Assembly (NCBI RefSeq): GCF_000024885.1 | Contig: NC_013512.1 | Span: 310,001 to 374,000 of the forward strand | DNA length: 64,000 nucleotides | Reading direction: 5' to 3' | From: Sulfurospirillum deleyianum DSM 6946 | GTDB lineage: Bacteria > Campylobacterota > Campylobacteria > Campylobacterales > Sulfurospirillaceae | Shown: positions 1-64,000 of the stretch, one piece after another | Numbering within the stretch: position 1 is the stretch's first letter | Layout of the letters: every line of letters starts with the position of its first letter | Translations under genes and position numbers: made by a program | Notes under the pieces: generated by a model | Seen by the model: only the letters and a program-made list of their open reading frames with translations | The model's database searches: none | What the model was told of the DNA's origin: nothing

Positions 1-401
1 TCTCCTACATTTTGGATGAGTTTTGCGTGGATAGGATTGGTTTCGATGTATTTAAAGAGCTTAAAAAGATGGTGTTTATCGAAGATATACCATGATTTAA
101 AACGGTCTTGCCACAAATGCCCTACACGGTCGTGACGCTTGTTGAAGTAGCTCGCATACTGAGCATTGAGCTGACGCATACCAGCAGAGAGATTTTCACG
201 CTTGTTTTCAAGGAGAATGTGGTAGTGGTTCTCCATAAGGCAAAAGGCGTGAATGTTAAATTTAAACTCCCTTGCGATATTTCCCATGAGTTCAATAAAT
301 TTAGCTTTATCCTGTTCATCTTCAAAAACTTTGCCTTTGGCGACTCCTCGATTGTACACATGATGATACCCAAGACTTTCAATGCGTAGAGAGCGTGGCA
401 T
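1..401 (-). CDS. REP-associated (Y1, HUH) transposase, 3' end outside window
   Basis: Reading the minus strand from the ATG at 401 gives an uninterrupted frame that runs off the left edge. It begins MPRSLRIESLGYHHVYNRG, as the Y1_Tnp/RAYT (TnpA_REP) branch of IS200/IS605-like transposases does. The HUH metal-binding pair is in CLMENHYHILLEN, and the nucleophilic tyrosine region follows in MRQLNAQYASYFNKRH, then GHLWQDRFKS. RAYT enzymes are single-copy, domesticated single-strand DNA transposases, known in enterobacteria to act on REP palindromes. An AGGAGTTCT stretch precedes the start. No IS ends are visible, so this is probably a solitary RAYT gene. Function is inferred from the family. Confidence 0.85.
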   Translation of the reverse strand, partial: MPRSLRIESLGYHHVYNRGVAKGKVFEDEQDKAKFIELMGNIAREFKFNIHAFCLMENHYHILLENKRENLSAGMRQLNAQYASYFNKRHDRVGHLWQDRFKSWYIFDKHHLFKLFKYIETNPIHAKLIQNVG

Positions 402-543
402 AGAACTCCTTTTTTTGCTGCCATTATAGCATAGAGTTTAAAGTAAAGCTCTGACCCTTTTTAAGCGTGGAGTGCCTATTTTTTAAGAGGATGAAGTGCC
501 ATGAAGCGTGTTATACTGTCGCAGAAAATTTTAAAGGACGTGT

Positions 544-1473
544 ATGCGTGTAGGGATTATTGGTGCGGGAGGTGTTGGGGTTGAACTGGTTAATTATCTC
601 TTAACACTGGGCAATATGAGTGAGATTGTCTTAGTCAATCGCAATGTGCAAAAAGCCGTGGGCGAAGTAGAAGATTTTTCGTATGTAGAGTCATTTACCT
701 ATGCACGTAACACCCATTTACACAGTGGAGATTACGTGGATTGTGCGCAGTGCGATGTGATTGTCATTACGGCTGGGGCACAACTGAAGGGGAGTCAAAC
801 ACGAGATGAATTGTTGCATGAAAATGCCACGCTGATTCGTGAGATTGTGCATAAGCTCTACACCTATGCTCCTCATGCCATGCTTATCATGGTGAGCAAT
901 CCTGTGGATGTTTTGACCCACATTGCTTACAAAGAAGCGCTTTATCCAAGGGAGCGTTTGATTAGTTCAGGCACACTGGTCGATACGGCTCGATTTATGA
1001 AAATTGTGAGCAAAAAAGTAGGCATTGATCCTAAAAATATCAACGGGTATATTTTGGGCGAACATGGCAAAGGAAGTACGCTTCCGTGGAGCATTTGCAA
1101 TATTTGCGGTTTAGATGTGGATACCTTTTGTGACCTCAATGGCTTGCCACGACTCAATCGTGAAGAGATTTATCAAGATGTTCTAAAAGCAGGATTTGAA
1201 GTTTTTTACAAAAAAGGCAACACCAACCACAGCACAGCGGCGAGTGTATTTCGTATTATTCGTGCTATTGCTAACGATGAGCACTCTGTTTTACCTTTGG
1301 GTGTTTATTTAGACGGTGAATATGGATTGCATGATGTGGTGCTCAATGTCCCTGTGGTGGTAACAAAAAAAGGTGCGAGTAAAATTTTAAAGTATAAACT
1401 GCTTCCAGAGGAACTTGAAGCGTTACATGTCAGTGCGAAAGCGATGCAAAAAATGGCGCAAGAAGTGATGTAA
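544..1473 (+). CDS. Lactate/malate dehydrogenase family protein
   Basis: NAD-dependent 2-hydroxyacid dehydrogenase of 309 residues, normal length for the family. The Rossmann glycine motif GAGGVG is at residues 7-12, the substrate-binding SNPVDVLT loop near 118, and the catalytic histidine in LGEHGKGS near 173. In the active-site loop TAGAQLKGSQTRDEL, the residue that usually sets specificity (Gln in LDH, Arg in MDH) aligns to Leu. L-lactate, malate or another 2-hydroxyacid therefore cannot be decided. An AAAGGA site lies 5 bases before the ATG. The gene stands alone and converges on pyrC, with a TTACATGTAA palindrome between them. Confidence 0.85.
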   Translation: MRVGIIGAGGVGVELVNYLLTLGNMSEIVLVNRNVQKAVGEVEDFSYVESFTYARNTHLHSGDYVDCAQCDVIVITAGAQLKGSQTRDELLHENATLIREIVHKLYTYAPHAMLIMVSNPVDVLTHIAYKEALYPRERLISSGTLVDTARFMKIVSKKVGIDPKNINGYILGEHGKGSTLPWSICNICGLDVDTFCDLNGLPRLNREEIYQDVLKAGFEVFYKKGNTNHSTAASVFRIIRAIANDEHSVLPLGVYLDGEYGLHDVVLNVPVVVTKKGASKILKYKLLPEELEALHVSAKAMQKMAQEVM

Positions 1474-1503
1474 AGTCACCTCTTGCATCTTTACATGTAA
1501 GGC

Positions 1504-2781
1504 TTATAAACAGTGAGGAAAGTCGTACACTACACGCCCATTTTTAAGTGTCATCACCGCAGCACCGGTGAGTTTTTCTCCAAAAAGTGGCGAGTTTTTG
1601 GATTTGGATTTGTTGATACTCTCATCGTAAATATACTCTTTATTCGGGTCAATAATCGCAATATCCGCGAGCATCCCTTTGGCAATTTTTCCCTTTGTTT
1701 TGAGGTTCAAAATTTTTGCAGGGTTGGCTGAGGTAAGTTCAACCATGCGCTCAAGGGAAATGATTCCTTCATTGACCAATTTTAAAGTAAGTGGCACAAG
1801 GGTTTGGAGTCCTAAAATACCAAAAGGGGCATTGTCAAATTCGACAAATTTATCATCGTTATGGTGTGGGGCATGGTCAGTTGCAATGACATCCACCAAA
1901 CCACTTTTAAGCGCTTCTCGAATAGCCTTGATATCATTTTCGCTACGAAGCGGTGGAGACATTTTAAAATGGGTATTGTAGGAGAGAAGGTTTTTATCAG
2001 AAAAGCTAAAGTGGTGTGGGGTGACTTCGCAGGTAATGTTAATGCCTTCTTGTTTAGCAAGTTCAATGAGTTTAAGCGACCACGCTGAACTGACATGTGC
2101 GATATGAATATGCCCTTTGGTCAGTTTTGCCAAAAGCATATCCCGAGAAATCATAATCTCCTCTTTCTCAGAAGCCATACCTTTAAGACCTAAAATGGTT
2201 GAAATTTCACCCTCGTGCATCACCCCTTGACGGCAGAGTGAGCAGTCTTCGGAGTGGCTGATGACAAAGGAGTTAAACCCACGAGAATACTCTAGGGCAT
2301 CTCGCATAACACTGCTATCAGATACGGGGAGTCCATCGTCTGAAAACGCCACCGCTCCTGCTTCTATCATATCGCCCATTTCAACAATACGGTCTCCATG
2401 CAAACCTTGTGAAATCGCCCCAATAGGCAATAAATCAATCAAACCTCGTTGTTTCGCCTTTTGAATCATCGCACGAGTAATCGAGCTGTTGTCATTAATG
2501 GGAAACGTGTTTGCCATCGGAAGGCAGGTGGTTACCCCACTCGCAACAGCGGTTTCACTGCCAGAGATGACATCGTCTTTATACTCTTGCCCTGGGTCTC
2601 TAAAATGCACGTGCATATCAATAAGCCCTGGCATGATGTAATTTCCACACGCATCAATGATTTTATCGGCTTGCACTTCATGCTCAATAATATCTACAAT
2701 CATCTCATCTTCAATAAGCACATTTGCTTTTATTTGACCATTGCTATTCACAATAATGCCATTTTTGATTAAAGTTTTCAT
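1504..2781 (-). CDS. pyrC: Dihydroorotase
   Basis: Cyclises N-carbamoyl-aspartate to dihydroorotate, the third step of pyrimidine synthesis, in the cytoplasm. It is a 425-residue class I amidohydrolase. The metal-binding HVHFRDPG is at about 57-64, further metal histidines are in VISHSED and IHIAHVSS, and the catalytic aspartate is in VIATDHAPHH. Length and motifs look fully active. Its ATG overlaps the stop of pyrB by one base (TAATG), so the two genes form a translationally coupled pyrB-pyrC pair. Confidence 0.95.
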   Translation of the reverse strand: MKTLIKNGIIVNSNGQIKANVLIEDEMIVDIIEHEVQADKIIDACGNYIMPGLIDMHVHFRDPGQEYKDDVISGSETAVASGVTTCLPMANTFPINDNSSITRAMIQKAKQRGLIDLLPIGAISQGLHGDRIVEMGDMIEAGAVAFSDDGLPVSDSSVMRDALEYSRGFNSFVISHSEDCSLCRQGVMHEGEISTILGLKGMASEKEEIMISRDMLLAKLTKGHIHIAHVSSAWSLKLIELAKQEGINITCEVTPHHFSFSDKNLLSYNTHFKMSPPLRSENDIKAIREALKSGLVDVIATDHAPHHNDDKFVEFDNAPFGILGLQTLVPLTLKLVNEGIISLERMVELTSANPAKILNLKTKGKIAKGMLADIAIIDPNKEYIYDESINKSKSKNSPLFGEKLTGAAVMTLKNGRVVYDFPHCL

Positions 2782-3719
2782 TACATATTCCTACTTTTTC
2801 TATAAAGGTTCAAGGTATGAAGGACTGCCATACGAATAGCAACACCGTTTTCAACCTGATTTAAAATCACCGAGTAATCCTTGTTATCGACCACATCTGA
2901 GTTCATTTCCACACCACGATTAATCGGTCCTGGATGAAGAACGATGGCGTTTTTATTTGCCAGTTTCATGCGTGTCGAGGTGAGTCCAAAAAATTTGGAG
3001 TATTCACGAACGGAGGGGAAAATGGAGCCATCTTGCCTTTCAAGCTGGATACGAAGCATAATGATGACATCGCTTCCCTCTATCGCTTCTTCCATGGAAG
3101 AGCAGACATGGCAGTCAAAAACTTCCATATGTACAGGAAGCATCATTGGAGGACCAAAAAGTTTGACGTTAATACCTAGTTTTCGCATTGCCCAAATATC
3201 TGAGCGTGCAACTCTGCTGTGGGCAATATCACCAATAATAGAAACCGTTAAATTTTCAAAACTCCCTTTATGCTCTAAGATGGTGAACAAATCAAGCAAG
3301 CCTTGTGTTGGGTGCTCATTAAGACCATCACCTGCGTTGACAATGGAAGCATCGCTGTTTTGAGCCACAAAGTGCGCTGCACCCGAACTAGAGTGACGCA
3401 AAACAAAAATATCCGTTTTCATCGCTTCCATGTTGCGAATGGTATCCACTAGGGTTTCCCCTTTTTTAGAACTGCTTTGAGAGGATGAAAAGTTAATAGC
3501 ATCAGCGCCAAGGCGTTTAGCTCCTACTTCAAAAGAGACACGGGTACGTGTGGAATTTTCATAAAATGCGTTAATAACCGTTTTGCCATAAAGGGATGAG
3601 GATTTTTTCACATCACTGTTGTTTAGTTCTTTAAACTCTTTGGCTAAATGAAGAAACGAAAGAATTTCTTCTTTACAGAGGTCTCTTAGACCAATCAAAT
3701 CTTTGTGCTGATACACCAT
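2781..3719 (-). CDS. pyrB: Aspartate carbamoyltransferase, catalytic chain
   Basis: Condenses carbamoyl phosphate with aspartate, the committed step of pyrimidine synthesis. The carbamoyl-phosphate motif [11 protein letters not shown], the mobile loop around SSSQSSSKKGETL, and HPTQGLLD are all present. The frame stays open upstream to 3791, but the ATG at 3719 (MVYQHKDLIGL) has a GAGG site and gives the usual length of 312 residues. The 24-residue upstream extension has no family similarity, so I start at 3719. No regulatory-chain gene (pyrI) is adjacent. First gene of the pyrB-pyrC pair. Confidence 0.93.
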   Translation of the reverse strand: MVYQHKDLIGLRDLCKEEILSFLHLAKEFKELNNSDVKKSSSLYGKTVINAFYENSTRTRVSFEVGAKRLGADAINFSSSQSSSKKGETLVDTIRNMEAMKTDIFVLRHSSSGAAHFVAQNSDASIVNAGDGLNEHPTQGLLDLFTILEHKGSFENLTVSIIGDIAHSRVARSDIWAMRKLGINVKLFGPPMMLPVHMEVFDCHVCSSMEEAIEGSDVIIMLRIQLERQDGSIFPSVREYSKFFGLTSTRMKLANKNAIVLHPGPINRGVEMNSDVVDNKDYSVILNQVENGVAIRMAVLHTLNLYRKSRNM

Positions 3720-3879
3720 GAGCAGTACCTCTTCGTTAATGATATGAGATGGGGGTTGGTTGCGAGTAACCAAATCCGTGCATTTTATCAAACTTTCACT
3801 TAATGAACGATTTGTAATGGGTTTACATGTAAAGATAAAAAGGTATGTTTTTTGCTTTTACATGTAAAAGGAGTGTCGC

Positions 3880-4242
3880 ATGGAAAGCAGACTGTTTGAG
3901 CTAGACCCGTATGCGGGAATTGGGTATGGATTGTACAACTCTATCAAGAAAGAAGAGGGGAGTTTTGAGGATTTTTTACTCCATTATGACTCCACCAAAG
4001 CGAATGAGGGTGATAATTCGTGGCTGACACAGCTGATCGCTCAAGATACACTGAGCACCCTCAGCTCTCCTGAAGTCTGGGAAGCCATGAATACGCTAGG
4101 TATTGGTGGGCTTGATTTTATGGGCTCAACAAACTTTTTTGATTCGCAGGTCTTTGCGTTGAAAATGCAACTCTTTGAAGCTTTTAGTCAGCGTGATGAT
4201 TATGAAGAGATGGAACCGATTTTAAAGCAGTTACTCTCTTAG
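3880..4242 (+). CDS. Hypothetical acidic protein, 120 aa
   Basis: Not recognised. A soluble, acidic protein of 120 residues with no signal peptide or membrane segment; the C-terminal third looks helical. The start is well supported: a TTACATGTAA palindrome runs straight into an AAAAGGAG ribosome-binding site 7 bases before the ATG. Its stop overlaps the stop of the convergent secreted protein gene by four bases. Codon use matches the core genes around it, so I take it as a resident lineage-specific gene. No function is proposed. Confidence 0.65.
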   Translation: MESRLFELDPYAGIGYGLYNSIKKEEGSFEDFLLHYDSTKANEGDNSWLTQLIAQDTLSTLSSPEVWEAMNTLGIGGLDFMGSTNFFDSQVFALKMQLFEAFSQRDDYEEMEPILKQLLS

Positions 4243-4592
4243 CGACACACGTAGGTGATAATATCAGCTTGGGCACTTCCAATGGTGGGTTGATACCATT
4301 GTGAGGGTTTGTTGGTGGAGATGGCTTTCAGCGAATTAACGTTGTATCCTAGCTCTCGTATCACACGTGAAGGGCAGTTGATTTCGACTTTAATATATAA
4401 AATGGTGTCATAGCTGAGTCGTTTGAGGCTCACTTGATGCAAGGTTGCTTGTTTGGTATCGGATAAAATATAGTACTTAAATTGGTCTTTGAGTGCCGTA
4501 CGAGGAACTTCAATCTCACTGTTTCTTCCATAAGAGAGTGTGACTAGGATGAAAAACATCGAGATGAACACTAAAAACTTCTCTCTAAACAT
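4239..4592 (-). CDS. Hypothetical secreted protein, 117 aa
   Basis: Not recognised. The start at 4592 (MFREKFLVFISMF) follows an AAAGGAG site; the frame is open to 4634, but that extension would bury the signal peptide. Residues 1-21 are a hydrophobic export signal ending near LSYG. The mature part is about 95 residues of mostly beta-type sequence with two cysteines (in VEINCPS and YVCR) that could pair in the periplasm. Its 3' end overlaps the convergent gene by four bases. Confidence 0.65.
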   Translation of the reverse strand: MFREKFLVFISMFFILVTLSYGRNSEIEVPRTALKDQFKYYILSDTKQATLHQVSLKRLSYDTILYIKVEINCPSRVIRELGYNVNSLKAISTNKPSQWYQPTIGSAQADIITYVCR

Positions 4593-4684
4593 TCCTTCTC
4601 CTTTGGTGATGAGGTCTAAATTATTGTAACACAAAAAACTTTAAGAGGGATTAGCCTTCTTTTCATAATTTACCTAACTTTTGA

Positions 4685-4690
4685 TACAAT
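4685..4690 (+). promoter_or_regulatory. Likely -10 box of the GGDEF-EAL gene
   Basis: TACAAT lies about 40 bases before the GGDEF-EAL start. In Campylobacterota the -10 box is the main conserved promoter element and no strong -35 is expected, which fits the AT-rich sequence upstream. Confidence 0.5.
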
Positions 4691-4730
4691 AAGTTCTTAC
4701 GCCTTTTTAAGCTAGGAATAAAGGTTTGTC

Positions 4731-6032
4731 ATGCAAAAACATCTGCACAAAGAGCTATCACCATCTGAAAAGATTGAGGTTCTTTCTCGTGAATTAGAAT
4801 TGGTACAAAAGAGTTTGGTTGAACAGTTTTATACCGATCCGCTCACACGTTTGCCTAATCTTTATAAACTGCGTCATGACCTTGAAGAAGATAATAACTT
4901 TACGTTAATTCTCGCCAATATTGATAATTTTAAACTGCTGAATGATTTTTATGGTTTTTTGGTGGGCGATTTTGTTTTGGAGTCTTTTGCAAAAAGCTTA
5001 CAAGAAAGTCAAAAAGAAGCAGTCGTTTATCGTATTGCGGGGGATGAATTTGCGCTTTTAATCAAAGAAAAAATGAATTTTTATCTCCTTAAAGAGTATC
5101 TTGATAGCCTTGCTCGAAAGCTCATTCATCTTAAATACGCCTATGCCCAAACAGAGATTTATGTCGATTGTACGCTCTCTTCAAGTGCGAGTTTGTCGCA
5201 TCACGATATATTTTCAAAAGTCAATATGGCGCTGAAATATGCGAAAAAACAGCAACTCAAATATTGGATTTATGAAGACAGTATGAGTTTTTCTCAGGAG
5301 TATGAAACCAACCTCAAATACGCCACAAAAGTGCGTAAAGCCATTGTCGATTCTTCGGGTATTGTGCCGTATTTTCAGCCAATTATTGATAATAAAACCA
5401 ATGAAATTGTAAAGTTTGAAGCGCTCTCTCGTTTGATTGATGAAGAGGGGCGGATTCATAACCCGAATCATTTTATTCCTGTGGCAAAAACGATTAAAGT
5501 CTATGACAAAATTACGATGACTATCATCGAGAAAAGCTTTGAGGTTTTTCAAAGTTATCCTTTTGATTTTAGTGTCAATCTTTCGTTTGAAGATATTATT
5601 AACCCAGAAATTTGTGATTTTATTATCGATAAATTAACCACTTCTAAAATTGGGCATCGAGTGACATTTGAGCTTTTAGAGTCAGAAAAAGTGGAAGATT
5701 TCAATAAAGTCATACTCTTTTTTTATGAAATCAAGCGCTACGGTGCAAAAGTTGCCATTGATGATTTTGGGAGTGGATTTTCCAATTTTTCCTATATCAT
5801 CAAACTCAAACCAGATTTTATAAAAATTGATGGGAGTCTCATTAAAGAGCTTGATAAAGATAAAAATGCCCAAATTGTGGTAGAGACGATTGTAAGTTTT
5901 TCTAAAAAATTGGGTATTAAAACTGTCGCAGAGTTTGTTCATTCGAGTACGGTTTTATCGGCAGTCAAGCAATTAGGGATTGATTATTCGCAAGGATACT
6001 ACATTGACATGCCTTCTCCATTTGTTCCCTAG
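4731..6032 (+). CDS. GGDEF-EAL protein, probable c-di-GMP phosphodiesterase
   Basis: A 433-residue cytoplasmic protein: a short N-terminal coiled coil, a GGDEF domain (about 35-190), and an EAL domain (about 200-430). The GGDEF signature is AGDEF (in RIAGDEFALL), so cyclase activity is uncertain; such domains often act as GTP-binding regulators. The EAL domain looks complete: FEALSRL, the asparagine in SVNLSF, the glutamate in FELLESE, IDDFGSGF, FIKIDGS, the glutamate in TVAEFVHS and the glutamine in YSQGYY. I infer that it mainly breaks down c-di-GMP. It lacks membrane segments or a PAS domain, so its input is unknown. Monocistronic. Confidence 0.9.
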   Translation: MQKHLHKELSPSEKIEVLSRELELVQKSLVEQFYTDPLTRLPNLYKLRHDLEEDNNFTLILANIDNFKLLNDFYGFLVGDFVLESFAKSLQESQKEAVVYRIAGDEFALLIKEKMNFYLLKEYLDSLARKLIHLKYAYAQTEIYVDCTLSSSASLSHHDIFSKVNMALKYAKKQQLKYWIYEDSMSFSQEYETNLKYATKVRKAIVDSSGIVPYFQPIIDNKTNEIVKFEALSRLIDEEGRIHNPNHFIPVAKTIKVYDKITMTIIEKSFEVFQSYPFDFSVNLSFEDIINPEICDFIIDKLTTSKIGHRVTFELLESEKVEDFNKVILFFYEIKRYGAKVAIDDFGSGFSNFSYIIKLKPDFIKIDGSLIKELDKDKNAQIVVETIVSFSKKLGIKTVAEFVHSSTVLSAVKQLGIDYSQGYYIDMPSPFVP

Positions 6033-6052
6033 TACACTTTACATGTAAAGAT

Positions 6053-6403
6053 TTACGCAACTTCGCTATCCCACAGGATGCTCACACCATATTCTGGATC
6101 AGCAACGACGTATTTAAAATATTCACGTGTTCCTTTTTTCCCATGCAAACGCACTACAATTTGCCCCTCTTGAAGCAATGTTTTCATCTCCAACTCACTC
6201 AAACTTCGTTTGTTCCAGCGCAAGAGTGCATTGGAGTAAACTTGAAAACGGCACATTGAAGTAGCACTAAACACATAGTCATCGTTTACATCTCTCTCTT
6301 TAATGGCATGCTCACAATGGTAAAGATTTATTTTTTGACCTCTGGCGGTTATCTTTTGTGAAAGCACATTGCCACCACAAAAAGGGCATTTTCCTAAAAT
6401 CAT
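6053..6403 (-). CDS. Zinc-ribbon protein, 116 aa
   Basis: An N-terminal CPFCGG at residues 6-11 and later cysteines at about 30 and 50 suggest a zinc ribbon of the kind found at the C terminus of type I topoisomerases. The rest (EMKTLLQEGQIVVRLHGKKG and after) is not recognised. No signal peptide. It may bind DNA or be a small topoisomerase-like accessory protein; this is inference only. It converges on the GGDEF-EAL gene, with a TTACATGTAA palindrome in the short gap (6039-6048). AGGTGAG precedes the ATG. Confidence 0.6.
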   Translation of the reverse strand: MILGKCPFCGGNVLSQKITARGQKINLYHCEHAIKERDVNDDYVFSATSMCRFQVYSNALLRWNKRSLSELEMKTLLQEGQIVVRLHGKKGTREYFKYVVADPEYGVSILWDSEVA

Positions 6404-6506
6404 TTCTCACCTCACTGTTTTAATGCCCGTATCATAGCCCAGTAAAAAAGAGGCGATTAAAAATATTTCAAAATGAAAGAAAATAGATAAAAAAAGCTTT
6501 TTTCGC

Positions 6507-6512
6507 TACAAT
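6507..6512 (+). promoter_or_regulatory. Likely -10 box of the mntA-hepT-SIR2 operon
   Basis: TACAAT in the context TTCGCTACAATAG lies 28 bases before the mntA start, behind a T-rich stretch as is usual in this phylum. The GGGAG site follows at about 6529-6533. Confidence 0.55.
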
Positions 6513-6539
6513 AGAAACACTAAAAAGTGGGAGTGTATT

Positions 6540-6824
6540 ATGACAAGAGAGTTGATTTTGGACTACCTAAAAACACACAAACCCTTTTTGCAAGAACAGT
6601 TTAATGTCAAAAAAATAGGACTTTTTGGTAGCTACGCCAAAGAGCAACAAACCCCACAAAGTGACATTGACATCATTGTCGATATGCCCTCAAGTTTTGA
6701 TAATTACTACGCACTCAAAGAACTCTTAGAAAAAGAGTTAGGTGCTAAAGTTGATTTGGGGCTTGAAAAGTCGATTCGTAAACTCATTAAAGAAAAAATT
6801 GCCCACGAAGTGCTTTATGTCTAA
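6540..6824 (+). CDS. mntA: MntA-type nucleotidyltransferase antitoxin
   Basis: A 94-residue minimal nucleotidyltransferase. GLFGSYAKEQQTPQSDIDI matches GSX10DXD exactly, the signature of MntA antitoxins. In the characterised Shewanella HepT/MntA pair, the antitoxin adds AMP units to a tyrosine of the HEPN toxin and so silences its RNase. The downstream hepT overlaps by 8 bases, the usual arrangement. All three acidic metal ligands appear present (two in SDIDI, one in AKVDLG). First gene of a three-gene operon with a SIR2 protein. Confidence 0.88.
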   Translation: MTRELILDYLKTHKPFLQEQFNVKKIGLFGSYAKEQQTPQSDIDIIVDMPSSFDNYYALKELLEKELGAKVDLGLEKSIRKLIKEKIAHEVLYV

Positions 6825-7245
6825 TCGTGATATAAGCCTCTACATCGTCGATATTTTCATTGCTATCGACAAAATTTCCCGCTTTACATGTAAGATAAAA
6901 AATGGAGCTGAACTGCTCGTACATGAAATGGCATGGGATGCGTGCATCAGAGAGCTTGAGATCATCGGCGAAGCCACCAGAATACTCTTAAACAGCGGAC
7001 TTCTTAAAAGCGAATACCGTCGCATCGTTGACTTTCGCAATCAAATCAGTCATGGTTATTTTGGCATTGATGAAGAGATCGTTTGGGATGTAATCGCACA
7101 TAAATTACCTGAATATCAAGCAGAATTGGTCATGGTTGTTTCAAAAGAGAAGATTGCTCTTGTGGGTGCTATTGAACACGCTAAAGCAGAAAATGAGAAG
7201 AATGTGCAGGTTTTGAAGTTTTTAGAAATCTTGATGTTAGGATAA
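6817..7245 (+). CDS. hepT: HepT-type HEPN ribonuclease toxin
   Basis: An all-helical HEPN protein of 142 residues. The motif RNQISHGY matches RX4HXY, where Arg and His are the RNase residues and Tyr is the residue modified by MntA. The start is the ATG at 6817, inside the last codons of mntA (8-base overlap); the frame is open further upstream, but that part duplicates mntA in another frame. A TTACATGTAA palindrome lies within the gene (6884-6893) and encodes FTCK in a loop between helices. The next gene, SIR2, begins 5 bases after the stop. Confidence 0.88.
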   Translation: MSNRDISLYIVDIFIAIDKISRFTCKIKNGAELLVHEMAWDACIRELEIIGEATRILLNSGLLKSEYRRIVDFRNQISHGYFGIDEEIVWDVIAHKLPEYQAELVMVVSKEKIALVGAIEHAKAENEKNVQVLKFLEILMLG

Positions 7246-7250
7246 TAATC

Positions 7251-8825
7251 ATGGAACTTATAGAAATTAAAGAAAAATTGGCAGAACATTTAAATACAAA
7301 ATTTTTAACAGCCCCTTATTTGTTCATAGGTTCAGGATTAAGTAAAAGATATTTAGGCTTGGAAAATTGGGAAGAATTATTGGCAAGATATTGCAAAATT
7401 GTAGAGAAACCATTTAGGTATTATAAAGATAGCTCTGAAGGTGATTTAGGAAAAGTTGCTTCTAACCTTTCAAGTGATTTCTTTGATGTTTGGTGGAAGA
7501 GTTCTGATTACAAAGATAGTCGTGAAGAATATGAAAAAATTGATGTTAAAATCGTTGATAAATCATTGCCTTTAAAATATGAAATAGCCCAATATCTCAA
7601 AACGGTAGATATTATAGATACGTTAAGTAAGTTAGATGACTCATTGAAAAGAGAGTTAGAACTTTTAAAAAAAGCTTCGGTAGATGGTATTATTACGACA
7701 AATTATGATTTATTAATAGAATCAATCTTTCCCGATTTTAAGCCTTTTATTGGGCAATCGGAGATGCTTTTTGGACGAAGCCATAATATAGCCGAGATTT
7801 ATAAAATTCATGGATGTTGTTCAAAGTTTAATTCTTTAGTTTTAACCTATGAAGATTACGAAGATTTTAATTCAAGAAATAGTTACTTAGCTGCAAAGCT
7901 ATTAACCACCTTTGTTGATCATCCTGTGATTTTTATGGGCTATAAGCTTGGTGATAAAAATATTAATGCCATTATTGAAGAAATTGTCAAAGCAATTGGT
8001 ACAGAAAATGTCAGTAAATTACAAGATAGATTGATTTTTATCAAACGAGGTGAAAGTATTGATTTTGCACGTAGTTCACATACTGTTAATCACAGTATAA
8101 TTTCAACGATTACAATTGAAACTAACTCTTTTATTCCTATTTTTGAAGCATTAGGCACAATTAAAAGAAAAGTTCCTGCAAAAATTGCACGCTTGTTCAA
8201 AGAACAATTTTATGAATTATCTGTGACCAATAATCCAAGTGAAAAACTTTGTGTTAGAGATATTGAGTCATTAAGTGATTCGAGTGATGTTGAATTTGCT
8301 ATAGGAATAGGTGTTGCGACATCGGACAAAGGGTATAGATGTATTGACATTAAAGAGTTAATTGAAGATTTTCTAAATGATGATTTAGCCTTGAATGTAG
8401 AATATGTTCTTAAATACACTATTCCAAAAGCAAAGACACATGGAAGAAATAAAAGTATACCAATCTTTAAATATTTAAATGCTGATCATATAGATTCTGA
8501 AGAAAAGTATCAAAGTAAAAAGCAGTATTTTTCTACAGAGATTATTGACTTAGTAGAAAATGGTTTTTCAAATGCTACAGCAAATCCTGCGCAAAGAAAA
8601 CTATCTTTGATTTTAGAATTAGATATTCAATGGGCTACAAAGTTAGCATATATTGCATCATTAAAGAAAGAAGAGATTATTAATGATCTTGATGAACTCT
8701 TAGCGCTATTAAAAGAGTTAAATAAAATAATTTGGTCAGCCGATCAGAATGCCATAAGTAATTTTAAAAGATTAGTTGCTATATATGATCGGTTAAAGTT
8801 TGCTTGGGATGAAAGAAAAAGATGA
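7251..8825 (+). CDS. SIR2-family protein, probable defence NADase
   Basis: A 524-residue protein with an N-terminal SIR2-like NAD-binding domain (about 20-270): FIGSGLSKRY (dinucleotide loop), GIITTNYD, IYKIHG (candidate catalytic His) and VIFMGYKLGDKNI. These motifs are typical of SIR2 domains in anti-phage proteins that destroy NAD+ on infection. The C-terminal half (about 290-524) is not recognised and could be the sensing region. The gene is clearly AT-richer than its neighbours, suggesting recent acquisition. It follows hepT by 5 bases, so toxin, antitoxin and SIR2 are probably co-transcribed. A perfect 32-bp palindrome follows the stop. Confidence 0.82.
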   Translation: MELIEIKEKLAEHLNTKFLTAPYLFIGSGLSKRYLGLENWEELLARYCKIVEKPFRYYKDSSEGDLGKVASNLSSDFFDVWWKSSDYKDSREEYEKIDVKIVDKSLPLKYEIAQYLKTVDIIDTLSKLDDSLKRELELLKKASVDGIITTNYDLLIESIFPDFKPFIGQSEMLFGRSHNIAEIYKIHGCCSKFNSLVLTYEDYEDFNSRNSYLAAKLLTTFVDHPVIFMGYKLGDKNINAIIEEIVKAIGTENVSKLQDRLIFIKRGESIDFARSSHTVNHSIISTITIETNSFIPIFEALGTIKRKVPAKIARLFKEQFYELSVTNNPSEKLCVRDIESLSDSSDVEFAIGIGVATSDKGYRCIDIKELIEDFLNDDLALNVEYVLKYTIPKAKTHGRNKSIPIFKYLNADHIDSEEKYQSKKQYFSTEIIDLVENGFSNATANPAQRKLSLILELDIQWATKLAYIASLKKEEIINDLDELLALLKELNKIIWSADQNAISNFKRLVAIYDRLKFAWDERKR

Positions 8826-8831
8826 TTAAAT

Positions 8832-8863
8832 TTTACATGTAAGCTTATAAGCTTACATGTAAA
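8832..8863. terminator. Perfect 32-bp palindrome from two TTACATGTAA units
   Basis: TTTACATGTAAGCTT and its exact reverse complement are separated only by AT. It lies between the convergent SIR2 and trxC genes and could fold as a hairpin for either transcript. There is no long T-run on either side, so termination is inferred from position and symmetry. Confidence 0.6.
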
Positions 8864-9286
8864 CTACAAAAATCTCTCCACAAATCTATCCAAACCTTCA
8901 TCGTTCATCGCTCCACTGACACGTTCCACTTCTTTACCCTCTTTAAAGACAATTATGGTTGGAATCGAGCGGATTTTAAAGCGAGAGGCTAAAAATTGCT
9001 CAGCTTCGGTATCAACTTTGGCGAACAAAACACGAAGCGGGTAGGCACGTGCGGCTTGTTCAAACACAGGAGCGAACATTTTGCATGGTCCACACCACGG
9101 TGCCCAAAAATCGACAATGACGGGCACATCGGTACTTCTTAAAATGGCTTCTAAGTTATCACTACTGAGTGCGATAGGGTGCGGATCAAGCAAAGAGGCT
9201 TTGCATTTTCCGCAGTTGGCTTTTTTATAGACGTCTAATTTTGGAACATTATTGGTTGCTAAACAGTGTGAACAGATCACTTTCAT
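8864..9286 (-). CDS. trxC: Thioredoxin 2 (TrxC type)
   Basis: A 140-residue thioredoxin with an N-terminal zinc ribbon (CSHC at about 5-8 and CGKC at about 25-28) followed by the thioredoxin fold with the active site WAPWCGPCK near 62-70. The cis-proline follows in IRSIPTIIV. This architecture defines thioredoxin 2, a zinc-regulated cytoplasmic disulfide reductase. It follows the D-glutamate cyclase C-domain gene by 3 bases and is probably co-transcribed with it. Confidence 0.93.
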   Translation of the reverse strand: MKVICSHCLATNNVPKLDVYKKANCGKCKASLLDPHPIALSSDNLEAILRSTDVPVIVDFWAPWCGPCKMFAPVFEQAARAYPLRVLFAKVDTEAEQFLASRFKIRSIPTIIVFKEGKEVERVSGAMNDEGLDRFVERFL

Positions 9287-9289
9287 TGC

Positions 9290-10126
9290 TTATCCTTTGG
9301 TTGCATAATCTTTTAGTGCTTTTAAAATTTCAGGTTCCAATGCCCACTCTTTTCCATCCACGGACATGACCGATTCTCGTTTAATGCCATCCACAGAGCC
9401 TTTGGAAACGATGAAGGCTAGGTACTGCTCAACCGCTTCAAACGAAGGTAGAAGGTTTACATGTAAAACCCGCTCAAGCTCGGCGATAAAGCCATATCCA
9501 CCCCAATTTGATACGGAAGCAATCATGGGATAATCACACGCAATGACGCAATAGTCATTAAAATACTCTTTATCTTGAAGCGCTTTGGCAAAACTTCCCA
9601 TACCCACTTCATTTCCCCCATCACCAATGCCAAAACTAGGAGCACCTTTACTGCCCAATTTAAAGAGTTCATCCACAGGTGCGGTAAACTCTTTCACCGA
9701 GACACCTCTGGCGTTGAGGTAATCGCCTTGTGCATTTTGACCGCAACGTTCAATAGAAAAGTGAGCAACGGGTTTGTACTCGTTTAAAAGCGCTTCATAT
9801 TCGTTTACATGTAAGCCTGAAAGCGGAATATAAAGGGTTTCAATCTCAGGAAAATAGCCCTCACAAAAGGAATCCGTCACAATGACGGGTTTAAAGCCAA
9901 TTTTTTCAAACGCTTTAGCTAAAAAGTACGTACCAATGGGACCATCGGTTTCAGCAAAGCCTGCGACGTAAAATCCTGTATAGATGAAAACTACACCTTT
10001 TTTAAGGTGTATAAAGGCATCGACTGCTGTTTTGGTGTGCTCAAAAGGAAACTGCGCTTGAATTTTGTCCATGTGGCGTGTGGAGTGTTGTAAAACAATC
10101 TCTTCAACGCTCTGAAATCTCTGCAT
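9290..10126 (-). CDS. D-glutamate cyclase C-terminal-type protein (DUF4392)
   Basis: A 278-residue soluble protein with the DUF4392/GLUCM-like pattern: FIYTGFYVAG, ETDGPIGTYFLAKA, GIGDGGNEVGMG and VSNWGGYG. In the mammalian D-glutamate cyclase (D-glutamate to 5-oxo-D-proline) this domain follows a DUF1445 domain in one chain. Here the DUF1445 protein is the divergent neighbour, so the two probably act together. Two TTACATGTAA palindromes lie inside (9457, 9805), both read as LHVN; a third (10135-10144) sits in the shared upstream region and runs into the AAGGA site. Confidence 0.82.
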   Translation of the reverse strand: MQRFQSVEEIVLQHSTRHMDKIQAQFPFEHTKTAVDAFIHLKKGVVFIYTGFYVAGFAETDGPIGTYFLAKAFEKIGFKPVIVTDSFCEGYFPEIETLYIPLSGLHVNEYEALLNEYKPVAHFSIERCGQNAQGDYLNARGVSVKEFTAPVDELFKLGSKGAPSFGIGDGGNEVGMGSFAKALQDKEYFNDYCVIACDYPMIASVSNWGGYGFIAELERVLHVNLLPSFEAVEQYLAFIVSKGSVDGIKRESVMSVDGKEWALEPEILKALKDYATKG

Positions 10127-10178
10127 AAAAATCCTTACATGTAAAAGTTGACGTTAAAAAATTGTACCTAAAATTTGC

Positions 10179-10184
10179 TACAAT
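10179..10184 (+). promoter_or_regulatory. Likely -10 box for the DUF1445 gene
   Basis: TACAAT in TTTGCTACAATGTG lies 22 bases before the ATG at 10207. It also argues against the further-upstream start at 10162, which would fall before the promoter. Confidence 0.5.
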
Positions 10185-10206
10185 GTGTGCCAAAAAAAGG
10201 ATGAAA

Positions 10207-10974
10207 ATGTGTCCAAAAGAGCTTCGCGCTAAAATTGCCAAAGGTGAATTTACCCGTCCGACAGCAGGGGAGTGCCCTGGGTATATTCAGATGAATATGG
10301 TTGCTCTGCCTCGTGCGTATGCCAAAGAGTTTGAAGCCTTTGCTCGTGAAAATTCAAAAGCGATTCCCGTGCTTGAGGTGATTGAAGAGGGGCATGTTTC
10401 AAAACTCTTAGCTCCTGGGGCAAATATCTTAAATGAAATTCCCAAATACAACATTTTACGTGAGGGCGTTTTGGTGGAAACGGTAACGGACATAACGCCT
10501 TATTATACGCCTGATTTGGTCTTTTTTCTCATTGGATGTAGTTTCTCATTTGAGACTGCACTCATTGAAAACGGGATGCCTCTACGCCACGTGGATGAGC
10601 AAAAAAATGTGGCGATGTACCGCACCACTATTGCACTCAAGCCCGTGGGAGGCTTTAGCGGTGAAATGGTGGTGAGTATGCGCCCGATTAAAAAAGAAAA
10701 AGTCGCCGATGCGTGTGTCGTGACCAGTCATTTTCCTAGAATGCACGGTTCACCCATTCAAGTGGGCTATCCTGAGATGATAGGTATTAACGATGTTACA
10801 CATCCTGATTATGGCGATGCTATTGTCATTAAAGAAGATGAAATTCCACTTTTTTGGCCGTGTGGTGTGACCCCTCAAAATGTGATTACACAGATGAAAC
10901 TTCCTTTTGCCATCACGCATGCCCCTGGGCACATGTTTGTTACCGATAAAAAAGATAGCGAATATTATGAATAG
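10207..10974 (+). CDS. D-glutamate cyclase family protein (DUF1445)
   Basis: A 255-residue member of the DUF1445 (YcsI-like hydro-lyase/D-glutamate cyclase) family, recognisable by TRPTAGECPGYIQMN, FFLIGCSFSFETAL, MRPIKKEKV, SHFPRMHGSP and the C-terminal FWPCGVTPQN and THAPGHMFVTD. The ATG at 10207 (MCPKELR) lies 5 bases after an AAAAAAGGA site; the ATG two codons earlier is too close to that site. It is divergent from the DUF4392 gene, which corresponds to the other half of the eukaryotic D-glutamate cyclase. The product is probably a cytoplasmic amino-acid lyase or cyclase subunit. Confidence 0.85.
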   Translation: MCPKELRAKIAKGEFTRPTAGECPGYIQMNMVALPRAYAKEFEAFARENSKAIPVLEVIEEGHVSKLLAPGANILNEIPKYNILREGVLVETVTDITPYYTPDLVFFLIGCSFSFETALIENGMPLRHVDEQKNVAMYRTTIALKPVGGFSGEMVVSMRPIKKEKVADACVVTSHFPRMHGSPIQVGYPEMIGINDVTHPDYGDAIVIKEDEIPLFWPCGVTPQNVITQMKLPFAITHAPGHMFVTDKKDSEYYE

Positions 10975-11013
10975 ATTGAGGTAATTTTTAGGTTTTTTTT
11001 GAAAAAAAATGAT

Positions 11014-11108
11014 TATAATTTCGCTACGTTATAGTAAGGGTGTAGTGGCGGTGTTTGAATGAGAGTTCAGACGGTAAATGACCCTAGCGTTTTAGGGCTA
11101 TTTTTTTG
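11014..11108 (+). ncRNA. Possible small RNA or leader with its own terminator
   Basis: A strong -10 box (TATAAT, 11014-11019) is followed by about 80 bases without a gene and then a hairpin CCCTA-GCGTTT-TAGGG (11082-11097) with a seven-T run (11101-11107). The transcript would start near 11026 and end near 11107, just before the small ORF at 11124. It may be a free small RNA or an attenuating leader for that ORF. It matches no riboswitch or 4.5S/6S pattern that I recognise. Confidence 0.45.
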
Positions 11109-11123
11109 AACGAGAAAGAGATA

Positions 11124-11405
11124 ATGACGGCTAACGAAGCAGTTTTAGAGATGCGTTACAGTGGCATTCCTGAGGAAGACATTGAAGAGATTCTTGAAAT
11201 TTGCAAGAAAAAAGGGCTCACGCCTCAAAACCTTGATGGTGAGTTAGAAAAAAAAGGTTTTGATAAGGTATTTGAATTTGAATACGATGCGAGTGAGAGT
11301 TGGTTTGAGAGTGGCGTAAGTGCAACCGCTTCAAAATCTACGGTAAAACAGGCACCAGAAAAAGGAAAAAAAGCCAATGGCAAAACAACTACGTCAGATT
11401 ATTGA
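11124..11405 (+). CDS. Hypothetical protein, 93 aa
   Basis: Not recognised. The first 60 residues look helical with GIPEEDIEEILEICKKKGL, like small helical regulators; the last 25 are lysine/serine-rich and disordered. The frame opens at a TTG at 11106, but that codon lies in the T-run of the preceding hairpin, so I prefer the ATG at 11124 after GAGAAAGAG. The gene overlaps the next (SnoaL-like) by 29 bases, so the two are likely co-translated. No function is proposed. Confidence 0.6.
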   Translation: MTANEAVLEMRYSGIPEEDIEEILEICKKKGLTPQNLDGELEKKGFDKVFEFEYDASESWFESGVSATASKSTVKQAPEKGKKANGKTTTSDY

Positions 11406-11790
11406 AGAGTATTATGAAGTGGTTTGGAACGAGCAAAAGCTTGACCAAGCGCATCATTTTTTAAGCCCTACTATTAATTTTAGAGGCTCATTGGGTATGA
11501 AAGTAGAGGGTATTAATGGCTTTTGTGATTATGCCAAAATGCTTTTTGGTGCGTTTTCAAATCTGTACCATGTGATTGAAGATGTGGTCGTTGAAGGCGA
11601 TAAAGCCGCTGTACGATTGGTTTACACAGGCTCACATACCGGCAAACTGTTTGGGTTTGAACCCACCGGAAATCGTATTCGTTACTCAGGGGCTTGTTTT
11701 TTCAAATTTGAAAATGATAAGATTGTTGATGCATGGGTTTTAGGTGATTTGAATGTACTTTATGGACAGTTGACTGCCTCAGACCATTAG
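11377..11790 (+). CDS. SnoaL-like polyketide cyclase/ester cyclase family protein
   Basis: A 137-residue single-domain protein of the NTF2-like SnoaL family: an N-terminal helix with YYEVVWNEQ, then FRGSLG, AAVRLVYTGSHTGKLFGFEPTGN and a C-terminal strand IVDAWVLGDLNVLYGQL, a pattern typical of the family. Members are small alpha-beta barrels, some enzymatic, most of unknown substrate. AAAGGAAAA precedes the ATG. It overlaps the preceding small gene and converges with the EamA transporter gene, with a four-base overlap at the stop codons. Confidence 0.8.
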   Translation: MAKQLRQIIEEYYEVVWNEQKLDQAHHFLSPTINFRGSLGMKVEGINGFCDYAKMLFGAFSNLYHVIEDVVVEGDKAAVRLVYTGSHTGKLFGFEPTGNRIRYSGACFFKFENDKIVDAWVLGDLNVLYGQLTASDH

Positions 11791-12644
11791 TCTTTTTGAT
11801 GCGCTTGATGTGTTTTAATCGAGTGAATGATTAAGGTTGTCACAATGATAGCACCGCCTAAGAGTGTATTTGGATGCGGTGCTTCCTTCAATAAAATCCA
11901 GACCCAAAATGGGGCAAGAACAGGTTCAATAATCGTTAAGAGGGCTACTTCTACTGAAGATAAGAATCTCGTTCCTATGCCTATGAACGCACGAGAAAGC
12001 GGTGTTAGAAAAGCTCCAACCCCTACAATAATACTCAGCGAATAACTATCTGGCAGAACAATAGGCGCACTCAGTGCGGCCAGACAAGAAGCCAAAAGCG
12101 CTCCCGTTCCAAAGCATGCGAGTCGATTTGCTTCTTTGTTGCGTTCTAAAATAGTTAGCATCGATACAAAAGAAAAAACACAGCCAAACGCGTAAAGATT
12201 GCCTTTCATATTGCCAAGAGCCACATCATGAAAGAGGATAAAACTCAATCCAATAAAAACAAAAAAGATAGCGATGAAAGTGCGCAAAGGCGTTTTTTGT
12301 TTGAAAAAGAGAAACCCAATTCCCGCACTAATCAGTGGTCCTGTACTTAAAATAAAAACAGCACTTGCCACACTGGTGTGCTTGATCGCCAGAATAAAAA
12401 AAAGATTACTCAGCGCAATACAAAAACCACTGGCAAAAATAATCAAAAAATCTTTTTTATAAAGCGCAAAAAAGGCTGTTTTGTGTTTCAAAAAAAGGGT
12501 GAGATTCATTGTCGTAAACATACATAAACCAAAGTAAAACGTAAAATTTTGAGCACTTACAAGGGTCATTTTAATAAGAGGGGATTCAAAACTCATCAAA
12601 ATCATCCCCATTGCGGTAATGCCAAAAGCCTTTGCGTATGTCAC
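11787..12644 (-). CDS. EamA/DMT-family transporter
   Basis: An inner-membrane protein of 285 residues with about ten hydrophobic segments in two five-helix repeats, the EamA (drug/metabolite transporter) layout. Typical pieces are ILSTGPLISAGIGFLFFKQK in repeat 1 and the helix-breaking proline motif IEPVLAPFWVWILLKE in repeat 2. Substrate unknown; relatives export amino acids or metabolites. The start appears to be GTG at 12644; the next ATG would cut into helix 1. It follows the VF530 gene by 4 bases. Confidence 0.85.
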   Translation of the reverse strand: MTYAKAFGITAMGMILMSFESPLIKMTLVSAQNFTFYFGLCMFTTMNLTLFLKHKTAFFALYKKDFLIIFASGFCIALSNLFFILAIKHTSVASAVFILSTGPLISAGIGFLFFKQKTPLRTFIAIFFVFIGLSFILFHDVALGNMKGNLYAFGCVFSFVSMLTILERNKEANRLACFGTGALLASCLAALSAPIVLPDSYSLSIIVGVGAFLTPLSRAFIGIGTRFLSSVEVALLTIIEPVLAPFWVWILLKEAPHPNTLLGGAIIVTTLIIHSIKTHQAHQKD

Positions 12645-12648
12645 TGGT

Positions 12649-12882
12649 TTACTTTGTTGTTTGTGTGCGAAAGTGAAGGTAGAGCTTTTCTATTTTTGTG
12701 CGTGCCCAAGGGGTTTTTCTAAAAAATTTCAAGCACGATTTGATGCTAGGATTTTCATGAAAGCAATTCATACGCATCATCTCATCAAGTTTCTCCCAAC
12801 CATAGTGTGCGTGCAATTCACTCAACATCTTCTCTAAGGTAATGCCATGCAAAGGATTGTTTTTGTGTTCGTTTGGATTCAT
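12649..12882 (-). CDS. VF530 (DUF2132) family small DNA-binding protein
   Basis: A 77-residue protein with the near-invariant VF530 pattern: [45 protein letters not shown]. The Vibrio fischeri prototype is a small helical protein reported to bind DNA. Its role is unknown. It is co-oriented with the EamA transporter 4 bases downstream. A pair of inverted TTACATGTAA repeats just upstream separates it from the SDR gene. Confidence 0.88.
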
Positions 12883-12900
12883 TGGTTCCTCAAAATAAGA

Positions 12901-12930
12901 TTTACATGTAAGAAAATTCTTACATGTAAA
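12901..12930. terminator. Perfect 30-bp palindrome from two TTACATGTAA units
   Basis: TTTACATGTAAGAA, then AA, then its exact reverse complement, in the 53-base gap after the SDR gene and before the VF530 gene (both minus strand). It would form a 14-bp stem and probably terminates the SDR transcript; no clear T-run follows on the minus strand. Confidence 0.6.
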
Positions 12931-12935
12931 AAGAT

Positions 12936-13691
12936 TTAACTCTTCTTCTCAACCACAAGACCGGCATAACTTTGACATGTCGGCATAATTTCAATGCGAT
13001 TGACATTAACATGCGCAGGAAGTTCTGCAAGGGTAAAAATAGTCTGAGCGATATCTTCTGCTAAAAGGGGTATGGTATTTTCATAGAGTTGGTGTGCTTT
13101 TTGCGTATCACCTTTAAAGCGTACATCTGAAAACTCTGTCTGTGAAAATCCAGGCTCAATGTTTGTTACACGCACATGTGTTCCTTTTAAATCGGTTCGA
13201 AGGTTCAGGGAAAACTGCTTGACAAACGCTTTGGTTGCACCATAAACATTGCCCCCTTCATACGGCCAACTGGCTGCTGTTGAGCTGAGGTTGAAAATAT
13301 AGCCTGTTTTTCGTTTGACCATCGTAGGAAGTACGGCTTTAGTGACATATAAAAGCCCTTTGATGTTTGTGTCGATCATCTGTTCCCAATCTTCCAAATG
13401 CGCATCATTGGCTCTCTCTAAGCCCAATGCAAGTCCCGCATTATTGACCAAAATATCAATATTTTTATAGGCTTGAGGGAGCGAAGCAATGGCTTGAAAA
13501 ACCTCTTCTTTATTTTGGACGTCAAAACACAAAGGTAAAATATCTGCGTGTGGAAGTTTTGCTTTTAATGCGTCTAATCGCTCACGTCTTCGACCTGTAA
13601 TAATAACTTTATAACCTACCATAGCAAATTTGATTGCGGTTGCTTCTCCAAAACCTGATGTTGCACCTGTAATAAAAACAATTTTTGACAT
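12936..13691 (-). CDS. SDR-family NAD(P)-dependent oxidoreductase (YdfG-like)
   Basis: A 251-residue classical short-chain dehydrogenase. The cofactor motif [10 protein letters not shown] is near 8-17, with arginines in ITGRRRER that favour NADP(H). NNAG follows at about 87. The catalytic serine is in FNLSSTAA and the Tyr/Lys pair in YGATKAF. The closest remembered group is YdfG, which oxidises serine and 3-hydroxy acids; the true substrate is not readable from sequence. Single gene, closed by the paired palindrome. Confidence 0.88.
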
Positions 13692-13762
13692 AGAAATCCT
13701 TTGTTTGAAATCTGTTGAAATGGAGTAAAAATGAAGAAAAATAATCTTTTCATGGTTATTTG

Positions 13763-13789
13763 AAAAAAACAGGAGAAGAGATTCTCCTG
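13763..13789 (-). terminator. Rho-independent terminator
   Basis: On the minus strand CAGGAGAA-TCTC-TTCTCCTG (13770-13789) is followed by a run of seven T (13763-13769). It ends the small membrane-protein gene. Confidence 0.85.
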
Positions 13790-13793
13790 CGGA

Positions 13794-13994
13794 TTATTGT
13801 ATTTGCTCAATTTTTTCTTTATTAGCATTAACGCCTTCAGCATTTTTTTGAATATTGTTTTTGTTTTTATTGATTTCTTCACGATTGAGTTCAATCAAAC
13901 GTGTAAGCTCATCAACCCTTCTTTCATATTTATTAATTAAATAATAAATAATGTAAACCAAAACACCAATGACAATCCATTGCAAAATTTCCAT
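13794..13994 (-). CDS. Small membrane protein with coiled coil, 66 aa
   Basis: Start MEILQWIVIGVLVYIIYYL with AAAGGGAAAC just upstream; the open frame to 14027 has no ribosome site. Residues 4-20 form one membrane helix; the rest is a charged, asparagine/glutamate-rich coiled coil (RRVDELTRLIELNREEINKN). It resembles small phage-like or envelope-anchored proteins, but I do not recognise the family. A clean terminator follows, supporting it as a real gene. Confidence 0.65.
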   Translation of the reverse strand: MEILQWIVIGVLVYIIYYLINKYERRVDELTRLIELNREEINKNKNNIQKNAEGVNANKEKIEQIQ

Positions 13995-14047
13995 AGTTTC
14001 CCTTTGTGCGTGCAAATTTCGCACCATTGTATCCTATTTTGTGACAA

Positions 14048-14791
14048 TCAATCAATACTCTCAAAGATGTATTCGTATTTGTATTTTGAAAGAAGAATTT
14101 CTTTAATTTTTAAACCAGAAAAAGGAATGTTTTGCAATTCTGCTTCTGTGCTAGGACGATGCTGTGCGAGGGCTCGCACAACCATTCCCCTGTAAGCTTT
14201 TGCAAAATGGCTGACATTTTTACCATTTTTGAGAAACTTCATGGTAATGTAAGGCTGTTTGAGGGTGAAAAATTTTTCATAAAATCCAGCACGCAGGTCA
14301 ATAACCATCTCGCCATCAAGCCATGTGTGCAGTACATCTTGAAAAGTCTCTTTATAAAAAGGTTCTATTTTAAATCCGTTAAGGCTTTGACCTTGATGTA
14401 CTTTATAAACAGGAATAAGGTCTTTTGCTAAAATAGGACCAAAGAGATTGGAAAAGATGAGTAGATTTTCCTCAAGAAAGTGTTGTGATATTTCATCTAA
14501 TGTGCGAAAATCCAGATAGTCATACGCAACGCCACTGTAGCGTTCAATGGCTTTACATGTAAGAGCTTTTAAAGGATCTATCGCTGCGTGTGCTATCACT
14601 TTTTCCTCTTCTTTGTAACCAAAAAGTGTTTGTAAAGTCGAAAGATTAGCTTCTTGCAGTAAAGAGCGGTACTGTTCTACAACAAAAAGGCGTTTTTGAT
14701 AGAGTTCTGGAAAGATAAAACTCTTCTCATGAAGAGGAGCCTCTGAGGCATATGTTGTTTTTGTTTCGCTTGGTGAAAAGAGAATTTTCAT
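14048..14791 (-). CDS. yaaA: YaaA family peroxide-stress protein
   Basis: A 247-residue DUF328 protein beginning MKILFSPSETK, with the family pieces YSGVAYDYLDF, FSNLFGPIL, LDGEMVIDLRAGFYEKFF and the HFAKAYRGMVVRAL core near the C terminus. In E. coli YaaA lowers free iron during hydrogen peroxide stress and has a DNA-binding fold. ATG at 14791 is preferred over the GTG just before it. A TTACATGTAA palindrome lies inside (14553-14562) and is read as LTCK. The gene is divergent from the tRNA-tuf promoter. Confidence 0.88.
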   Translation of the reverse strand: MKILFSPSETKTTYASEAPLHEKSFIFPELYQKRLFVVEQYRSLLQEANLSTLQTLFGYKEEEKVIAHAAIDPLKALTCKAIERYSGVAYDYLDFRTLDEISQHFLEENLLIFSNLFGPILAKDLIPVYKVHQGQSLNGFKIEPFYKETFQDVLHTWLDGEMVIDLRAGFYEKFFTLKQPYITMKFLKNGKNVSHFAKAYRGMVVRALAQHRPSTEAELQNIPFSGLKIKEILLSKYKYEYIFESID

Positions 14792-14861
14792 CACTAAAGC
14801 CTTTTTGATTTCAATTTAGGAACGAATTTTATCTTATTCTTCAAAAATATTCCAAAAAGTA

Positions 14862-14890
14862 TTGACTTTGAAAATATTTTGAGATATACT
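14862..14890 (+). promoter_or_regulatory. Strong sigma70-type promoter of the tRNA-tuf operon
   Basis: TTGACT (14862-14867), a 17-base spacer and TATACT (14885-14890). A recognisable -35 is uncommon in this phylum and fits a stable-RNA and EF-Tu operon. Transcription should start about 15 bases before tRNA-Thr. Confidence 0.75.
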
Positions 14891-14911
14891 TTCACCTCAC
14901 AATCACAGGAT

Positions 14912-14987
14912 GCTGGTGTAGCTCAGTTGGTAGAGCAACTGCCTTGTAAGCAGTAGGTCGGCGGTTCGATTCCGTTCACCAGCTCCA
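14912..14987 (+). tRNA. tRNA-Thr (TGT)
   Basis: A 76-base cloverleaf with acceptor GCTGGTG/CACCAGC, encoded CCA, anticodon TGT in CCTTGTAAG, and T-loop GGTTCGATTCC. First of four tRNAs ahead of tuf. Confidence 0.97.
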
Positions 14988-15042
14988 TTTTTTTGTTTGT
15001 GAAAGACAGTGTTTGACCAGCAATGAAAATGGTAAAAAATAC

Positions 15043-15127
<85 letters not shown>

Positions 15128-15129
15128 TT

Positions 15130-15206
15130 GCGGGAGTAGCTCAGTTGGCTAGAGCATTAGCCTTCCAAGCTGGGGGTCGCGGGTTCGAGTCCCGTCTCCC
15201 GCTCCA
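15130..15206 (+). tRNA. tRNA-Gly (TCC)
   Basis: 77 bases, acceptor GCGGGAG/CTCCCGC, anticodon TCC in loop CTTCCAA, CCA encoded. Only two bases follow tRNA-Tyr. Confidence 0.97.
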
Positions 15207-15348
15207 AGATTTTTATAAGCTAACTGGGAGCTGTTGAATTTCTTCCGCTTTAGGGCGCTACAGAGCAAGTTCAGTAGTCTTTCCTTTCCTTCCTTATAAA
15301 TTTCATTAGTGGCATTTTCGATACAGTTCGGCTTACCTTTTACAGTTG

Positions 15349-15423
<75 letters not shown>

Positions 15424-15494
15424 TCACTTAAAAGTTTTAAACAACTTTGACAAATTGAAATGTATTAAAAACAAAACTCATTACGGAGGAAAAA

Positions 15495-16694
15495 ATGGCA
15501 AAAGAAAAGTTCTCTAGAACCAAGCCACACGTTAACATTGGAACCATCGGTCACGTTGATCATGGTAAAACTACATTGACAGCTGCAATTTCTGCTGTTC
15601 TTGCTACAAAAGGTCTTTGTGAATTTAAAGATTATGATGGTATTGATAACGCTCCTGAAGAGAGAGAGCGTGGTATTACTATTGCAACTTCACACATTGA
15701 ATATGAAACAGAAAATCGCCATTACGCTCACGTAGATTGTCCAGGCCACGCCGATTACGTTAAAAACATGATTACAGGTGCTGCACAAATGGACGGTGCT
15801 ATTCTTGTTGTTTCTGCAGCAGATGGTCCTATGCCACAAACTCGTGAGCACATTCTTCTTTCTCGTCAAGTAGGTGTTCCTTATATTGTTGTATTCATGA
15901 ACAAAGCAGATATGGTTGATGATGAAGAACTTCTTGAACTCGTTGAAATGGAAATTCGTGAACTTCTTAGCTCATACGACTTCCCAGGTGACGATACTCC
16001 AATCATTGCAGGTTCTGCGCTTAAAGCATTAGAAGAAGCAAAAGCAGGTGCTGTTGGACCATGGGGTGAAAAAATTCTTGCTCTTATGGCAGCAGTTGAT
16101 GCGTATATTCCAGAGCCAGTTCGTGAGACAGATAAAGACTTCTTGATGCCAATCGAAGACGTATTCTCAATCTCAGGTCGTGGCACCGTTGTTACAGGTA
16201 AAATCGACAGAGGTTCTGTTAAAATTGGTGAGACTATCGAAATCGTAGGTATTAAAGATACAAAAACAACAACAGTAACTGGTGTTGAAATGTTCCGTAA
16301 AGAGATGGAACAAGGTCAAGCAGGCGATAACTGCGGTATCTTGTTACGTGGTATCAAAAAAGAAGAAGTTGAGCGTGGTATGGTTCTTTGTAAACCAAAA
16401 TCAATCACTCCTCATACTGATTTTGAAGCTGAAATCTATGTTCTTTCAAAAGAAGAGGGTGGTAGACATACTCCATTCTTTAACAACTATAGACCACAAT
16501 TCTATGTACGTACAACAGACGTAACAGGTTCTATTTCATTGCCAGAAGGTACTGAGATGGTTATGCCTGGTGATAACGTTAAAATTAAAGTTGCACTTAT
16601 CGCACCTATCGCTCTTGAAGAGGGTACTCGTTTTGCAATCCGTGAGGGTGGTAGAACTGTTGGTGCGGGTGTTGTTTCTGCAATCATCAAGTAA
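15495..16694 (+). CDS. tuf: Elongation factor Tu
   Basis: GTPase that carries aminoacyl-tRNA to the ribosome. 399 residues, standard length: GHVDHGKTT (P-loop, about 19-27), DCPGHADY (switch II), MNKADM (guanine specificity), then beta-barrel domains 2 and 3. It is read from the tRNA promoter: the ATG follows GGAGG and AAAAA. A strong hairpin terminator lies 5 bases after the stop, so part of the transcription ends before rpmG. Confidence 0.99.
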
Positions 16695-16699
16695 TTTTA

Positions 16700-16727
16700 A
16701 CATGTAAGGGGTTTGCCCCTTACATGT
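16700..16727 (+). terminator. Hairpin terminator after tuf, built on a TTACATGTAA unit
   Basis: Perfect 12-bp stem ACATGTAAGGGG / CCCCTTACATGT with loop TTTG. The downstream arm carries an exact TTACATGTAA (16720-16729), the upstream arm a one-base variant. Without a T-run it may attenuate rather than stop transcription, since rpmG, tRNA-Trp, secE and nusG follow on the same strand. Confidence 0.7.
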
Positions 16728-16748
16728 AATTAAGTCAAGGAAAATAGT

Positions 16749-16907
16749 ATGACCGTTAAAATCGGACTAAAGTGTTCTGAATGTGGTGACATTAATTACA
16801 CAACAACCAAAAATAGCAAGACAGTTACTGAAAAAGTTGAACTTAGCAAGTATTGTCCTCGTTTGAAAAAACACACCGTTCACAAAGAAGTGAAATTAAA
16901 AAGTTAA
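16749..16907 (+). CDS. rpmG: 50S ribosomal protein L33
   Basis: A 52-residue protein, [14 protein letters not shown]..., ending HKEVKLKS, the usual Campylobacterota L33. The first zinc-ribbon pair CSEC is present; the second keeps only one cysteine (KYCPRLKKH), as in relatives that bind zinc weakly or not at all. AAGGAAAA precedes the ATG. Part of the tuf-rpmG-trnW-secE-nusG string. Confidence 0.95.
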
Positions 16908-16934
16908 GTCGTTTTCTGACTTAACTTTACATGC

Positions 16935-17010
16935 AGGGTAGTAGCTCCAACGGTAGAGCGTCGGTCTCCAAAACCGCAGGTTGGGGGTTCGAGTCCCTCC
17001 TACCCTGCCA
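16935..17010 (+). tRNA. tRNA-Trp (CCA)
   Basis: 76 bases, acceptor AGGGTAG/CTACCCT, anticodon CCA in GTCTCCAAAAC, and encoded 3' CCA. Conserved position between rpmG and secE. Confidence 0.97.
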
Positions 17011-17026
17011 CTAGTCGAGGTAATAT

Positions 17027-17206
17027 ATGGAAAAATTAAAAGCTTATTATCATCATTCTAAAGCTGAATTATCGAAAGTCATTTTTCCGATTAAAGAACA
17101 GATTCGGAATGCTTTCATCTCTGTTTTTGTCGTTGTAACTGTCATTTCTCTCTTCTTAGCATTGATTGATGCCATTATGTCTTTTTCTCTATCTTCTTTG
17201 GTTTAA
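17027..17206 (+). CDS. secE: Preprotein translocase subunit SecE
   Basis: 59 residues, MEKLKAYYHHSKAELSKVIF..., with the amphipathic helix (ELSKVIFPIKEQIRNA) followed by one membrane helix ([19 protein letters not shown]). SecE clamps SecY in the inner-membrane translocon; the short, single-helix form is normal outside enterobacteria. Its position before nusG is universal. GAGG precedes the ATG by 6 bases. Confidence 0.95.
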   Translation: MEKLKAYYHHSKAELSKVIFPIKEQIRNAFISVFVVVTVISLFLALIDAIMSFSLSSLV

Positions 17207-17215
17207 GGAGAACAG

Positions 17216-17746
17216 ATGGCACATAAATGGTATGCAATTCAAACCTATGCAGGGAGTGAACAAGCAGTTAAAAAAGGAATCATTACGCTCGTTAATGATC
17301 ATGGCATTGCTGAGAAGTTAGAACAAATTGTTGTTCCAACAGAAGATGTTATTGAAGTGAAGAATGGTAAGAAAAAGATTAGTGAGAGAAGCTTGTATCC
17401 TGGTTATGCTTTTGCAAAACTAGATTTAGATACAGCGTTATGGCATCTTATTCAATCATTGCCAAAAGTTGGAAGATTTATTGGTGAGTCCAAGAAGCCT
17501 ACGCCTTTAACCGAAAAAGACATTGCGCTTATTTTGGAAAAGGCAGAGAAAAAAGGTGCTCCAAAACCAAAGATTTTCTTTGAGACGGGTGAGAGCGTTA
17601 GGATTACAGAAGGTCCTTTTGCAAACTTCACAGGAAGTGTCGAAGAGTATGATATGGTGCATGGTAAACTCACACTTAATGTTTCAATCTTTGGTAGAAG
17701 TACACCAGTCGAGATTCTTTATTCACAAGTTGAAAAAATAGTTTAA
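17216..17746 (+). CDS. nusG: Transcription termination/antitermination factor NusG
   Basis: 176 residues: an N-terminal NGN domain beginning [16 protein letters not shown] and containing [13 protein letters not shown], and a C-terminal KOW domain ([19 protein letters not shown]). NusG holds RNA polymerase and links it to Rho or to the ribosome. AAGGAGAACAG precedes the ATG 9 bases after secE. Confidence 0.98.
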
Positions 17747-17762
17747 GCGTAAAGGAAAAGAA

Positions 17763-18188
17763 ATGGCAAAAAAGGTCATTGGCGAAATTAAATTACAAAT
17801 TGAAGCCGCAAAAGCAAATCCATCACCTCCAGTAGGACCAGCCCTTGGTCAACGTGGTGTTAATATTATGGAGTTTTGTAAAGCATTTAATGAAAGAACA
17901 AAAGATTTGGCAGGTTTTAAAATTCCTGTTGTAATCACAGTTTATGCAGATAAAAGTTTTACATTTATCACAAAACAGCCTCCTGCAACAGATTTAATCA
18001 AAAAAGCAGCAGGTATTAAAAGTGGTTCAAGCAATCCTTTGAAAAACAAAGTTGCAACATTGAACAAATCTCAAATTCTTGAGATTGTTGAGAGAAAAAT
18101 TGTAGATCTGAATACAAATGATAAAGAGCAAGCTGCAAAAATTATTGCGGGTTCTGCTAGAAGTATCGGTATTACTGTCGTCGATTAA
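17763..18188 (+). CDS. rplK: 50S ribosomal protein L11
   Basis: 141 residues: proline-rich [21 protein letters not shown] in the N-terminal domain (the thiostrepton-binding face) and the rRNA-binding C-terminal domain ending [20 protein letters not shown] precedes the ATG. The 60-base gap before rplA carries short inverted stretches (CCGCTAGGG, AAAAAGCGG) and may be the usual L1 autoregulatory site, which is inference. Confidence 0.98.
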
Positions 18189-18248
18189 TCTTATCCCTTT
18201 ACCGCTAGGGACATAAAAAGCGGAAGCAAAATTATGCGGAGATAGAGA

Positions 18249-18953
18249 ATGTCAAAAAGAGTTAATAAGCGTTTTCAAGAACTTTTAAAAAAAGTTGATA
18301 AAGAGAAAAAATATTCAGTTGATGAAGCATTGGCAAACATCAAAAATTTAGCTTCTGCGAAATTCGATGAGACGATTGAAGTCGCATTAAAACTTAATGT
18401 GGATCCACGTCATGCGGATCAAATGGTAAGAGGTTCTGTTGTACTTCCTGCTGGAACTGGTAAAACAGTACGTGTTGCGGTTATTGCAAAAGATGAGAAA
18501 GCAGATGAAGCAAAAGCAGCAGGTGCAGATATTGTAGGAAGTGATGATTTGATTGAAGAGATTCAAGCAGGTCGCATCAATTTTGATGTTTTAATTGCTA
18601 CACCAAACATGATGGGTTTAGTTGGTAAAGTTGGTCGTATTTTAGGACCAAAAGGTATTATGCCAAATCCAAAGACAGGGACTGTAACTATGGATGTTGC
18701 AAAAGCTGTTGAAAACAATAAGGGTGGTCAAGTTAATTTCCGTGTTGATAAACAAGGAAATATCCATGCAGGTATTGGTAAAATTAGTTTTTCTGATGCT
18801 CAAATTAGAGAAAACTTTGAATCATTTATTAAAGCCATCAATAAACATAAGCCTGCCGCTGCAAAAGGTAAATATATTAAGAGTGCAGCACTTTCATTGA
18901 CTATGAGTCCATCAATGAATCTTGAAAACCAAGAGTTAATTGATCTTAAGTAA
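18249..18953 (+). CDS. rplA: 50S ribosomal protein L1
   Basis: 234 residues with the family signature [20 protein letters not shown], then [15 protein letters not shown]. It binds 23S rRNA at the L1 stalk and in many bacteria represses its own rplK-rplA mRNA. GGAGATAGAGA precedes the ATG. The following 115 bases are the L10 leader. Confidence 0.98.
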
Positions 18954-19068
18954 TCGCAATACTATTAAAATAAAACGTGTTTAATCTTTGATTGGAGATA
19001 GTGGAGGCGCAAGCTTAATTTGAGGTAACTCAGCTCTACTTGAAATCGCCAGTTGGAAAGGAGAAAAA
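18954..19068 (+). promoter_or_regulatory. L10 (rplJ) mRNA leader
   Basis: A conserved-type untranslated leader with GGAGATAGTGGAGGCGCAAGC, where ribosomal protein L10(L12)4 normally binds to repress rplJL translation. It ends in the GGAAAGGAG ribosome site of rplJ. Identified from position and partial sequence, not by a covariance search. Confidence 0.65.
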
Positions 19069-19551
19069 TTGACAAGAACAGAAAAAGCCGAATTTATTAG
19101 TTCGCTAACTGAAGAGTTTAAAGCTTCCGACGGTTTGATTGTTTGTGACTATAAAGGTCTTAAAACAAAAGCACTAGAGACATTGAGAAATGCTTCTAGA
19201 CCTGATGCTATTAAAGTGAAAGTTATTAAAAATACTCTCGCTTCTATCGCAATGACCAATGCAGGTATTGAAGGACTTGAACTTAAAGATACCAACATTT
19301 TTGTTTGGGGTGATGATCAGTTATTGGTAACTAAAGTCGTTGCAGACTTCGCTAAAACAAATCAAAATTTTGTTATTAAAAGCGGTTTCTGTGCTGGTGA
19401 AGTTGTTGATGCCACTAAAATTGAAGCACTTTCTAAAATGCCATCTCGTAATGAGCTTATTGGAATGCTTCTTTCAACTTGGATGGCACCTATTACAAAC
19501 TTTACCATTGGTCTTGATGCACTTCGTGCTAAAAAACAAGATTCAGAATAG
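19069..19551 (+). CDS. rplJ: 50S ribosomal protein L10
   Basis: 160 residues, TRTEKAEFISSLTEEF..., with YKGLKTKALETLR and VIKNTLA. It anchors L7/L12 dimers to the ribosomal stalk. Translation must begin at a TTG: the codon at 19069 lies 5 bases after AAAGGAG, and the next in-frame Met is deep inside the domain. A weak start fits tight autoregulation. Confidence 0.97.
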   Translation: MTRTEKAEFISSLTEEFKASDGLIVCDYKGLKTKALETLRNASRPDAIKVKVIKNTLASIAMTNAGIEGLELKDTNIFVWGDDQLLVTKVVADFAKTNQNFVIKSGFCAGEVVDATKIEALSKMPSRNELIGMLLSTWMAPITNFTIGLDALRAKKQDSE

Positions 19552-19578
19552 TCATACCTTAACAAAGGTTCCATAATC

Positions 19579-19600
19579 TTACATGTAAGGTTACATGTAA
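19579..19600. repeat. Tandem TTACATGTAA pair between rplJ and rplL
   Basis: TTACATGTAA-GG-TTACATGTAA, two exact units 12 bases centre to centre. It lies in the 108-base rplJ-rplL gap, where Campylobacterota and others adjust the L10:L12 ratio. No T-run follows. Confidence 0.9.
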
Positions 19601-19659
19601 ATATCCAAAAGAGCTTAGGTTCTTTTTTAAACTTTTAAATATTAAAGAGGAGATTTGAA

Positions 19660-20034
19660 ATGGCAATTTCAAAAGAAGATGTATTAGAGTATATTTCAGG
19701 TCTTAGCGTACTTGAATTGAGTCAACTTGTTAAAGATTTCGAAGAAAAATTTGGTGTTTCTGCTGCTCCTGTTATGGTAGCTGGTGCTGGTGCTGGTGTT
19801 GCAGCAGCAGCAGTTGAAGAAAAAACTGAATTTGATGTTATCCTTAAAGATGGTGGCGAGAAGAAAATTAACGCTATTAAAGTTGTTAGAGAGATTACTG
19901 GTCTTGGTCTTAAAGAGGCTAAAGATGCAGTTGAGGGTGCACCTACAACTATTAAAGAGGGTGTATCTAAAGAGCTTGCTGAAGAGATCAAAAAGAAACT
20001 TGAAGAAGCTGGCGCTGTCGCTGAAGTTAAGTAA
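19660..20034 (+). CDS. rplL: 50S ribosomal protein L7/L12
   Basis: 124 residues: the dimer-forming N-terminal helices, an alanine/glycine/valine hinge ([12 protein letters not shown] near 42-53) and the C-terminal factor-binding domain ([19 protein letters not shown]). GAGGAGATTTGAA precedes the ATG. A strong terminator follows 13 bases after the stop. Confidence 0.98.
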
Positions 20035-20047
20035 TACAATTATTTTA

Positions 20048-20072
20048 AGAGAAGCCTTGTGCTTCTCTTTTT
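20048..20072 (+). terminator. Terminator after rplL
   Basis: AGAGAAGC-CTTGT-GCTTCTCT followed by TTTT. It separates rplL from rpoB, probably as an attenuator, since rpoBC is often partly read through. Confidence 0.8.
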
Positions 20073-20102
20073 AAACTTTCCCTGGTATTTTAGTCGTTAC
20101 AA

Positions 20103-20123
20103 CATCTATAGAATTTATAGATG
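20103..20123 (+). promoter_or_regulatory. Inverted repeat in the rpoB leader
   Basis: CATCTATA-GAATT-TATAGATG, a perfect 8-bp stem with 5-base loop, 40 bases before the rpoB ATG. Position between the rplL terminator and rpoB suggests an operator or leader structure controlling RNA polymerase synthesis. The role is inferred. Confidence 0.5.
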
Positions 20124-20124
20124 A

Positions 20125-28852
<8,728 letters not shown>

Positions 28853-28906
28853 AAGCTATTTTTAAATAAAATTAGCACCTATTTTTTACAAAATAAAGGA
28901 AATAAT

Positions 28907-29284
28907 GTGCCAACCATTAACCAACTCGTCAGAAATGAGAGAAAAAAGGTGATTAAAAAATCAAAATCACCTGCACTTGATAAGTGCCCTCAAAGAAGAG
29001 GCGTTTGTACAAGAGTTTATACCACAACTCCTAAGAAACCAAACTCAGCTTTGAGAAAAGTTGCCAAAGTCAAATTGACAAGCGGTTTTGAAGTCATTAG
29101 CTACATCGGTGGCGAGGGACATAACCTACAAGAACACTCCATTGTATTGGTACGTGGCGGTAGGGTAAAAGATTTACCAGGTGTTAAGTACCATATCGTA
29201 CGTGGTGCGCTTGATACATCAGGTGTTGCAAAAAGAACGGTGTCTAGAAGTAAATACGGTACAAAAAGACCAAAAGCTAAATAA
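28907..29284 (+). CDS. rpsL: 30S ribosomal protein S12
   Basis: 125 residues: [14 protein letters not shown]..., [15 protein letters not shown], and [14 protein letters not shown], all standard. It monitors codon-anticodon fit in the A site. The start is GTG at 28907; the overlapping ATG at 28905 is out of frame. AAAGGAA lies upstream. It begins the str cluster rpsL-rpsG-fusA. Confidence 0.98.
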
Positions 29285-29330
29285 ATTTAACCACAGGTGA
29301 TGTCCTTGTTTTTTGACATCATTTGAGTAA

Positions 29331-29828
<498 letters not shown>

Positions 29829-29909
29829 AATGATGATAAGAGCGGAACTTTTGTTTACGCTCTTTCTCATTTCTCAATTTTTACTCCTACTACATTTAAG
29901 GAAACGACA

Positions 29910-31988
29910 ATGGCAAGAAATACCCCTATAAGCATGGTACGTAATATCGGTATTGCTGCGCATATTGATGCGGGTAAGACGACAACAACCGAAAGAATTC
30001 TATTTTACACTGGCATCTCTCACAAAATTGGTGAGGTACATGACGGTGCTGCAACTATGGACTGGATGGAGCAAGAAAAAGAGAGAGGTATCACCATTAC
30101 TTCTGCTGCGACAACATGTACATGGAAAGATCACCAAATTAATATCATCGACACCCCAGGTCACGTTGACTTTACTATTGAAGTTGAACGTTCTATGCGT
30201 GTTTTAGATGGTGCAGTTGCTGTATTTTGTGCGGTAGGGGGTGTTCAACCCCAATCAGAAACCGTATGGAGACAAGCAAATCGTTACCATGTTCCACGCA
30301 TGGTTTATGTTAATAAGATGGACCGTGTTGGTGCGAATTTTTATAACGTAGAAGCACAAATTAAAACTCGTTTAAAAGCCAATCCTGTGCCTATTCAAAT
30401 TCCTATTGGCGCAGAAGATACCTTTAAAGGTGTTGTTGATCTCGTTGAGATGAAAGCACTGGTTTGGGATGATGATGCTGCAATGGGTTCAAACTATCAA
30501 GTGGTTGAGATTCCAGCAGAGCTTGCGGATAAAGCAAAAGAATACCGTGAAAAAATGATTGAAGCTGTTTCTGAAACCAGCGATGTTTTAATGGAAAAAT
30601 ATCTTGGTGGCGAAGAGCTTACTAAAGAAGAGATTAAAGCAGGTATTAAAGCGGGATGTTTAGCAATGACATTTATCCCTATGATTTGTGGAACATCGTT
30701 TAAAAATAAAGGTGTTCAACCGATGCTAGATGCGGTTGTAGATTATATGCCAGCACCTACGGAAGTACATGCGATTAAAGGTGAGTACGAAGATGGACGT
30801 GAGTGTGTCGTTGATTCAACCGATGAGGGTGAGTTTGCGGCACTTGCATTTAAAATTATGACCGATCCATTCGTTGGTCAGTTAACCTTCGTTCGTGTTT
30901 ACCGTGGTTCATTGGAAAGCGGAAGTTACGCCTACAATACTACTAAAGATAAAAAAGAGAGAATTGGTCGTCTTCTTAAAATGCATGCAAACAAAAGAGA
31001 AGAGATTAAAGTTCTTCACTCAGGTGAAATTGGTGCGGTTGTAGGTCTTAAAGACACACTTACTGGTGATACACTTGCCAGTGAAAAAGATCCTGTAATT
31101 TTAGAGAGAATGGTATTTCCAGACCCTGTTATCTCTGTAGCCGTTGAGCCTAAAACGAAAGCGGATCAAGAGAAAATGGGTATTGCGCTTCAAAAATTGG
31201 CGCAAGAAGATCCAAGCTTTAGAGTTGAAACCGATGAAGAGAGTGGTCAAACGATTATCTCTGGTATGGGAGAGCTTCACTTAGAAATTCTTGTTGATCG
31301 TATGCTTAGAGAGTTTAAAGTAAGTGCGGAAGTGGGTCAACCACAAGTTGCTTACCGTGAAACTATCCGTGCAACCGTTAATCAAGAGTACAAATACGCA
31401 AAACAATCAGGTGGTCGTGGTCAGTATGGTCACGTTTATCTTAAACTTGAGCCACAAGAGCCTGGTTCTGGTTATGAATTTGTTAACGATATCAAAGGTG
31501 GTTCTGTTCCAAAAGAATATATCCCAGCGGTTGATAAAGGTATTAAAGAAGCGCTTCAAAGCGGTGTTCTTGCAGGTTATAAAGTGGAAGACGTTAAAGT
31601 TACCCTTTATGATGGAAGTTACCATGAGGTTGACTCTTCTGAGATGGCGTTTAAACTTGCTGCTTCAATGGGCTTTAAAGAGGGTGCAAGAAAAGCAAAA
31701 CCTGTTATTCTTGAGCCAATTATGAAAGTTGAAGTTGAAACACCTGAAGACTTTATGGGTGATGTTATCGGTGACTTGAACCGTAGACGTGGACAAATTA
31801 ACTCTATGGATGATAGAAGTGGTAACAAAATTGTTAATGCATTTTGTCCTCTTGCCGAGATGTTTGGTTACTCAACAGATCTACGTTCACAAACACAAGG
31901 TCGTGCGTCTTACTCTATGGAATTTGATCATTATGATGAAGTTCCTAGAAACGTTGCAGACGAAATTATTAAAAAACGTAACGGTTAA
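29910..31988 (+). CDS. fusA: Elongation factor G
   Basis: 692 residues: [10 protein letters not shown] (P-loop, near 17-26), [12 protein letters not shown], then domains II-V including [12 protein letters not shown] in domain IV and the C-terminal [15 protein letters not shown]. It drives ribosomal translocation. AAGGAAACGACA precedes the ATG. A UUCG-capped terminator follows. Confidence 0.99.
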
Positions 31989-31992
31989 TCTT

Positions 31993-32033
31993 TTACATGT
32001 AAAGAGTCTTCGGGCTCTTTACATCTCTTTTTT
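31993..32033 (+). terminator. UUCG-capped terminator after fusA, containing TTACATGTAA
   Basis: Stem ATGTAAAGAGTC / GGCTCTTTACAT (31997-32024) with a TTCG loop, then CTCTTTTTT. Its left arm carries the palindrome TTACATGTAA (31993-32002). Confidence 0.85.
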
Positions 32034-32113
32034 CGCTACTATCTCCTAAACGCATTTTTTACTCAATGAACGAAAAATAATATTTTGACTCACAACGATT
32101 AACAATAAATCGC

Positions 32114-32119
32114 TATAAT
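32114..32119 (+). promoter_or_regulatory. Likely -10 box of metNIQ
   Basis: TATAAT in CGCTATAATCTCG, 41 bases before the GTG start of metN. No SAM-riboswitch-like structure was recognised in the short leader. Confidence 0.6.
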
Positions 32120-32160
32120 CTCGCGTTTTGGATTAGACTACTTTTTGTAAAGGTTAAAAT

Positions 32161-33120
32161 GTGATAGATATAAAACACCTCAGTAAATACTTTAACGATC
32201 AAAAAGTTTTAGATGACATCACTTTACATGTAAACACAGGTGAAATATTTGCTATTGTTGGGCACAGCGGTGCTGGAAAATCAACACTACTTCGTTGCAT
32301 TAATGGATTGGAAGGTTTTAGTGAGGGTAGCGTGAATGTATTGGGGCAAGAAGTTAAACACTTAAACGAAAGTGGTCTTGGAGCATTACGCAGTCAGATT
32401 GGTATGATTTTTCAAAACTTCTCTTTACTCAATCAAAAAAATGTGTATGACAATATCGCACTTCCAATGAAAGTCTGGGGATATAGTAAAGAGAAGATTC
32501 AAGGAAGAGTCGATGAACTTTTGAAACTTGTAGGGCTAGAAGCCAAAAAATGTGTTTACCCTAAAGAGCTCAGTGGTGGACAAAAACAGCGTGTTGCGAT
32601 TGCAAGAGCATTAACTTTAAATCCCAAAATTCTTCTCAGTGATGAAGCAACATCAGCACTTGATCCTAATACCACTAAATCCATTTTAGAGCTTTTACAA
32701 GAGATCAACATTAAACTGGGCGTTACCATCATCATTGTTACGCATGAAATGGATGTTGTTAAACGAGTTGCATCGCGTGCGCTACTTTTAGAAGATGGCA
32801 AAGTGATTGGACTTGGGCGTATTGAGGAACTCTTTTTGAGACCCGATGAAAAGATGATGCGGTTTTTAGGTGAGGATGAAGAACTCCCGCAAGAAGGGGT
32901 CAATATAAGGCTCTTTTTCCCAAGCAATGTCTCGTATCAGCCTATTGTAACAAAGATGGCAAGAGAACTTAACCTTAATTTTAACATTGTGTGGGGAAAA
33001 CTTGAAAAACTCAATGACCATGTGGTTGGCTCACTGGTTATTAATATCGATGAACAAAATGCAACTTCAATTACTGCCTATTTACAAGAGAAAACTGAAG
33101 TGATCTGGGAGGTACTTTAA
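32161..33120 (+). CDS. metN: Methionine ABC transporter ATP-binding protein
   Basis: 319 residues. The ATPase domain has GHSGAGKST (Walker A), LSGGQKQRVAIARAL (signature) and ILLSDEATSALD (Walker B). The last 80 residues form the NIL domain that senses cytoplasmic methionine in MetN, separating it from other importers. The GTG start follows AAGGTTAAA. A TTACATGTAA copy (32224) is read as LHVN before Walker A. It is followed by metI after one base. Confidence 0.95.
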   Translation: MIDIKHLSKYFNDQKVLDDITLHVNTGEIFAIVGHSGAGKSTLLRCINGLEGFSEGSVNVLGQEVKHLNESGLGALRSQIGMIFQNFSLLNQKNVYDNIALPMKVWGYSKEKIQGRVDELLKLVGLEAKKCVYPKELSGGQKQRVAIARALTLNPKILLSDEATSALDPNTTKSILELLQEINIKLGVTIIIVTHEMDVVKRVASRALLLEDGKVIGLGRIEELFLRPDEKMMRFLGEDEELPQEGVNIRLFFPSNVSYQPIVTKMARELNLNFNIVWGKLEKLNDHVVGSLVINIDEQNATSITAYLQEKTEVIWEVL

Positions 33121-33121
33121 T

Positions 33122-33802
33122 ATGGAACAATCTATCCTCAATTTTTATGAAAAATCAATCAGTATGAAACAGGTTTTGATAGATGCTGTGATTGAGACAC
33201 TTACGATGAGTCTTGTTTCAACCCTTCTTGCTACACTGATTGGGTTTGCGTTGGCTATTGTTCTCATTGTTACAGATAAAAATGGGATATCTCCGCATCG
33301 TTATACCTATAAAATTTTAGATGTCGCAATCAATATGCTACGATCCTTCCCTTTTATTATCTTGATTATTGTCCTCTTCCCTGTGACAAAATTTTTGGTA
33401 GGGAAGCATACTGGAACCTTTGCCATGATTGTTCCGCTTACCATTGGAACAGCGCCTTTTATTGCACGAATGATTGAAGGGGCTTTTAAAGAGGTGGACA
33501 GAAGTGTCATTGAAGCGGCAAAGTCTTTTGGTACCAGCAAGGTGCAAATTATTTTTAGGGTTTTATTGCCTGAGGCATTTCCTAGTATTATTTCTGCCAT
33601 TACACTCTCGTTAATTATCATTATTGGTTTTTCAGCCATGGCAGGAACCGTTGGCGGAGGCGGTCTTGGTGCGGTGGCGATGAATTATGGCTATTATCGT
33701 TTTGATGGTACGTATATCTTTTGGACGGTTTTTATTCTGATTGTATTGGTTCAGATATTTCAAAGTCTAGGGGATTTTCTCTATAAAATAGTAAAGCATT
33801 GA
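33122..33802 (+). CDS. metI: Methionine ABC transporter permease
   Basis: 226 residues with five to six membrane helices and the binding-protein-dependent transport loop EAAKSFGTSKVQIIFRVLLP that couples to the ATPase. MetI forms a dimer with two MetN subunits. It starts one base after the metN stop, and is followed by a hairpin and then metQ. Confidence 0.95.
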   Translation: MEQSILNFYEKSISMKQVLIDAVIETLTMSLVSTLLATLIGFALAIVLIVTDKNGISPHRYTYKILDVAINMLRSFPFIILIIVLFPVTKFLVGKHTGTFAMIVPLTIGTAPFIARMIEGAFKEVDRSVIEAAKSFGTSKVQIIFRVLLPEAFPSIISAITLSLIIIIGFSAMAGTVGGGGLGAVAMNYGYYRFDGTYIFWTVFILIVLVQIFQSLGDFLYKIVKH

Positions 33803-33860
33803 TTTTTAAATAGCATACACAATTCAGTCTCTTTTAATGCGAAAGAGGTTACGATTTTAT

Positions 33861-33896
33861 AAATGTTTAGTAAGTAAAGAGATTTACTAAACATTT
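33861..33896 (+). terminator. Hairpin between metI and metQ
   Basis: AAATGTTTAGTAA and its exact complement TTACTAAACATTT flank a 10-base loop. Placed between permease and binding-protein genes, it could protect or reduce transcripts to set metQ level. A T-run is missing, so it is more likely a processing or stability element than a full terminator. Confidence 0.55.
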
Positions 33897-33916
33897 AGTT
33901 ATTTTAAGGAGTACAG

Positions 33917-34738
33917 ATGTATAAACATTTAGGCGTGATTTTAGTAGGAGCATTATTGACATTCAGTGGTTGCAGTGGCGATAAAAAAGTTGAAGAAAAA
34001 GCAGTTGCAAAAGAAGATAAAAGTGCAAAAACAATTATTGTAGGTGCGACTCCCGTGCCACATTCTGAGATATTGGAAATCGTAAAACCTCTTTTAGCCA
34101 AAGAAGGGTATACGCTTGAGATTAAAGTGTTTAATGATTATGTTATTCCCAATAAAGTCACAGACACTGGTGAAATTGATGCAAATTTCTTTCAACACAC
34201 ACCGTACCTTGTTGAGTTTAATAAAAATCAAGGCACAAAGCTTGTGAGCGTTGGTAATATTCATATTGAACCCATTGGTATCTATTCTAAAAAAATTAAA
34301 TCACTCTCTGAGCTTAAAGATGGTGATAGCGTCGCGATTCCCAATGACCCAAGCAATGGGGGACGTGCTTTAGATGTTTTAGCCAGTGCTGGATTGATTA
34401 AACTCAAAGATGTTGAATTCAAAACAAAGCTTGACATTGTTGAAAATCCAAAAAATCTTACCTTTACAGAGCTTGAAGCAGCACAACTTCCCCGTGTGAT
34501 TGAAGATTTTACCCTTGCGGTTATTAACACCAACTACGCACTTCCCGCAGGGCTTAATCCTAGCACGGATGCGCTAGCGCTTGAGTCTGCGAATTCTCCG
34601 TACGCCAATATTTTGGTTGTCAAAGCGGGCAATGAGAACAGCGACAAAACCAAAGCACTGCTTAAAGCGGTTCAATCCGATGAAGTGAAGAAATTTATCA
34701 CTGAAAAATACAAAGGTGCTATCGTTCCAGCATTTTAG
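33917..34738 (+). CDS. metQ: Methionine-binding lipoprotein (NlpA family)
   Basis: 273 residues. Signal peptide ends at a lipobox with Cys19 (LLTFSGCSG), so the protein is a lipoprotein facing the periplasm. Family sequences follow: VGATPVPHSEILE, DYVIPN, ANFFQHTPYL and PNDPSNGGRAL. It delivers methionine to MetNI. AAGGAG precedes the ATG. A hairpin terminator follows. Confidence 0.95.
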   Translation: MYKHLGVILVGALLTFSGCSGDKKVEEKAVAKEDKSAKTIIVGATPVPHSEILEIVKPLLAKEGYTLEIKVFNDYVIPNKVTDTGEIDANFFQHTPYLVEFNKNQGTKLVSVGNIHIEPIGIYSKKIKSLSELKDGDSVAIPNDPSNGGRALDVLASAGLIKLKDVEFKTKLDIVENPKNLTFTELEAAQLPRVIEDFTLAVINTNYALPAGLNPSTDALALESANSPYANILVVKAGNENSDKTKALLKAVQSDEVKKFITEKYKGAIVPAF

Positions 34739-34753
34739 TCAACAAAGACTCTT

Positions 34754-34795
34754 GCTTAAAGTGTATCTTTGGTACACTTTAAGCCTTCTTCTTTT
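34754..34795 (+). terminator. Terminator after metQ
   Basis: GCTTAAAGTGTA-TCTTTGG-TACACTTTAAGC (34754-34784), a perfect 12-bp stem, followed by CTTCTTCTTTT. Confidence 0.85.
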
Positions 34796-34849
34796 AGGTT
34801 TCCTAAGTCTATTTTTGGTATAATTCCCGCCATTTAAAATCTCTTCAAT

Positions 34850-34926
34850 GTCCTCATAGCTCAGCAGGATAGAGCACAGAATTCCTAATTCTGAGGTCGT
34901 GCGTTCGAATCGCGCTGGGGACACCA
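34850..34926 (+). tRNA. tRNA-Arg (CCT)
   Basis: 77 bases, acceptor GTCCTCA/TGGGGAC with a U-G pair, anticodon CCT in ATTCCTAAT, CCA encoded. A TATAAT-like element (GGTATAATTCC) 26 bases upstream is its likely promoter. It stands alone. Confidence 0.96.
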
Positions 34927-35113
34927 CGTTTCATTTTAAACTTACATGTAAATCTTTTTTATAAAATCCACACGTCATCTTTTTACCTCATTAATTCCTC
35001 ATTTTTTTTCGTTAAGCTTCATTCATAAAAGATAAAAATTATACTTTTAATTTAATTTTTATCTCAGTTTTTGTTTATAACAGAGTAAAACTATTTACAA
35101 TAAGGAGTCAACA
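34927..35113. promoter_or_regulatory. Regulatory region upstream of torA
   Basis: 187 bases of strongly AT-rich, non-coding sequence with one TTACATGTAA (34942-34951) and an AAGGAG site before torA. A motif TTCATTCATAAAAG near 35016 might be a regulator site, as E. coli TorR boxes also contain TTCAT. This is only a suggestion. No ORF was supported here. Confidence 0.45.
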
Positions 35114-37639
35114 ATGACAAAGAAAATGGATCGAAGATCCTTTTTGAAGGCAAGTGGAGCAACCGCAGGTGCAGTTGTTGCAACGATACAAGCGGAAGCT
35201 ATTCCTTTGGTGGGAGATTCCCTGCTTAATGATCATGAAAAAGGATTTAGTGCTTCTCACTTTGGTGCCGTTGTTACGCACACGAGAAACTCACGTTTTG
35301 AGAGTGCGACACCCTTTGAGGGTGATGCTCACCCTGTGACATTAGTAGAGGGCTTAGCCGCACGGACCTATGCAGAAGATCGTATTTTATATCCTTGTGT
35401 GCGTGAGGATTATCTTAAACATGGCTATAAAAGTGATAAAAGTAAGCGAGGCAATGATACGTTTGTGCGTGTTTCGTGGGAGACTGCTTTTGATTTGGTT
35501 GCCAATGAAATCAAGAGGGTGAACACTACTTATGGTCCAACGGCGATTTATGGTGGAAGTTATGGATGGTTTTGTGTAGGAAGTCTTAACAATCCACAAG
35601 CACTTTTGAACAGAATGTTAGGCATTACAGGAGGATATACAGGGCGTACATGTACGTATTCAACCCATGCAATTCGCCAAATTACGCCTTATGTTGGAGG
35701 AACAGATGAATCCAGCGCTCAACCTACGGTTTATCCTGTTTTGATTGAACATTCTGAATGTATCGTTTTTTGGGGATGTGATCCTATTAATACCAATCAA
35801 ATTGCATGGGGTGTCCCAACACATGGCGTTTATAAATACCTTAAAGAGTTGAAAGAAGAAGGTAAAAAACGAGGGGTTAAATTTTATGTGATTGATCCTG
35901 TGTACAACAACACAGGCATGTATTTCGGTGCGGAGCATATTCAAATTCGCCCTACAACAGATGTGGCGATGATGCTAGGAATGGCGCATTACCTCTATAA
36001 AGAAAAACTGTATAACGCAGATTTTATTAAAAAATATACCATAGGTTTTGATCAGTTTAAACAATACCTTTTAGGTGAGAGTGAAGATATGGTGGCAAAA
36101 ACACCAGAGTGGGCAGCCTCTATTTGTGGTGTGCCTGTAGAAGTGATTAAAATGCTTGCAAAAGAGTGTGTTTCTAAACGTACGATGCTCATGGGTGGAT
36201 GGTCAACCCAACGGGCACATCATGGTGAACAACCTAACTGGATGCTTATTACGCTTGCAAGTATGTTAGGTCAAATTGGACTTCCAGGAGGAGGGTACGG
36301 TTGTAATTATCACTACTCTTCAAATGGCGTTCCTATGCCTGCGGCCGCAACGGGTAATCCTTTGACAAAAGCTGATGCGGATGCTAAAGATTTTGCGAGT
36401 GCATCTCCAGGACTTTCAGGTATTAGTATCAAGTCTAAAATTAAAGGACCTTGGGATAAAGCGAAAATGGAAATTATCCCTGTATCTCGCATTGTTGAGT
36501 GTTTAGAAAACGCAGGAAAAGAGTATAACTTTGATGGGCATACCAAAAAATGGCCTGAATTAAAAATGGCGTATTGGGCGGGTGGAAATCCATTTCATCA
36601 CCATCAAGACAGAAACCGCATGATAAAAGCATGGCAAAAACTAGAGACCTTTGTGGTTCAAGATAATTTCTGGACGGCGAGTGCAAGAATGGCAGATATT
36701 ATTCTTCCGGCAACGACAGAGCAAGAACGCAATGATATTACCAAAGCGCACACGAATGAATACATTTTTGCGATGAAACAAGCCGTGGCTCCAGCAGGAG
36801 AGGCGATGGATGATTTTGATATTTTTGTCAATATTTTAAGACGTTTTACCGCAGAGCAAGTTTTAGCCTTTACTGAGGGAAAAAGTAAAATGGAATGGAT
36901 CAAATCTTTTTACCAAGCCTCGTTTGATAAAGCGGCTAAATCAGGTGTTAAAATGCCAACATTTGATGCGTTTTGGGAGAAAGGGTATGTTTATTTTGAG
37001 ACACCTGAGAGTGCTAAGAAGTTTATTAAACATGAAAAATTCAGAGCAAATCCTGTGGTCAATCGTTTAGGTACGCCTTCGGGAAAAATCGAGATTTTCT
37101 CCAAAAAAATAGCAGGGTATAACTACAAAGAGTGTAAAGGTCATCCTATGTGGTTTGAACCTATGGAGTGGGCAGGAAGTAAGGTGGCTAAAGAATTTCC
37201 TTTAAGTCTGGTTTCTCCCCATCCCAAATACCGTCTACACTCTCAGCTCAATAATACATGGCTTCGCCACCTTGAAGAGGTCAATGGTCGTGAGCCGATT
37301 TGGATGCACCCTAATGATGCGAAAAAAAGAGGCATTAAAAATGGGGATGTCGTTAGGGTCTTTAATAAACGTGGACAGGTTTTAGCAGGAGCCGTAGTGA
37401 CAGAAGCCATTATGGAAGGGGCGGTGAGAATGCAAGAGGGCGCATGGTATGACCCAAAAGAAGCAGGAAAGGTTGGTACATTGTGTGTGCACGGTGATGT
37501 CAATGTATTAATTCCTGATGTGGGAACGTCAGAACTTGCGCAAGGTAATCAAGCAACAGCGTTGGTGGAAATTGAAAAATTCAAGGGCGAAGTACCTGCC
37601 ATTAGCATTTTTAAAGCACCAAAGATAAAGGGCGCCTAA
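35114..37639 (+). CDS. torA: Trimethylamine-N-oxide/DMSO reductase-family molybdoenzyme (TorA type)
   Basis: 841 residues. The N terminus MDRRSFLKASGATAGAVVA is a twin-arginine signal, so it folds with its cofactor before export to the periplasm. The molybdenum serine ligand is in GGSYGW near 147, as in DMSO and TMAO reductases; there is no N-terminal Fe-S cluster motif. The dinucleotide domain ends with PHPKYRLHSQLNNT. It reduces TMAO or a related N- or S-oxide as terminal oxidase. The monohaem cytochrome gene begins at its stop (TAATG), as in the Campylobacter jejuni Cj0264c/Cj0265c pair. Confidence 0.9.
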   Translation: MTKKMDRRSFLKASGATAGAVVATIQAEAIPLVGDSLLNDHEKGFSASHFGAVVTHTRNSRFESATPFEGDAHPVTLVEGLAARTYAEDRILYPCVREDYLKHGYKSDKSKRGNDTFVRVSWETAFDLVANEIKRVNTTYGPTAIYGGSYGWFCVGSLNNPQALLNRMLGITGGYTGRTCTYSTHAIRQITPYVGGTDESSAQPTVYPVLIEHSECIVFWGCDPINTNQIAWGVPTHGVYKYLKELKEEGKKRGVKFYVIDPVYNNTGMYFGAEHIQIRPTTDVAMMLGMAHYLYKEKLYNADFIKKYTIGFDQFKQYLLGESEDMVAKTPEWAASICGVPVEVIKMLAKECVSKRTMLMGGWSTQRAHHGEQPNWMLITLASMLGQIGLPGGGYGCNYHYSSNGVPMPAAATGNPLTKADADAKDFASASPGLSGISIKSKIKGPWDKAKMEIIPVSRIVECLENAGKEYNFDGHTKKWPELKMAYWAGGNPFHHHQDRNRMIKAWQKLETFVVQDNFWTASARMADIILPATTEQERNDITKAHTNEYIFAMKQAVAPAGEAMDDFDIFVNILRRFTAEQVLAFTEGKSKMEWIKSFYQASFDKAAKSGVKMPTFDAFWEKGYVYFETPESAKKFIKHEKFRANPVVNRLGTPSGKIEIFSKKIAGYNYKECKGHPMWFEPMEWAGSKVAKEFPLSLVSPHPKYRLHSQLNNTWLRHLEEVNGREPIWMHPNDAKKRGIKNGDVVRVFNKRGQVLAGAVVTEAIMEGAVRMQEGAWYDPKEAGKVGTLCVHGDVNVLIPDVGTSELAQGNQATALVEIEKFKGEVPAISIFKAPKIKGA

Positions 37640-38202
37640 TGAAACCATTCAAAGCAATAGCACCCTTGTGTATCGTAGCAACGTTGGTATGCGCACAAAG
37701 TGCCTTTGTTGCTCAAAATGTGCCTTTGTTCGCAACGGCGAGTGACGGATCAGCTCTAGGGGAGCTGATCGTTGCTTCCCAAGTGAATGTGCTCTCTCAA
37801 AAAGGAGAGTTTACTGAAGTTGAGTTTGTCGGATTTATGCCTGAGGGAAGCACAAAAGCTTATGAAAAAATAGGGATGTTAATGGTGGGTTTTGAAGCAC
37901 CCACACCTTCAACCTATAAAGTCATAGGGCAAAAAAAAGATGAGTATGAGAGCATATGGCTGAATGTATCGGTAAAAGGATTTGTGAAAACAAAAGCCCT
38001 CAAAGAGACAAAAGCGTCTATTTTAGAAGAGGGTAAGGCAGCGTTTCAAGCCAAGTGTGGGACCTGTCATGCCCTGCATCCTGAGGGTGAGTTTGATGCC
38101 AATGTTTGGCCGAGCATTTTAGAAGCAATGAGTCCGCAAGCGGGACTTTCAAGTGCGGAGCGTTACAGTATTGAAAAATACCTGCAAAATTATCAGCACT
38201 AA
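37639..38202 (+). CDS. Monohaem cytochrome c, electron donor to TorA
   Basis: 187 residues with an N-terminal signal peptide (MKPFKAIAPLCIVATLVCAQS). Residues about 35-125 resemble a bacterial SH3-like domain (FATASDGSALGELIVAS), and the C-terminal part has one haem site CGTCHALH and a distal methionine in EAMSPQAG. Its ATG overlaps the torA stop, so the two are co-translated. It replaces the pentahaem TorC of enterobacteria and passes electrons from the quinone-cytochrome chain to TorA in the periplasm. Confidence 0.88.
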   Translation: MKPFKAIAPLCIVATLVCAQSAFVAQNVPLFATASDGSALGELIVASQVNVLSQKGEFTEVEFVGFMPEGSTKAYEKIGMLMVGFEAPTPSTYKVIGQKKDEYESIWLNVSVKGFVKTKALKETKASILEEGKAAFQAKCGTCHALHPEGEFDANVWPSILEAMSPQAGLSSAERYSIEKYLQNYQH

Positions 38203-38241
38203 GAAATTTACGCCTCCTAAAGAGGGGTAAATTTCCCTTTT
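38203..38241 (+). terminator. Terminator after the TorA cytochrome gene
   Basis: GAAATTTAC / GTAAATTTC outer stem (38203-38235) with an inner CCTC/GAGG pair, then CCTTTTTTTG. Separates torA-cytochrome from the response-regulator operon. Confidence 0.8.
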
Positions 38242-38310
38242 TTTGTTTAATCTTAGAGAAGAAAACTTTCGTTACAATCTTTACATGTAAACTTTTTCAA
38301 GGAGCAATGT

Positions 38311-38997
38311 GTGGATATTTGGCTTGAAAAATTGAAAGATTTGAGGCTTCTGTACGCAGAAGATGAAGAGGGGATTCGCAAACCGATGGCAAACTCTTTG
38401 GGGTACTATTTCAAAGAGGTGTTTGAGGTTAAAAATGGCGAAGAAGCTCTGGATTGCTACTATGAACACCATCCTGATATTATTTTAACCGATTTGCGAA
38501 TGCCCCGAAAAGATGGCTTAGAGATGGCAAAAGAGATTCGTCATAACGATAAAAAAATTCCTATTATTATGATTACGGCGCATACCGATAAAGAGTATTT
38601 GCTCAGTGCTATTGATCTTAAGATTGAAAAATATCTTATTAAACCAGTTGCGTTAGATGAATTGCTTAGTGCTTTAAAAGTGTGTGTTGAAGAGATAGAA
38701 GCGGATAAACCTTTGTATGTGGAGTATGCGGAGTATCGCTTTGATTTTAAAAATCGTCTGGCAATGCCCAAAGAAGGTGAAAAGATAGAGTTAACGCAAA
38801 AAGAGGCTGATTTTTTACTGCTTCTCATCGGTAAAAAAGGACTCATTGTAAGTTACGAAGAGATTGAGATACGTGTATGGAAAGAGGAGTTTATGAGTAT
38901 TGCGGCTCTTCGTACGTTAGTCAAAACTTTGCGTAAAAAACTTGAGGGTTTAGCCTTGAAAAACCATTCTCAAATGGGGTATAGCCTTGTGTTTTAA
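38311..38997 (+). CDS. OmpR/PhoB-type response regulator
   Basis: 228 residues: a receiver domain with LLYAEDEEG acidic pocket, phospho-acceptor aspartate in IILTDLRMP and the conserved lysine in LIKPV, then a winged-helix DNA-binding domain (LTQKEADFLLLLIGKKGLIV, RTLVKTLRKKL). The GTG start at 38311 follows AAGGAG; the overlapping ATG is out of frame. TTACATGTAA lies 20 bases upstream. It heads a three-gene signal set (regulator, binding protein, kinase) immediately after torA and probably controls it, as TorR does in E. coli. Confidence 0.87.
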   Translation: MDIWLEKLKDLRLLYAEDEEGIRKPMANSLGYYFKEVFEVKNGEEALDCYYEHHPDIILTDLRMPRKDGLEMAKEIRHNDKKIPIIMITAHTDKEYLLSAIDLKIEKYLIKPVALDELLSALKVCVEEIEADKPLYVEYAEYRFDFKNRLAMPKEGEKIELTQKEADFLLLLIGKKGLIVSYEEIEIRVWKEEFMSIAALRTLVKTLRKKLEGLALKNHSQMGYSLVF

Positions 38998-40576
38998 AAA
39001 ACTGATTGTTTTGGTGATTTATTTTTTAGGGATGGCTTTGCATGCCAATGAGTATCAAGAAGATAATCGGGCGCAAAGAGCTTTACATGTAAAAGACCCT
39101 CGCTCACACATCAAAGTTTTTTTCCCCTCTATGCCATACAATTATGTCTCCCGTTTGGTCAATGAAAGTCTGGTACGATTGGCTGAAAATGAACAAGGAT
39201 GGGAGTATGCATTGGCGATTTCAAGCAAAAAACTCTCCCCTCTTTTGTATGAGTTTGAGTTACGTCCTCATGTGCGTTTTCAAGATGGTACGCCTTTTAA
39301 CGCCGATTCGGTGATTCACAATTTTGAGTATTTCCTCAAACAGCCTTTTAACTATACCCATATTGATAAAACACTAAAACGGGTTGAAAAAATTTCTGAT
39401 TTGAAAGTTCGCATCCATTTGCATAAACCCTATGGGATGCTTTTTCGTGATTTGGCACGTATTTATTTCTATTCAGAAGCTTATTTACGCCAATATGGCT
39501 GGGCTGGAGGGGATACGGGAGCGAATATCCAAAGTGCAGGACCTTATGGATTAGGTCCTTATCTTTTAGTAGAGGGCATGGTTACGGGGAGAAAACAGAC
39601 TCCCAAAGTTATCCTCAAGGCGAATCCTTATTATTGGGAAGAGGGATTGCCTAAGATTGAGACGATAACCCTGTTTACAGAACTGAGTATGCAAGAGGCG
39701 TTGGATTTGGCGCTTTTTAAAGATGGGGGGTTGGATTTTATGCAGATTCCTTTTAATAAAAAAGTAGAAACCATGCTCTCCCCTTATGCAAAACTCATCT
39801 CCATGCCCTCAAGTCACAATTTTACAATCTATTTTAATTTAAAAAAGAGCAATGCGCCCATTGCCCGTAAAGAGGTGCGTCAAGCCCTTAATTGTGCGCT
39901 CAATCAACAAAATCTTCTCAATTTTACCTACAAAAAAGAGGGACAGCTTAATCCCAACGCCATGAAGCCTTATGAATGTCCTCTAAGCCAAGAGGCGATT
40001 TATGCACTTTTGAACGATATTGAATTTGAAGTAGCCACACAAGACGCTCTGCTTTTTTTATGGAAGGGCATTGAGTATCAGCTCTCTTCATACGGGGTTC
40101 GGTTGCGGTACAAAACGACAACGAGTGAAAAAGAGATTTACAATGTGATGCAAAAAAATCATACCCAAGTTCAATCGTGGGATATGCTGGTGCAAGGAAC
40201 ACAGGATTATTACGGTAGGCATCCGTGGCCTATTTTTATTCGCTATCACGAAAACAATCCCTGGAGTTTTGTGAAAGGTGATACGTTGATGCGTCAGTGC
40301 ATTGAAGCGTTTTTTGAGGCAGAACAGGGAAGTGAAGCGTTTATTTCTTTGTATGAACGTATTCAAAAACGAGCAAAAGGAGAAGCTTACATGCTTTTTG
40401 TTCCTATTCCTAACGCAGTCTTTGCGATGAATAAAGAGTTGATTTTTGAGCCTTTAGGGATTGGAATGCAGCCTTTTTGGAAGGCAAATATTACCCCTGA
40501 ACATTGGTCGATACGAGGAGAAGCTCCCTATCCTGAAAACCTTCAAGCGCCTATCTTGCCCAAGAGGATTCCATGA
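38987..40576 (+). CDS. Periplasmic binding protein, SBP family 5, sensor component
   Basis: 529 residues. The N terminus (LIVLVIYFLGMALHA) is a signal peptide and the rest matches peptide/nickel-type solute-binding proteins: PHVRFQDGTPFNADSVIHNFEYFL, SAGPYGLGPYLL and KANPYYWEEGLP. It has no ABC transporter neighbours but lies between a response regulator and a histidine kinase, overlapping both (11 and 4 bases). It is probably the periplasmic ligand sensor for that kinase. The start is TTG at 38987. TTACATGTAA at 39083 is read as LHVK. Confidence 0.82.
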   Translation: MCFKKLIVLVIYFLGMALHANEYQEDNRAQRALHVKDPRSHIKVFFPSMPYNYVSRLVNESLVRLAENEQGWEYALAISSKKLSPLLYEFELRPHVRFQDGTPFNADSVIHNFEYFLKQPFNYTHIDKTLKRVEKISDLKVRIHLHKPYGMLFRDLARIYFYSEAYLRQYGWAGGDTGANIQSAGPYGLGPYLLVEGMVTGRKQTPKVILKANPYYWEEGLPKIETITLFTELSMQEALDLALFKDGGLDFMQIPFNKKVETMLSPYAKLISMPSSHNFTIYFNLKKSNAPIARKEVRQALNCALNQQNLLNFTYKKEGQLNPNAMKPYECPLSQEAIYALLNDIEFEVATQDALLFLWKGIEYQLSSYGVRLRYKTTTSEKEIYNVMQKNHTQVQSWDMLVQGTQDYYGRHPWPIFIRYHENNPWSFVKGDTLMRQCIEAFFEAEQGSEAFISLYERIQKRAKGEAYMLFVPIPNAVFAMNKELIFEPLGIGMQPFWKANITPEHWSIRGEAPYPENLQAPILPKRIP

Positions 40577-42234
40577 AAAATATTCCCATCAAATACAAAT
40601 TGCTCTTTTTATTCAGTTTTTCCTTTATTGGAATGCTCATCTTAGCAGAGCGTTCTTTTGCGCTTTCCAAAGAGAATATCCGCAATGCGGCTATGATTTT
40701 TGACAATGCAAAAAGTACACAGCATTTGCAAGAAAATTATATAGAGCCTTTAAATGTGCTTCATGAAAAAAGTCTTTCTTTGGTGCTTTCTCCTAATGAG
40801 GATTATCGAAAGAGCATTGAAGTTGAGATTTTGGAGCAACGCCAGAGATTAGAGGAGCGGTTTAAGGCATTGGATGAGAAGAGTTATGCTATTTGGCAAG
40901 CCTATCTTAAAAGCGTTGAGAAGACATGTGCGTATGTGGCATCTTCCTTTGAAGAGGGGGCATTTGTTTATGTGACGTCTGTGGAGAGAGAACGTTACTA
41001 TGCTTTGCTGAAGCAACTTAAAATTTTACAGCACACTGCCGTACAGTATATGGAATCCAATTTTGAAGATATTCAAAGTCGCTCTCAAGCACTGAAGTAT
41101 GAATTAGCCGTTTTGGTGATTTTACTAGCAACATTGGTGTTTATTGCGGGGTATTCTCTCTCAGGGCATATCGTCTCATCCATTCATCGCCTTCAAGAGG
41201 GATTGCAAGAGTTCTTTGCGTATTTGCAAACCAGACAAAGTGAACCCAAACCCATTGCACTTTCAAGCAAAGATGAGTTAGAAACAATGTCCAAACTGCT
41301 CAATCAAAGTATCTCAAAAGCGACATCGGATATTCAGCAAGACAATGAGTTTATTGAGGATGCCATTAGTGTTGTTAATGATTTGCAACAGGGGATTCTC
41401 TCCTCAAGGCTGCACTCTTTTCCTCAAGCAGATAAATTACAGCGTCTTAAAGATGTTATTAATACCATGATTGACAATTTAGAGTCAAAAATCAATGAAG
41501 AAATTTTAAAGCGAACCGAACAAGAAAAATTACTCATTCAGCAGAGTAAACTGGCGAGTATGGGTGAAATGATAGGCAACATCGCCCACCAATGGAGACA
41601 ACCCCTAGGAGAGTTGAGTGCTATTTTGATTAATCTTCAAGTTAAACATTCGTTTCATGATTTGGATGATGCGACCCTTTTAAACAGTATCCAGCAGTGC
41701 AATAAGCTCAACGCGTATATGTCAAGTACCATCAGTGATTTTCAAAACTTTTTCAAACCCTCTAAAGATAAAGAGGTCTTTGAAATATCAGAGGCGTGTC
41801 AAAAAGCTATTTCGATGCTCAAAGCGTCCTTGAATTATCATGGTATAGAACTTTGTTTTGATATTTCAGCGAAGGTTGAGGTTTTAGGCTATCCTAATGA
41901 GTTTGCTCAAGCGCTTTTAAATATTCTCTCCAATGCCAAAGATGTCCTGAGTGAGCGTGAAATCAGTAATCCTTTTATTCGATTGGAGCTGAAAAAAGGG
42001 TACAAATACACACTGATTGTGATTGAGGATAATGGTGGAGGCATCGCAGAAGAGTATGTGGATAGAATTTTTGAGCCTTATTTTACGACTAAGTATGCCA
42101 AACAAGGAACGGGTATTGGGCTTTATATGACGAAGATGATTATTGAGAACAATATGGGTGGGGTCATTAATGTTAAAAACACTCCTTTGGGGGCTATTTT
42201 TACCATTAAATTACCCAGCGTGGCGAGTGCGTAA
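40573..42234 (+). CDS. Sensor histidine kinase
   Basis: 553 residues: membrane helix 1 (LLFLFSFSFIGMLIL), a helical periplasmic region (about 30-175), helix 2 (LAVLVILLATLVFIAGYSL), a HAMP segment and coiled coil, then the dimerisation/phosphotransfer histidine in IGNIAHQWRQPLGEL and the ATPase boxes NILSNAKDVL, IEDNGGGI, FEPYFTTK and GTGIGLYM. AHQWRQPL is typical of Campylobacterota hybrid-type kinases. The 4-base overlap with the binding-protein gene links the two functionally. Confidence 0.9.
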   Translation: MKNIPIKYKLLFLFSFSFIGMLILAERSFALSKENIRNAAMIFDNAKSTQHLQENYIEPLNVLHEKSLSLVLSPNEDYRKSIEVEILEQRQRLEERFKALDEKSYAIWQAYLKSVEKTCAYVASSFEEGAFVYVTSVERERYYALLKQLKILQHTAVQYMESNFEDIQSRSQALKYELAVLVILLATLVFIAGYSLSGHIVSSIHRLQEGLQEFFAYLQTRQSEPKPIALSSKDELETMSKLLNQSISKATSDIQQDNEFIEDAISVVNDLQQGILSSRLHSFPQADKLQRLKDVINTMIDNLESKINEEILKRTEQEKLLIQQSKLASMGEMIGNIAHQWRQPLGELSAILINLQVKHSFHDLDDATLLNSIQQCNKLNAYMSSTISDFQNFFKPSKDKEVFEISEACQKAISMLKASLNYHGIELCFDISAKVEVLGYPNEFAQALLNILSNAKDVLSEREISNPFIRLELKKGYKYTLIVIEDNGGGIAEEYVDRIFEPYFTTKYAKQGTGIGLYMTKMIIENNMGGVINVKNTPLGAIFTIKLPSVASA

Positions 42235-42260
42235 CCATCTTTACATGTAAAGATGGTTAC
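42231..42260 (+). terminator. Perfect 30-bp palindrome centred on TTACATGTAA after the kinase gene
   Basis: GTAACCATCTTTACATGTAAAGATGGTTAC reads the same on both strands and overlaps the kinase stop codon. A second TTACATGTAA (42257-42266) follows, then AAGTTTTTAGG. It probably ends the operon. Confidence 0.75.
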
Positions 42261-42266
42261 ATGTAA

Positions 42267-42550
42267 AAGTTTTTAGGGTTGAGTGTTTTGGTTGATTTAT
42301 TGGCAATATGATAAAGGGTGTTAAAAGCATCTCAAGGCTTGAAGGGATAGCGAGTTTGCGTAGAAGGTTCTAAAAAAAAGTTACAAAAAAGTAATAAAAG
42401 AGCGGTTGATGCACAATGATTACAGAGGCATTACGAAGCGGTTACAAAAAGGGTGTATTCTTAATTTTTACTGATAAAACGTATTGTCATGCTTTGAGGC
42501 TTTTTGTTAAACTCTCCTCGCCTTCAAAACAAATTTTCAGGAGAGAAGAG
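42267..42550. promoter_or_regulatory. Long AT-rich leader upstream of the porin
   Basis: 284 bases without a supported gene; an open frame runs through part of it (from 42416) but would disturb the porin signal peptide. It holds a direct repeat GTTACAAAAA at 42380-42389 and 42441-42450, each close to AGCGGTT (42401, 42437), spaced about 61 and 36 bases apart. These may be binding sites for a regulator. No certain -10 box stands out. AGGAG precedes the porin ATG. Confidence 0.45.
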
Positions 42551-43762
42551 ATGAAATTAGCTAAACTTAGCTTGGCGGCCATTGTAGTTGCAGGACTTGC
42601 TTCCCATTCATTCGCAGCAGATAGCTTAGCGGATGCCTTTAAAAACGGTAAAGTAAAAGGTGAATTAAGAGCGTGGTATTTTGATAGAGATACCGATGCA
42701 CCTGCTGCTGCGGGTGGTGCTTGGGATAGAAAAAAAGGTGATGCTGATATTATTAATATGGGCGTTATTTTAAACTATGTGACTGATTCGTTTTATGGTT
42801 TTAAAATGGGCGCAACTTTCCAATCTAACTATGCTCCGTTTGCAGATGATGATGCAAAAGCATTGTTTTATAACGACATGTATGGTTCAGGCGCTGTTCT
42901 TTCTGAGATGTATGTTCAATACACCATTGATAAAACAACCGCAAAAGTGGGTCGTCAATTTATCGATACACCGCTTATCAAAGGGAGTAGTTCTCGTATG
43001 ATCAAACAATCCTTTGAAGGAGCGTTAATCACGAACACAAACCTTCCTGATACCACCTTAGCAGCAGGTTACATCAGTAAATGGCAAAACAGAACATCCT
43101 CTGATACGGACGCTCAAAAATCAGATGTAGCGGATTTTGAAAAATTTAACGATGATGGTGCGTATACCTTTCTTGCGATTAATAAATCAATTCCAGGGCT
43201 TACCATCACAGGTCAGTGGGCACAAGTGGTTGATGTAGCCGATGTATATTATACAGAACTTGCGTATGCGGCTAAGATAAATGATTTTCGTTATGGTCTA
43301 GCAGGTCAATACCTGATTACAGATTATGATGAATCAGGTGAAGATGATGGTAGCTTTTATGGTGTAAAAGCTAGTTTTGGTGTAGGTGCGTTTAATATGT
43401 ATGCGGCATATGCTGAGGTGGATGATGACAATGATGCCAGTGTGAGTGCAGATGTAGGTGGTGCAGATCCAATTTACACCGCCAATGTGATTCATAGTGG
43501 TGATTACACAGCAGGAAGTAAAGGGTATGCGATTGATGCCAATTATGAAGTGGTTAAGGGTGCAAAAATTGGTGCACGTTACTCCGATATTAATCTAAAA
43601 GCAGCTAACAGTGATTATGATGTGATTGACGTTTATGCCAATTACGCATTTGATGGCGCACTTAAAGGATTTGGTGTTGAAGTTCAATACGAAACCAAAG
43701 ACAAAGATGCTTCAACAGGAAGTAGCAACGAGTTACGTTTTAGAGCAAATTATAAGTTCTAA
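42551..43762 (+). CDS. Opr-family outer-membrane porin
   Basis: 403 residues. The start (MKLAKLSLAAIVVAGLA) follows AGGAGAGAAGAG. The signal peptide ends at HSFA-ADS. The mature protein begins LADAFKNGKVKGELRAWYF and continues as alternating amphipathic strands with Asp/Thr-rich loops, ending in the aromatic LRFRANYKF, as beta-barrel porins do (relatives of OprD and Campylobacter MOMP). It forms a passive channel for small solutes. A bidirectional terminator follows. Confidence 0.87.
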   Translation: MKLAKLSLAAIVVAGLASHSFAADSLADAFKNGKVKGELRAWYFDRDTDAPAAAGGAWDRKKGDADIINMGVILNYVTDSFYGFKMGATFQSNYAPFADDDAKALFYNDMYGSGAVLSEMYVQYTIDKTTAKVGRQFIDTPLIKGSSSRMIKQSFEGALITNTNLPDTTLAAGYISKWQNRTSSDTDAQKSDVADFEKFNDDGAYTFLAINKSIPGLTITGQWAQVVDVADVYYTELAYAAKINDFRYGLAGQYLITDYDESGEDDGSFYGVKASFGVGAFNMYAAYAEVDDDNDASVSADVGGADPIYTANVIHSGDYTAGSKGYAIDANYEVVKGAKIGARYSDINLKAANSDYDVIDVYANYAFDGALKGFGVEVQYETKDKDASTGSSNELRFRANYKF

Positions 43763-43780
43763 GAGTTTAAGCTCAAATGA

Positions 43781-43811
43781 GAGCGTGCCTAGAGTATGAA
43801 TAGGCACGCTC
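43781..43811. terminator. Bidirectional terminator between porin and chemoreceptor
   Basis: GAGCGTGCCTA-GAGTATGAA-TAGGCACGCTC, a perfect 11-bp stem shared by two convergent genes. Confidence 0.75.
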
Positions 43812-43820
43812 GTTTATAGG

Positions 43821-45272
43821 TCATGAAGCGATACTTTTTTCTTCTATCATCGCATCTAGGGTTACAAAGAGGGATCTGCTCTCTTTTTCAACCTCATGAA
43901 ACGCCTCAATAATACGCTCTTTTTCTTCTAAAAGATTGGATGAAGTGGTTCGAATCAGTCCAAGAATCTCTAAAACACGTTCATGGAAATGTTTGTGCGG
44001 GATATAAAGGGCTTTGAAACTTTGTGTATTTCCAAAGATTTTTTCGCCATCTTTTTCGTACCATTCCCCTAAGCTACAGCGTTCATGGGTTTGGAATTGT
44101 GTCTCTTTATCGTTGACATACACTGCACTGTAAGCGTTAGATTTAAAGATTGCGTGATTCATTTTGGCTAAGGTGATGAAAATCGTTTGTTGAATGGTGG
44201 TAATGTTGTAAGATGTAATGTCTGAGTGTTCAATCAAACTGTTAAAGGTTGTGCTTAATTTATCAAGTGTTTTGGTTGATTCATCAGCATTTTGTTTCAT
44301 AGAGTTTGCATTGCTCTCAAGTCCTGAAGTCTCTTGCTGGAGCATTTTAATGGAAATTGCAATCTCTGCGGTGGCTTTTTGTGTGGTTTCTGCCAGTTTT
44401 CGTACTTCATCTGCCACGACGGCAAAGCCACGACCATGCTCACCCGCACGGGCTGCTTCAATGGCGGCATTGAGGGCTAAAAGGTTCGTTTTATCGGCAA
44501 TATCGTTAATCATATCGACCACAGCGCTGATGTCTCGTGTACGTTGTACCAAAATACCAATACTTTGTTCATTTTGATTGACAAACTCAATTAAAGAGGT
44601 GATTTTAGTAATCGTATCACGTAAGTTATGGTAACTTCCTTTGGTCTCTTCTGCGTAAATCTCCCCATCTTTGGCAATCTCTTTTAAACGCTCCACAATG
44701 GTAGTTAAGTTGGATTGTACGGTGGTAAAGTCATTGGATTCACTGCTAATTTGCGCTAATTCCGCATTGAGCGTATTTCTCGCAATAAAATCATGCGTTT
44801 GTTTCATCGCATAGACGGCTTGATTGACCATTTCTACTTGTTCTTTAAACTCTCCGTGCATCCCTTTTGGGAGAATTTTACGGCTAAAATCTTCATGCGA
44901 GGCTGAGAGAATCGTAGATTTAATCTCTTTGGTGACCAATTCAAAATTATCCAATAGGGAGTTCATGTTTGAGCAGAGCATTTTAAGCTCTCCGCCATCA
45001 TTGACATTGACAATGCGTCCATGCAAATGACCATGCTCACTCTCTTTGACAATGTCTGCGAGTGCGTGAATCGTTTTTTGCACTTTACGAATATTGATAA
45101 ACATAAACCATGCTAACGCAAAATTGGTCAAATTAATCACTTGAATCCAGTGAAAGCCATTAAAAGAGACTTCTAATACAAAGGCAAAAGAGAAGGCAAC
45201 TAATGAGAGAATATTGGCGTCTTGAACTTTTGCGAGAGAGGATCTATTCATGCGAGAGTATGAAGGCATCAT
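43821..45272 (-). CDS. CetA-like chemotaxis transducer with C-terminal CZB domain
   Basis: 483 residues: two short N-terminal membrane helices without a periplasmic sensor domain, a HAMP-like part, the chemoreceptor signalling hairpin ([39 protein letters not shown]), then a zinc-binding CZB domain with [21 protein letters not shown] and PHKHFHERV (Cys and His ligands). Lack of its own sensor and its overlap with the upstream PAS gene match the bipartite CetA/CetB energy-taxis receptor of Campylobacter. The CZB domain adds a zinc- or hypochlorite-sensing element. Confidence 0.85.
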
Positions 45273-45750
45273 AGCTAACCTTTAACTGAGATAGGGTGGT
45301 GTCTAAGAGTGCGAGTGAGGCTTGTACGCCACTCTCTTTTTCAGCTTTCATCATTTTGTCATACAGAGGCTCTATGACGCTTAGTCCTTTTGAACTAGGA
45401 GAGCGTCTAACCGAGTGGTAACCGATAATTGTATTGGTTTTTGTATCAGTCATGGGTGTAATATAGGCATGAACCCAGTAGTATTTGTTTTGTTTGGTAC
45501 GATTTTTTACGTAGGCAAAGACCTCTTTTCCCGCTTGTATCCGTTCCCACAAAAGTTTAAAAATAGCTTTTGGCATATCAGGATGGCGTAAAATATTATG
45601 AGGAGAACCAAGTAACTCTTTTTCTTTATAGCCAGAAATTTCTATAAAAAAATCATTAGCATACGTAATTCTACCTTTAAGGTCTGTTTTAGAGACGATA
45701 AAAAGGTTTTCATCGAATGTAAGCGCATCGCCTTTTTGACTAATAGACAT
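45244..45750 (-). CDS. CetB-like PAS (Aer-type) redox sensor
   Basis: 168 residues: one PAS domain of the Aer type ([37 protein letters not shown], then [18 protein letters not shown]) and a short C-terminal helix. Such domains bind FAD and report the redox state of respiration. The 3' end overlaps the chemoreceptor by 29 bases, so the two are translated together. In Campylobacter, CetB binds CetA to give energy taxis. Confidence 0.85.
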
Positions 45751-45889
45751 GAGGGCTCCTTTTCGTAATCATAAAATGGACAGTATAACGAAAAAAGTAT
45801 GAGCTCTCTTTTTATGGAAGATGAAAGTGCAAAGTGGCATGAAAAAATTACAGATGGTAACACTCCTTTTTTTCAAGCGCTCTAGGGTG

Positions 45890-46366
45890 TTATTTATCCG
45901 TCTGGAAAGTAAAAATTGCTCCTTGACTTTGATGCGGTTGGTTGAGAATGACATTGCTTTGCCAAATCATATTTCCCACAACACATGTGGGCAAAACACC
46001 TTCTCCTTCATAAACCCCTTCAGCCTTTTTTTGAAGACTAAAGGCATGAAAGCCCATATTCATATTGGTTGCAAAAATCTTAAGTTCGATAGCGGGTAGA
46101 TCAATCGTAGAAGTGACTCTAAAGCGAAGCGGTTGCATTAATGGAATGCTTTTAGGTTCAATATCGAGTGTAAGAGGTGTTCCATCTTTTAAAAGAACCT
46201 CGCAGCGTTTTACATGTAAATCACACGTTGGATCCGCATGTACAAAATGGGTATCGCCTACCCACCAACGATAGACATCATGCGAGTCAATAAAAAGATA
46301 AGCTCCAATGGAACCAATGACAAGAATTTCAATAATGAGCCATTTAAAAAAGCGTGGAGTAAGCAT
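45890..46366 (-). CDS. Membrane-anchored periplasmic protein, FixH/YtkA-like
   Basis: 158 residues: a single N-terminal membrane helix (IIEILVIGSIGAYLFI) and a beta-sandwich-type periplasmic domain with two cysteines (PTCDLHVKRC) and NMGFHAF near the end, loosely like FixH/YtkA copper-handling domains. I do not recognise the exact family. The palindrome TTACATGTAA (46210-46219) lies inside and is read as LHVK. A single gene between divergent and convergent neighbours. Confidence 0.6.
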   Translation of the reverse strand: MLTPRFFKWLIIEILVIGSIGAYLFIDSHDVYRWWVGDTHFVHADPTCDLHVKRCEVLLKDGTPLTLDIEPKSIPLMQPLRFRVTSTIDLPAIELKIFATNMNMGFHAFSLQKKAEGVYEGEGVLPTCVVGNMIWQSNVILNQPHQSQGAIFTFQTDK

Positions 46367-46519
46367 AGATTTCCTTTGAAAAAAGTCTCTGAGTTTAACA
46401 TCAAAGCTTTAAATTTTTATTAAATTGCTATTTTTGCATGACGGTTTTTAACAAAGGGAGCTATTAAGGGATTTTTGTATAAAATACTTCCTTAAAAATT
46501 GAGAGTAGAAGAGGGATAT

Positions 46520-47617
46520 ATGCGTTATTTGGTCTTTTTGTCGTTATGTGCACTCGCCTTGTATGCGGCAACCGCTGAGGATATTTATCGTATTTATAAA
46601 ACAAAAGGTATTGATGCGGTAGAGGATTTTTTAAAACAAGAGTTTGAATCCAAAGAGGTAAAAACCTTTCAAAAGCCTGTGGTGAGTAAAACACCTGTTG
46701 AACCAAAAGTGATCAAAAAAGAGCCAAAAGTAAAAGTAGTCAAAGCTAAAAATCCAACTGAAAAAGAGCTCATCTCTAAAGATTTCTGGCTCAAACAGAT
46801 TCGAGGCATGGATGTTGCGTATGGTTATTATGAAGATTTAGATTCTTTGATTGTATGTGAAAAAGAGAGAAAACGCTGTGAAGTGTATCGCAACAGTGAA
46901 GATGAAGGTTTAGAGCTCATTAAAGGGCATGATGTCATTATGGGTAAAAATGGAGATAAGATTAAACGAGGGGATTTGAAAACGCCTGTGGGTGTGTATG
47001 AAATTACCAAGCGCTTTAAGCCAAGTGACCCTTTTTATGGACCTTTAGCGTTTTCGCTCTCCTATCCAAATTTGTTTGATGTTTTGCGTGGAAAAAATGG
47101 GAGTGGCATTTGGATTCATGGGATGCCTTTGGATGGCAAAGATAGAGAAGATTTGAGTAAAGGGTGTGTGGTCATGGAAAATGATGCCATCCAAGTTCTC
47201 GATACTGAAATTAATGCAAATAAAACCATGACAATTATTGGAGAGAATAAAGTCCCTCCAATGAGCAAAGAAGTGGTAGCGACACTCTTAAGTGAAGTTT
47301 ATAAATGGCAACGTGCATGGAAAGTCAATGATATAAATATGTACCTAAATTACTACTCTAACGATTTTAAAAAGGTCGATGGTTCACGCAAAGAGCAGTT
47401 TGCAGCGATGAAAAAGCAGATTTTTTCACGCAAAGAAAAGAAGACGATTACATTTGAGCATATGAATATTGCGCCTTATCCAACATTGGATAATCGTAAA
47501 GTATTTAAGATTTCCTATTATCAAACGTATAAAAGTCCTTCGTTCGCTTCTAAAGGCGAAAAAGAGTTGTATGTAGAACTTGTGGGTAAAAAAATGATGA
47601 TTTTGGCTGAAAAGTAA
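46520..47617 (+). CDS. pgp2: LD-carboxypeptidase of cell shape (Csd6/Pgp2 type)
   Basis: 365 residues with signal peptide (YLVFLSLCALALYA), a linker rich in Lys/Pro, a YkuD catalytic domain with the active-site His and Cys in IWIHGMPL and LSKGCVVM, and an NTF2-like C-terminal domain (about 255-365). This order matches Helicobacter Csd6 and Campylobacter Pgp2, which trim tetrapeptide stems to tripeptides and set helical cell shape. The start MRYLVFL follows GAGGGATAT; an earlier ATG (46499) lies in front of the ribosome site. Confidence 0.85.
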   Translation: MRYLVFLSLCALALYAATAEDIYRIYKTKGIDAVEDFLKQEFESKEVKTFQKPVVSKTPVEPKVIKKEPKVKVVKAKNPTEKELISKDFWLKQIRGMDVAYGYYEDLDSLIVCEKERKRCEVYRNSEDEGLELIKGHDVIMGKNGDKIKRGDLKTPVGVYEITKRFKPSDPFYGPLAFSLSYPNLFDVLRGKNGSGIWIHGMPLDGKDREDLSKGCVVMENDAIQVLDTEINANKTMTIIGENKVPPMSKEVVATLLSEVYKWQRAWKVNDINMYLNYYSNDFKKVDGSRKEQFAAMKKQIFSRKEKKTITFEHMNIAPYPTLDNRKVFKISYYQTYKSPSFASKGEKELYVELVGKKMMILAEK

Positions 47618-47623
47618 GGGGTC

Positions 47624-47863
47624 ATGATGGTCGATGAAAAAGAGATGCTTGAACAAGAGTTAGAAAAACTGATAGAGACACGTGATGCTTTTTTAGCTTA
47701 TTTGGATGTAAAGATTCCTAAAGATGAGAAAGGGTTGAATTTTGATTTTTCAACAGATCCTATGCTGGATGCTAAAAGTGTGTATGAGCATTTTTATAAA
47801 TTAGATTATCAAGCCCGTAAAATTCGTGGTTTCTTAGTAGGAAAATTTGGGTTAAAGGCGTAA
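47624..47863 (+). CDS. Hypothetical protein, 79 aa
   Basis: Not recognised. A charged helical protein (EMLEQELEKLIETRDAFLAYLDVKIP) without signal or membrane segment. It follows pgp2 by 6 bases and precedes alr by one base, so it belongs to a cell-wall operon pgp2-orf-alr. The start could be the ATG at 47624 or the next at 47627. Probably an accessory of cell-wall or division proteins; this is inferred only from position. Confidence 0.7.
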   Translation: MMVDEKEMLEQELEKLIETRDAFLAYLDVKIPKDEKGLNFDFSTDPMLDAKSVYEHFYKLDYQARKIRGFLVGKFGLKA

Positions 47864-47864
47864 T

Positions 47865-48893
47865 ATGGCTTTTATTACACTGAACAAGGCGAATCTTTTT
47901 CATAACTTAGCGCTTTTGAGCACGAAAGCGGGTGGGAAAGAGAGAGTGATGGCGGTTTTAAAAGACAATGCTTATGGTCATGGGCTTAGAGAAATGGCAC
48001 AGTTGTGTTGTGAATTTGGTATTAAAAAAGCCGCCGTTAAAAATGTGGAAGAAGCGGGGGTGATTGCTGATCTTTTTGAGGAAGTGCTGATTTTGGTTGA
48101 TCAGGTTCCTTTAGAGCCTTTAGCACCAAACCTCTCCTTTGCTGCGCACTCGTGTGAAATGCTTGAAGCACTCCGTGAGGGGAGCTCTATTCATTTGAGT
48201 ATAGATACAGGTATGCATCGCAATGGGATTAAAGAGCATGAAATCGACAGAGCAATGGCATTGATTCTAAAAAAACGTTTGGTGTTTAAGGGTGTTTTTA
48301 CCCATTTTAGAAGTGCTGATGAGTTAAGTACCGCATTTTTTTGGCAACGCTCTTTGTTTGAGAGGGCTAAACAACGTATCAAAGCGTTTGTTTTAGCACA
48401 TCATTTACCCGAAGTTGCTTTTCATTCATGCAACTCTGCTGGGCTACTGCGTACCAACAGTTTAGGGGATGACGCTTATGCACGTGTGGGAATTGCAATG
48501 TATGGATACAACACGTTACATCCCTCTTTTAAAGCGTACGAGCTCAAGCCTGTTTTAGCCCTTTGGGCGGAGAAACTTAGTACACGTATTTTGAAAAGAG
48601 GGGAGCGTGTGGGATATGGTGGCGTGTATGAAGCCCCGTGCGATGAGTTAATCTCTACCTATGACATTGGTTATGGAGATGGGTTCTTCCGTTTTGATGG
48701 GATAGCGTCTCTTGCGATGGCAGATGGGCGTTTGAGTAAGGGACGTATGTCTATGGATAGTTTTTGTTTAGAGGGCGATGCGCCAAAGGTCTGCATGTTT
48801 GAAAATGCTACGGCTTTGGCGGAGCGGTTTCAAACGATTTGTTATGAAATTCCCACCAAACTTTCACCCTCACTCAAGCGTATCGTCGTTTGA
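47865..48893 (+). CDS. alr: Alanine racemase
   Basis: 342 residues, slightly short for the family. The PLP lysine is in AVLKDNAYGHG (about 33-43), the second catalytic tyrosine in GYGGVYEAP, and the phosphate-binding and barrel motifs VGIAMYGYN and TYDIGYGDGF are present. It makes D-alanine for peptidoglycan, fitting its neighbour pgp2. Its last 24 bases overlap the convergent GGDEF gene. Confidence 0.93.
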   Translation: MAFITLNKANLFHNLALLSTKAGGKERVMAVLKDNAYGHGLREMAQLCCEFGIKKAAVKNVEEAGVIADLFEEVLILVDQVPLEPLAPNLSFAAHSCEMLEALREGSSIHLSIDTGMHRNGIKEHEIDRAMALILKKRLVFKGVFTHFRSADELSTAFFWQRSLFERAKQRIKAFVLAHHLPEVAFHSCNSAGLLRTNSLGDDAYARVGIAMYGYNTLHPSFKAYELKPVLALWAEKLSTRILKRGERVGYGGVYEAPCDELISTYDIGYGDGFFRFDGIASLAMADGRLSKGRMSMDSFCLEGDAPKVCMFENATALAERFQTICYEIPTKLSPSLKRIVV

Positions 48894-50123
48894 AACCCCA
48901 TGTTGGAGTTTCACCTCAATCGCATTTCCTTGATGAATCGTTGCTCTAACTAACGCATTTTCAGCACGTGATTTGAGGCTTCCAAGGGTATCTTTGGGGG
49001 CGAGTGAGGTAATGCCATAACTGCATGAAATCGTGCCGATTTTAGCAAATTTGGTTGTCTCTAGGATGCCTTGTAACTTCTTTGCGAGTCCAACAGCTGC
49101 TCTAAAATCACTATCAGGAATAATAATCGCAAAACGATTTTGTGTCCATTTTCCAAAGATGTCAACTTCTCGGATATATTTGTGAATGAGTTGAACGAAC
49201 TCTTTTTTAAATGTGGTAACGGTCTCTGTGGGAAAAACCTTACTTAAATTTTCCAGCATATTGATTTCAACCAGCATCAGTGTGAGTTCCGTGTGATAGC
49301 GTTTATGACGTTTAAACTCATAGAAGAGATGTTCATCTAATTTTTCATAATTAAAGACATTAAGTAGTTTATCAAAACTTCCATTCTCGTTACTGTATTG
49401 TTCATCGAGTTTTTGGAGTTGCTCTTTTTTAAAAGCTAGGGAGAGAGCAAAGGTGAGCATTAAAAGGTATTTTTGAATCAAAAGAAGATGTGCTTCAATC
49501 AACGCAGGATCGCTGGTCGCAAGCATTAAACTTCCAAGAATGCGCCCCTCTTCTTCTGTTTTAAGTAGAAAAGTAAACAGAGTTATTGTTTTTTTATCGA
49601 CTTTGATATGCTCTTGTGTAAAACTACTTTTATCAATAAAACAGCGTATCGCAATCTCTTCGACAGGGCTTCTTTCATAGTTGGTACGAAAAGGAAAAAT
49701 ATCTTTGGAGCGAAACATCGTTTTAATAAAGGCATTTTCATTGTAAAGAGAAAAGCTCTCTTTTTCATAGATAAAAAGTAAGCTACCTTCAAGATGTAAA
49801 AGGGCTTCTAGTTTCTCTTGCGCTTTGATAATATTGAACTTAAGAGCAAGAGAAGAAAAGAGAGTATTGGAAAGTGTTTCCAGAGTTCTTACTTCTTCTA
49901 AGTCAACAGGGGGCTTTTTTTCTTTGAAAAAAAGAGGCAGAAGGGTTGTGAAAAATAAAAAAGAGGCGATAAAAAGTGTGTGCAAAAAGAGTGAATGGGG
50001 TGTTTGAAAGAGAAGTTCTTCTAAAAAAGAGGTGTTGTAACGAACGGTGAGTGTATATGCATTGAAGAGCAGATACACCAACGTGATACCAAAAGCTAAA
50101 AAAAGATAAAACGATTTTTTCAT
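48870..50123 (-). CDS. Membrane protein with degenerate GGDEF domain
   Basis: 417 residues from the ATG at 50123 (MKKSFYLF), 7 bases after AAGGA. Two membrane helices at about 5-22 and 48-65 precede a GAF-like or unrecognised middle part and a C-terminal GGDEF fold (LTLMLVEINMLENL ... FGKWTQNRFAIIIPDSD). The signature GGDEF is replaced by TQNRF, and the first metal aspartate by Glu. A catalytic cyclase is therefore unlikely. It may bind c-di-GMP or a partner. Last gene of the rsmG operon (minus strand). Confidence 0.75.
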   Translation of the reverse strand: MKKSFYLFLAFGITLVYLLFNAYTLTVRYNTSFLEELLFQTPHSLFLHTLFIASFLFFTTLLPLFFKEKKPPVDLEEVRTLETLSNTLFSSLALKFNIIKAQEKLEALLHLEGSLLFIYEKESFSLYNENAFIKTMFRSKDIFPFRTNYERSPVEEIAIRCFIDKSSFTQEHIKVDKKTITLFTFLLKTEEEGRILGSLMLATSDPALIEAHLLLIQKYLLMLTFALSLAFKKEQLQKLDEQYSNENGSFDKLLNVFNYEKLDEHLFYEFKRHKRYHTELTLMLVEINMLENLSKVFPTETVTTFKKEFVQLIHKYIREVDIFGKWTQNRFAIIIPDSDFRAAVGLAKKLQGILETTKFAKIGTISCSYGITSLAPKDTLGSLKSRAENALVRATIHQGNAIEVKLQHGVSNDDTLE

Positions 50124-50140
50124 AAGTTCTTCCTTGCGCA

Positions 50141-50518
50141 TCAAACGTGGCGGATTCCGCTCTCAAACAAAATCCCATCAATGCCATGCAATGCGGCAAA
50201 CTCAATATCATTTTCATCGTTGCTTAAAAGTAATACTTTTCCATCAAAAAGATAGGTGTCTGCAATTTTTTGGGCATGGAGTGCAATATCTTTTGTCACA
50301 ACAAAATAAGAAGCACCCAAAGCGTTTGCTAAAATAAGCTCTTTAATCTGTTTTACATGTAAGGCAAAACAAATCTTTTCGGCATGGCATTTTTGTGCCA
50401 ATGTGACGTCAAAAGCTGATAAAATAACGCTATTAGGAGCAGTTTTTGCAATATCTTCATAGACGTGAATCGCATAAAAAGGCTCACTCGCAATAGCACT
50501 ATGCCCCCATAACATCAT
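50141..50518 (-). CDS. Hypothetical protein, 125 aa
   Basis: Not recognised. ATG at 50518 overlaps the preceding gene's stop as ATGA, a good sign of coupling. The protein looks like a small alpha/beta domain with FALHVKQIKELILANALGA and KVLLLSNDENDIEFAALHG. TTACATGTAA at 50353-50362 is read as LHVK. Its place in the rsmG operon is the only hint of context. Confidence 0.6.
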   Translation of the reverse strand: MMLWGHSAIASEPFYAIHVYEDIAKTAPNSVILSAFDVTLAQKCHAEKICFALHVKQIKELILANALGASYFVVTKDIALHAQKIADTYLFDGKVLLLSNDENDIEFAALHGIDGILFESGIRHV

Positions 50519-50745
50519 AAAGGCAACCTTGCACATTCTTTGGAACAAAAGAAGTGACCATCTTTAATAATCGCTTCATCGTAGCTGATAAAGGTTGAAC
50601 ACGCATGGCACTCTACCATGGTTTCTCCCTCCAATACTTTCGTTTTGGGTTGATTTTGTTTGACTTCTTCTTGACGTTTGCCCTTAAAGAAAAAAAGATA
50701 AATAAGAAAAAGGACACCAATAAATACAGCGATTTTAAGCAACAT
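50515..50745 (-). CDS. Small membrane-anchored zinc-ribbon protein (PP0621-like)
   Basis: 76 residues: one membrane helix (LKIAVFIGVLFLIYLFFF), a linker, then a zinc-ribbon-like end with CHACSTFI and CSKECARLP, as in PP0621 family proteins. Function unknown. ATG at 50745 follows GGAGCAGG and overlaps rsmG by 11 bases; the longer open frame to 50793 lies within rsmG in another frame. Confidence 0.75.
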   Translation of the reverse strand: MLLKIAVFIGVLFLIYLFFFKGKRQEEVKQNQPKTKVLEGETMVECHACSTFISYDEAIIKDGHFFCSKECARLPL

Positions 50746-51304
50746 TGACCTGCTCCATAATGAGATAGTAACGTTTGTCACGCTGATAAACATGACAATT
50801 CGATAAACCTTTAATCTCCTCTTCTACATATTCTCCTTTATAAAAAAGAAGCGTGGTATGAGGAGCGATAAAATTATGACACAATTTTATTAACACCTTT
50901 GTATTGGTCACAGCGCGTGAGCTAATTAGGTCTGCTTCAAAAGAGGGTGCTTTTTCAACACGGTTAGTACAGACATCAACATTGTACAACTCCAATGCGG
51001 ATTTGGCGAGATGTAAAAAAGCACTTTTTTTAGCGATAGGTTCAAAGAGGGTAAAATGCATGTGTGGAAGGGCTAGGGCAAGGAGTAAACCTGGGAACCC
51101 AGCCCCCGTTCCAACATCAATACCTCGCTTCATCGTTGTTACATGTAAGAATTGTAAGGGGTAAATACTATCCTCAATATTTTTCATGACGGCTTCTTTG
51201 GTTTTTGCCCCTGAGATATTGTGGGTTTGGTTGTACTGTAACAAAAGGGTTGCAAACTGTTCTGCTGCGTCCCAAAAATGTGCAGGAAGGGTATAAGAAG
51301 CCAT
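50735..51304 (-). CDS. rsmG: 16S rRNA (guanine527-N7)-methyltransferase
   Basis: 189 residues, a compact class I methyltransferase. The SAM loop is GIDVGTGAGFPGLLLA and the rRNA/catalytic pieces are FEPIAKKSAFL, NRVEK and ISSRAVTN. It methylates G527 in the decoding centre; loss gives low-level streptomycin resistance. TTACATGTAA at 51139 is read as LHVT. It is the first gene of a four-gene overlapping operon (rsmG, zinc-ribbon protein, 125-aa protein, GGDEF-like protein). Confidence 0.93.
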   Translation of the reverse strand: MASYTLPAHFWDAAEQFATLLLQYNQTHNISGAKTKEAVMKNIEDSIYPLQFLHVTTMKRGIDVGTGAGFPGLLLALALPHMHFTLFEPIAKKSAFLHLAKSALELYNVDVCTNRVEKAPSFEADLISSRAVTNTKVLIKLCHNFIAPHTTLLFYKGEYVEEEIKGLSNCHVYQRDKRYYLIMEQVNVA

Positions 51305-51366
51305 AAAATGAACCTTTGGGAGATTTTATGCGTATGGTATCCAAAGGGCGATTAATGGGCGATTAA

Positions 51367-51401
51367 TTACATGTAAACCTGTGTGAGAGGTTTACATGTA
51401 A
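51367..51401. terminator. Paired TTACATGTAA hairpin between chemoreceptor and rsmG
   Basis: TTACATGTAAACCT-GTGTGAG-AGGTTTACATGTAA: a perfect 14-bp stem with 7-base loop built from two whole palindromes 25 bases apart. It lies 6 bases after the end of the NIT chemoreceptor gene on the minus strand and before rsmG on that strand. Confidence 0.7.
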
Positions 51402-51407
51402 AAGAGA

Positions 51408-53393
51408 CTATTCAATACGAAAGCGTTTAAGTTCCACATTGGCACTTTCTGCTTTAGAAGAGAGATTAGCGGAAATCTCTTTAACCGTTTCACCTAACGT
51501 GTTGTTTTTCTCCGATAACGTCGTGACTTCATTGATATGTTTCATAAAGAGTTCCACAGTTTTTTCGACATCGGTATGCTTTGTACTCTGTTCATTGGAG
51601 ATGTGAATGGTGTTGCTTAGGGTTTGAGAGGTGTGTTGAGACTGTTCAATGAGCGTGTTGGTCTCTTTGGAAAGTTGGTAAAATGACTGTGAAATATGTT
51701 CCGTTTCGCCTGTTACCTCATGAATGGTTTGCACAATCACATTGGTGGTGGTGCTAATATCGCTCAAAGAAGTTTGGGTACGTTCTGCTAGTTTTCTCAC
51801 TTCATCGGCAACCACGGCAAAGCCACGTCCATGTTCCCCCGCACGTGCCGCTTCAATCGCCGCATTGAGCGCTAAGAGATTGGTTTGATCCGCAATATCC
51901 CCGATAATAGCCAACACATTTTTAATATCGGTTGCTTGTTGGGCAAGGGAGTTGGCTTTACTCCCTAATTCGTGCTGTTTTTGAGCGCCAATCGAAATCA
52001 TTTCAACAACCCTACTCATACTCGTGACAAAAGTTTCAAGTACCGCTTTGGTTTGCTCTAAATCGTCTAAAGTTTTAAAAGACATGTTTTGCATTTCATG
52101 CTCTTTTTCAAGAAGAAGACGCATCTCTTCTTGAATGCCATGAATAAATCTGTTTTGTTCGGTAATGTTGTTGGCAAGGTTGGAAGCAACATCACTAAGG
52201 GAGCTACTCGCTTTTACACTATCGTTGGATGTCTCAAACGCTTTGGCGATAGAGTCTTTAAAATTATGAATCAGTTTTTGTGCTTCTTGCATCGTATCGG
52301 AGATTTCGTTATCACTTTTGAGCAGAAGCGGATAGGTTAAATCCAGCGTGGAGGAGACGTGTGAGAGCTTTTGCCCTGAGAGGGTAATGGCTTGGAGAAT
52401 ATCTTTAATGGTCGTGTACAATAAAACAAGAATCAAAAATGTGACAATAATCAATCCAGAACTTTCAATCATCATCTGTTTTTTTGTCGCCTTCTCAAGG
52501 GACTGGAGGGTTTCTAAATTTTCATTTGCAAGGGCGTCATCCACCTCTTTAAGAAGATTTATTTTTTTTGTAATCGTATCAAACCAATGGGTCGCATCGA
52601 CTCCAAAACTACCCGTGGTTGCTTTTTCAATGGCGACATTGCGCATTTTTTCAACCTCTTGGACGATAGGCGATTGCATCGTTTGGTTATAAAACGCGAT
52701 AGATTTAGGGGAAGCGGTACTGAAAAATGCATCAATATAAGAGGTTTGTTCTGAAATGAGCGTAATCAGTTTAACGAACATATTGGGGGCAAATTTATCG
52801 GCAGCAAAGGTGTTGGAGAGGACAGCTCGCTCAATGCCTGAGCGCTCTTTGGATTTTAGAAAGTTCGCATACGCACTGAGTTGCTTGACAATTTCTGGTT
52901 CTCCAGAAAGAACGGCAGTGGATGCAACAATATCCAAAAGATGTTGATTGAGCAAAGTGTAATACTCTACCTCTTCTGCAACGCTGATACTAAGAGCATC
53001 CACACGACTTCTAATGGAAGGCAGTTTTTGCAAAAAACTTTCAATCGTCGCTATTTTGTCTTTAAGTGTTTGAGGATAGCGCTCTAGTGCAATGGATTGA
53101 AGAGCTGTTTTGTAGCGCTGATGCTCTTTATCGGTGAGTTTTCGCTGTGGAGGAACTTTATCACTAAATTTTTGACCTTTTGAACCAATAAATCCAGCAC
53201 TTGCACCTCTCTCTTTTTGGCTTTCATGTACCAAAAGACTAATACTACTTGAGAGAGTCACCATGGCTTGAAGGTCATCAACATTTCGAAGTTTTTCTCT
53301 GCCCTCCATAAGGGTTTTAAATCCTAAAACAAGCGCAAAAAGCACCACAACACAACACACTAGACCTAATTGAAATTTTATGGTTCGACGCAT
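51408..53393 (-). CDS. Chemoreceptor with nitrate/nitrite-sensing (NIT) domain
   Basis: 661 residues: membrane helix 1 ([16 protein letters not shown]), a periplasmic helical domain with the NIT-type motif [18 protein letters not shown] near 57-74, helix 2 ([18 protein letters not shown]), and the cytoplasmic signalling hairpin [21 protein letters not shown] followed by [23 protein letters not shown] domains bind nitrate or nitrite; many Campylobacterota respire these. It lacks the C-terminal pentapeptide for CheR. Monocistronic, closed by a paired palindrome. Confidence 0.88.
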
Positions 53394-53536
53394 TTTTCAA
53401 GCTCCTTTGACGTTAAAACTCCAAATAGTCTACTTAATATTACGTTCAAAAAGCTATGACTTATGTCAAAATATTAGCTTAAAGATATAAGATTAAAAAA
53501 AGTATTCTATTTAGGTTTTGTTTACTAGGGATGGAG

Positions 53537-53542
53537 TAGAAT
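53537..53542 (+). promoter_or_regulatory. Candidate -10 box of sodB
   Basis: TAGAAT, 35 bases before the sodB start in a 183-base AT-rich gap between the divergent chemoreceptor and sodB genes. No Fur-box match was evident by eye. Confidence 0.4.
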
Positions 53543-53576
53543 AAACCTGTTCAATCATTTATTAAAGGAGACGATT

Positions 53577-54173
53577 ATGGCGATTACTTTACCACCACTT
53601 CCGTACGAAGCAAGTGCCCTTGAGCCTTATATCAGTGCGAATACATTGGGTTATCATCATGGAAAGCACCATCAAACGTATGTGAACAATCTTAATAATT
53701 TGATTCAAAGTACACCTTTGGCAGATGAAGCGTTGGAAGCGATTATTTTTGCCTCAGCGAATGTACCTGAAAAAGTAGGTATTTTTAACAATGCGGCGCA
53801 AGTTTGGAATCACACCTTCTACTGGAGTTGTATGAAAAAAGGTGGCGGTGGCGTACCAAGTGGTGCTGTTGCTGCAAAAATAATAGAAGATTTTGGTAGT
53901 TTTGAAGCCTTTATCGAAGCCTTTAAAAATGCGGGGCTTACCCAATTTGGTAGTGGTTGGGCATGGTTAGTCTTAGACAATGGAAAACTAAAAATTACTA
54001 AAACGAGTAACGCTGATACCCCAATGGTGCATCAGCAAAAAGCACTTTTAACCGTGGATGTTTGGGAGCATGCGTATTATTTGGATTACCAAAACAAACG
54101 GGCAGATTATATTGATATTTTTCTCAAACATTTAGTGAATTGGGATTTTGTCAACGCCAATTTAAAAGCGTAA
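53577..54173 (+). CDS. sodB: Iron superoxide dismutase
   Basis: 198 residues. Metal ligands: His27 in LGYHHGKHHQ, His in AQVWNHTFYW, and Asp/His in DVWEHAYYLDY. Conserved GSGWAWLV. Sequence around the active site follows the Fe type. It converts superoxide to oxygen and hydrogen peroxide in the cytoplasm. TTAAAGGAGACG precedes the ATG. A hairpin and palindrome follow. Confidence 0.95.
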   Translation: MAITLPPLPYEASALEPYISANTLGYHHGKHHQTYVNNLNNLIQSTPLADEALEAIIFASANVPEKVGIFNNAAQVWNHTFYWSCMKKGGGGVPSGAVAAKIIEDFGSFEAFIEAFKNAGLTQFGSGWAWLVLDNGKLKITKTSNADTPMVHQQKALLTVDVWEHAYYLDYQNKRADYIDIFLKHLVNWDFVNANLKA

Positions 54174-54185
54174 GTCTGTAAGAAG

Positions 54186-54214
54186 AAGAGGAAGAAAGGC
54201 TCTTCCTCTTTTAC
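54186..54214 (+). terminator. Terminator after sodB
   Basis: AAGAGGAAGA-AAGGC-TCTTCCTCTT then TT, running into TTACATGTAA (54211-54220). Confidence 0.75.
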
Positions 54215-54227
54215 ATGTAAAGCATTT

Positions 54228-54656
54228 CTAGGCTTGTTCACTCAAACAGTGAGGGCATTTTTTAGCACCCAAAGGAATGCTCATCGCACATTCAGCGCAG
54301 ACTTTGGTTGTGGGCAAAGGCTCTTCTTTAGGGGCTATTTTTGCATACCCCTTAATCATCATAAACATGACAAATCCTAGAATGATAAAAGAGGTGAAAT
54401 CGTTAAAAAAAACACCTAACTTAATCGCTGGAGCACCCGCTTTTTCCAAATCGGCTAAGGAAACATACTCTTTTCCATCTAAAGCAATAAATAAAGACGA
54501 AAAATCGACATTGCCAAGCAGTAGACCTACTGGTGGCATAATGATATTACTCACCAAAGATTTCACAACCGTTGCAAACGCTGCACCAAAAATAAACCCC
54601 ACTGCCATATCAATGACATTGCCCTTGATGAGAAAGTTTTTAAACTCTTTTAACAT
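54228..54656 (-). CDS. mscL: Large-conductance mechanosensitive channel with C-terminal zinc ribbon
   Basis: 142 residues. Helix 1 (NVIDMAVGFIFGAAFATVV) and helix 2 (FTSFIILGFVMFMMI) enclose the family loop. MscL opens under high membrane tension to release osmolytes. The C-terminal tail, usually a helical bundle, here ends with CAECAMSIPLGAKKCPHC, a four-cysteine zinc ribbon. The short gap after ribA suggests a ribA-mscL pair. Confidence 0.93.
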   Translation of the reverse strand: MLKEFKNFLIKGNVIDMAVGFIFGAAFATVVKSLVSNIIMPPVGLLLGNVDFSSLFIALDGKEYVSLADLEKAGAPAIKLGVFFNDFTSFIILGFVMFMMIKGYAKIAPKEEPLPTTKVCAECAMSIPLGAKKCPHCLSEQA

Positions 54657-54671
54657 GGCAACTCCTTTGTG

Positions 54672-55235
54672 TTAAAGTAGATGTCCCATTTGCTCTTTTT
54701 TCGTCTTCAAATAGTGTTCATTAAAAGGATTTGGCTCAATAATAATAGGCACACGTTCAACAATTTCAACACCTTTTAATCCGCTAAGCTTTAGAGGATT
54801 GTTGGTTAAAAGTTTGATTTTAGAGATACCAAAATGCGCCAAAATAAACTCAACAACTTCATAGGTACGCTCATCAGCTTTAAAGCCTAATTGATGGTTG
54901 GCTTCTACGGTATCGAAACCTTTGTCTTGCAGTGCGTAAGCGTTGACTTTATTTAACAGACCGATATTTCGACCCTCTTGACGAAGATAAATGACCATGC
55001 CTCGCTCTTTGCCAATAATCTTAAGGGCGGCTTCAAGTTGGTCACGACAGTCGCATTTAAGACTTCCGATAGTGTCTCCTGTAAGACACTCACTGTGAAT
55101 GCGAACCAAAGGCGCTTCATCTAAAGGCTCGTTGAAAATAACCAAATGCTCTTTAATTCCCTCTTTGAAAGATTGAATTTTAAAGGCTCCAAAACGTGAT
55201 GGGAGGTTTGCTACCTCAGAAATTTCTATTTTCAT
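54672..55235 (-). CDS. ribA: GTP cyclohydrolase II
   Basis: 187 residues: zinc cysteines in CLTGDTIGSLKCDC, the GTP-binding and catalytic sequence YLRQEGRNIGLLNK and DTVEANHQLGF. It opens the guanine ring of GTP at the start of riboflavin synthesis. A stand-alone form without a RibB domain. In Campylobacter jejuni ribA also neighbours hemB. Confidence 0.94.
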   Translation of the reverse strand: MKIEISEVANLPSRFGAFKIQSFKEGIKEHLVIFNEPLDEAPLVRIHSECLTGDTIGSLKCDCRDQLEAALKIIGKERGMVIYLRQEGRNIGLLNKVNAYALQDKGFDTVEANHQLGFKADERTYEVVEFILAHFGISKIKLLTNNPLKLSGLKGVEIVERVPIIIEPNPFNEHYLKTKKEQMGHLL

Positions 55236-55313
55236 TTTCTTTTATATCCACTTATGGTAAAATCGTAATTTTTTAACACAAAAACGTCATTTTAACGAAG
55301 ATAAGGCAAAAGA

Positions 55314-56291
55314 ATGTTTAAAAGATTTAGAAGACTCAGGATGAATGCAACGCTTCGCTCATTGGTGAGAGAAACAAGCCTCAGTATGGATGATTTTATC
55401 TATCCTTTGTTTGTCAAAAGTGGGGAAGGTATTAAAAAAGAGATAAGCTCTATGCCAGGGGTTTATCAGATGAGTTTGGATGAAATTTTAAAGGAGTGTC
55501 ACAGCCTTCAAGACCTTGGCATTAACTCAATTATTTTATTTGGAATCCCAGATGTCAAGGATAGTATCGGAAGTGATGCTTTGTGTGAACATGGCATTAT
55601 TGCCTCTGCCCTGCGTGCGATTAAGAAAGCTTATCCAAATATGTTTGTGGTAACCGATTTGTGTTTTTGTGAATTCACTGACCATGGGCATTGTGGTATT
55701 TTAGATATGGAACATGAGAGTGTCAATAACGATGCGACGTTAGAGATTTTAGCCAAACAAGCCCTCATCCACGCCCATGCGGGAGTGGATATGATAGCAC
55801 CAAGCGGCATGATGGATGGTATGATTGAAGTTTTGCGTGAAGCCTTAGATGTTGAGGGGTTTGTGAATTTACCGATTATGAGCTACTCCACTAAATTTGC
55901 CAGTGCCTATTATGGACCGTTTCGTGATGTGGCAGAATCAGCTCCCTCTTTTGGCGATCGAAAAACCTACCAAATGGATCCTGCCAATCGTAGAGAAGCC
56001 ATTAATGAGTCTATTGAAGATGAGGTGCAAGGGGCGGATATTTTGATGGTGAAACCAGCCCTTGCGTATCTGGATGTGATTCGTGATGTGCGCAATGCCA
56101 CCTCGACTCCTTTGTGTGTCTACAACGTGAGTGGTGAATATGCGATGCTAAAAGCTGCTGGGAAGGCAGGCGTGATTGATTATGAGCGTGTGATGATGGA
56201 AACGATGTTGGCGTTTAAACGTGCGGGAGCAGATATTATCATCAGTTACCATGCTAAAGAAGTAGCAGAAATTTTAAAGAGAACAAAGTAA
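55314..56291 (+). CDS. hemB: Delta-aminolevulinic acid dehydratase (porphobilinogen synthase)
   Basis: 325 residues. Zinc cysteines are in [13 protein letters not shown] (about 122-134); the Schiff-base lysines are in YSTKFAS and [10 protein letters not shown]. It joins two aminolevulinate molecules to porphobilinogen for haem and, in this organism, probably corrinoids. It has its own promoter region and is followed by argF after 76 bases. Confidence 0.96.
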
Positions 56292-56367
56292 AAATTCTAC
56301 GCAAGGCGTAAGCTTTAGTGCGAGGAATTTTATATGGGCTTTGCCCAAATAAAAGGAGATATTGAAT

Positions 56368-57294
56368 ATGAGACATTTTTTAACCCTGAAAGATTTTAGT
56401 AAAGAAGAAATTTTAGAAATCATTGACTTAGCACTGAAAATTAAGAAGCAGACAAAAAAAGGTAAACTCAAACCTTATTTAAAAGATCAAACGCTAGGAA
56501 TGATTTTTGAAAAAAGCTCAACTCGTACACGGGTGAGTTTTGAGGTGGGCATTCATCAACTGGGTGGGAAAGGACTCTTTTTATCCTCGAACGATTTGCA
56601 ACTAGGACGGGGTGAGCCGATGAAAGATACCGCACGTGTGATTAGCCGTATGGTGGACATGGTGATGATTCGTACCTTTGCGCAAAGCACACTTGAAGAG
56701 TTTGCGGCGTATTCGAAAGTGCCTGTGATTAGTGGTTTGAGTGATAGCTACCATCCTGTGCAACTGATGGCGGATTATCTGACGATGGTGGAGTATGGTA
56801 AAGATAAAAACCCTATCGTGGCGTATGTGGGCGATGGCAATAATATGACCCATTCATGGCTCATGATGGCATCAAAATTAGGTTTTGAGCTTCGCATTGC
56901 AACGCCTAAGGGGTATGAAGTGGATGCGAGTATTTTAGCCGACGCCTTAGCATTTGCGAAAGAAAGCGGTGCGGTGATTAAGATTGGCAATGACCCCAAA
57001 GAAGCAATTTCTGGAGCAACCGTGGTGACGACTGATACGTGGGTTTCTATGGGACAGGAGAGTGAAAAAGCTAAACGTGTGAGTGATTTTCAAGGCTACA
57101 TGGTCGATGAAGCGATGATGGCTTTGGCGCAAAAAGATGCGATGTTTTTACACTGCCTGCCAGCGTATCGTGATTATGAAGTGAGTGAAGCGGTGTTTGA
57201 AGCACACGCAGATGAAATTTTTGATGAAGCAGAAAACCGTTTACATGCCCAAAAAGCGGTGATGGTTTGGCTTGATAAACACAGAGAGTCTTAA
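56368..57294 (+). CDS. argF: Ornithine carbamoyltransferase
   Basis: 308 residues from the ATG at 56368 (MRHFLTL), 9 bases after AAAGGAG; the TTG two codons earlier is an alternative. Carbamoyl-phosphate site [26 protein letters not shown]-type loop, [11 protein letters not shown] and the ornithine-binding cysteine in [12 protein letters not shown]. It forms citrulline for arginine synthesis. Its stop is one base before the alternative DUF2603 start. Confidence 0.96.
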
Positions 57295-57323
57295 TGGAAT
57301 TTAAAAGAAAAAAAGAGTTCAAA

Positions 57324-57782
57324 ATGATAGAGAAGATTTCTAAAGGCTTAAGCCTCAACAAGCAAAAAGAGCAAACCGTTTTAGAGATTCTCCCTCATGA
57401 AGATGAAAACAGTAAGCTTTTGCGTTTAAAACGTGGTTCATGGGAGAGTCAAAAAGAGCCATGGTTAGTGTACGATGAAAAAGGAAAATTGCATGCGCTT
57501 CTTTCTATCGAGACACTCAGTAAAATGATAGAACATTTTAAAAATGCAGAGAAAGAGACACTCTTTTTAAAGCTTGAAAAGAGTATTTTGCAACATTTGC
57601 CCCTTGATTTTCACGATGTATGGACAGTAGCAATGGAAGAGATAAAAAAGAGTAAGAAAAGCGATATGGATTTTGATGCCTTGATAAAAAAGATTAAGAC
57701 AGAGCATCCCAATCTTTTCTTAGATTTAAAAGACCTCTATTTACCAGAGGGTGCGAGTGTGATAAGTACCATAGAGCGTTAA
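57324..57782 (+). CDS. DUF2603 (UPF0763) family protein
   Basis: 152 residues from MIEKISKGLSL; an upstream ATG (57294) overlaps the argF stop and would add ten lysine-rich residues. The family is almost confined to Campylobacterota and appears as a conserved neighbour of argF and hemN. Recognised by LLRLKRGSWESQKEPW and VYDEKGKLHALLSIETL. Function unknown. Confidence 0.8.
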   Translation: MIEKISKGLSLNKQKEQTVLEILPHEDENSKLLRLKRGSWESQKEPWLVYDEKGKLHALLSIETLSKMIEHFKNAEKETLFLKLEKSILQHLPLDFHDVWTVAMEEIKKSKKSDMDFDALIKKIKTEHPNLFLDLKDLYLPEGASVISTIER

Positions 57783-57790
57783 GGACAGCC

Positions 57791-59164
57791 ATGATTGATT
57801 TTGAAAAGTTTGCCAAATACTCCAAAGCGGGACCACGCTATACGAGTTATCCCACAGCTCCTGAGTTTAATGAAGGGTTTACATGTAAAAGCTACGAGGA
57901 GGTTTTAGCACACCAAGACTCCTCTCGCCCTCTCTCTTTGTATTTTCACCTTCCTTTTTGCAGAAGTGCCTGTTATTTTTGTGGGTGTAACGTGGTTTAT
58001 ACCAGCAAGGAAGATAAAAAAGAGCGCTACATTGCTTATTTAGAGCGTGAGTTAGAACTGCTAAGCCAGCATCTTGACACATCCCGTGAAGTGATTCAGA
58101 TGCACTTTGGTGGCGGAACACCGACATTTTTTAGTACTGAGCAGTTGGAGCGCATTTTAAAGGCGATTAAAAAGCATTTTAAACATTTTGCCAAAGATGC
58201 GGAAATTAGCTGTGAAATTGACCCTCGTTTTTTAAGTAAAGAGCAGTTAGATGTGCTGACATCTAACGGGTTTAATCGCGTTAGTTATGGGGTTCAAGAT
58301 TTTAACGATGAGGTGCAAAAGGCGATTCACCGTATTCAGCCTTATGATGTTACGCAAAATGCGGTTACCATGGCAAAAAGCTCAGGCATTAAGTCGATTA
58401 ATATGGACTTGATTTATGGGCTTCCTTACCAAAGTTTTGAGACGTTTCAAGAGACCTTACGCCTAGCTGTTTCGCTTGATCCTACTCGTCTAGCCGTCTT
58501 TAACTACGCTCATGTACCGTGGATGAAAAAATCGATGCGAAAGATTGATGAAACCACGCTTCCGCATCCAAGTGTCAAGCTAGCGATTATGCGCTATACC
58601 ATTGATTATTTGGAGTCCAATGGCTATAAAATGATTGGCATGGATCACTTCGCTAAACCTGATGATGAGCTGTTTCTTGCCATTGAAAAAGGGGAGTTGC
58701 ACCGTAATTTTCAGGGCTACACGACCAAAGGTGGGGCGGATTTGATTGGGATTGGCCTCACCAGCATTGGTGAGGGTGTGCGCCATTATGTGCAAAACTT
58801 TAAAGAGATGGATGCGTATGAAAATGCCATTGATGCGGGGAAATTGCCTGTACATCGAGGGTTGATTTTAAGTGAGGATGATGTGCTTCGAAAAGCGGTC
58901 ATTATGGAGATGATGAGTAACTTTAAACTCAACATTGCGGGCATTGAAGAAGCTTTTGGCATTGATTTCTTTGACTATTTTGCCGATGCCATCGAAGCGT
59001 TAAAACCTTTTGAGGCAGAGGAGCTTGTCGTTGTGGATAAAGTGGGTAAAAAGATTTTGGTCAATCCCACAGGTACACTGCTGATTCGTAATATTGTGAT
59101 GCCTTTTGATGCCTATTTACAAAAAATCCCTGAAGATAAACGACGCTTCAGTAAAACGGTGTAA
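57791..59164 (+). CDS. hemN: Oxygen-independent coproporphyrinogen III oxidase
   Basis: 457 residues, radical-SAM enzyme. The Fe-S motif CRSACYFCGC is near 57-66 (C-x3-C-x2-C-x-C), followed by HFGGGTPTF and YGLPYQSFETF. It decarboxylates coproporphyrinogen III anaerobically in haem synthesis. The additional cysteine after the third is typical of true HemN rather than HemW. A TTACATGTAA at 57879 is read as FTCK. Confidence 0.94.
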   Translation: MIDFEKFAKYSKAGPRYTSYPTAPEFNEGFTCKSYEEVLAHQDSSRPLSLYFHLPFCRSACYFCGCNVVYTSKEDKKERYIAYLERELELLSQHLDTSREVIQMHFGGGTPTFFSTEQLERILKAIKKHFKHFAKDAEISCEIDPRFLSKEQLDVLTSNGFNRVSYGVQDFNDEVQKAIHRIQPYDVTQNAVTMAKSSGIKSINMDLIYGLPYQSFETFQETLRLAVSLDPTRLAVFNYAHVPWMKKSMRKIDETTLPHPSVKLAIMRYTIDYLESNGYKMIGMDHFAKPDDELFLAIEKGELHRNFQGYTTKGGADLIGIGLTSIGEGVRHYVQNFKEMDAYENAIDAGKLPVHRGLILSEDDVLRKAVIMEMMSNFKLNIAGIEEAFGIDFFDYFADAIEALKPFEAEELVVVDKVGKKILVNPTGTLLIRNIVMPFDAYLQKIPEDKRRFSKTV

Positions 59165-59167
59165 AAC

Positions 59168-60430
59168 ATGTTTCAATTTAATGTAACCAGCGATGCCTGT
59201 GTCAAGTGCGGTAAATGTATTCCTGTGTGTACGATTCACGAAATTAACCGTGATGAAGTCACCAGTCCTAGAGGTTTTTTAGACCTTTTAAGCGCCTATC
59301 AGCGTGGCGATTTGGAGCTGGATAAAAACGCAAAAAACATTTTTGAGAGCTGTTTTTTGTGTACGAATTGTACTTCTGTGTGTCCTAATGATTTGCCTGT
59401 GGATATGGTCATTGAGCAGGTGCGCAATGACATTCGCAAAAAGTTTGGTTTAGCGTGGTATAAAAAACTCGCCTTTTTCTTACTTCGAAATCGTAAGATT
59501 ATGGATATTTTGGCACGTTTTGGGTACATGTTTCAAACCTGTGGATTTAAGATGGTGGAGAAGCAAAAGTCGATGTATCTTAGAGACTTTCCACTCATCA
59601 AGATGGACAGACTTTTTCCAAGTCTTGCGAAAAAGACCTTTTTAAACTCCCATCCTGATGTGGTGTATCATGGTGGTAAGGGAAAAGTAGGTATCTTCAT
59701 TGGGTGTTTGGCCAATTACATGTACACCGATGTGGGCAAAACGCTTTTGGAGATTTTAAAAGAGTTACAAATAGACGCTTACCTCATAAAACAACAAAAA
59801 TGCTGTGGCGCTCCTCAATACTTTACGGGTGATTTTGACAGTGTGGATGCTTTGGCAAAATTTAATATCGAGTATATTGAAGGCTTCAAAGATGAGTTAG
59901 ACGCCATCATTATTCCTGAGGCGACCTGTAGTGCGATGATTAAAGAGGACTATGCGAAGTTTTTTCACGACCAGCCTGAGTGGAAAGAGCGTGCAGAGGC
60001 GATTAGTCCGCATATTTTTATGGCGACGGAGTATTTGGAGAAAAAAACAAACCTCGCTGAAATCTTAGCGACCAAAGCACGTAAAAGTGAAGTCGTTACG
60101 TATCATGACCCATGCCACGCACGCAAAATGCAAGGTGTTTGGAAAGAACCACGCAATCTTATTTCCCAAAACTACACCATCAAAGAGATGAGTGACCCGA
60201 ATCGCTGTTGTGGTTTTGGTGGTGTTACGATGCAAACCGAAAAATACCACTTCGCCAAAGCCGCTGGAATTCCAAAGGCTGCGATGATTAAAGAAACAGA
60301 GGCTGTGTACGTAAGTGCAGAGTGCAGTGCGTGTCGTATGCAACTGAGTGATGCGATGCATCAGCAAAAAGTCGATGTTATCTTCAAAAACCCGATTGAA
60401 TTGATTGCTAAGGCGTTAAGAGAAGGGTAA
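59168..60430 (+). CDS. CCG-domain iron-sulfur oxidoreductase (GlcF/GlpC-like)
   Basis: 420 residues: two 4Fe-4S motifs at the N terminus (CVKCGKCIPVC, CFLCTNCTSVCP), then two CCG domains (QQKCCGAPQYF and NRCCGFGGVT). This is the glycolate-oxidase/GlpC/heterodisulfide reductase subunit layout. It probably passes electrons to the quinone pool for an unknown dehydrogenase. It follows hemN by 3 bases, as its Campylobacter jejuni counterpart does, so it may serve haem synthesis. Confidence 0.85.
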   Translation: MFQFNVTSDACVKCGKCIPVCTIHEINRDEVTSPRGFLDLLSAYQRGDLELDKNAKNIFESCFLCTNCTSVCPNDLPVDMVIEQVRNDIRKKFGLAWYKKLAFFLLRNRKIMDILARFGYMFQTCGFKMVEKQKSMYLRDFPLIKMDRLFPSLAKKTFLNSHPDVVYHGGKGKVGIFIGCLANYMYTDVGKTLLEILKELQIDAYLIKQQKCCGAPQYFTGDFDSVDALAKFNIEYIEGFKDELDAIIIPEATCSAMIKEDYAKFFHDQPEWKERAEAISPHIFMATEYLEKKTNLAEILATKARKSEVVTYHDPCHARKMQGVWKEPRNLISQNYTIKEMSDPNRCCGFGGVTMQTEKYHFAKAAGIPKAAMIKETEAVYVSAECSACRMQLSDAMHQQKVDVIFKNPIELIAKALREG

Positions 60431-60524
60431 ATTCTTTTTACATGTAAAGTAAGTGAAGATTGTGTACTACTTGTTAAAATATTCAGGTATAGTGTATGAA
60501 TAAAAATTAAAAAAAGTATGTCTT

Positions 60525-61433
60525 TTGGAAAAATTTACAATTTTTGAAATTCCTTCTCATAAATATGAGTCGATAGAGCAACTTGGAACGAAACGTAAGT
60601 TTTGGTTTATAGACGATACTGATGAAAAATTAAAACTTTTTAAAATTGGTAGAGAAGGTACAGGAGAAAATTGGGTTGAAGTAGTGGTTTCACATATTTG
60701 TGAATTATTAGACATCCCACATGCAAAATATGAATTTGCGATATGGGATGAAAAATTAGGAACGATAACTGAAAGTTTTGTTCCAGAAAATGGTAGGCTT
60801 ATTCATGGCAATGAGTTGCTTGCAAAAATTCATAATAACTACCCAATTAATGAGTATAAAGTAAGAGATTATTTACTAAAACGAGTTTTAGTAATTATAA
60901 AATATATAAAAGCAGAATTGCCATTAGGCTATAGTAATGAAATGTGTAATTCTTGCTTGGATGTCTTTATTAGTTATATTTTGTTAGATTGTTTAATTTC
61001 TAATGGTGACAGACACCATGAAAATTGGGGATTTATTGTTTATGAGTCAAAAGTATATTTAGCGCCAACATACGATCATGCATCGGGTCTTGGGTGTAGA
61101 GAATCTGATGAAATAAAAACTAAAAGACTTCAAACAAAAGATCAGAATTATCAAGTTAAAAGTTTTGTAAAAAGAGCGCGAACACCTTTTTTCAATAAAG
61201 ATAAAATGTTAACAACATTGGAAGCATTTGAATTATGTGCTAATTTTGATAAAGAAATTGTATTGTTTTGGCTAGTAAAGTTAGAAGCTTTAGATTTAGA
61301 AAACGTTAGAAATATTTTTGATAAGATACCACCAGATTTAATAAGTAATATATCTATTGAGTTTGCTATAAAAGTGTTAGAAGAAAATAAAAAGAGATTA
61401 TTAGAAGTGAAAGAGGCATTGTTAAATGATTGA
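60525..61433 (+). CDS. HipT-like serine/threonine kinase (short HipA)
   Basis: 302 residues. The HipA-type catalytic loop is SNGDRHHENWGFIV (catalytic Asp, metal Asn), the DFG-equivalent is PTYDHASGLG, and the ATP lysine is probably in LFKIGREGTG. It lacks the N-terminal subdomain 1 of full HipA and has no HipB next to it, so it resembles HipT of HipBST systems. TTG at 60525 is the only in-frame start nearby; ribosome site weak. Very AT-rich compared with neighbours. The partner gene overlaps by 8 bases. Confidence 0.78.
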   Translation: MEKFTIFEIPSHKYESIEQLGTKRKFWFIDDTDEKLKLFKIGREGTGENWVEVVVSHICELLDIPHAKYEFAIWDEKLGTITESFVPENGRLIHGNELLAKIHNNYPINEYKVRDYLLKRVLVIIKYIKAELPLGYSNEMCNSCLDVFISYILLDCLISNGDRHHENWGFIVYESKVYLAPTYDHASGLGCRESDEIKTKRLQTKDQNYQVKSFVKRARTPFFNKDKMLTTLEAFELCANFDKEIVLFWLVKLEALDLENVRNIFDKIPPDLISNISIEFAIKVLEENKKRLLEVKEALLND

Positions 61434-62154
61434 AAAATTAAGTTTAGTATGGCGAAATCCGCAGACAAGAACATGGACTCCTGTCGCTTGCATTGAGTAT
61501 AAAGATAATACTTATTTTTTTAATTATACGAATGGAGCAAAAGATAAAAATTTTGTGCCATTTGGTCAAATGAATGACTTAACTAAAAAATATTCTTCAA
61601 ATGAACTATTTCCAATTTTTAAAAATAGGCTTCTTTCAAAGTCGAGACCTGAGTATGAAGATTATTTAAATTGGTTAGATATTCAGGGTGAATACAATGA
61701 TTTTTTGGAACTATCACGCAGTAGAGGCATCAGAGCCACTGATGAGCTACAATTATTTCCTATCCCTACAAAAAATGGGGCTGGAGATTATGAAGTATTG
61801 TTTTTTTCTCATGGAATCAGTCATATTGCTCCTGGATATGTTAATAGGTTAGAAAGCTTACAGAAAAATGATTCATTGTTATTATTGCAGGATATTCAAA
61901 ATGAAGCTGATCCATTTGCTTTAGCACTAAGAACAAAAGATGATCCTGTTGAATTGCTAGGGTATTGTCCTGCGTTTTTTGCAAAAGATTTCAACAAGTT
62001 ATTAGATCTAAATGGTAAAGATTATGTGCATGTTTATGTACAGAAGGTTAATTTAACAGCGCCATTACAACTAAAGTTATTATGTAAATTAGTGACAAAA
62101 TGGCATAATGATTTTATTCCTTTTGATGAAGAAGAATTTCAACCATATCTTTAA
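61426..62154 (+). CDS. HipA-N (HipS-like) plus HIRAN domain protein
   Basis: 242 residues. Residues 1-95 resemble HipA N-subdomain 1: MIEKLSLVWRNPQTRTWTPV, FFNYTNGAKDKNFVPFG, and SNELFPIFKNRLL followed by SRPEYEDYLNWL. Residues about 125-230 resemble a HIRAN domain: LESLQKNDSLLLLQDI, NEADPFALALRT and LLGYCPAFFAKDF. HIRAN domains bind DNA ends or damaged DNA. Since HipS (the isolated N1 domain) is the antitoxin in HipBST, this is probably the antitoxin or sensor of the kinase. AT-rich, and the two genes are flanked by TTACATGTAA copies. Confidence 0.7.
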   Translation: MIEKLSLVWRNPQTRTWTPVACIEYKDNTYFFNYTNGAKDKNFVPFGQMNDLTKKYSSNELFPIFKNRLLSKSRPEYEDYLNWLDIQGEYNDFLELSRSRGIRATDELQLFPIPTKNGAGDYEVLFFSHGISHIAPGYVNRLESLQKNDSLLLLQDIQNEADPFALALRTKDDPVELLGYCPAFFAKDFNKLLDLNGKDYVHVYVQKVNLTAPLQLKLLCKLVTKWHNDFIPFDEEEFQPYL

Positions 62155-62313
62155 TAATAAAAAAAGAAGCTAAACTTTAAATTCTTTACATGTAAAACTC
62201 TCATTTGAGAAAACTCCTTCCATTATTTATTATAGAACTTAAAAATTAACCACACAAATTCTAGAAAATGTAGGCGATGAGAAGTAAAAAATACCTTTAC
62301 ATATAAAGATGTT

Positions 62314-63486
62314 TTAAGCGATTAAATAGCGTTTCCAAATCCAAATCGCAAGACTTAACGCTAGTGCACCAAATAAAGCACCCACGTATCCGATACTTTG
62401 CATCCCAAGCGAGTTGATGACCCATCCCCCAATGAACGCTCCACCGCCAATCCCAATGTTATAAATACCCGAATACAAAGACATCGCAACATCGGTGGCA
62501 TCGGGGGCGAGTTCTAAAACACTCACCTGCAAAATTAAACTAATCAAACAAATAGCAATGCCCCAAAAGAGCGATAAAATACTAAAAGAGAGAACATGAA
62601 AAGAGAGCATCATCATGAAAGCTTCAGCGAAAATAAGCGCACTCAACGCAAAAAGTACCAGTCCAAAGGGGTGTTTGTGTCGTAGTCGTGCAAAGAGCAT
62701 ACTTCCCAAAAGCCCTGCAATTCCAAAAAGAAAAAGAACCGCCGTGGCAAAGCGCTCTCCTAGGTGTGCGACATGGATAACAAACGGCTCGATGTAGGAG
62801 TAGGCGGTAAAATGAGCACTAATGGCTAAAATCGTGAGCAGATACGTGCCCATCAGTGCGGGGCGTTTCATGAGGATGGGCAAACTTTTCAGTGAGCCCG
62901 CATTTTGGCTCGGCAGTGTGGGCAGGGTTTTAAAGAGGAAATAGAACATCAATACGCCTAGCAAGGCAATCACTCCAAACGTAGAGCGCCAACCCCATGC
63001 TTGACCGATAATACGTCCTAGCGGTAAGCCTAAAACAATCGCCAAAGCGCTTCCCGTGGCTAAAAAACTAAGTGCCTTCGTGGTTTGTCCTTTGGGGGCT
63101 AAACGGTAAACCAATGAAGCAGTGATTGCCCAAAAAATAGCGTGTGAAAAAGCAATGCCTATGCGTGAGAGCATTAAGATAGTGTAATTCCATGCGAAGG
63201 CGGAGAGCAGATGCGAGAGAATGAAAAAAAACAAAATCCCTAGTAAGAGCGATTTGCGCTCCACATTTTTGCTTAAAAGCATTAAGGGGAGTGAGATGGT
63301 CGCAACAATCCATGCGTAGATGGTCATCATCATGCCTGTTTGCGCTTCGCTGATGTTAAAATCTGTCGCGATGGTGGTGAGTAAGCTAATGGGCGCAAAT
63401 TCGGTGGTGTTAAAAATAAACGCGCAAATGCTCAGCCCCATAATGGGAAGCCATGCATGCAGTGAAGTGTGAAAGCGTAAAAACAT
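62314..63486 (-). CDS. MFS sugar/drug efflux transporter (AraJ/SotB-like)
   Basis: 390 residues, twelve predicted membrane helices. The N-terminal SICAFIFNTTEFAPISLLTTIA and the segment AISAHFTAYSYIEPFV resemble the AraJ/SotB sugar-efflux branch of the major facilitator superfamily. ATG at 63486; a TTG precedes it. Likely a proton-driven exporter of sugars, arabinose-like compounds or drugs. Single gene. Confidence 0.85.
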   Translation of the reverse strand: MFLRFHTSLHAWLPIMGLSICAFIFNTTEFAPISLLTTIATDFNISEAQTGMMMTIYAWIVATISLPLMLLSKNVERKSLLLGILFFFILSHLLSAFAWNYTILMLSRIGIAFSHAIFWAITASLVYRLAPKGQTTKALSFLATGSALAIVLGLPLGRIIGQAWGWRSTFGVIALLGVLMFYFLFKTLPTLPSQNAGSLKSLPILMKRPALMGTYLLTILAISAHFTAYSYIEPFVIHVAHLGERFATAVLFLFGIAGLLGSMLFARLRHKHPFGLVLFALSALIFAEAFMMMLSFHVLSFSILSLFWGIAICLISLILQVSVLELAPDATDVAMSLYSGIYNIGIGGGAFIGGWVINSLGMQSIGYVGALFGALALSLAIWIWKRYLIA

Positions 63487-63597
63487 CAAAAGACCTAGTA
63501 CAAAAATAAGCGAGTATTGTACCTAAGCAAAGAATAGAAGTGGTTGAAAACCAAAAAATTTGTATAATTCATACTAATTTACATGTAAAGAGTTGAA

Positions 63598-63993
63598 ATG
63601 ATAAAAAATATGTGCCCTTGTGGCTCTGAAAAATCCTACGAAGCGTGTTGTGAAGTCTATCATAAACACCTTAACGCCCCAACCTGCGAAGCGCTGATGC
63701 GTTCTCGTTACAGTGCGTTTGTCTTTTCATTAGTCGATTATCTCTTTGAAACCACGCATCCAAGCTATCGAAGTAAAACGCTAAAAGAAGAGATTGCTTT
63801 TACATGTAAAGGCTTAGCGTGGACAGGTTTGAGCGTTTTAGAGACGTGGCAAGGTGGACTTAGCGATAAAGTGGGCAAAGTCTCTTTTCGTGCCACGTTT
63901 GTGCAAGAGGGACGTGAGGGTGTGCACGTTGAGCATTCTCGTTTTAAACGCTTTGGTAAGGCGTGGATGTATGTGGATGGAAAGGTGGAGTAG
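63598..63993 (+). CDS. ychJ: YchJ family SEC-C motif protein
   Basis: 131 residues: the N-terminal SEC-C zinc motif MCPCGSEKSYEACCEVYH (cysteines 6, 8, 17, 18), then the YchJ middle domain (MRSRYSAFVFSLVDYL, FKRFGKAWMYVDG). The C-terminal SEC-C copy of larger relatives is absent. Function unknown. It ends seven bases before the window edge. The palindrome TTACATGTAA lies upstream (63579) and inside (63800, read as FTCK). Confidence 0.88.
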   Translation: MIKNMCPCGSEKSYEACCEVYHKHLNAPTCEALMRSRYSAFVFSLVDYLFETTHPSYRSKTLKEEIAFTCKGLAWTGLSVLETWQGGLSDKVGKVSFRATFVQEGREGVHVEHSRFKRFGKAWMYVDGKVE

Positions 63994-64000
63994 ATGTATG

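What the first reader, a model, noticed from the sequence alone, without database searches (positions are those of the whole stretch)
60525..62154. Candidate split HipA system: HipT-like kinase plus HipS-HIRAN protein, without HipB
The first gene is a HipA kinase missing N-subdomain 1; the second supplies a similar N1-like domain fused to a HIRAN-like domain. In HipBST the free N1 domain (HipS) is the antitoxin for kinase HipT. Here HipB is absent and a DNA-end or damage-binding HIRAN domain is attached, suggesting that kinase release is tied to foreign or damaged DNA. AT-rich composition, 8-base overlap and single-cassette position fit a mobile toxin-antitoxin or defence unit.
Basis: partly seen in the sequence, partly recalled or inferred. 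Interest (0 to 1): 0.8.

Follow-up and report, generated by a model that had tools for sequence, protein, structure and literature searches.

The report
HipI–HipN split kinase toxin–antitoxin pair
Two overlapping genes in a Sulfurospirillum chromosome encode a HipA-like toxin kinase and its probable antitoxin, which carries an added DNA-end-binding-type domain; this is a real, intact member of an already described but experimentally untested family, sitting in a chromosomal slot where related strains keep other anti-phage genes.

Summary
ORF 60525-61433 is a short HipA-type kinase without N-subdomain 1. ORF 61426-62154 is a HipS-like domain (residues 2-113; Z 11.8 to Legionella HipS) joined to a HIRAN domain (117-238; Z 10.6 to human HLTF). 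The pair travels together: 24 of 32 HipN loci keep an intact upstream kinase, and all 12 phage or plasmid records found with the kinase also hold HipN. It is not new in kind. Gerdes et al. 2021 (PMC8262856) named this organisation hipIN, called HipN the antitoxin and proposed that HIRAN reads phage DNA ends and frees the kinase. PADLOC lists it as candidate defence system PDC-M03. No experimental test was found. The antitoxin role is likely. DNA-end sensing remains a guess, and one basic HIRAN position is lost in this subclade.

The parts
60525..61433 (+). hipI: short HipA-type Ser/Thr kinase, 302 aa, TTG start, no N-subdomain 1
   Evidence: ORF; Pfam HipA_C 1.1e-7; PADLOC PDC-M03A 8e-110; profile hits CtkA 1.5e-17 and HipT(Lp) 1.3e-4
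60945..61181 (+). HipA_C-matching part of the kinase (aa 141-219)
60576..60599 (+). Gly-rich loop E18-x-x-G21-T22-K-x-K25 with a Ser/Thr at position 22
   Evidence: E18, G21 and K25 invariant in 24 of 24 kinases; Ser/Thr at 22 in 23 of 24
61002..61025 (+). catalytic motif N160-G-D162-R-H-H-E-N167
   Evidence: N160, D162, R163, H164 and N167 invariant in 24 of 24
61074..61076 (+). Mg-binding Asp184 (APTYDH)
   Evidence: invariant in 24 of 24
61426..62154 (+). hipN: putative antitoxin, HipS-like domain plus HIRAN domain, 242 aa
   Evidence: ORF; PADLOC PDC-M03B 1.5e-83; AF2 model pLDDT 92
61429..61764 (+). HipS / HipA N-subdomain-1-like domain (aa 2-113)
   Evidence: VIA-align: 8ezr Z 11.8, 7ab3_B Z 11.1, 2wiu Z 10.7
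61774..62139 (+). HIRAN domain (aa 117-238)
   Evidence: Pfam HIRAN 1.9e-7; VIA-align: 3k2y Z 13.7, HLTF 4s0n Z 10.6
61426..61433 (+). 8-base overlap of hipI and hipN
   Evidence: similar short overlaps (often ATGA) in most relatives
60451..62294 (.). approximate extent of the inserted cassette, set in the loop of the TTACATGTAA...TTACATGTAA hairpin that lies between the convergent flanking genes
   Evidence: comparison with empty sites G400, G403, G145 and with the filled site G399
59168..60430 (+). left flank: FeS (GlcF/CCG-type) protein, conserved in 23 of 24 genus members
62314..63489 (-). right flank: MFS transporter, conserved in 17 of 24 genus members

Best explanation
This is a hipIN module. 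HipI is a HipA-fold Ser/Thr kinase toxin that lacks the N-terminal lid, and HipN supplies that lid as a separate protein. [quoted passage not shown] The genes overlap, so their translation is probably coupled. The module is an accessory conflict cassette: it moves between phyla as a pair and occupies a chromosomal hotspot shared with defence genes, and it most likely acts as an abortive-infection type defence or as a prophage's exclusion gene. When HIRAN engages DNA ends made by an incoming phage or by DNA processing, or when HipN is lost, the kinase is freed, phosphorylates an essential target (by HipA/HipT precedent an aminoacyl-tRNA synthetase) and stops growth. Shown here: domains, intact catalytic residues, conserved pairing, mobility, hotspot, purifying selection. 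Inferred: inhibition by HipN, defence role, DNA-end trigger, kinase target.
For: Domains by Pfam and fold. Family-level match to PADLOC PDC-M03A/B over full length. Same gene order and domain make-up as hipIN in Gerdes 2021. Catalytic residues invariant in 24 kinases. Pairing: 24 of 32 HipN loci have an intact upstream kinase; 12 of 12 kinase-bearing plasmid and phage records hold HipN next door, once with an IS110 between. Kinase broken or missing in 8 HipN loci whose HipN is intact, as expected if the kinase is the harmful part. Distances of the two proteins correlate (Mantel r 0.86, 0 of 5000 permutations), and a Parabeggiatoa pair nests among Campylobacterota in both trees. Cassettes at the same site in relatives: Dsr1, PDC-S49, C5 methylase, Mrr_cat, DarG-like macro protein, Phd/RelE. 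hipIN next to the integrase in Vibrio Vinavirales prophages and in a C. difficile phage. Type I or IIG restriction genes near three relatives.
Against: No experiment on any hipIN module was found, so toxicity, neutralisation and defence are unproven. The Trp65 plug of E. coli HipS has no assignable counterpart here. The position aligned with the second Lys of HLTF GHLKK is basic in 23 of 32 HipNs but Ala or Ser in the window's own subclade, so DNA binding may be weaker or absent here. The kinase-HipN docking was not resolved (read-through model pTM 0.72). The search for decayed kinases started from HipN, so it could not see the opposite case. The defence-gene neighbourhoods were not compared with a random background.
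Confidence: 0.72

Rival explanations
1. A plain addiction or persistence module: HipN inhibits HipI as HipS does, and HIRAN only tethers the complex to DNA or helps autoregulation. No phage signal is sensed; the kinase is freed when HipN is depleted.
For: hipIN also sits on plasmids, HipBA and HipBST modules behave this way in the literature held, and no HTH regulator is present, so HIRAN could replace HipB's DNA contact.
Against: The hotspot and integrase-adjacent phage positions are typical of defence and exclusion genes; HIRAN in HLTF binds DNA ends rather than an operator sequence (cited).
Confidence: 0.25
2. HIRAN is a targeting device, not a release switch: it carries the intact HipI-HipN complex to forks or phage DNA ends, where the kinase phosphorylates a DNA-bound substrate.
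For: HipN stays constrained more strongly than the kinase (omega 0.08 versus 0.31), and HipN persists where the kinase is lost, so HipN may do something of its own.
Against: The HipS-like domain occupies the place that in HipBST blocks ATP binding, so a bound complex should be inactive.
Confidence: 0.1
3. A CtkA-like signalling or effector kinase rather than a toxin of its own cell.
For: CtkA of H. pylori is the closest solved structure by sequence (1.5e-17) and by fold (Z 25.9), and the host is in the same phylum.
Against: The HipI-HipN pair is found in Planctomycetota, Gammaproteobacteria, Cyanobacteria, Actinobacteria and phages with no animal host, and CtkA-like kinases in Campylobacterota lack HipN.
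Confidence: 0.05
4. A decaying relic with no current function.
For: Kinases are broken in 8 of 32 HipN loci, and the module occurs in few genomes of the phylum (5 of 397).
Against: Both window genes are full length with all catalytic residues; a second Sulfurospirillum has the same cassette at the same site with dN/dS of 0.31 and 0.08.
Confidence: 0.04

Closest known systems
hipIN modules (HipI kinase, HipN putative antitoxin), Gerdes, Baerentsen and Brodersen 2021, PMC8262856
   Same: Gene order kinase then HipN, kinase of 279-321 aa without N1, HipN with N-terminal HipS-like and C-terminal HIRAN domain, no HipB. Same proposed mechanism.
   Different: The paper's text names no Campylobacterota, Campylobacter or Helicobacter example (its supplementary tables could not be read). 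The hotspot, the phage positions and the CtkA relation are additions.
PADLOC candidate system PDC-M03 (A and B)
   Same: Both proteins match over their full length, 8e-110 and 1.5e-83.
   Different: Nothing; it is a computational candidate without a published test that I could find.
HipBST (HipB, HipS antitoxin, HipT kinase)
   Same: Kinase split from its N1 lid; HipS fold shared (Z 11-12).
   Different: No HipB, opposite gene order, antitoxin fused to HIRAN, kinase nearer CtkA (Z 25.9) than HipT (Z 17.7).
HipL (kinase, HipS-like and HIRAN in one chain)
   Same: Same three domains in the same order.
   Different: Here split into two genes.
HipAD / DS-6 (HipA kinase plus DUF3037 protein), PMC13092281
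   Same: Two-gene HipA-kinase system without HipB, shown to protect from phage with kinase activity needed.
   Different: Partner domain differs; it shows only that this type of kinase can serve defence.
CtkA (H. pylori JHP0940), PDB 3akj/3akk
   Same: Closest solved kinase structure; also lacks N1.
   Different: CtkA-like genes in the phylum have no HipN.

Membership tests
hipIN (Gerdes 2021) | short kinase with HipA core and the four kinase motifs, lacking N-subdomain 1 | tested here: met
   302 aa; motifs invariant; family model aligns to HipA 125-437
hipIN (Gerdes 2021) | downstream partner with N-terminal HipS-like domain | tested here: met
   fold Z 11.8 to HipS
hipIN (Gerdes 2021) | C-terminal HIRAN domain on the partner | tested here: met
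   Pfam 1.9e-7, fold Z 10.6 to HLTF and 13.7 to lp_0118
hipIN (Gerdes 2021) | two-gene operon without HipB or another HTH gene | tested here: met
   ORF table and flanks
hipIN (Gerdes 2021) | kinase falls in clade XI, HipI subclades, of the Hip Tree | not tested
hipIN (Gerdes 2021) | HipN neutralises HipI | not testable with these tools
   needs expression; not shown for any hipIN in the papers held
PADLOC PDC-M03 | adjacent genes matching PDC-M03A and PDC-M03B | tested here: met
HipBST | three genes in the order hipB, hipS, hipT | tested here: not met
   no hipB; order is kinase then HipS-like
HipBA | full-length HipA with N1, and HipB | tested here: not met
HIRAN DNA-end binders (HLTF type) | HIRAN fold | tested here: met
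HIRAN DNA-end binders (HLTF type) | binds DNA ends | not testable with these tools
   N159, G179, P182 and N209 invariant, D162 in 28 of 32, but the basic residue at 183 is lost in this subclade
anti-phage defence system | reduces phage plating | not testable with these tools
   only context evidence

The most novel reading that the evidence does not exclude
HipN is one protein that is both antitoxin and DNA-end sensor: HIRAN captures free DNA ends of an infecting or replicating phage, the HipS-like lid lifts off and the HipI kinase aborts the infection. That would be a direct foreign-DNA-sensing kinase toxin. The idea was published as a hypothesis in 2021; showing it would be new.
Probability: 0.35. 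Interest if true: 0.75.

Novelty: new member of a known kind. Interest (0 to 1): 0.33.

Why it matters
hipIN is a catalogued but untested system. This copy is compact, intact, under purifying selection, and has close relatives with the empty site for comparison, so the published DNA-end-sensing idea can be tested directly. Its place in a defence hotspot and beside phage integrases strengthens the case that split HipA kinases with HIRAN antitoxins are immunity genes. The kinase's nearness to H. pylori CtkA suggests that CtkA may descend from such toxin kinases.

Tried and rejected
HipA_N by profile: no Pfam match on either protein; resolved by fold instead. Calmodulin matches of ORF2 in phmmer (E 0.003) are compositional: neither the profile search nor the fold shows them. 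Viral contigs of IMG/VR: 28 pattern matches, none a relative, although GenBank phage records do carry hipIN. E. coli genomes: no DNA match. Rfam: nothing in the cassette. Promoter and terminator scans gave no more than shuffles. Mixed kinase and HipN alignments A5 and A9 were misaligned and not used. A kinase-first family search round the Helicobacter relatives found only the known pairs plus one weak hit. The HLTF HIRAN structure paper is not held, so individual DNA-contact residues were not checked against it.

Full report
What is there. The window lies in a 2.31-Mb complete Sulfurospirillum genome (position 310001-374000; genus taken from related records). Two genes on the + strand, 60525-61433 and 61426-62154, overlap by 8 bases and are much richer in AT (28% and 31% GC) than their neighbours. 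The first starts with TTG; relatives have ATG at the same aligned place.

Kinase. ORF1 matches HipA_C. By sequence its nearest solved relative is CtkA of H. pylori (phmmer 6e-7; family profile 1.5e-17), then HipT of Legionella (1.3e-4). In a model of a family member (Thiofilum, L034) the kinase part aligns with CtkA at Z 25.9, HipT at 17.7 and HipA residues 125-437 at 16.6, so N-subdomain 1 is missing. The Gly-rich loop (E18, G21, K25), Lys40, the catalytic N160-x-D162-R-H-x-x-N167 and Asp184 are invariant in 24 kinases, and a Ser or Thr sits in the loop in 23 of 24. The enzyme should be active.

Partner. ORF2 was modelled with 27 relatives at pLDDT 92 and pTM 0.88. Residues 2-113 match HipS (8ezr Z 11.8, rmsd 2.2 over 99; 7ab3_B Z 11.1) and HipA N1 (Z 10.7). 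Residues 117-238 match HIRAN of HLTF (Z 10.6) and of Lactobacillus lp_0118 (Z 13.7).

Pairing and spread. Among 397 Campylobacterota genomes 5 hold HipN, and in all five the kinase lies directly upstream, broken in two. A scan of one genome per species gave 27 loci in Campylobacterota, Gammaproteobacteria, Planctomycetota and Sumerlaeota. With five further phage and plasmid loci, 24 of 32 HipN genes have an intact kinase upstream and eight have a broken, remnant or unrecognisable one; HipN itself is complete in all, but the search began with HipN, so this asymmetry is only suggestive. Starting from the kinase instead, all 7 plasmids and 5 phages that hold it also hold HipN next to it, once with an IS110 in between. 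Protein distances of the two partners correlate (r 0.86), and both trees put a Parabeggiatoa (Gammaproteobacteria) pair inside the Campylobacterota clade, which points to transfer of the pair as a unit.

Setting. In Sulfurospirillum the left neighbour (FeS protein) and right neighbour (MFS transporter) are conserved, but what lies between them is not. In G400, G145 and G403 they are tens of bases apart, separated by a hairpin built from two TTACATGTAA-type words. G000 and G399 hold hipIN there; G247 and G234 a split Dsr1 (7e-96 and 1.5e-248 for G247); G379 a KAP-ATPase PDC-S49 (3.8e-137); G208 a C5 DNA methylase; G271 an Mrr_cat nuclease; G398 a DarG-like macro protein; several hold Phd/YefM-RelE pairs. 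The hipIN cassette sits in the loop of that hairpin. In the Vibrio cyclitrophicus Vinavirales prophages and in C. difficile phage phiCDKH02, hipIN lies beside the integrase, where temperate phages often carry accessory genes. Near other relatives lie type I and type IIG restriction genes. These are associations; no random-background control was run.

Selection. Between G000 and G399 dN/dS is 0.31 for the kinase and 0.08 for HipN (Nei-Gojobori). Both are maintained, HipN more strictly; kinase codons 100-150 are unusually divergent, which may reflect recombination.

How it most likely works. In HipBST, HipS binds HipT at the Gly-rich loop, inserts Trp65 near the active site and blocks ATP binding (PMC10627512; PMC9325769). 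The same fold and gene partnership make it likely that HipN inhibits HipI in this way. The plug residue is not the same: no Trp can be aligned, and the invariant R74-P75-(E/D)76 segment is the best candidate (inference). HIRAN of HLTF binds DNA ends (as cited in PMC8262856), so HipN may also read DNA. Whether binding frees the kinase, tethers the complex or does nothing here is open. Against strong DNA binding in this copy, the position aligned with the second Lys of HLTF GHLKK is basic in 23 of 32 HipNs but Ala here and Ala or Ser in its closest relatives.

What is known. Gerdes et al. 2021 described exactly this organisation as hipIN and suggested that HIRAN recognises phage DNA ends and activates HipI for abortive infection. 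A 2025 paper found HipA-HIRAN pairs next to diDNase genes in Gram-positive genomic islands (PMC11706625). PADLOC models the pair as candidate PDC-M03. A different two-gene HipA kinase system, HipAD, does protect from phage (PMC13092281). No experiment on hipIN itself was found. The finding is therefore a good, well-supported new member of a known kind. The hotspot, the phage positions and the CtkA kinship are modest additions.

Noticed in passing
window, 49 strand-matches, e.g. 3822, 8832/8852, 12901/12919, 60437, 62185: The word TTTACATGTAA is enormously over-represented: 49 strand-matches in the window against 0.06 expected; 785 forward and 787 reverse in the genome, while the reversed control word has none. 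Hundreds to about 1,000 per strand in most Sulfurospirillum genomes and many family members, but only 0-5 outside the family. It often forms hairpins between convergent genes but also lies inside ORFs. Candidate DNA-uptake-type or highly iterated palindrome; no paper describing it was found.
   Followed up: partly
window 60430-62314 and loci L102-L121: The intergenic space between the FeS and MFS genes is a genus-wide hotspot for defence and toxin-antitoxin cassettes.
   Followed up: yes
window 7251-8825 (+): A second AT-rich gene (29% GC, 524 aa) matches PADLOC candidate PDC-S25, a SIR2-type protein (1.4e-151): another likely defence gene in the window.
   Followed up: partly
L018 861-1082, L019 2078-2299: Some CtkA-like kinases of Campylobacterota, which lack HipN, have a 73-aa ORF directly beside them sharing a LDExTL...L..D.Q pattern: possible unrecognised partner or antitoxin.
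   Followed up: no
L120 378-1214, L104 325-870: Cassettes of 278 and 181 aa in the same hotspot have no Pfam match (the 278-aa one none in PADLOC either): candidate new defence genes.
   Followed up: no
L134 (phiCDKH02) 2947-4536; L054 10953-12646: hipIN beside the integrase in two unrelated kinds of temperate phage, annotated only as HipA and HIRAN domain proteins.
   Followed up: partly
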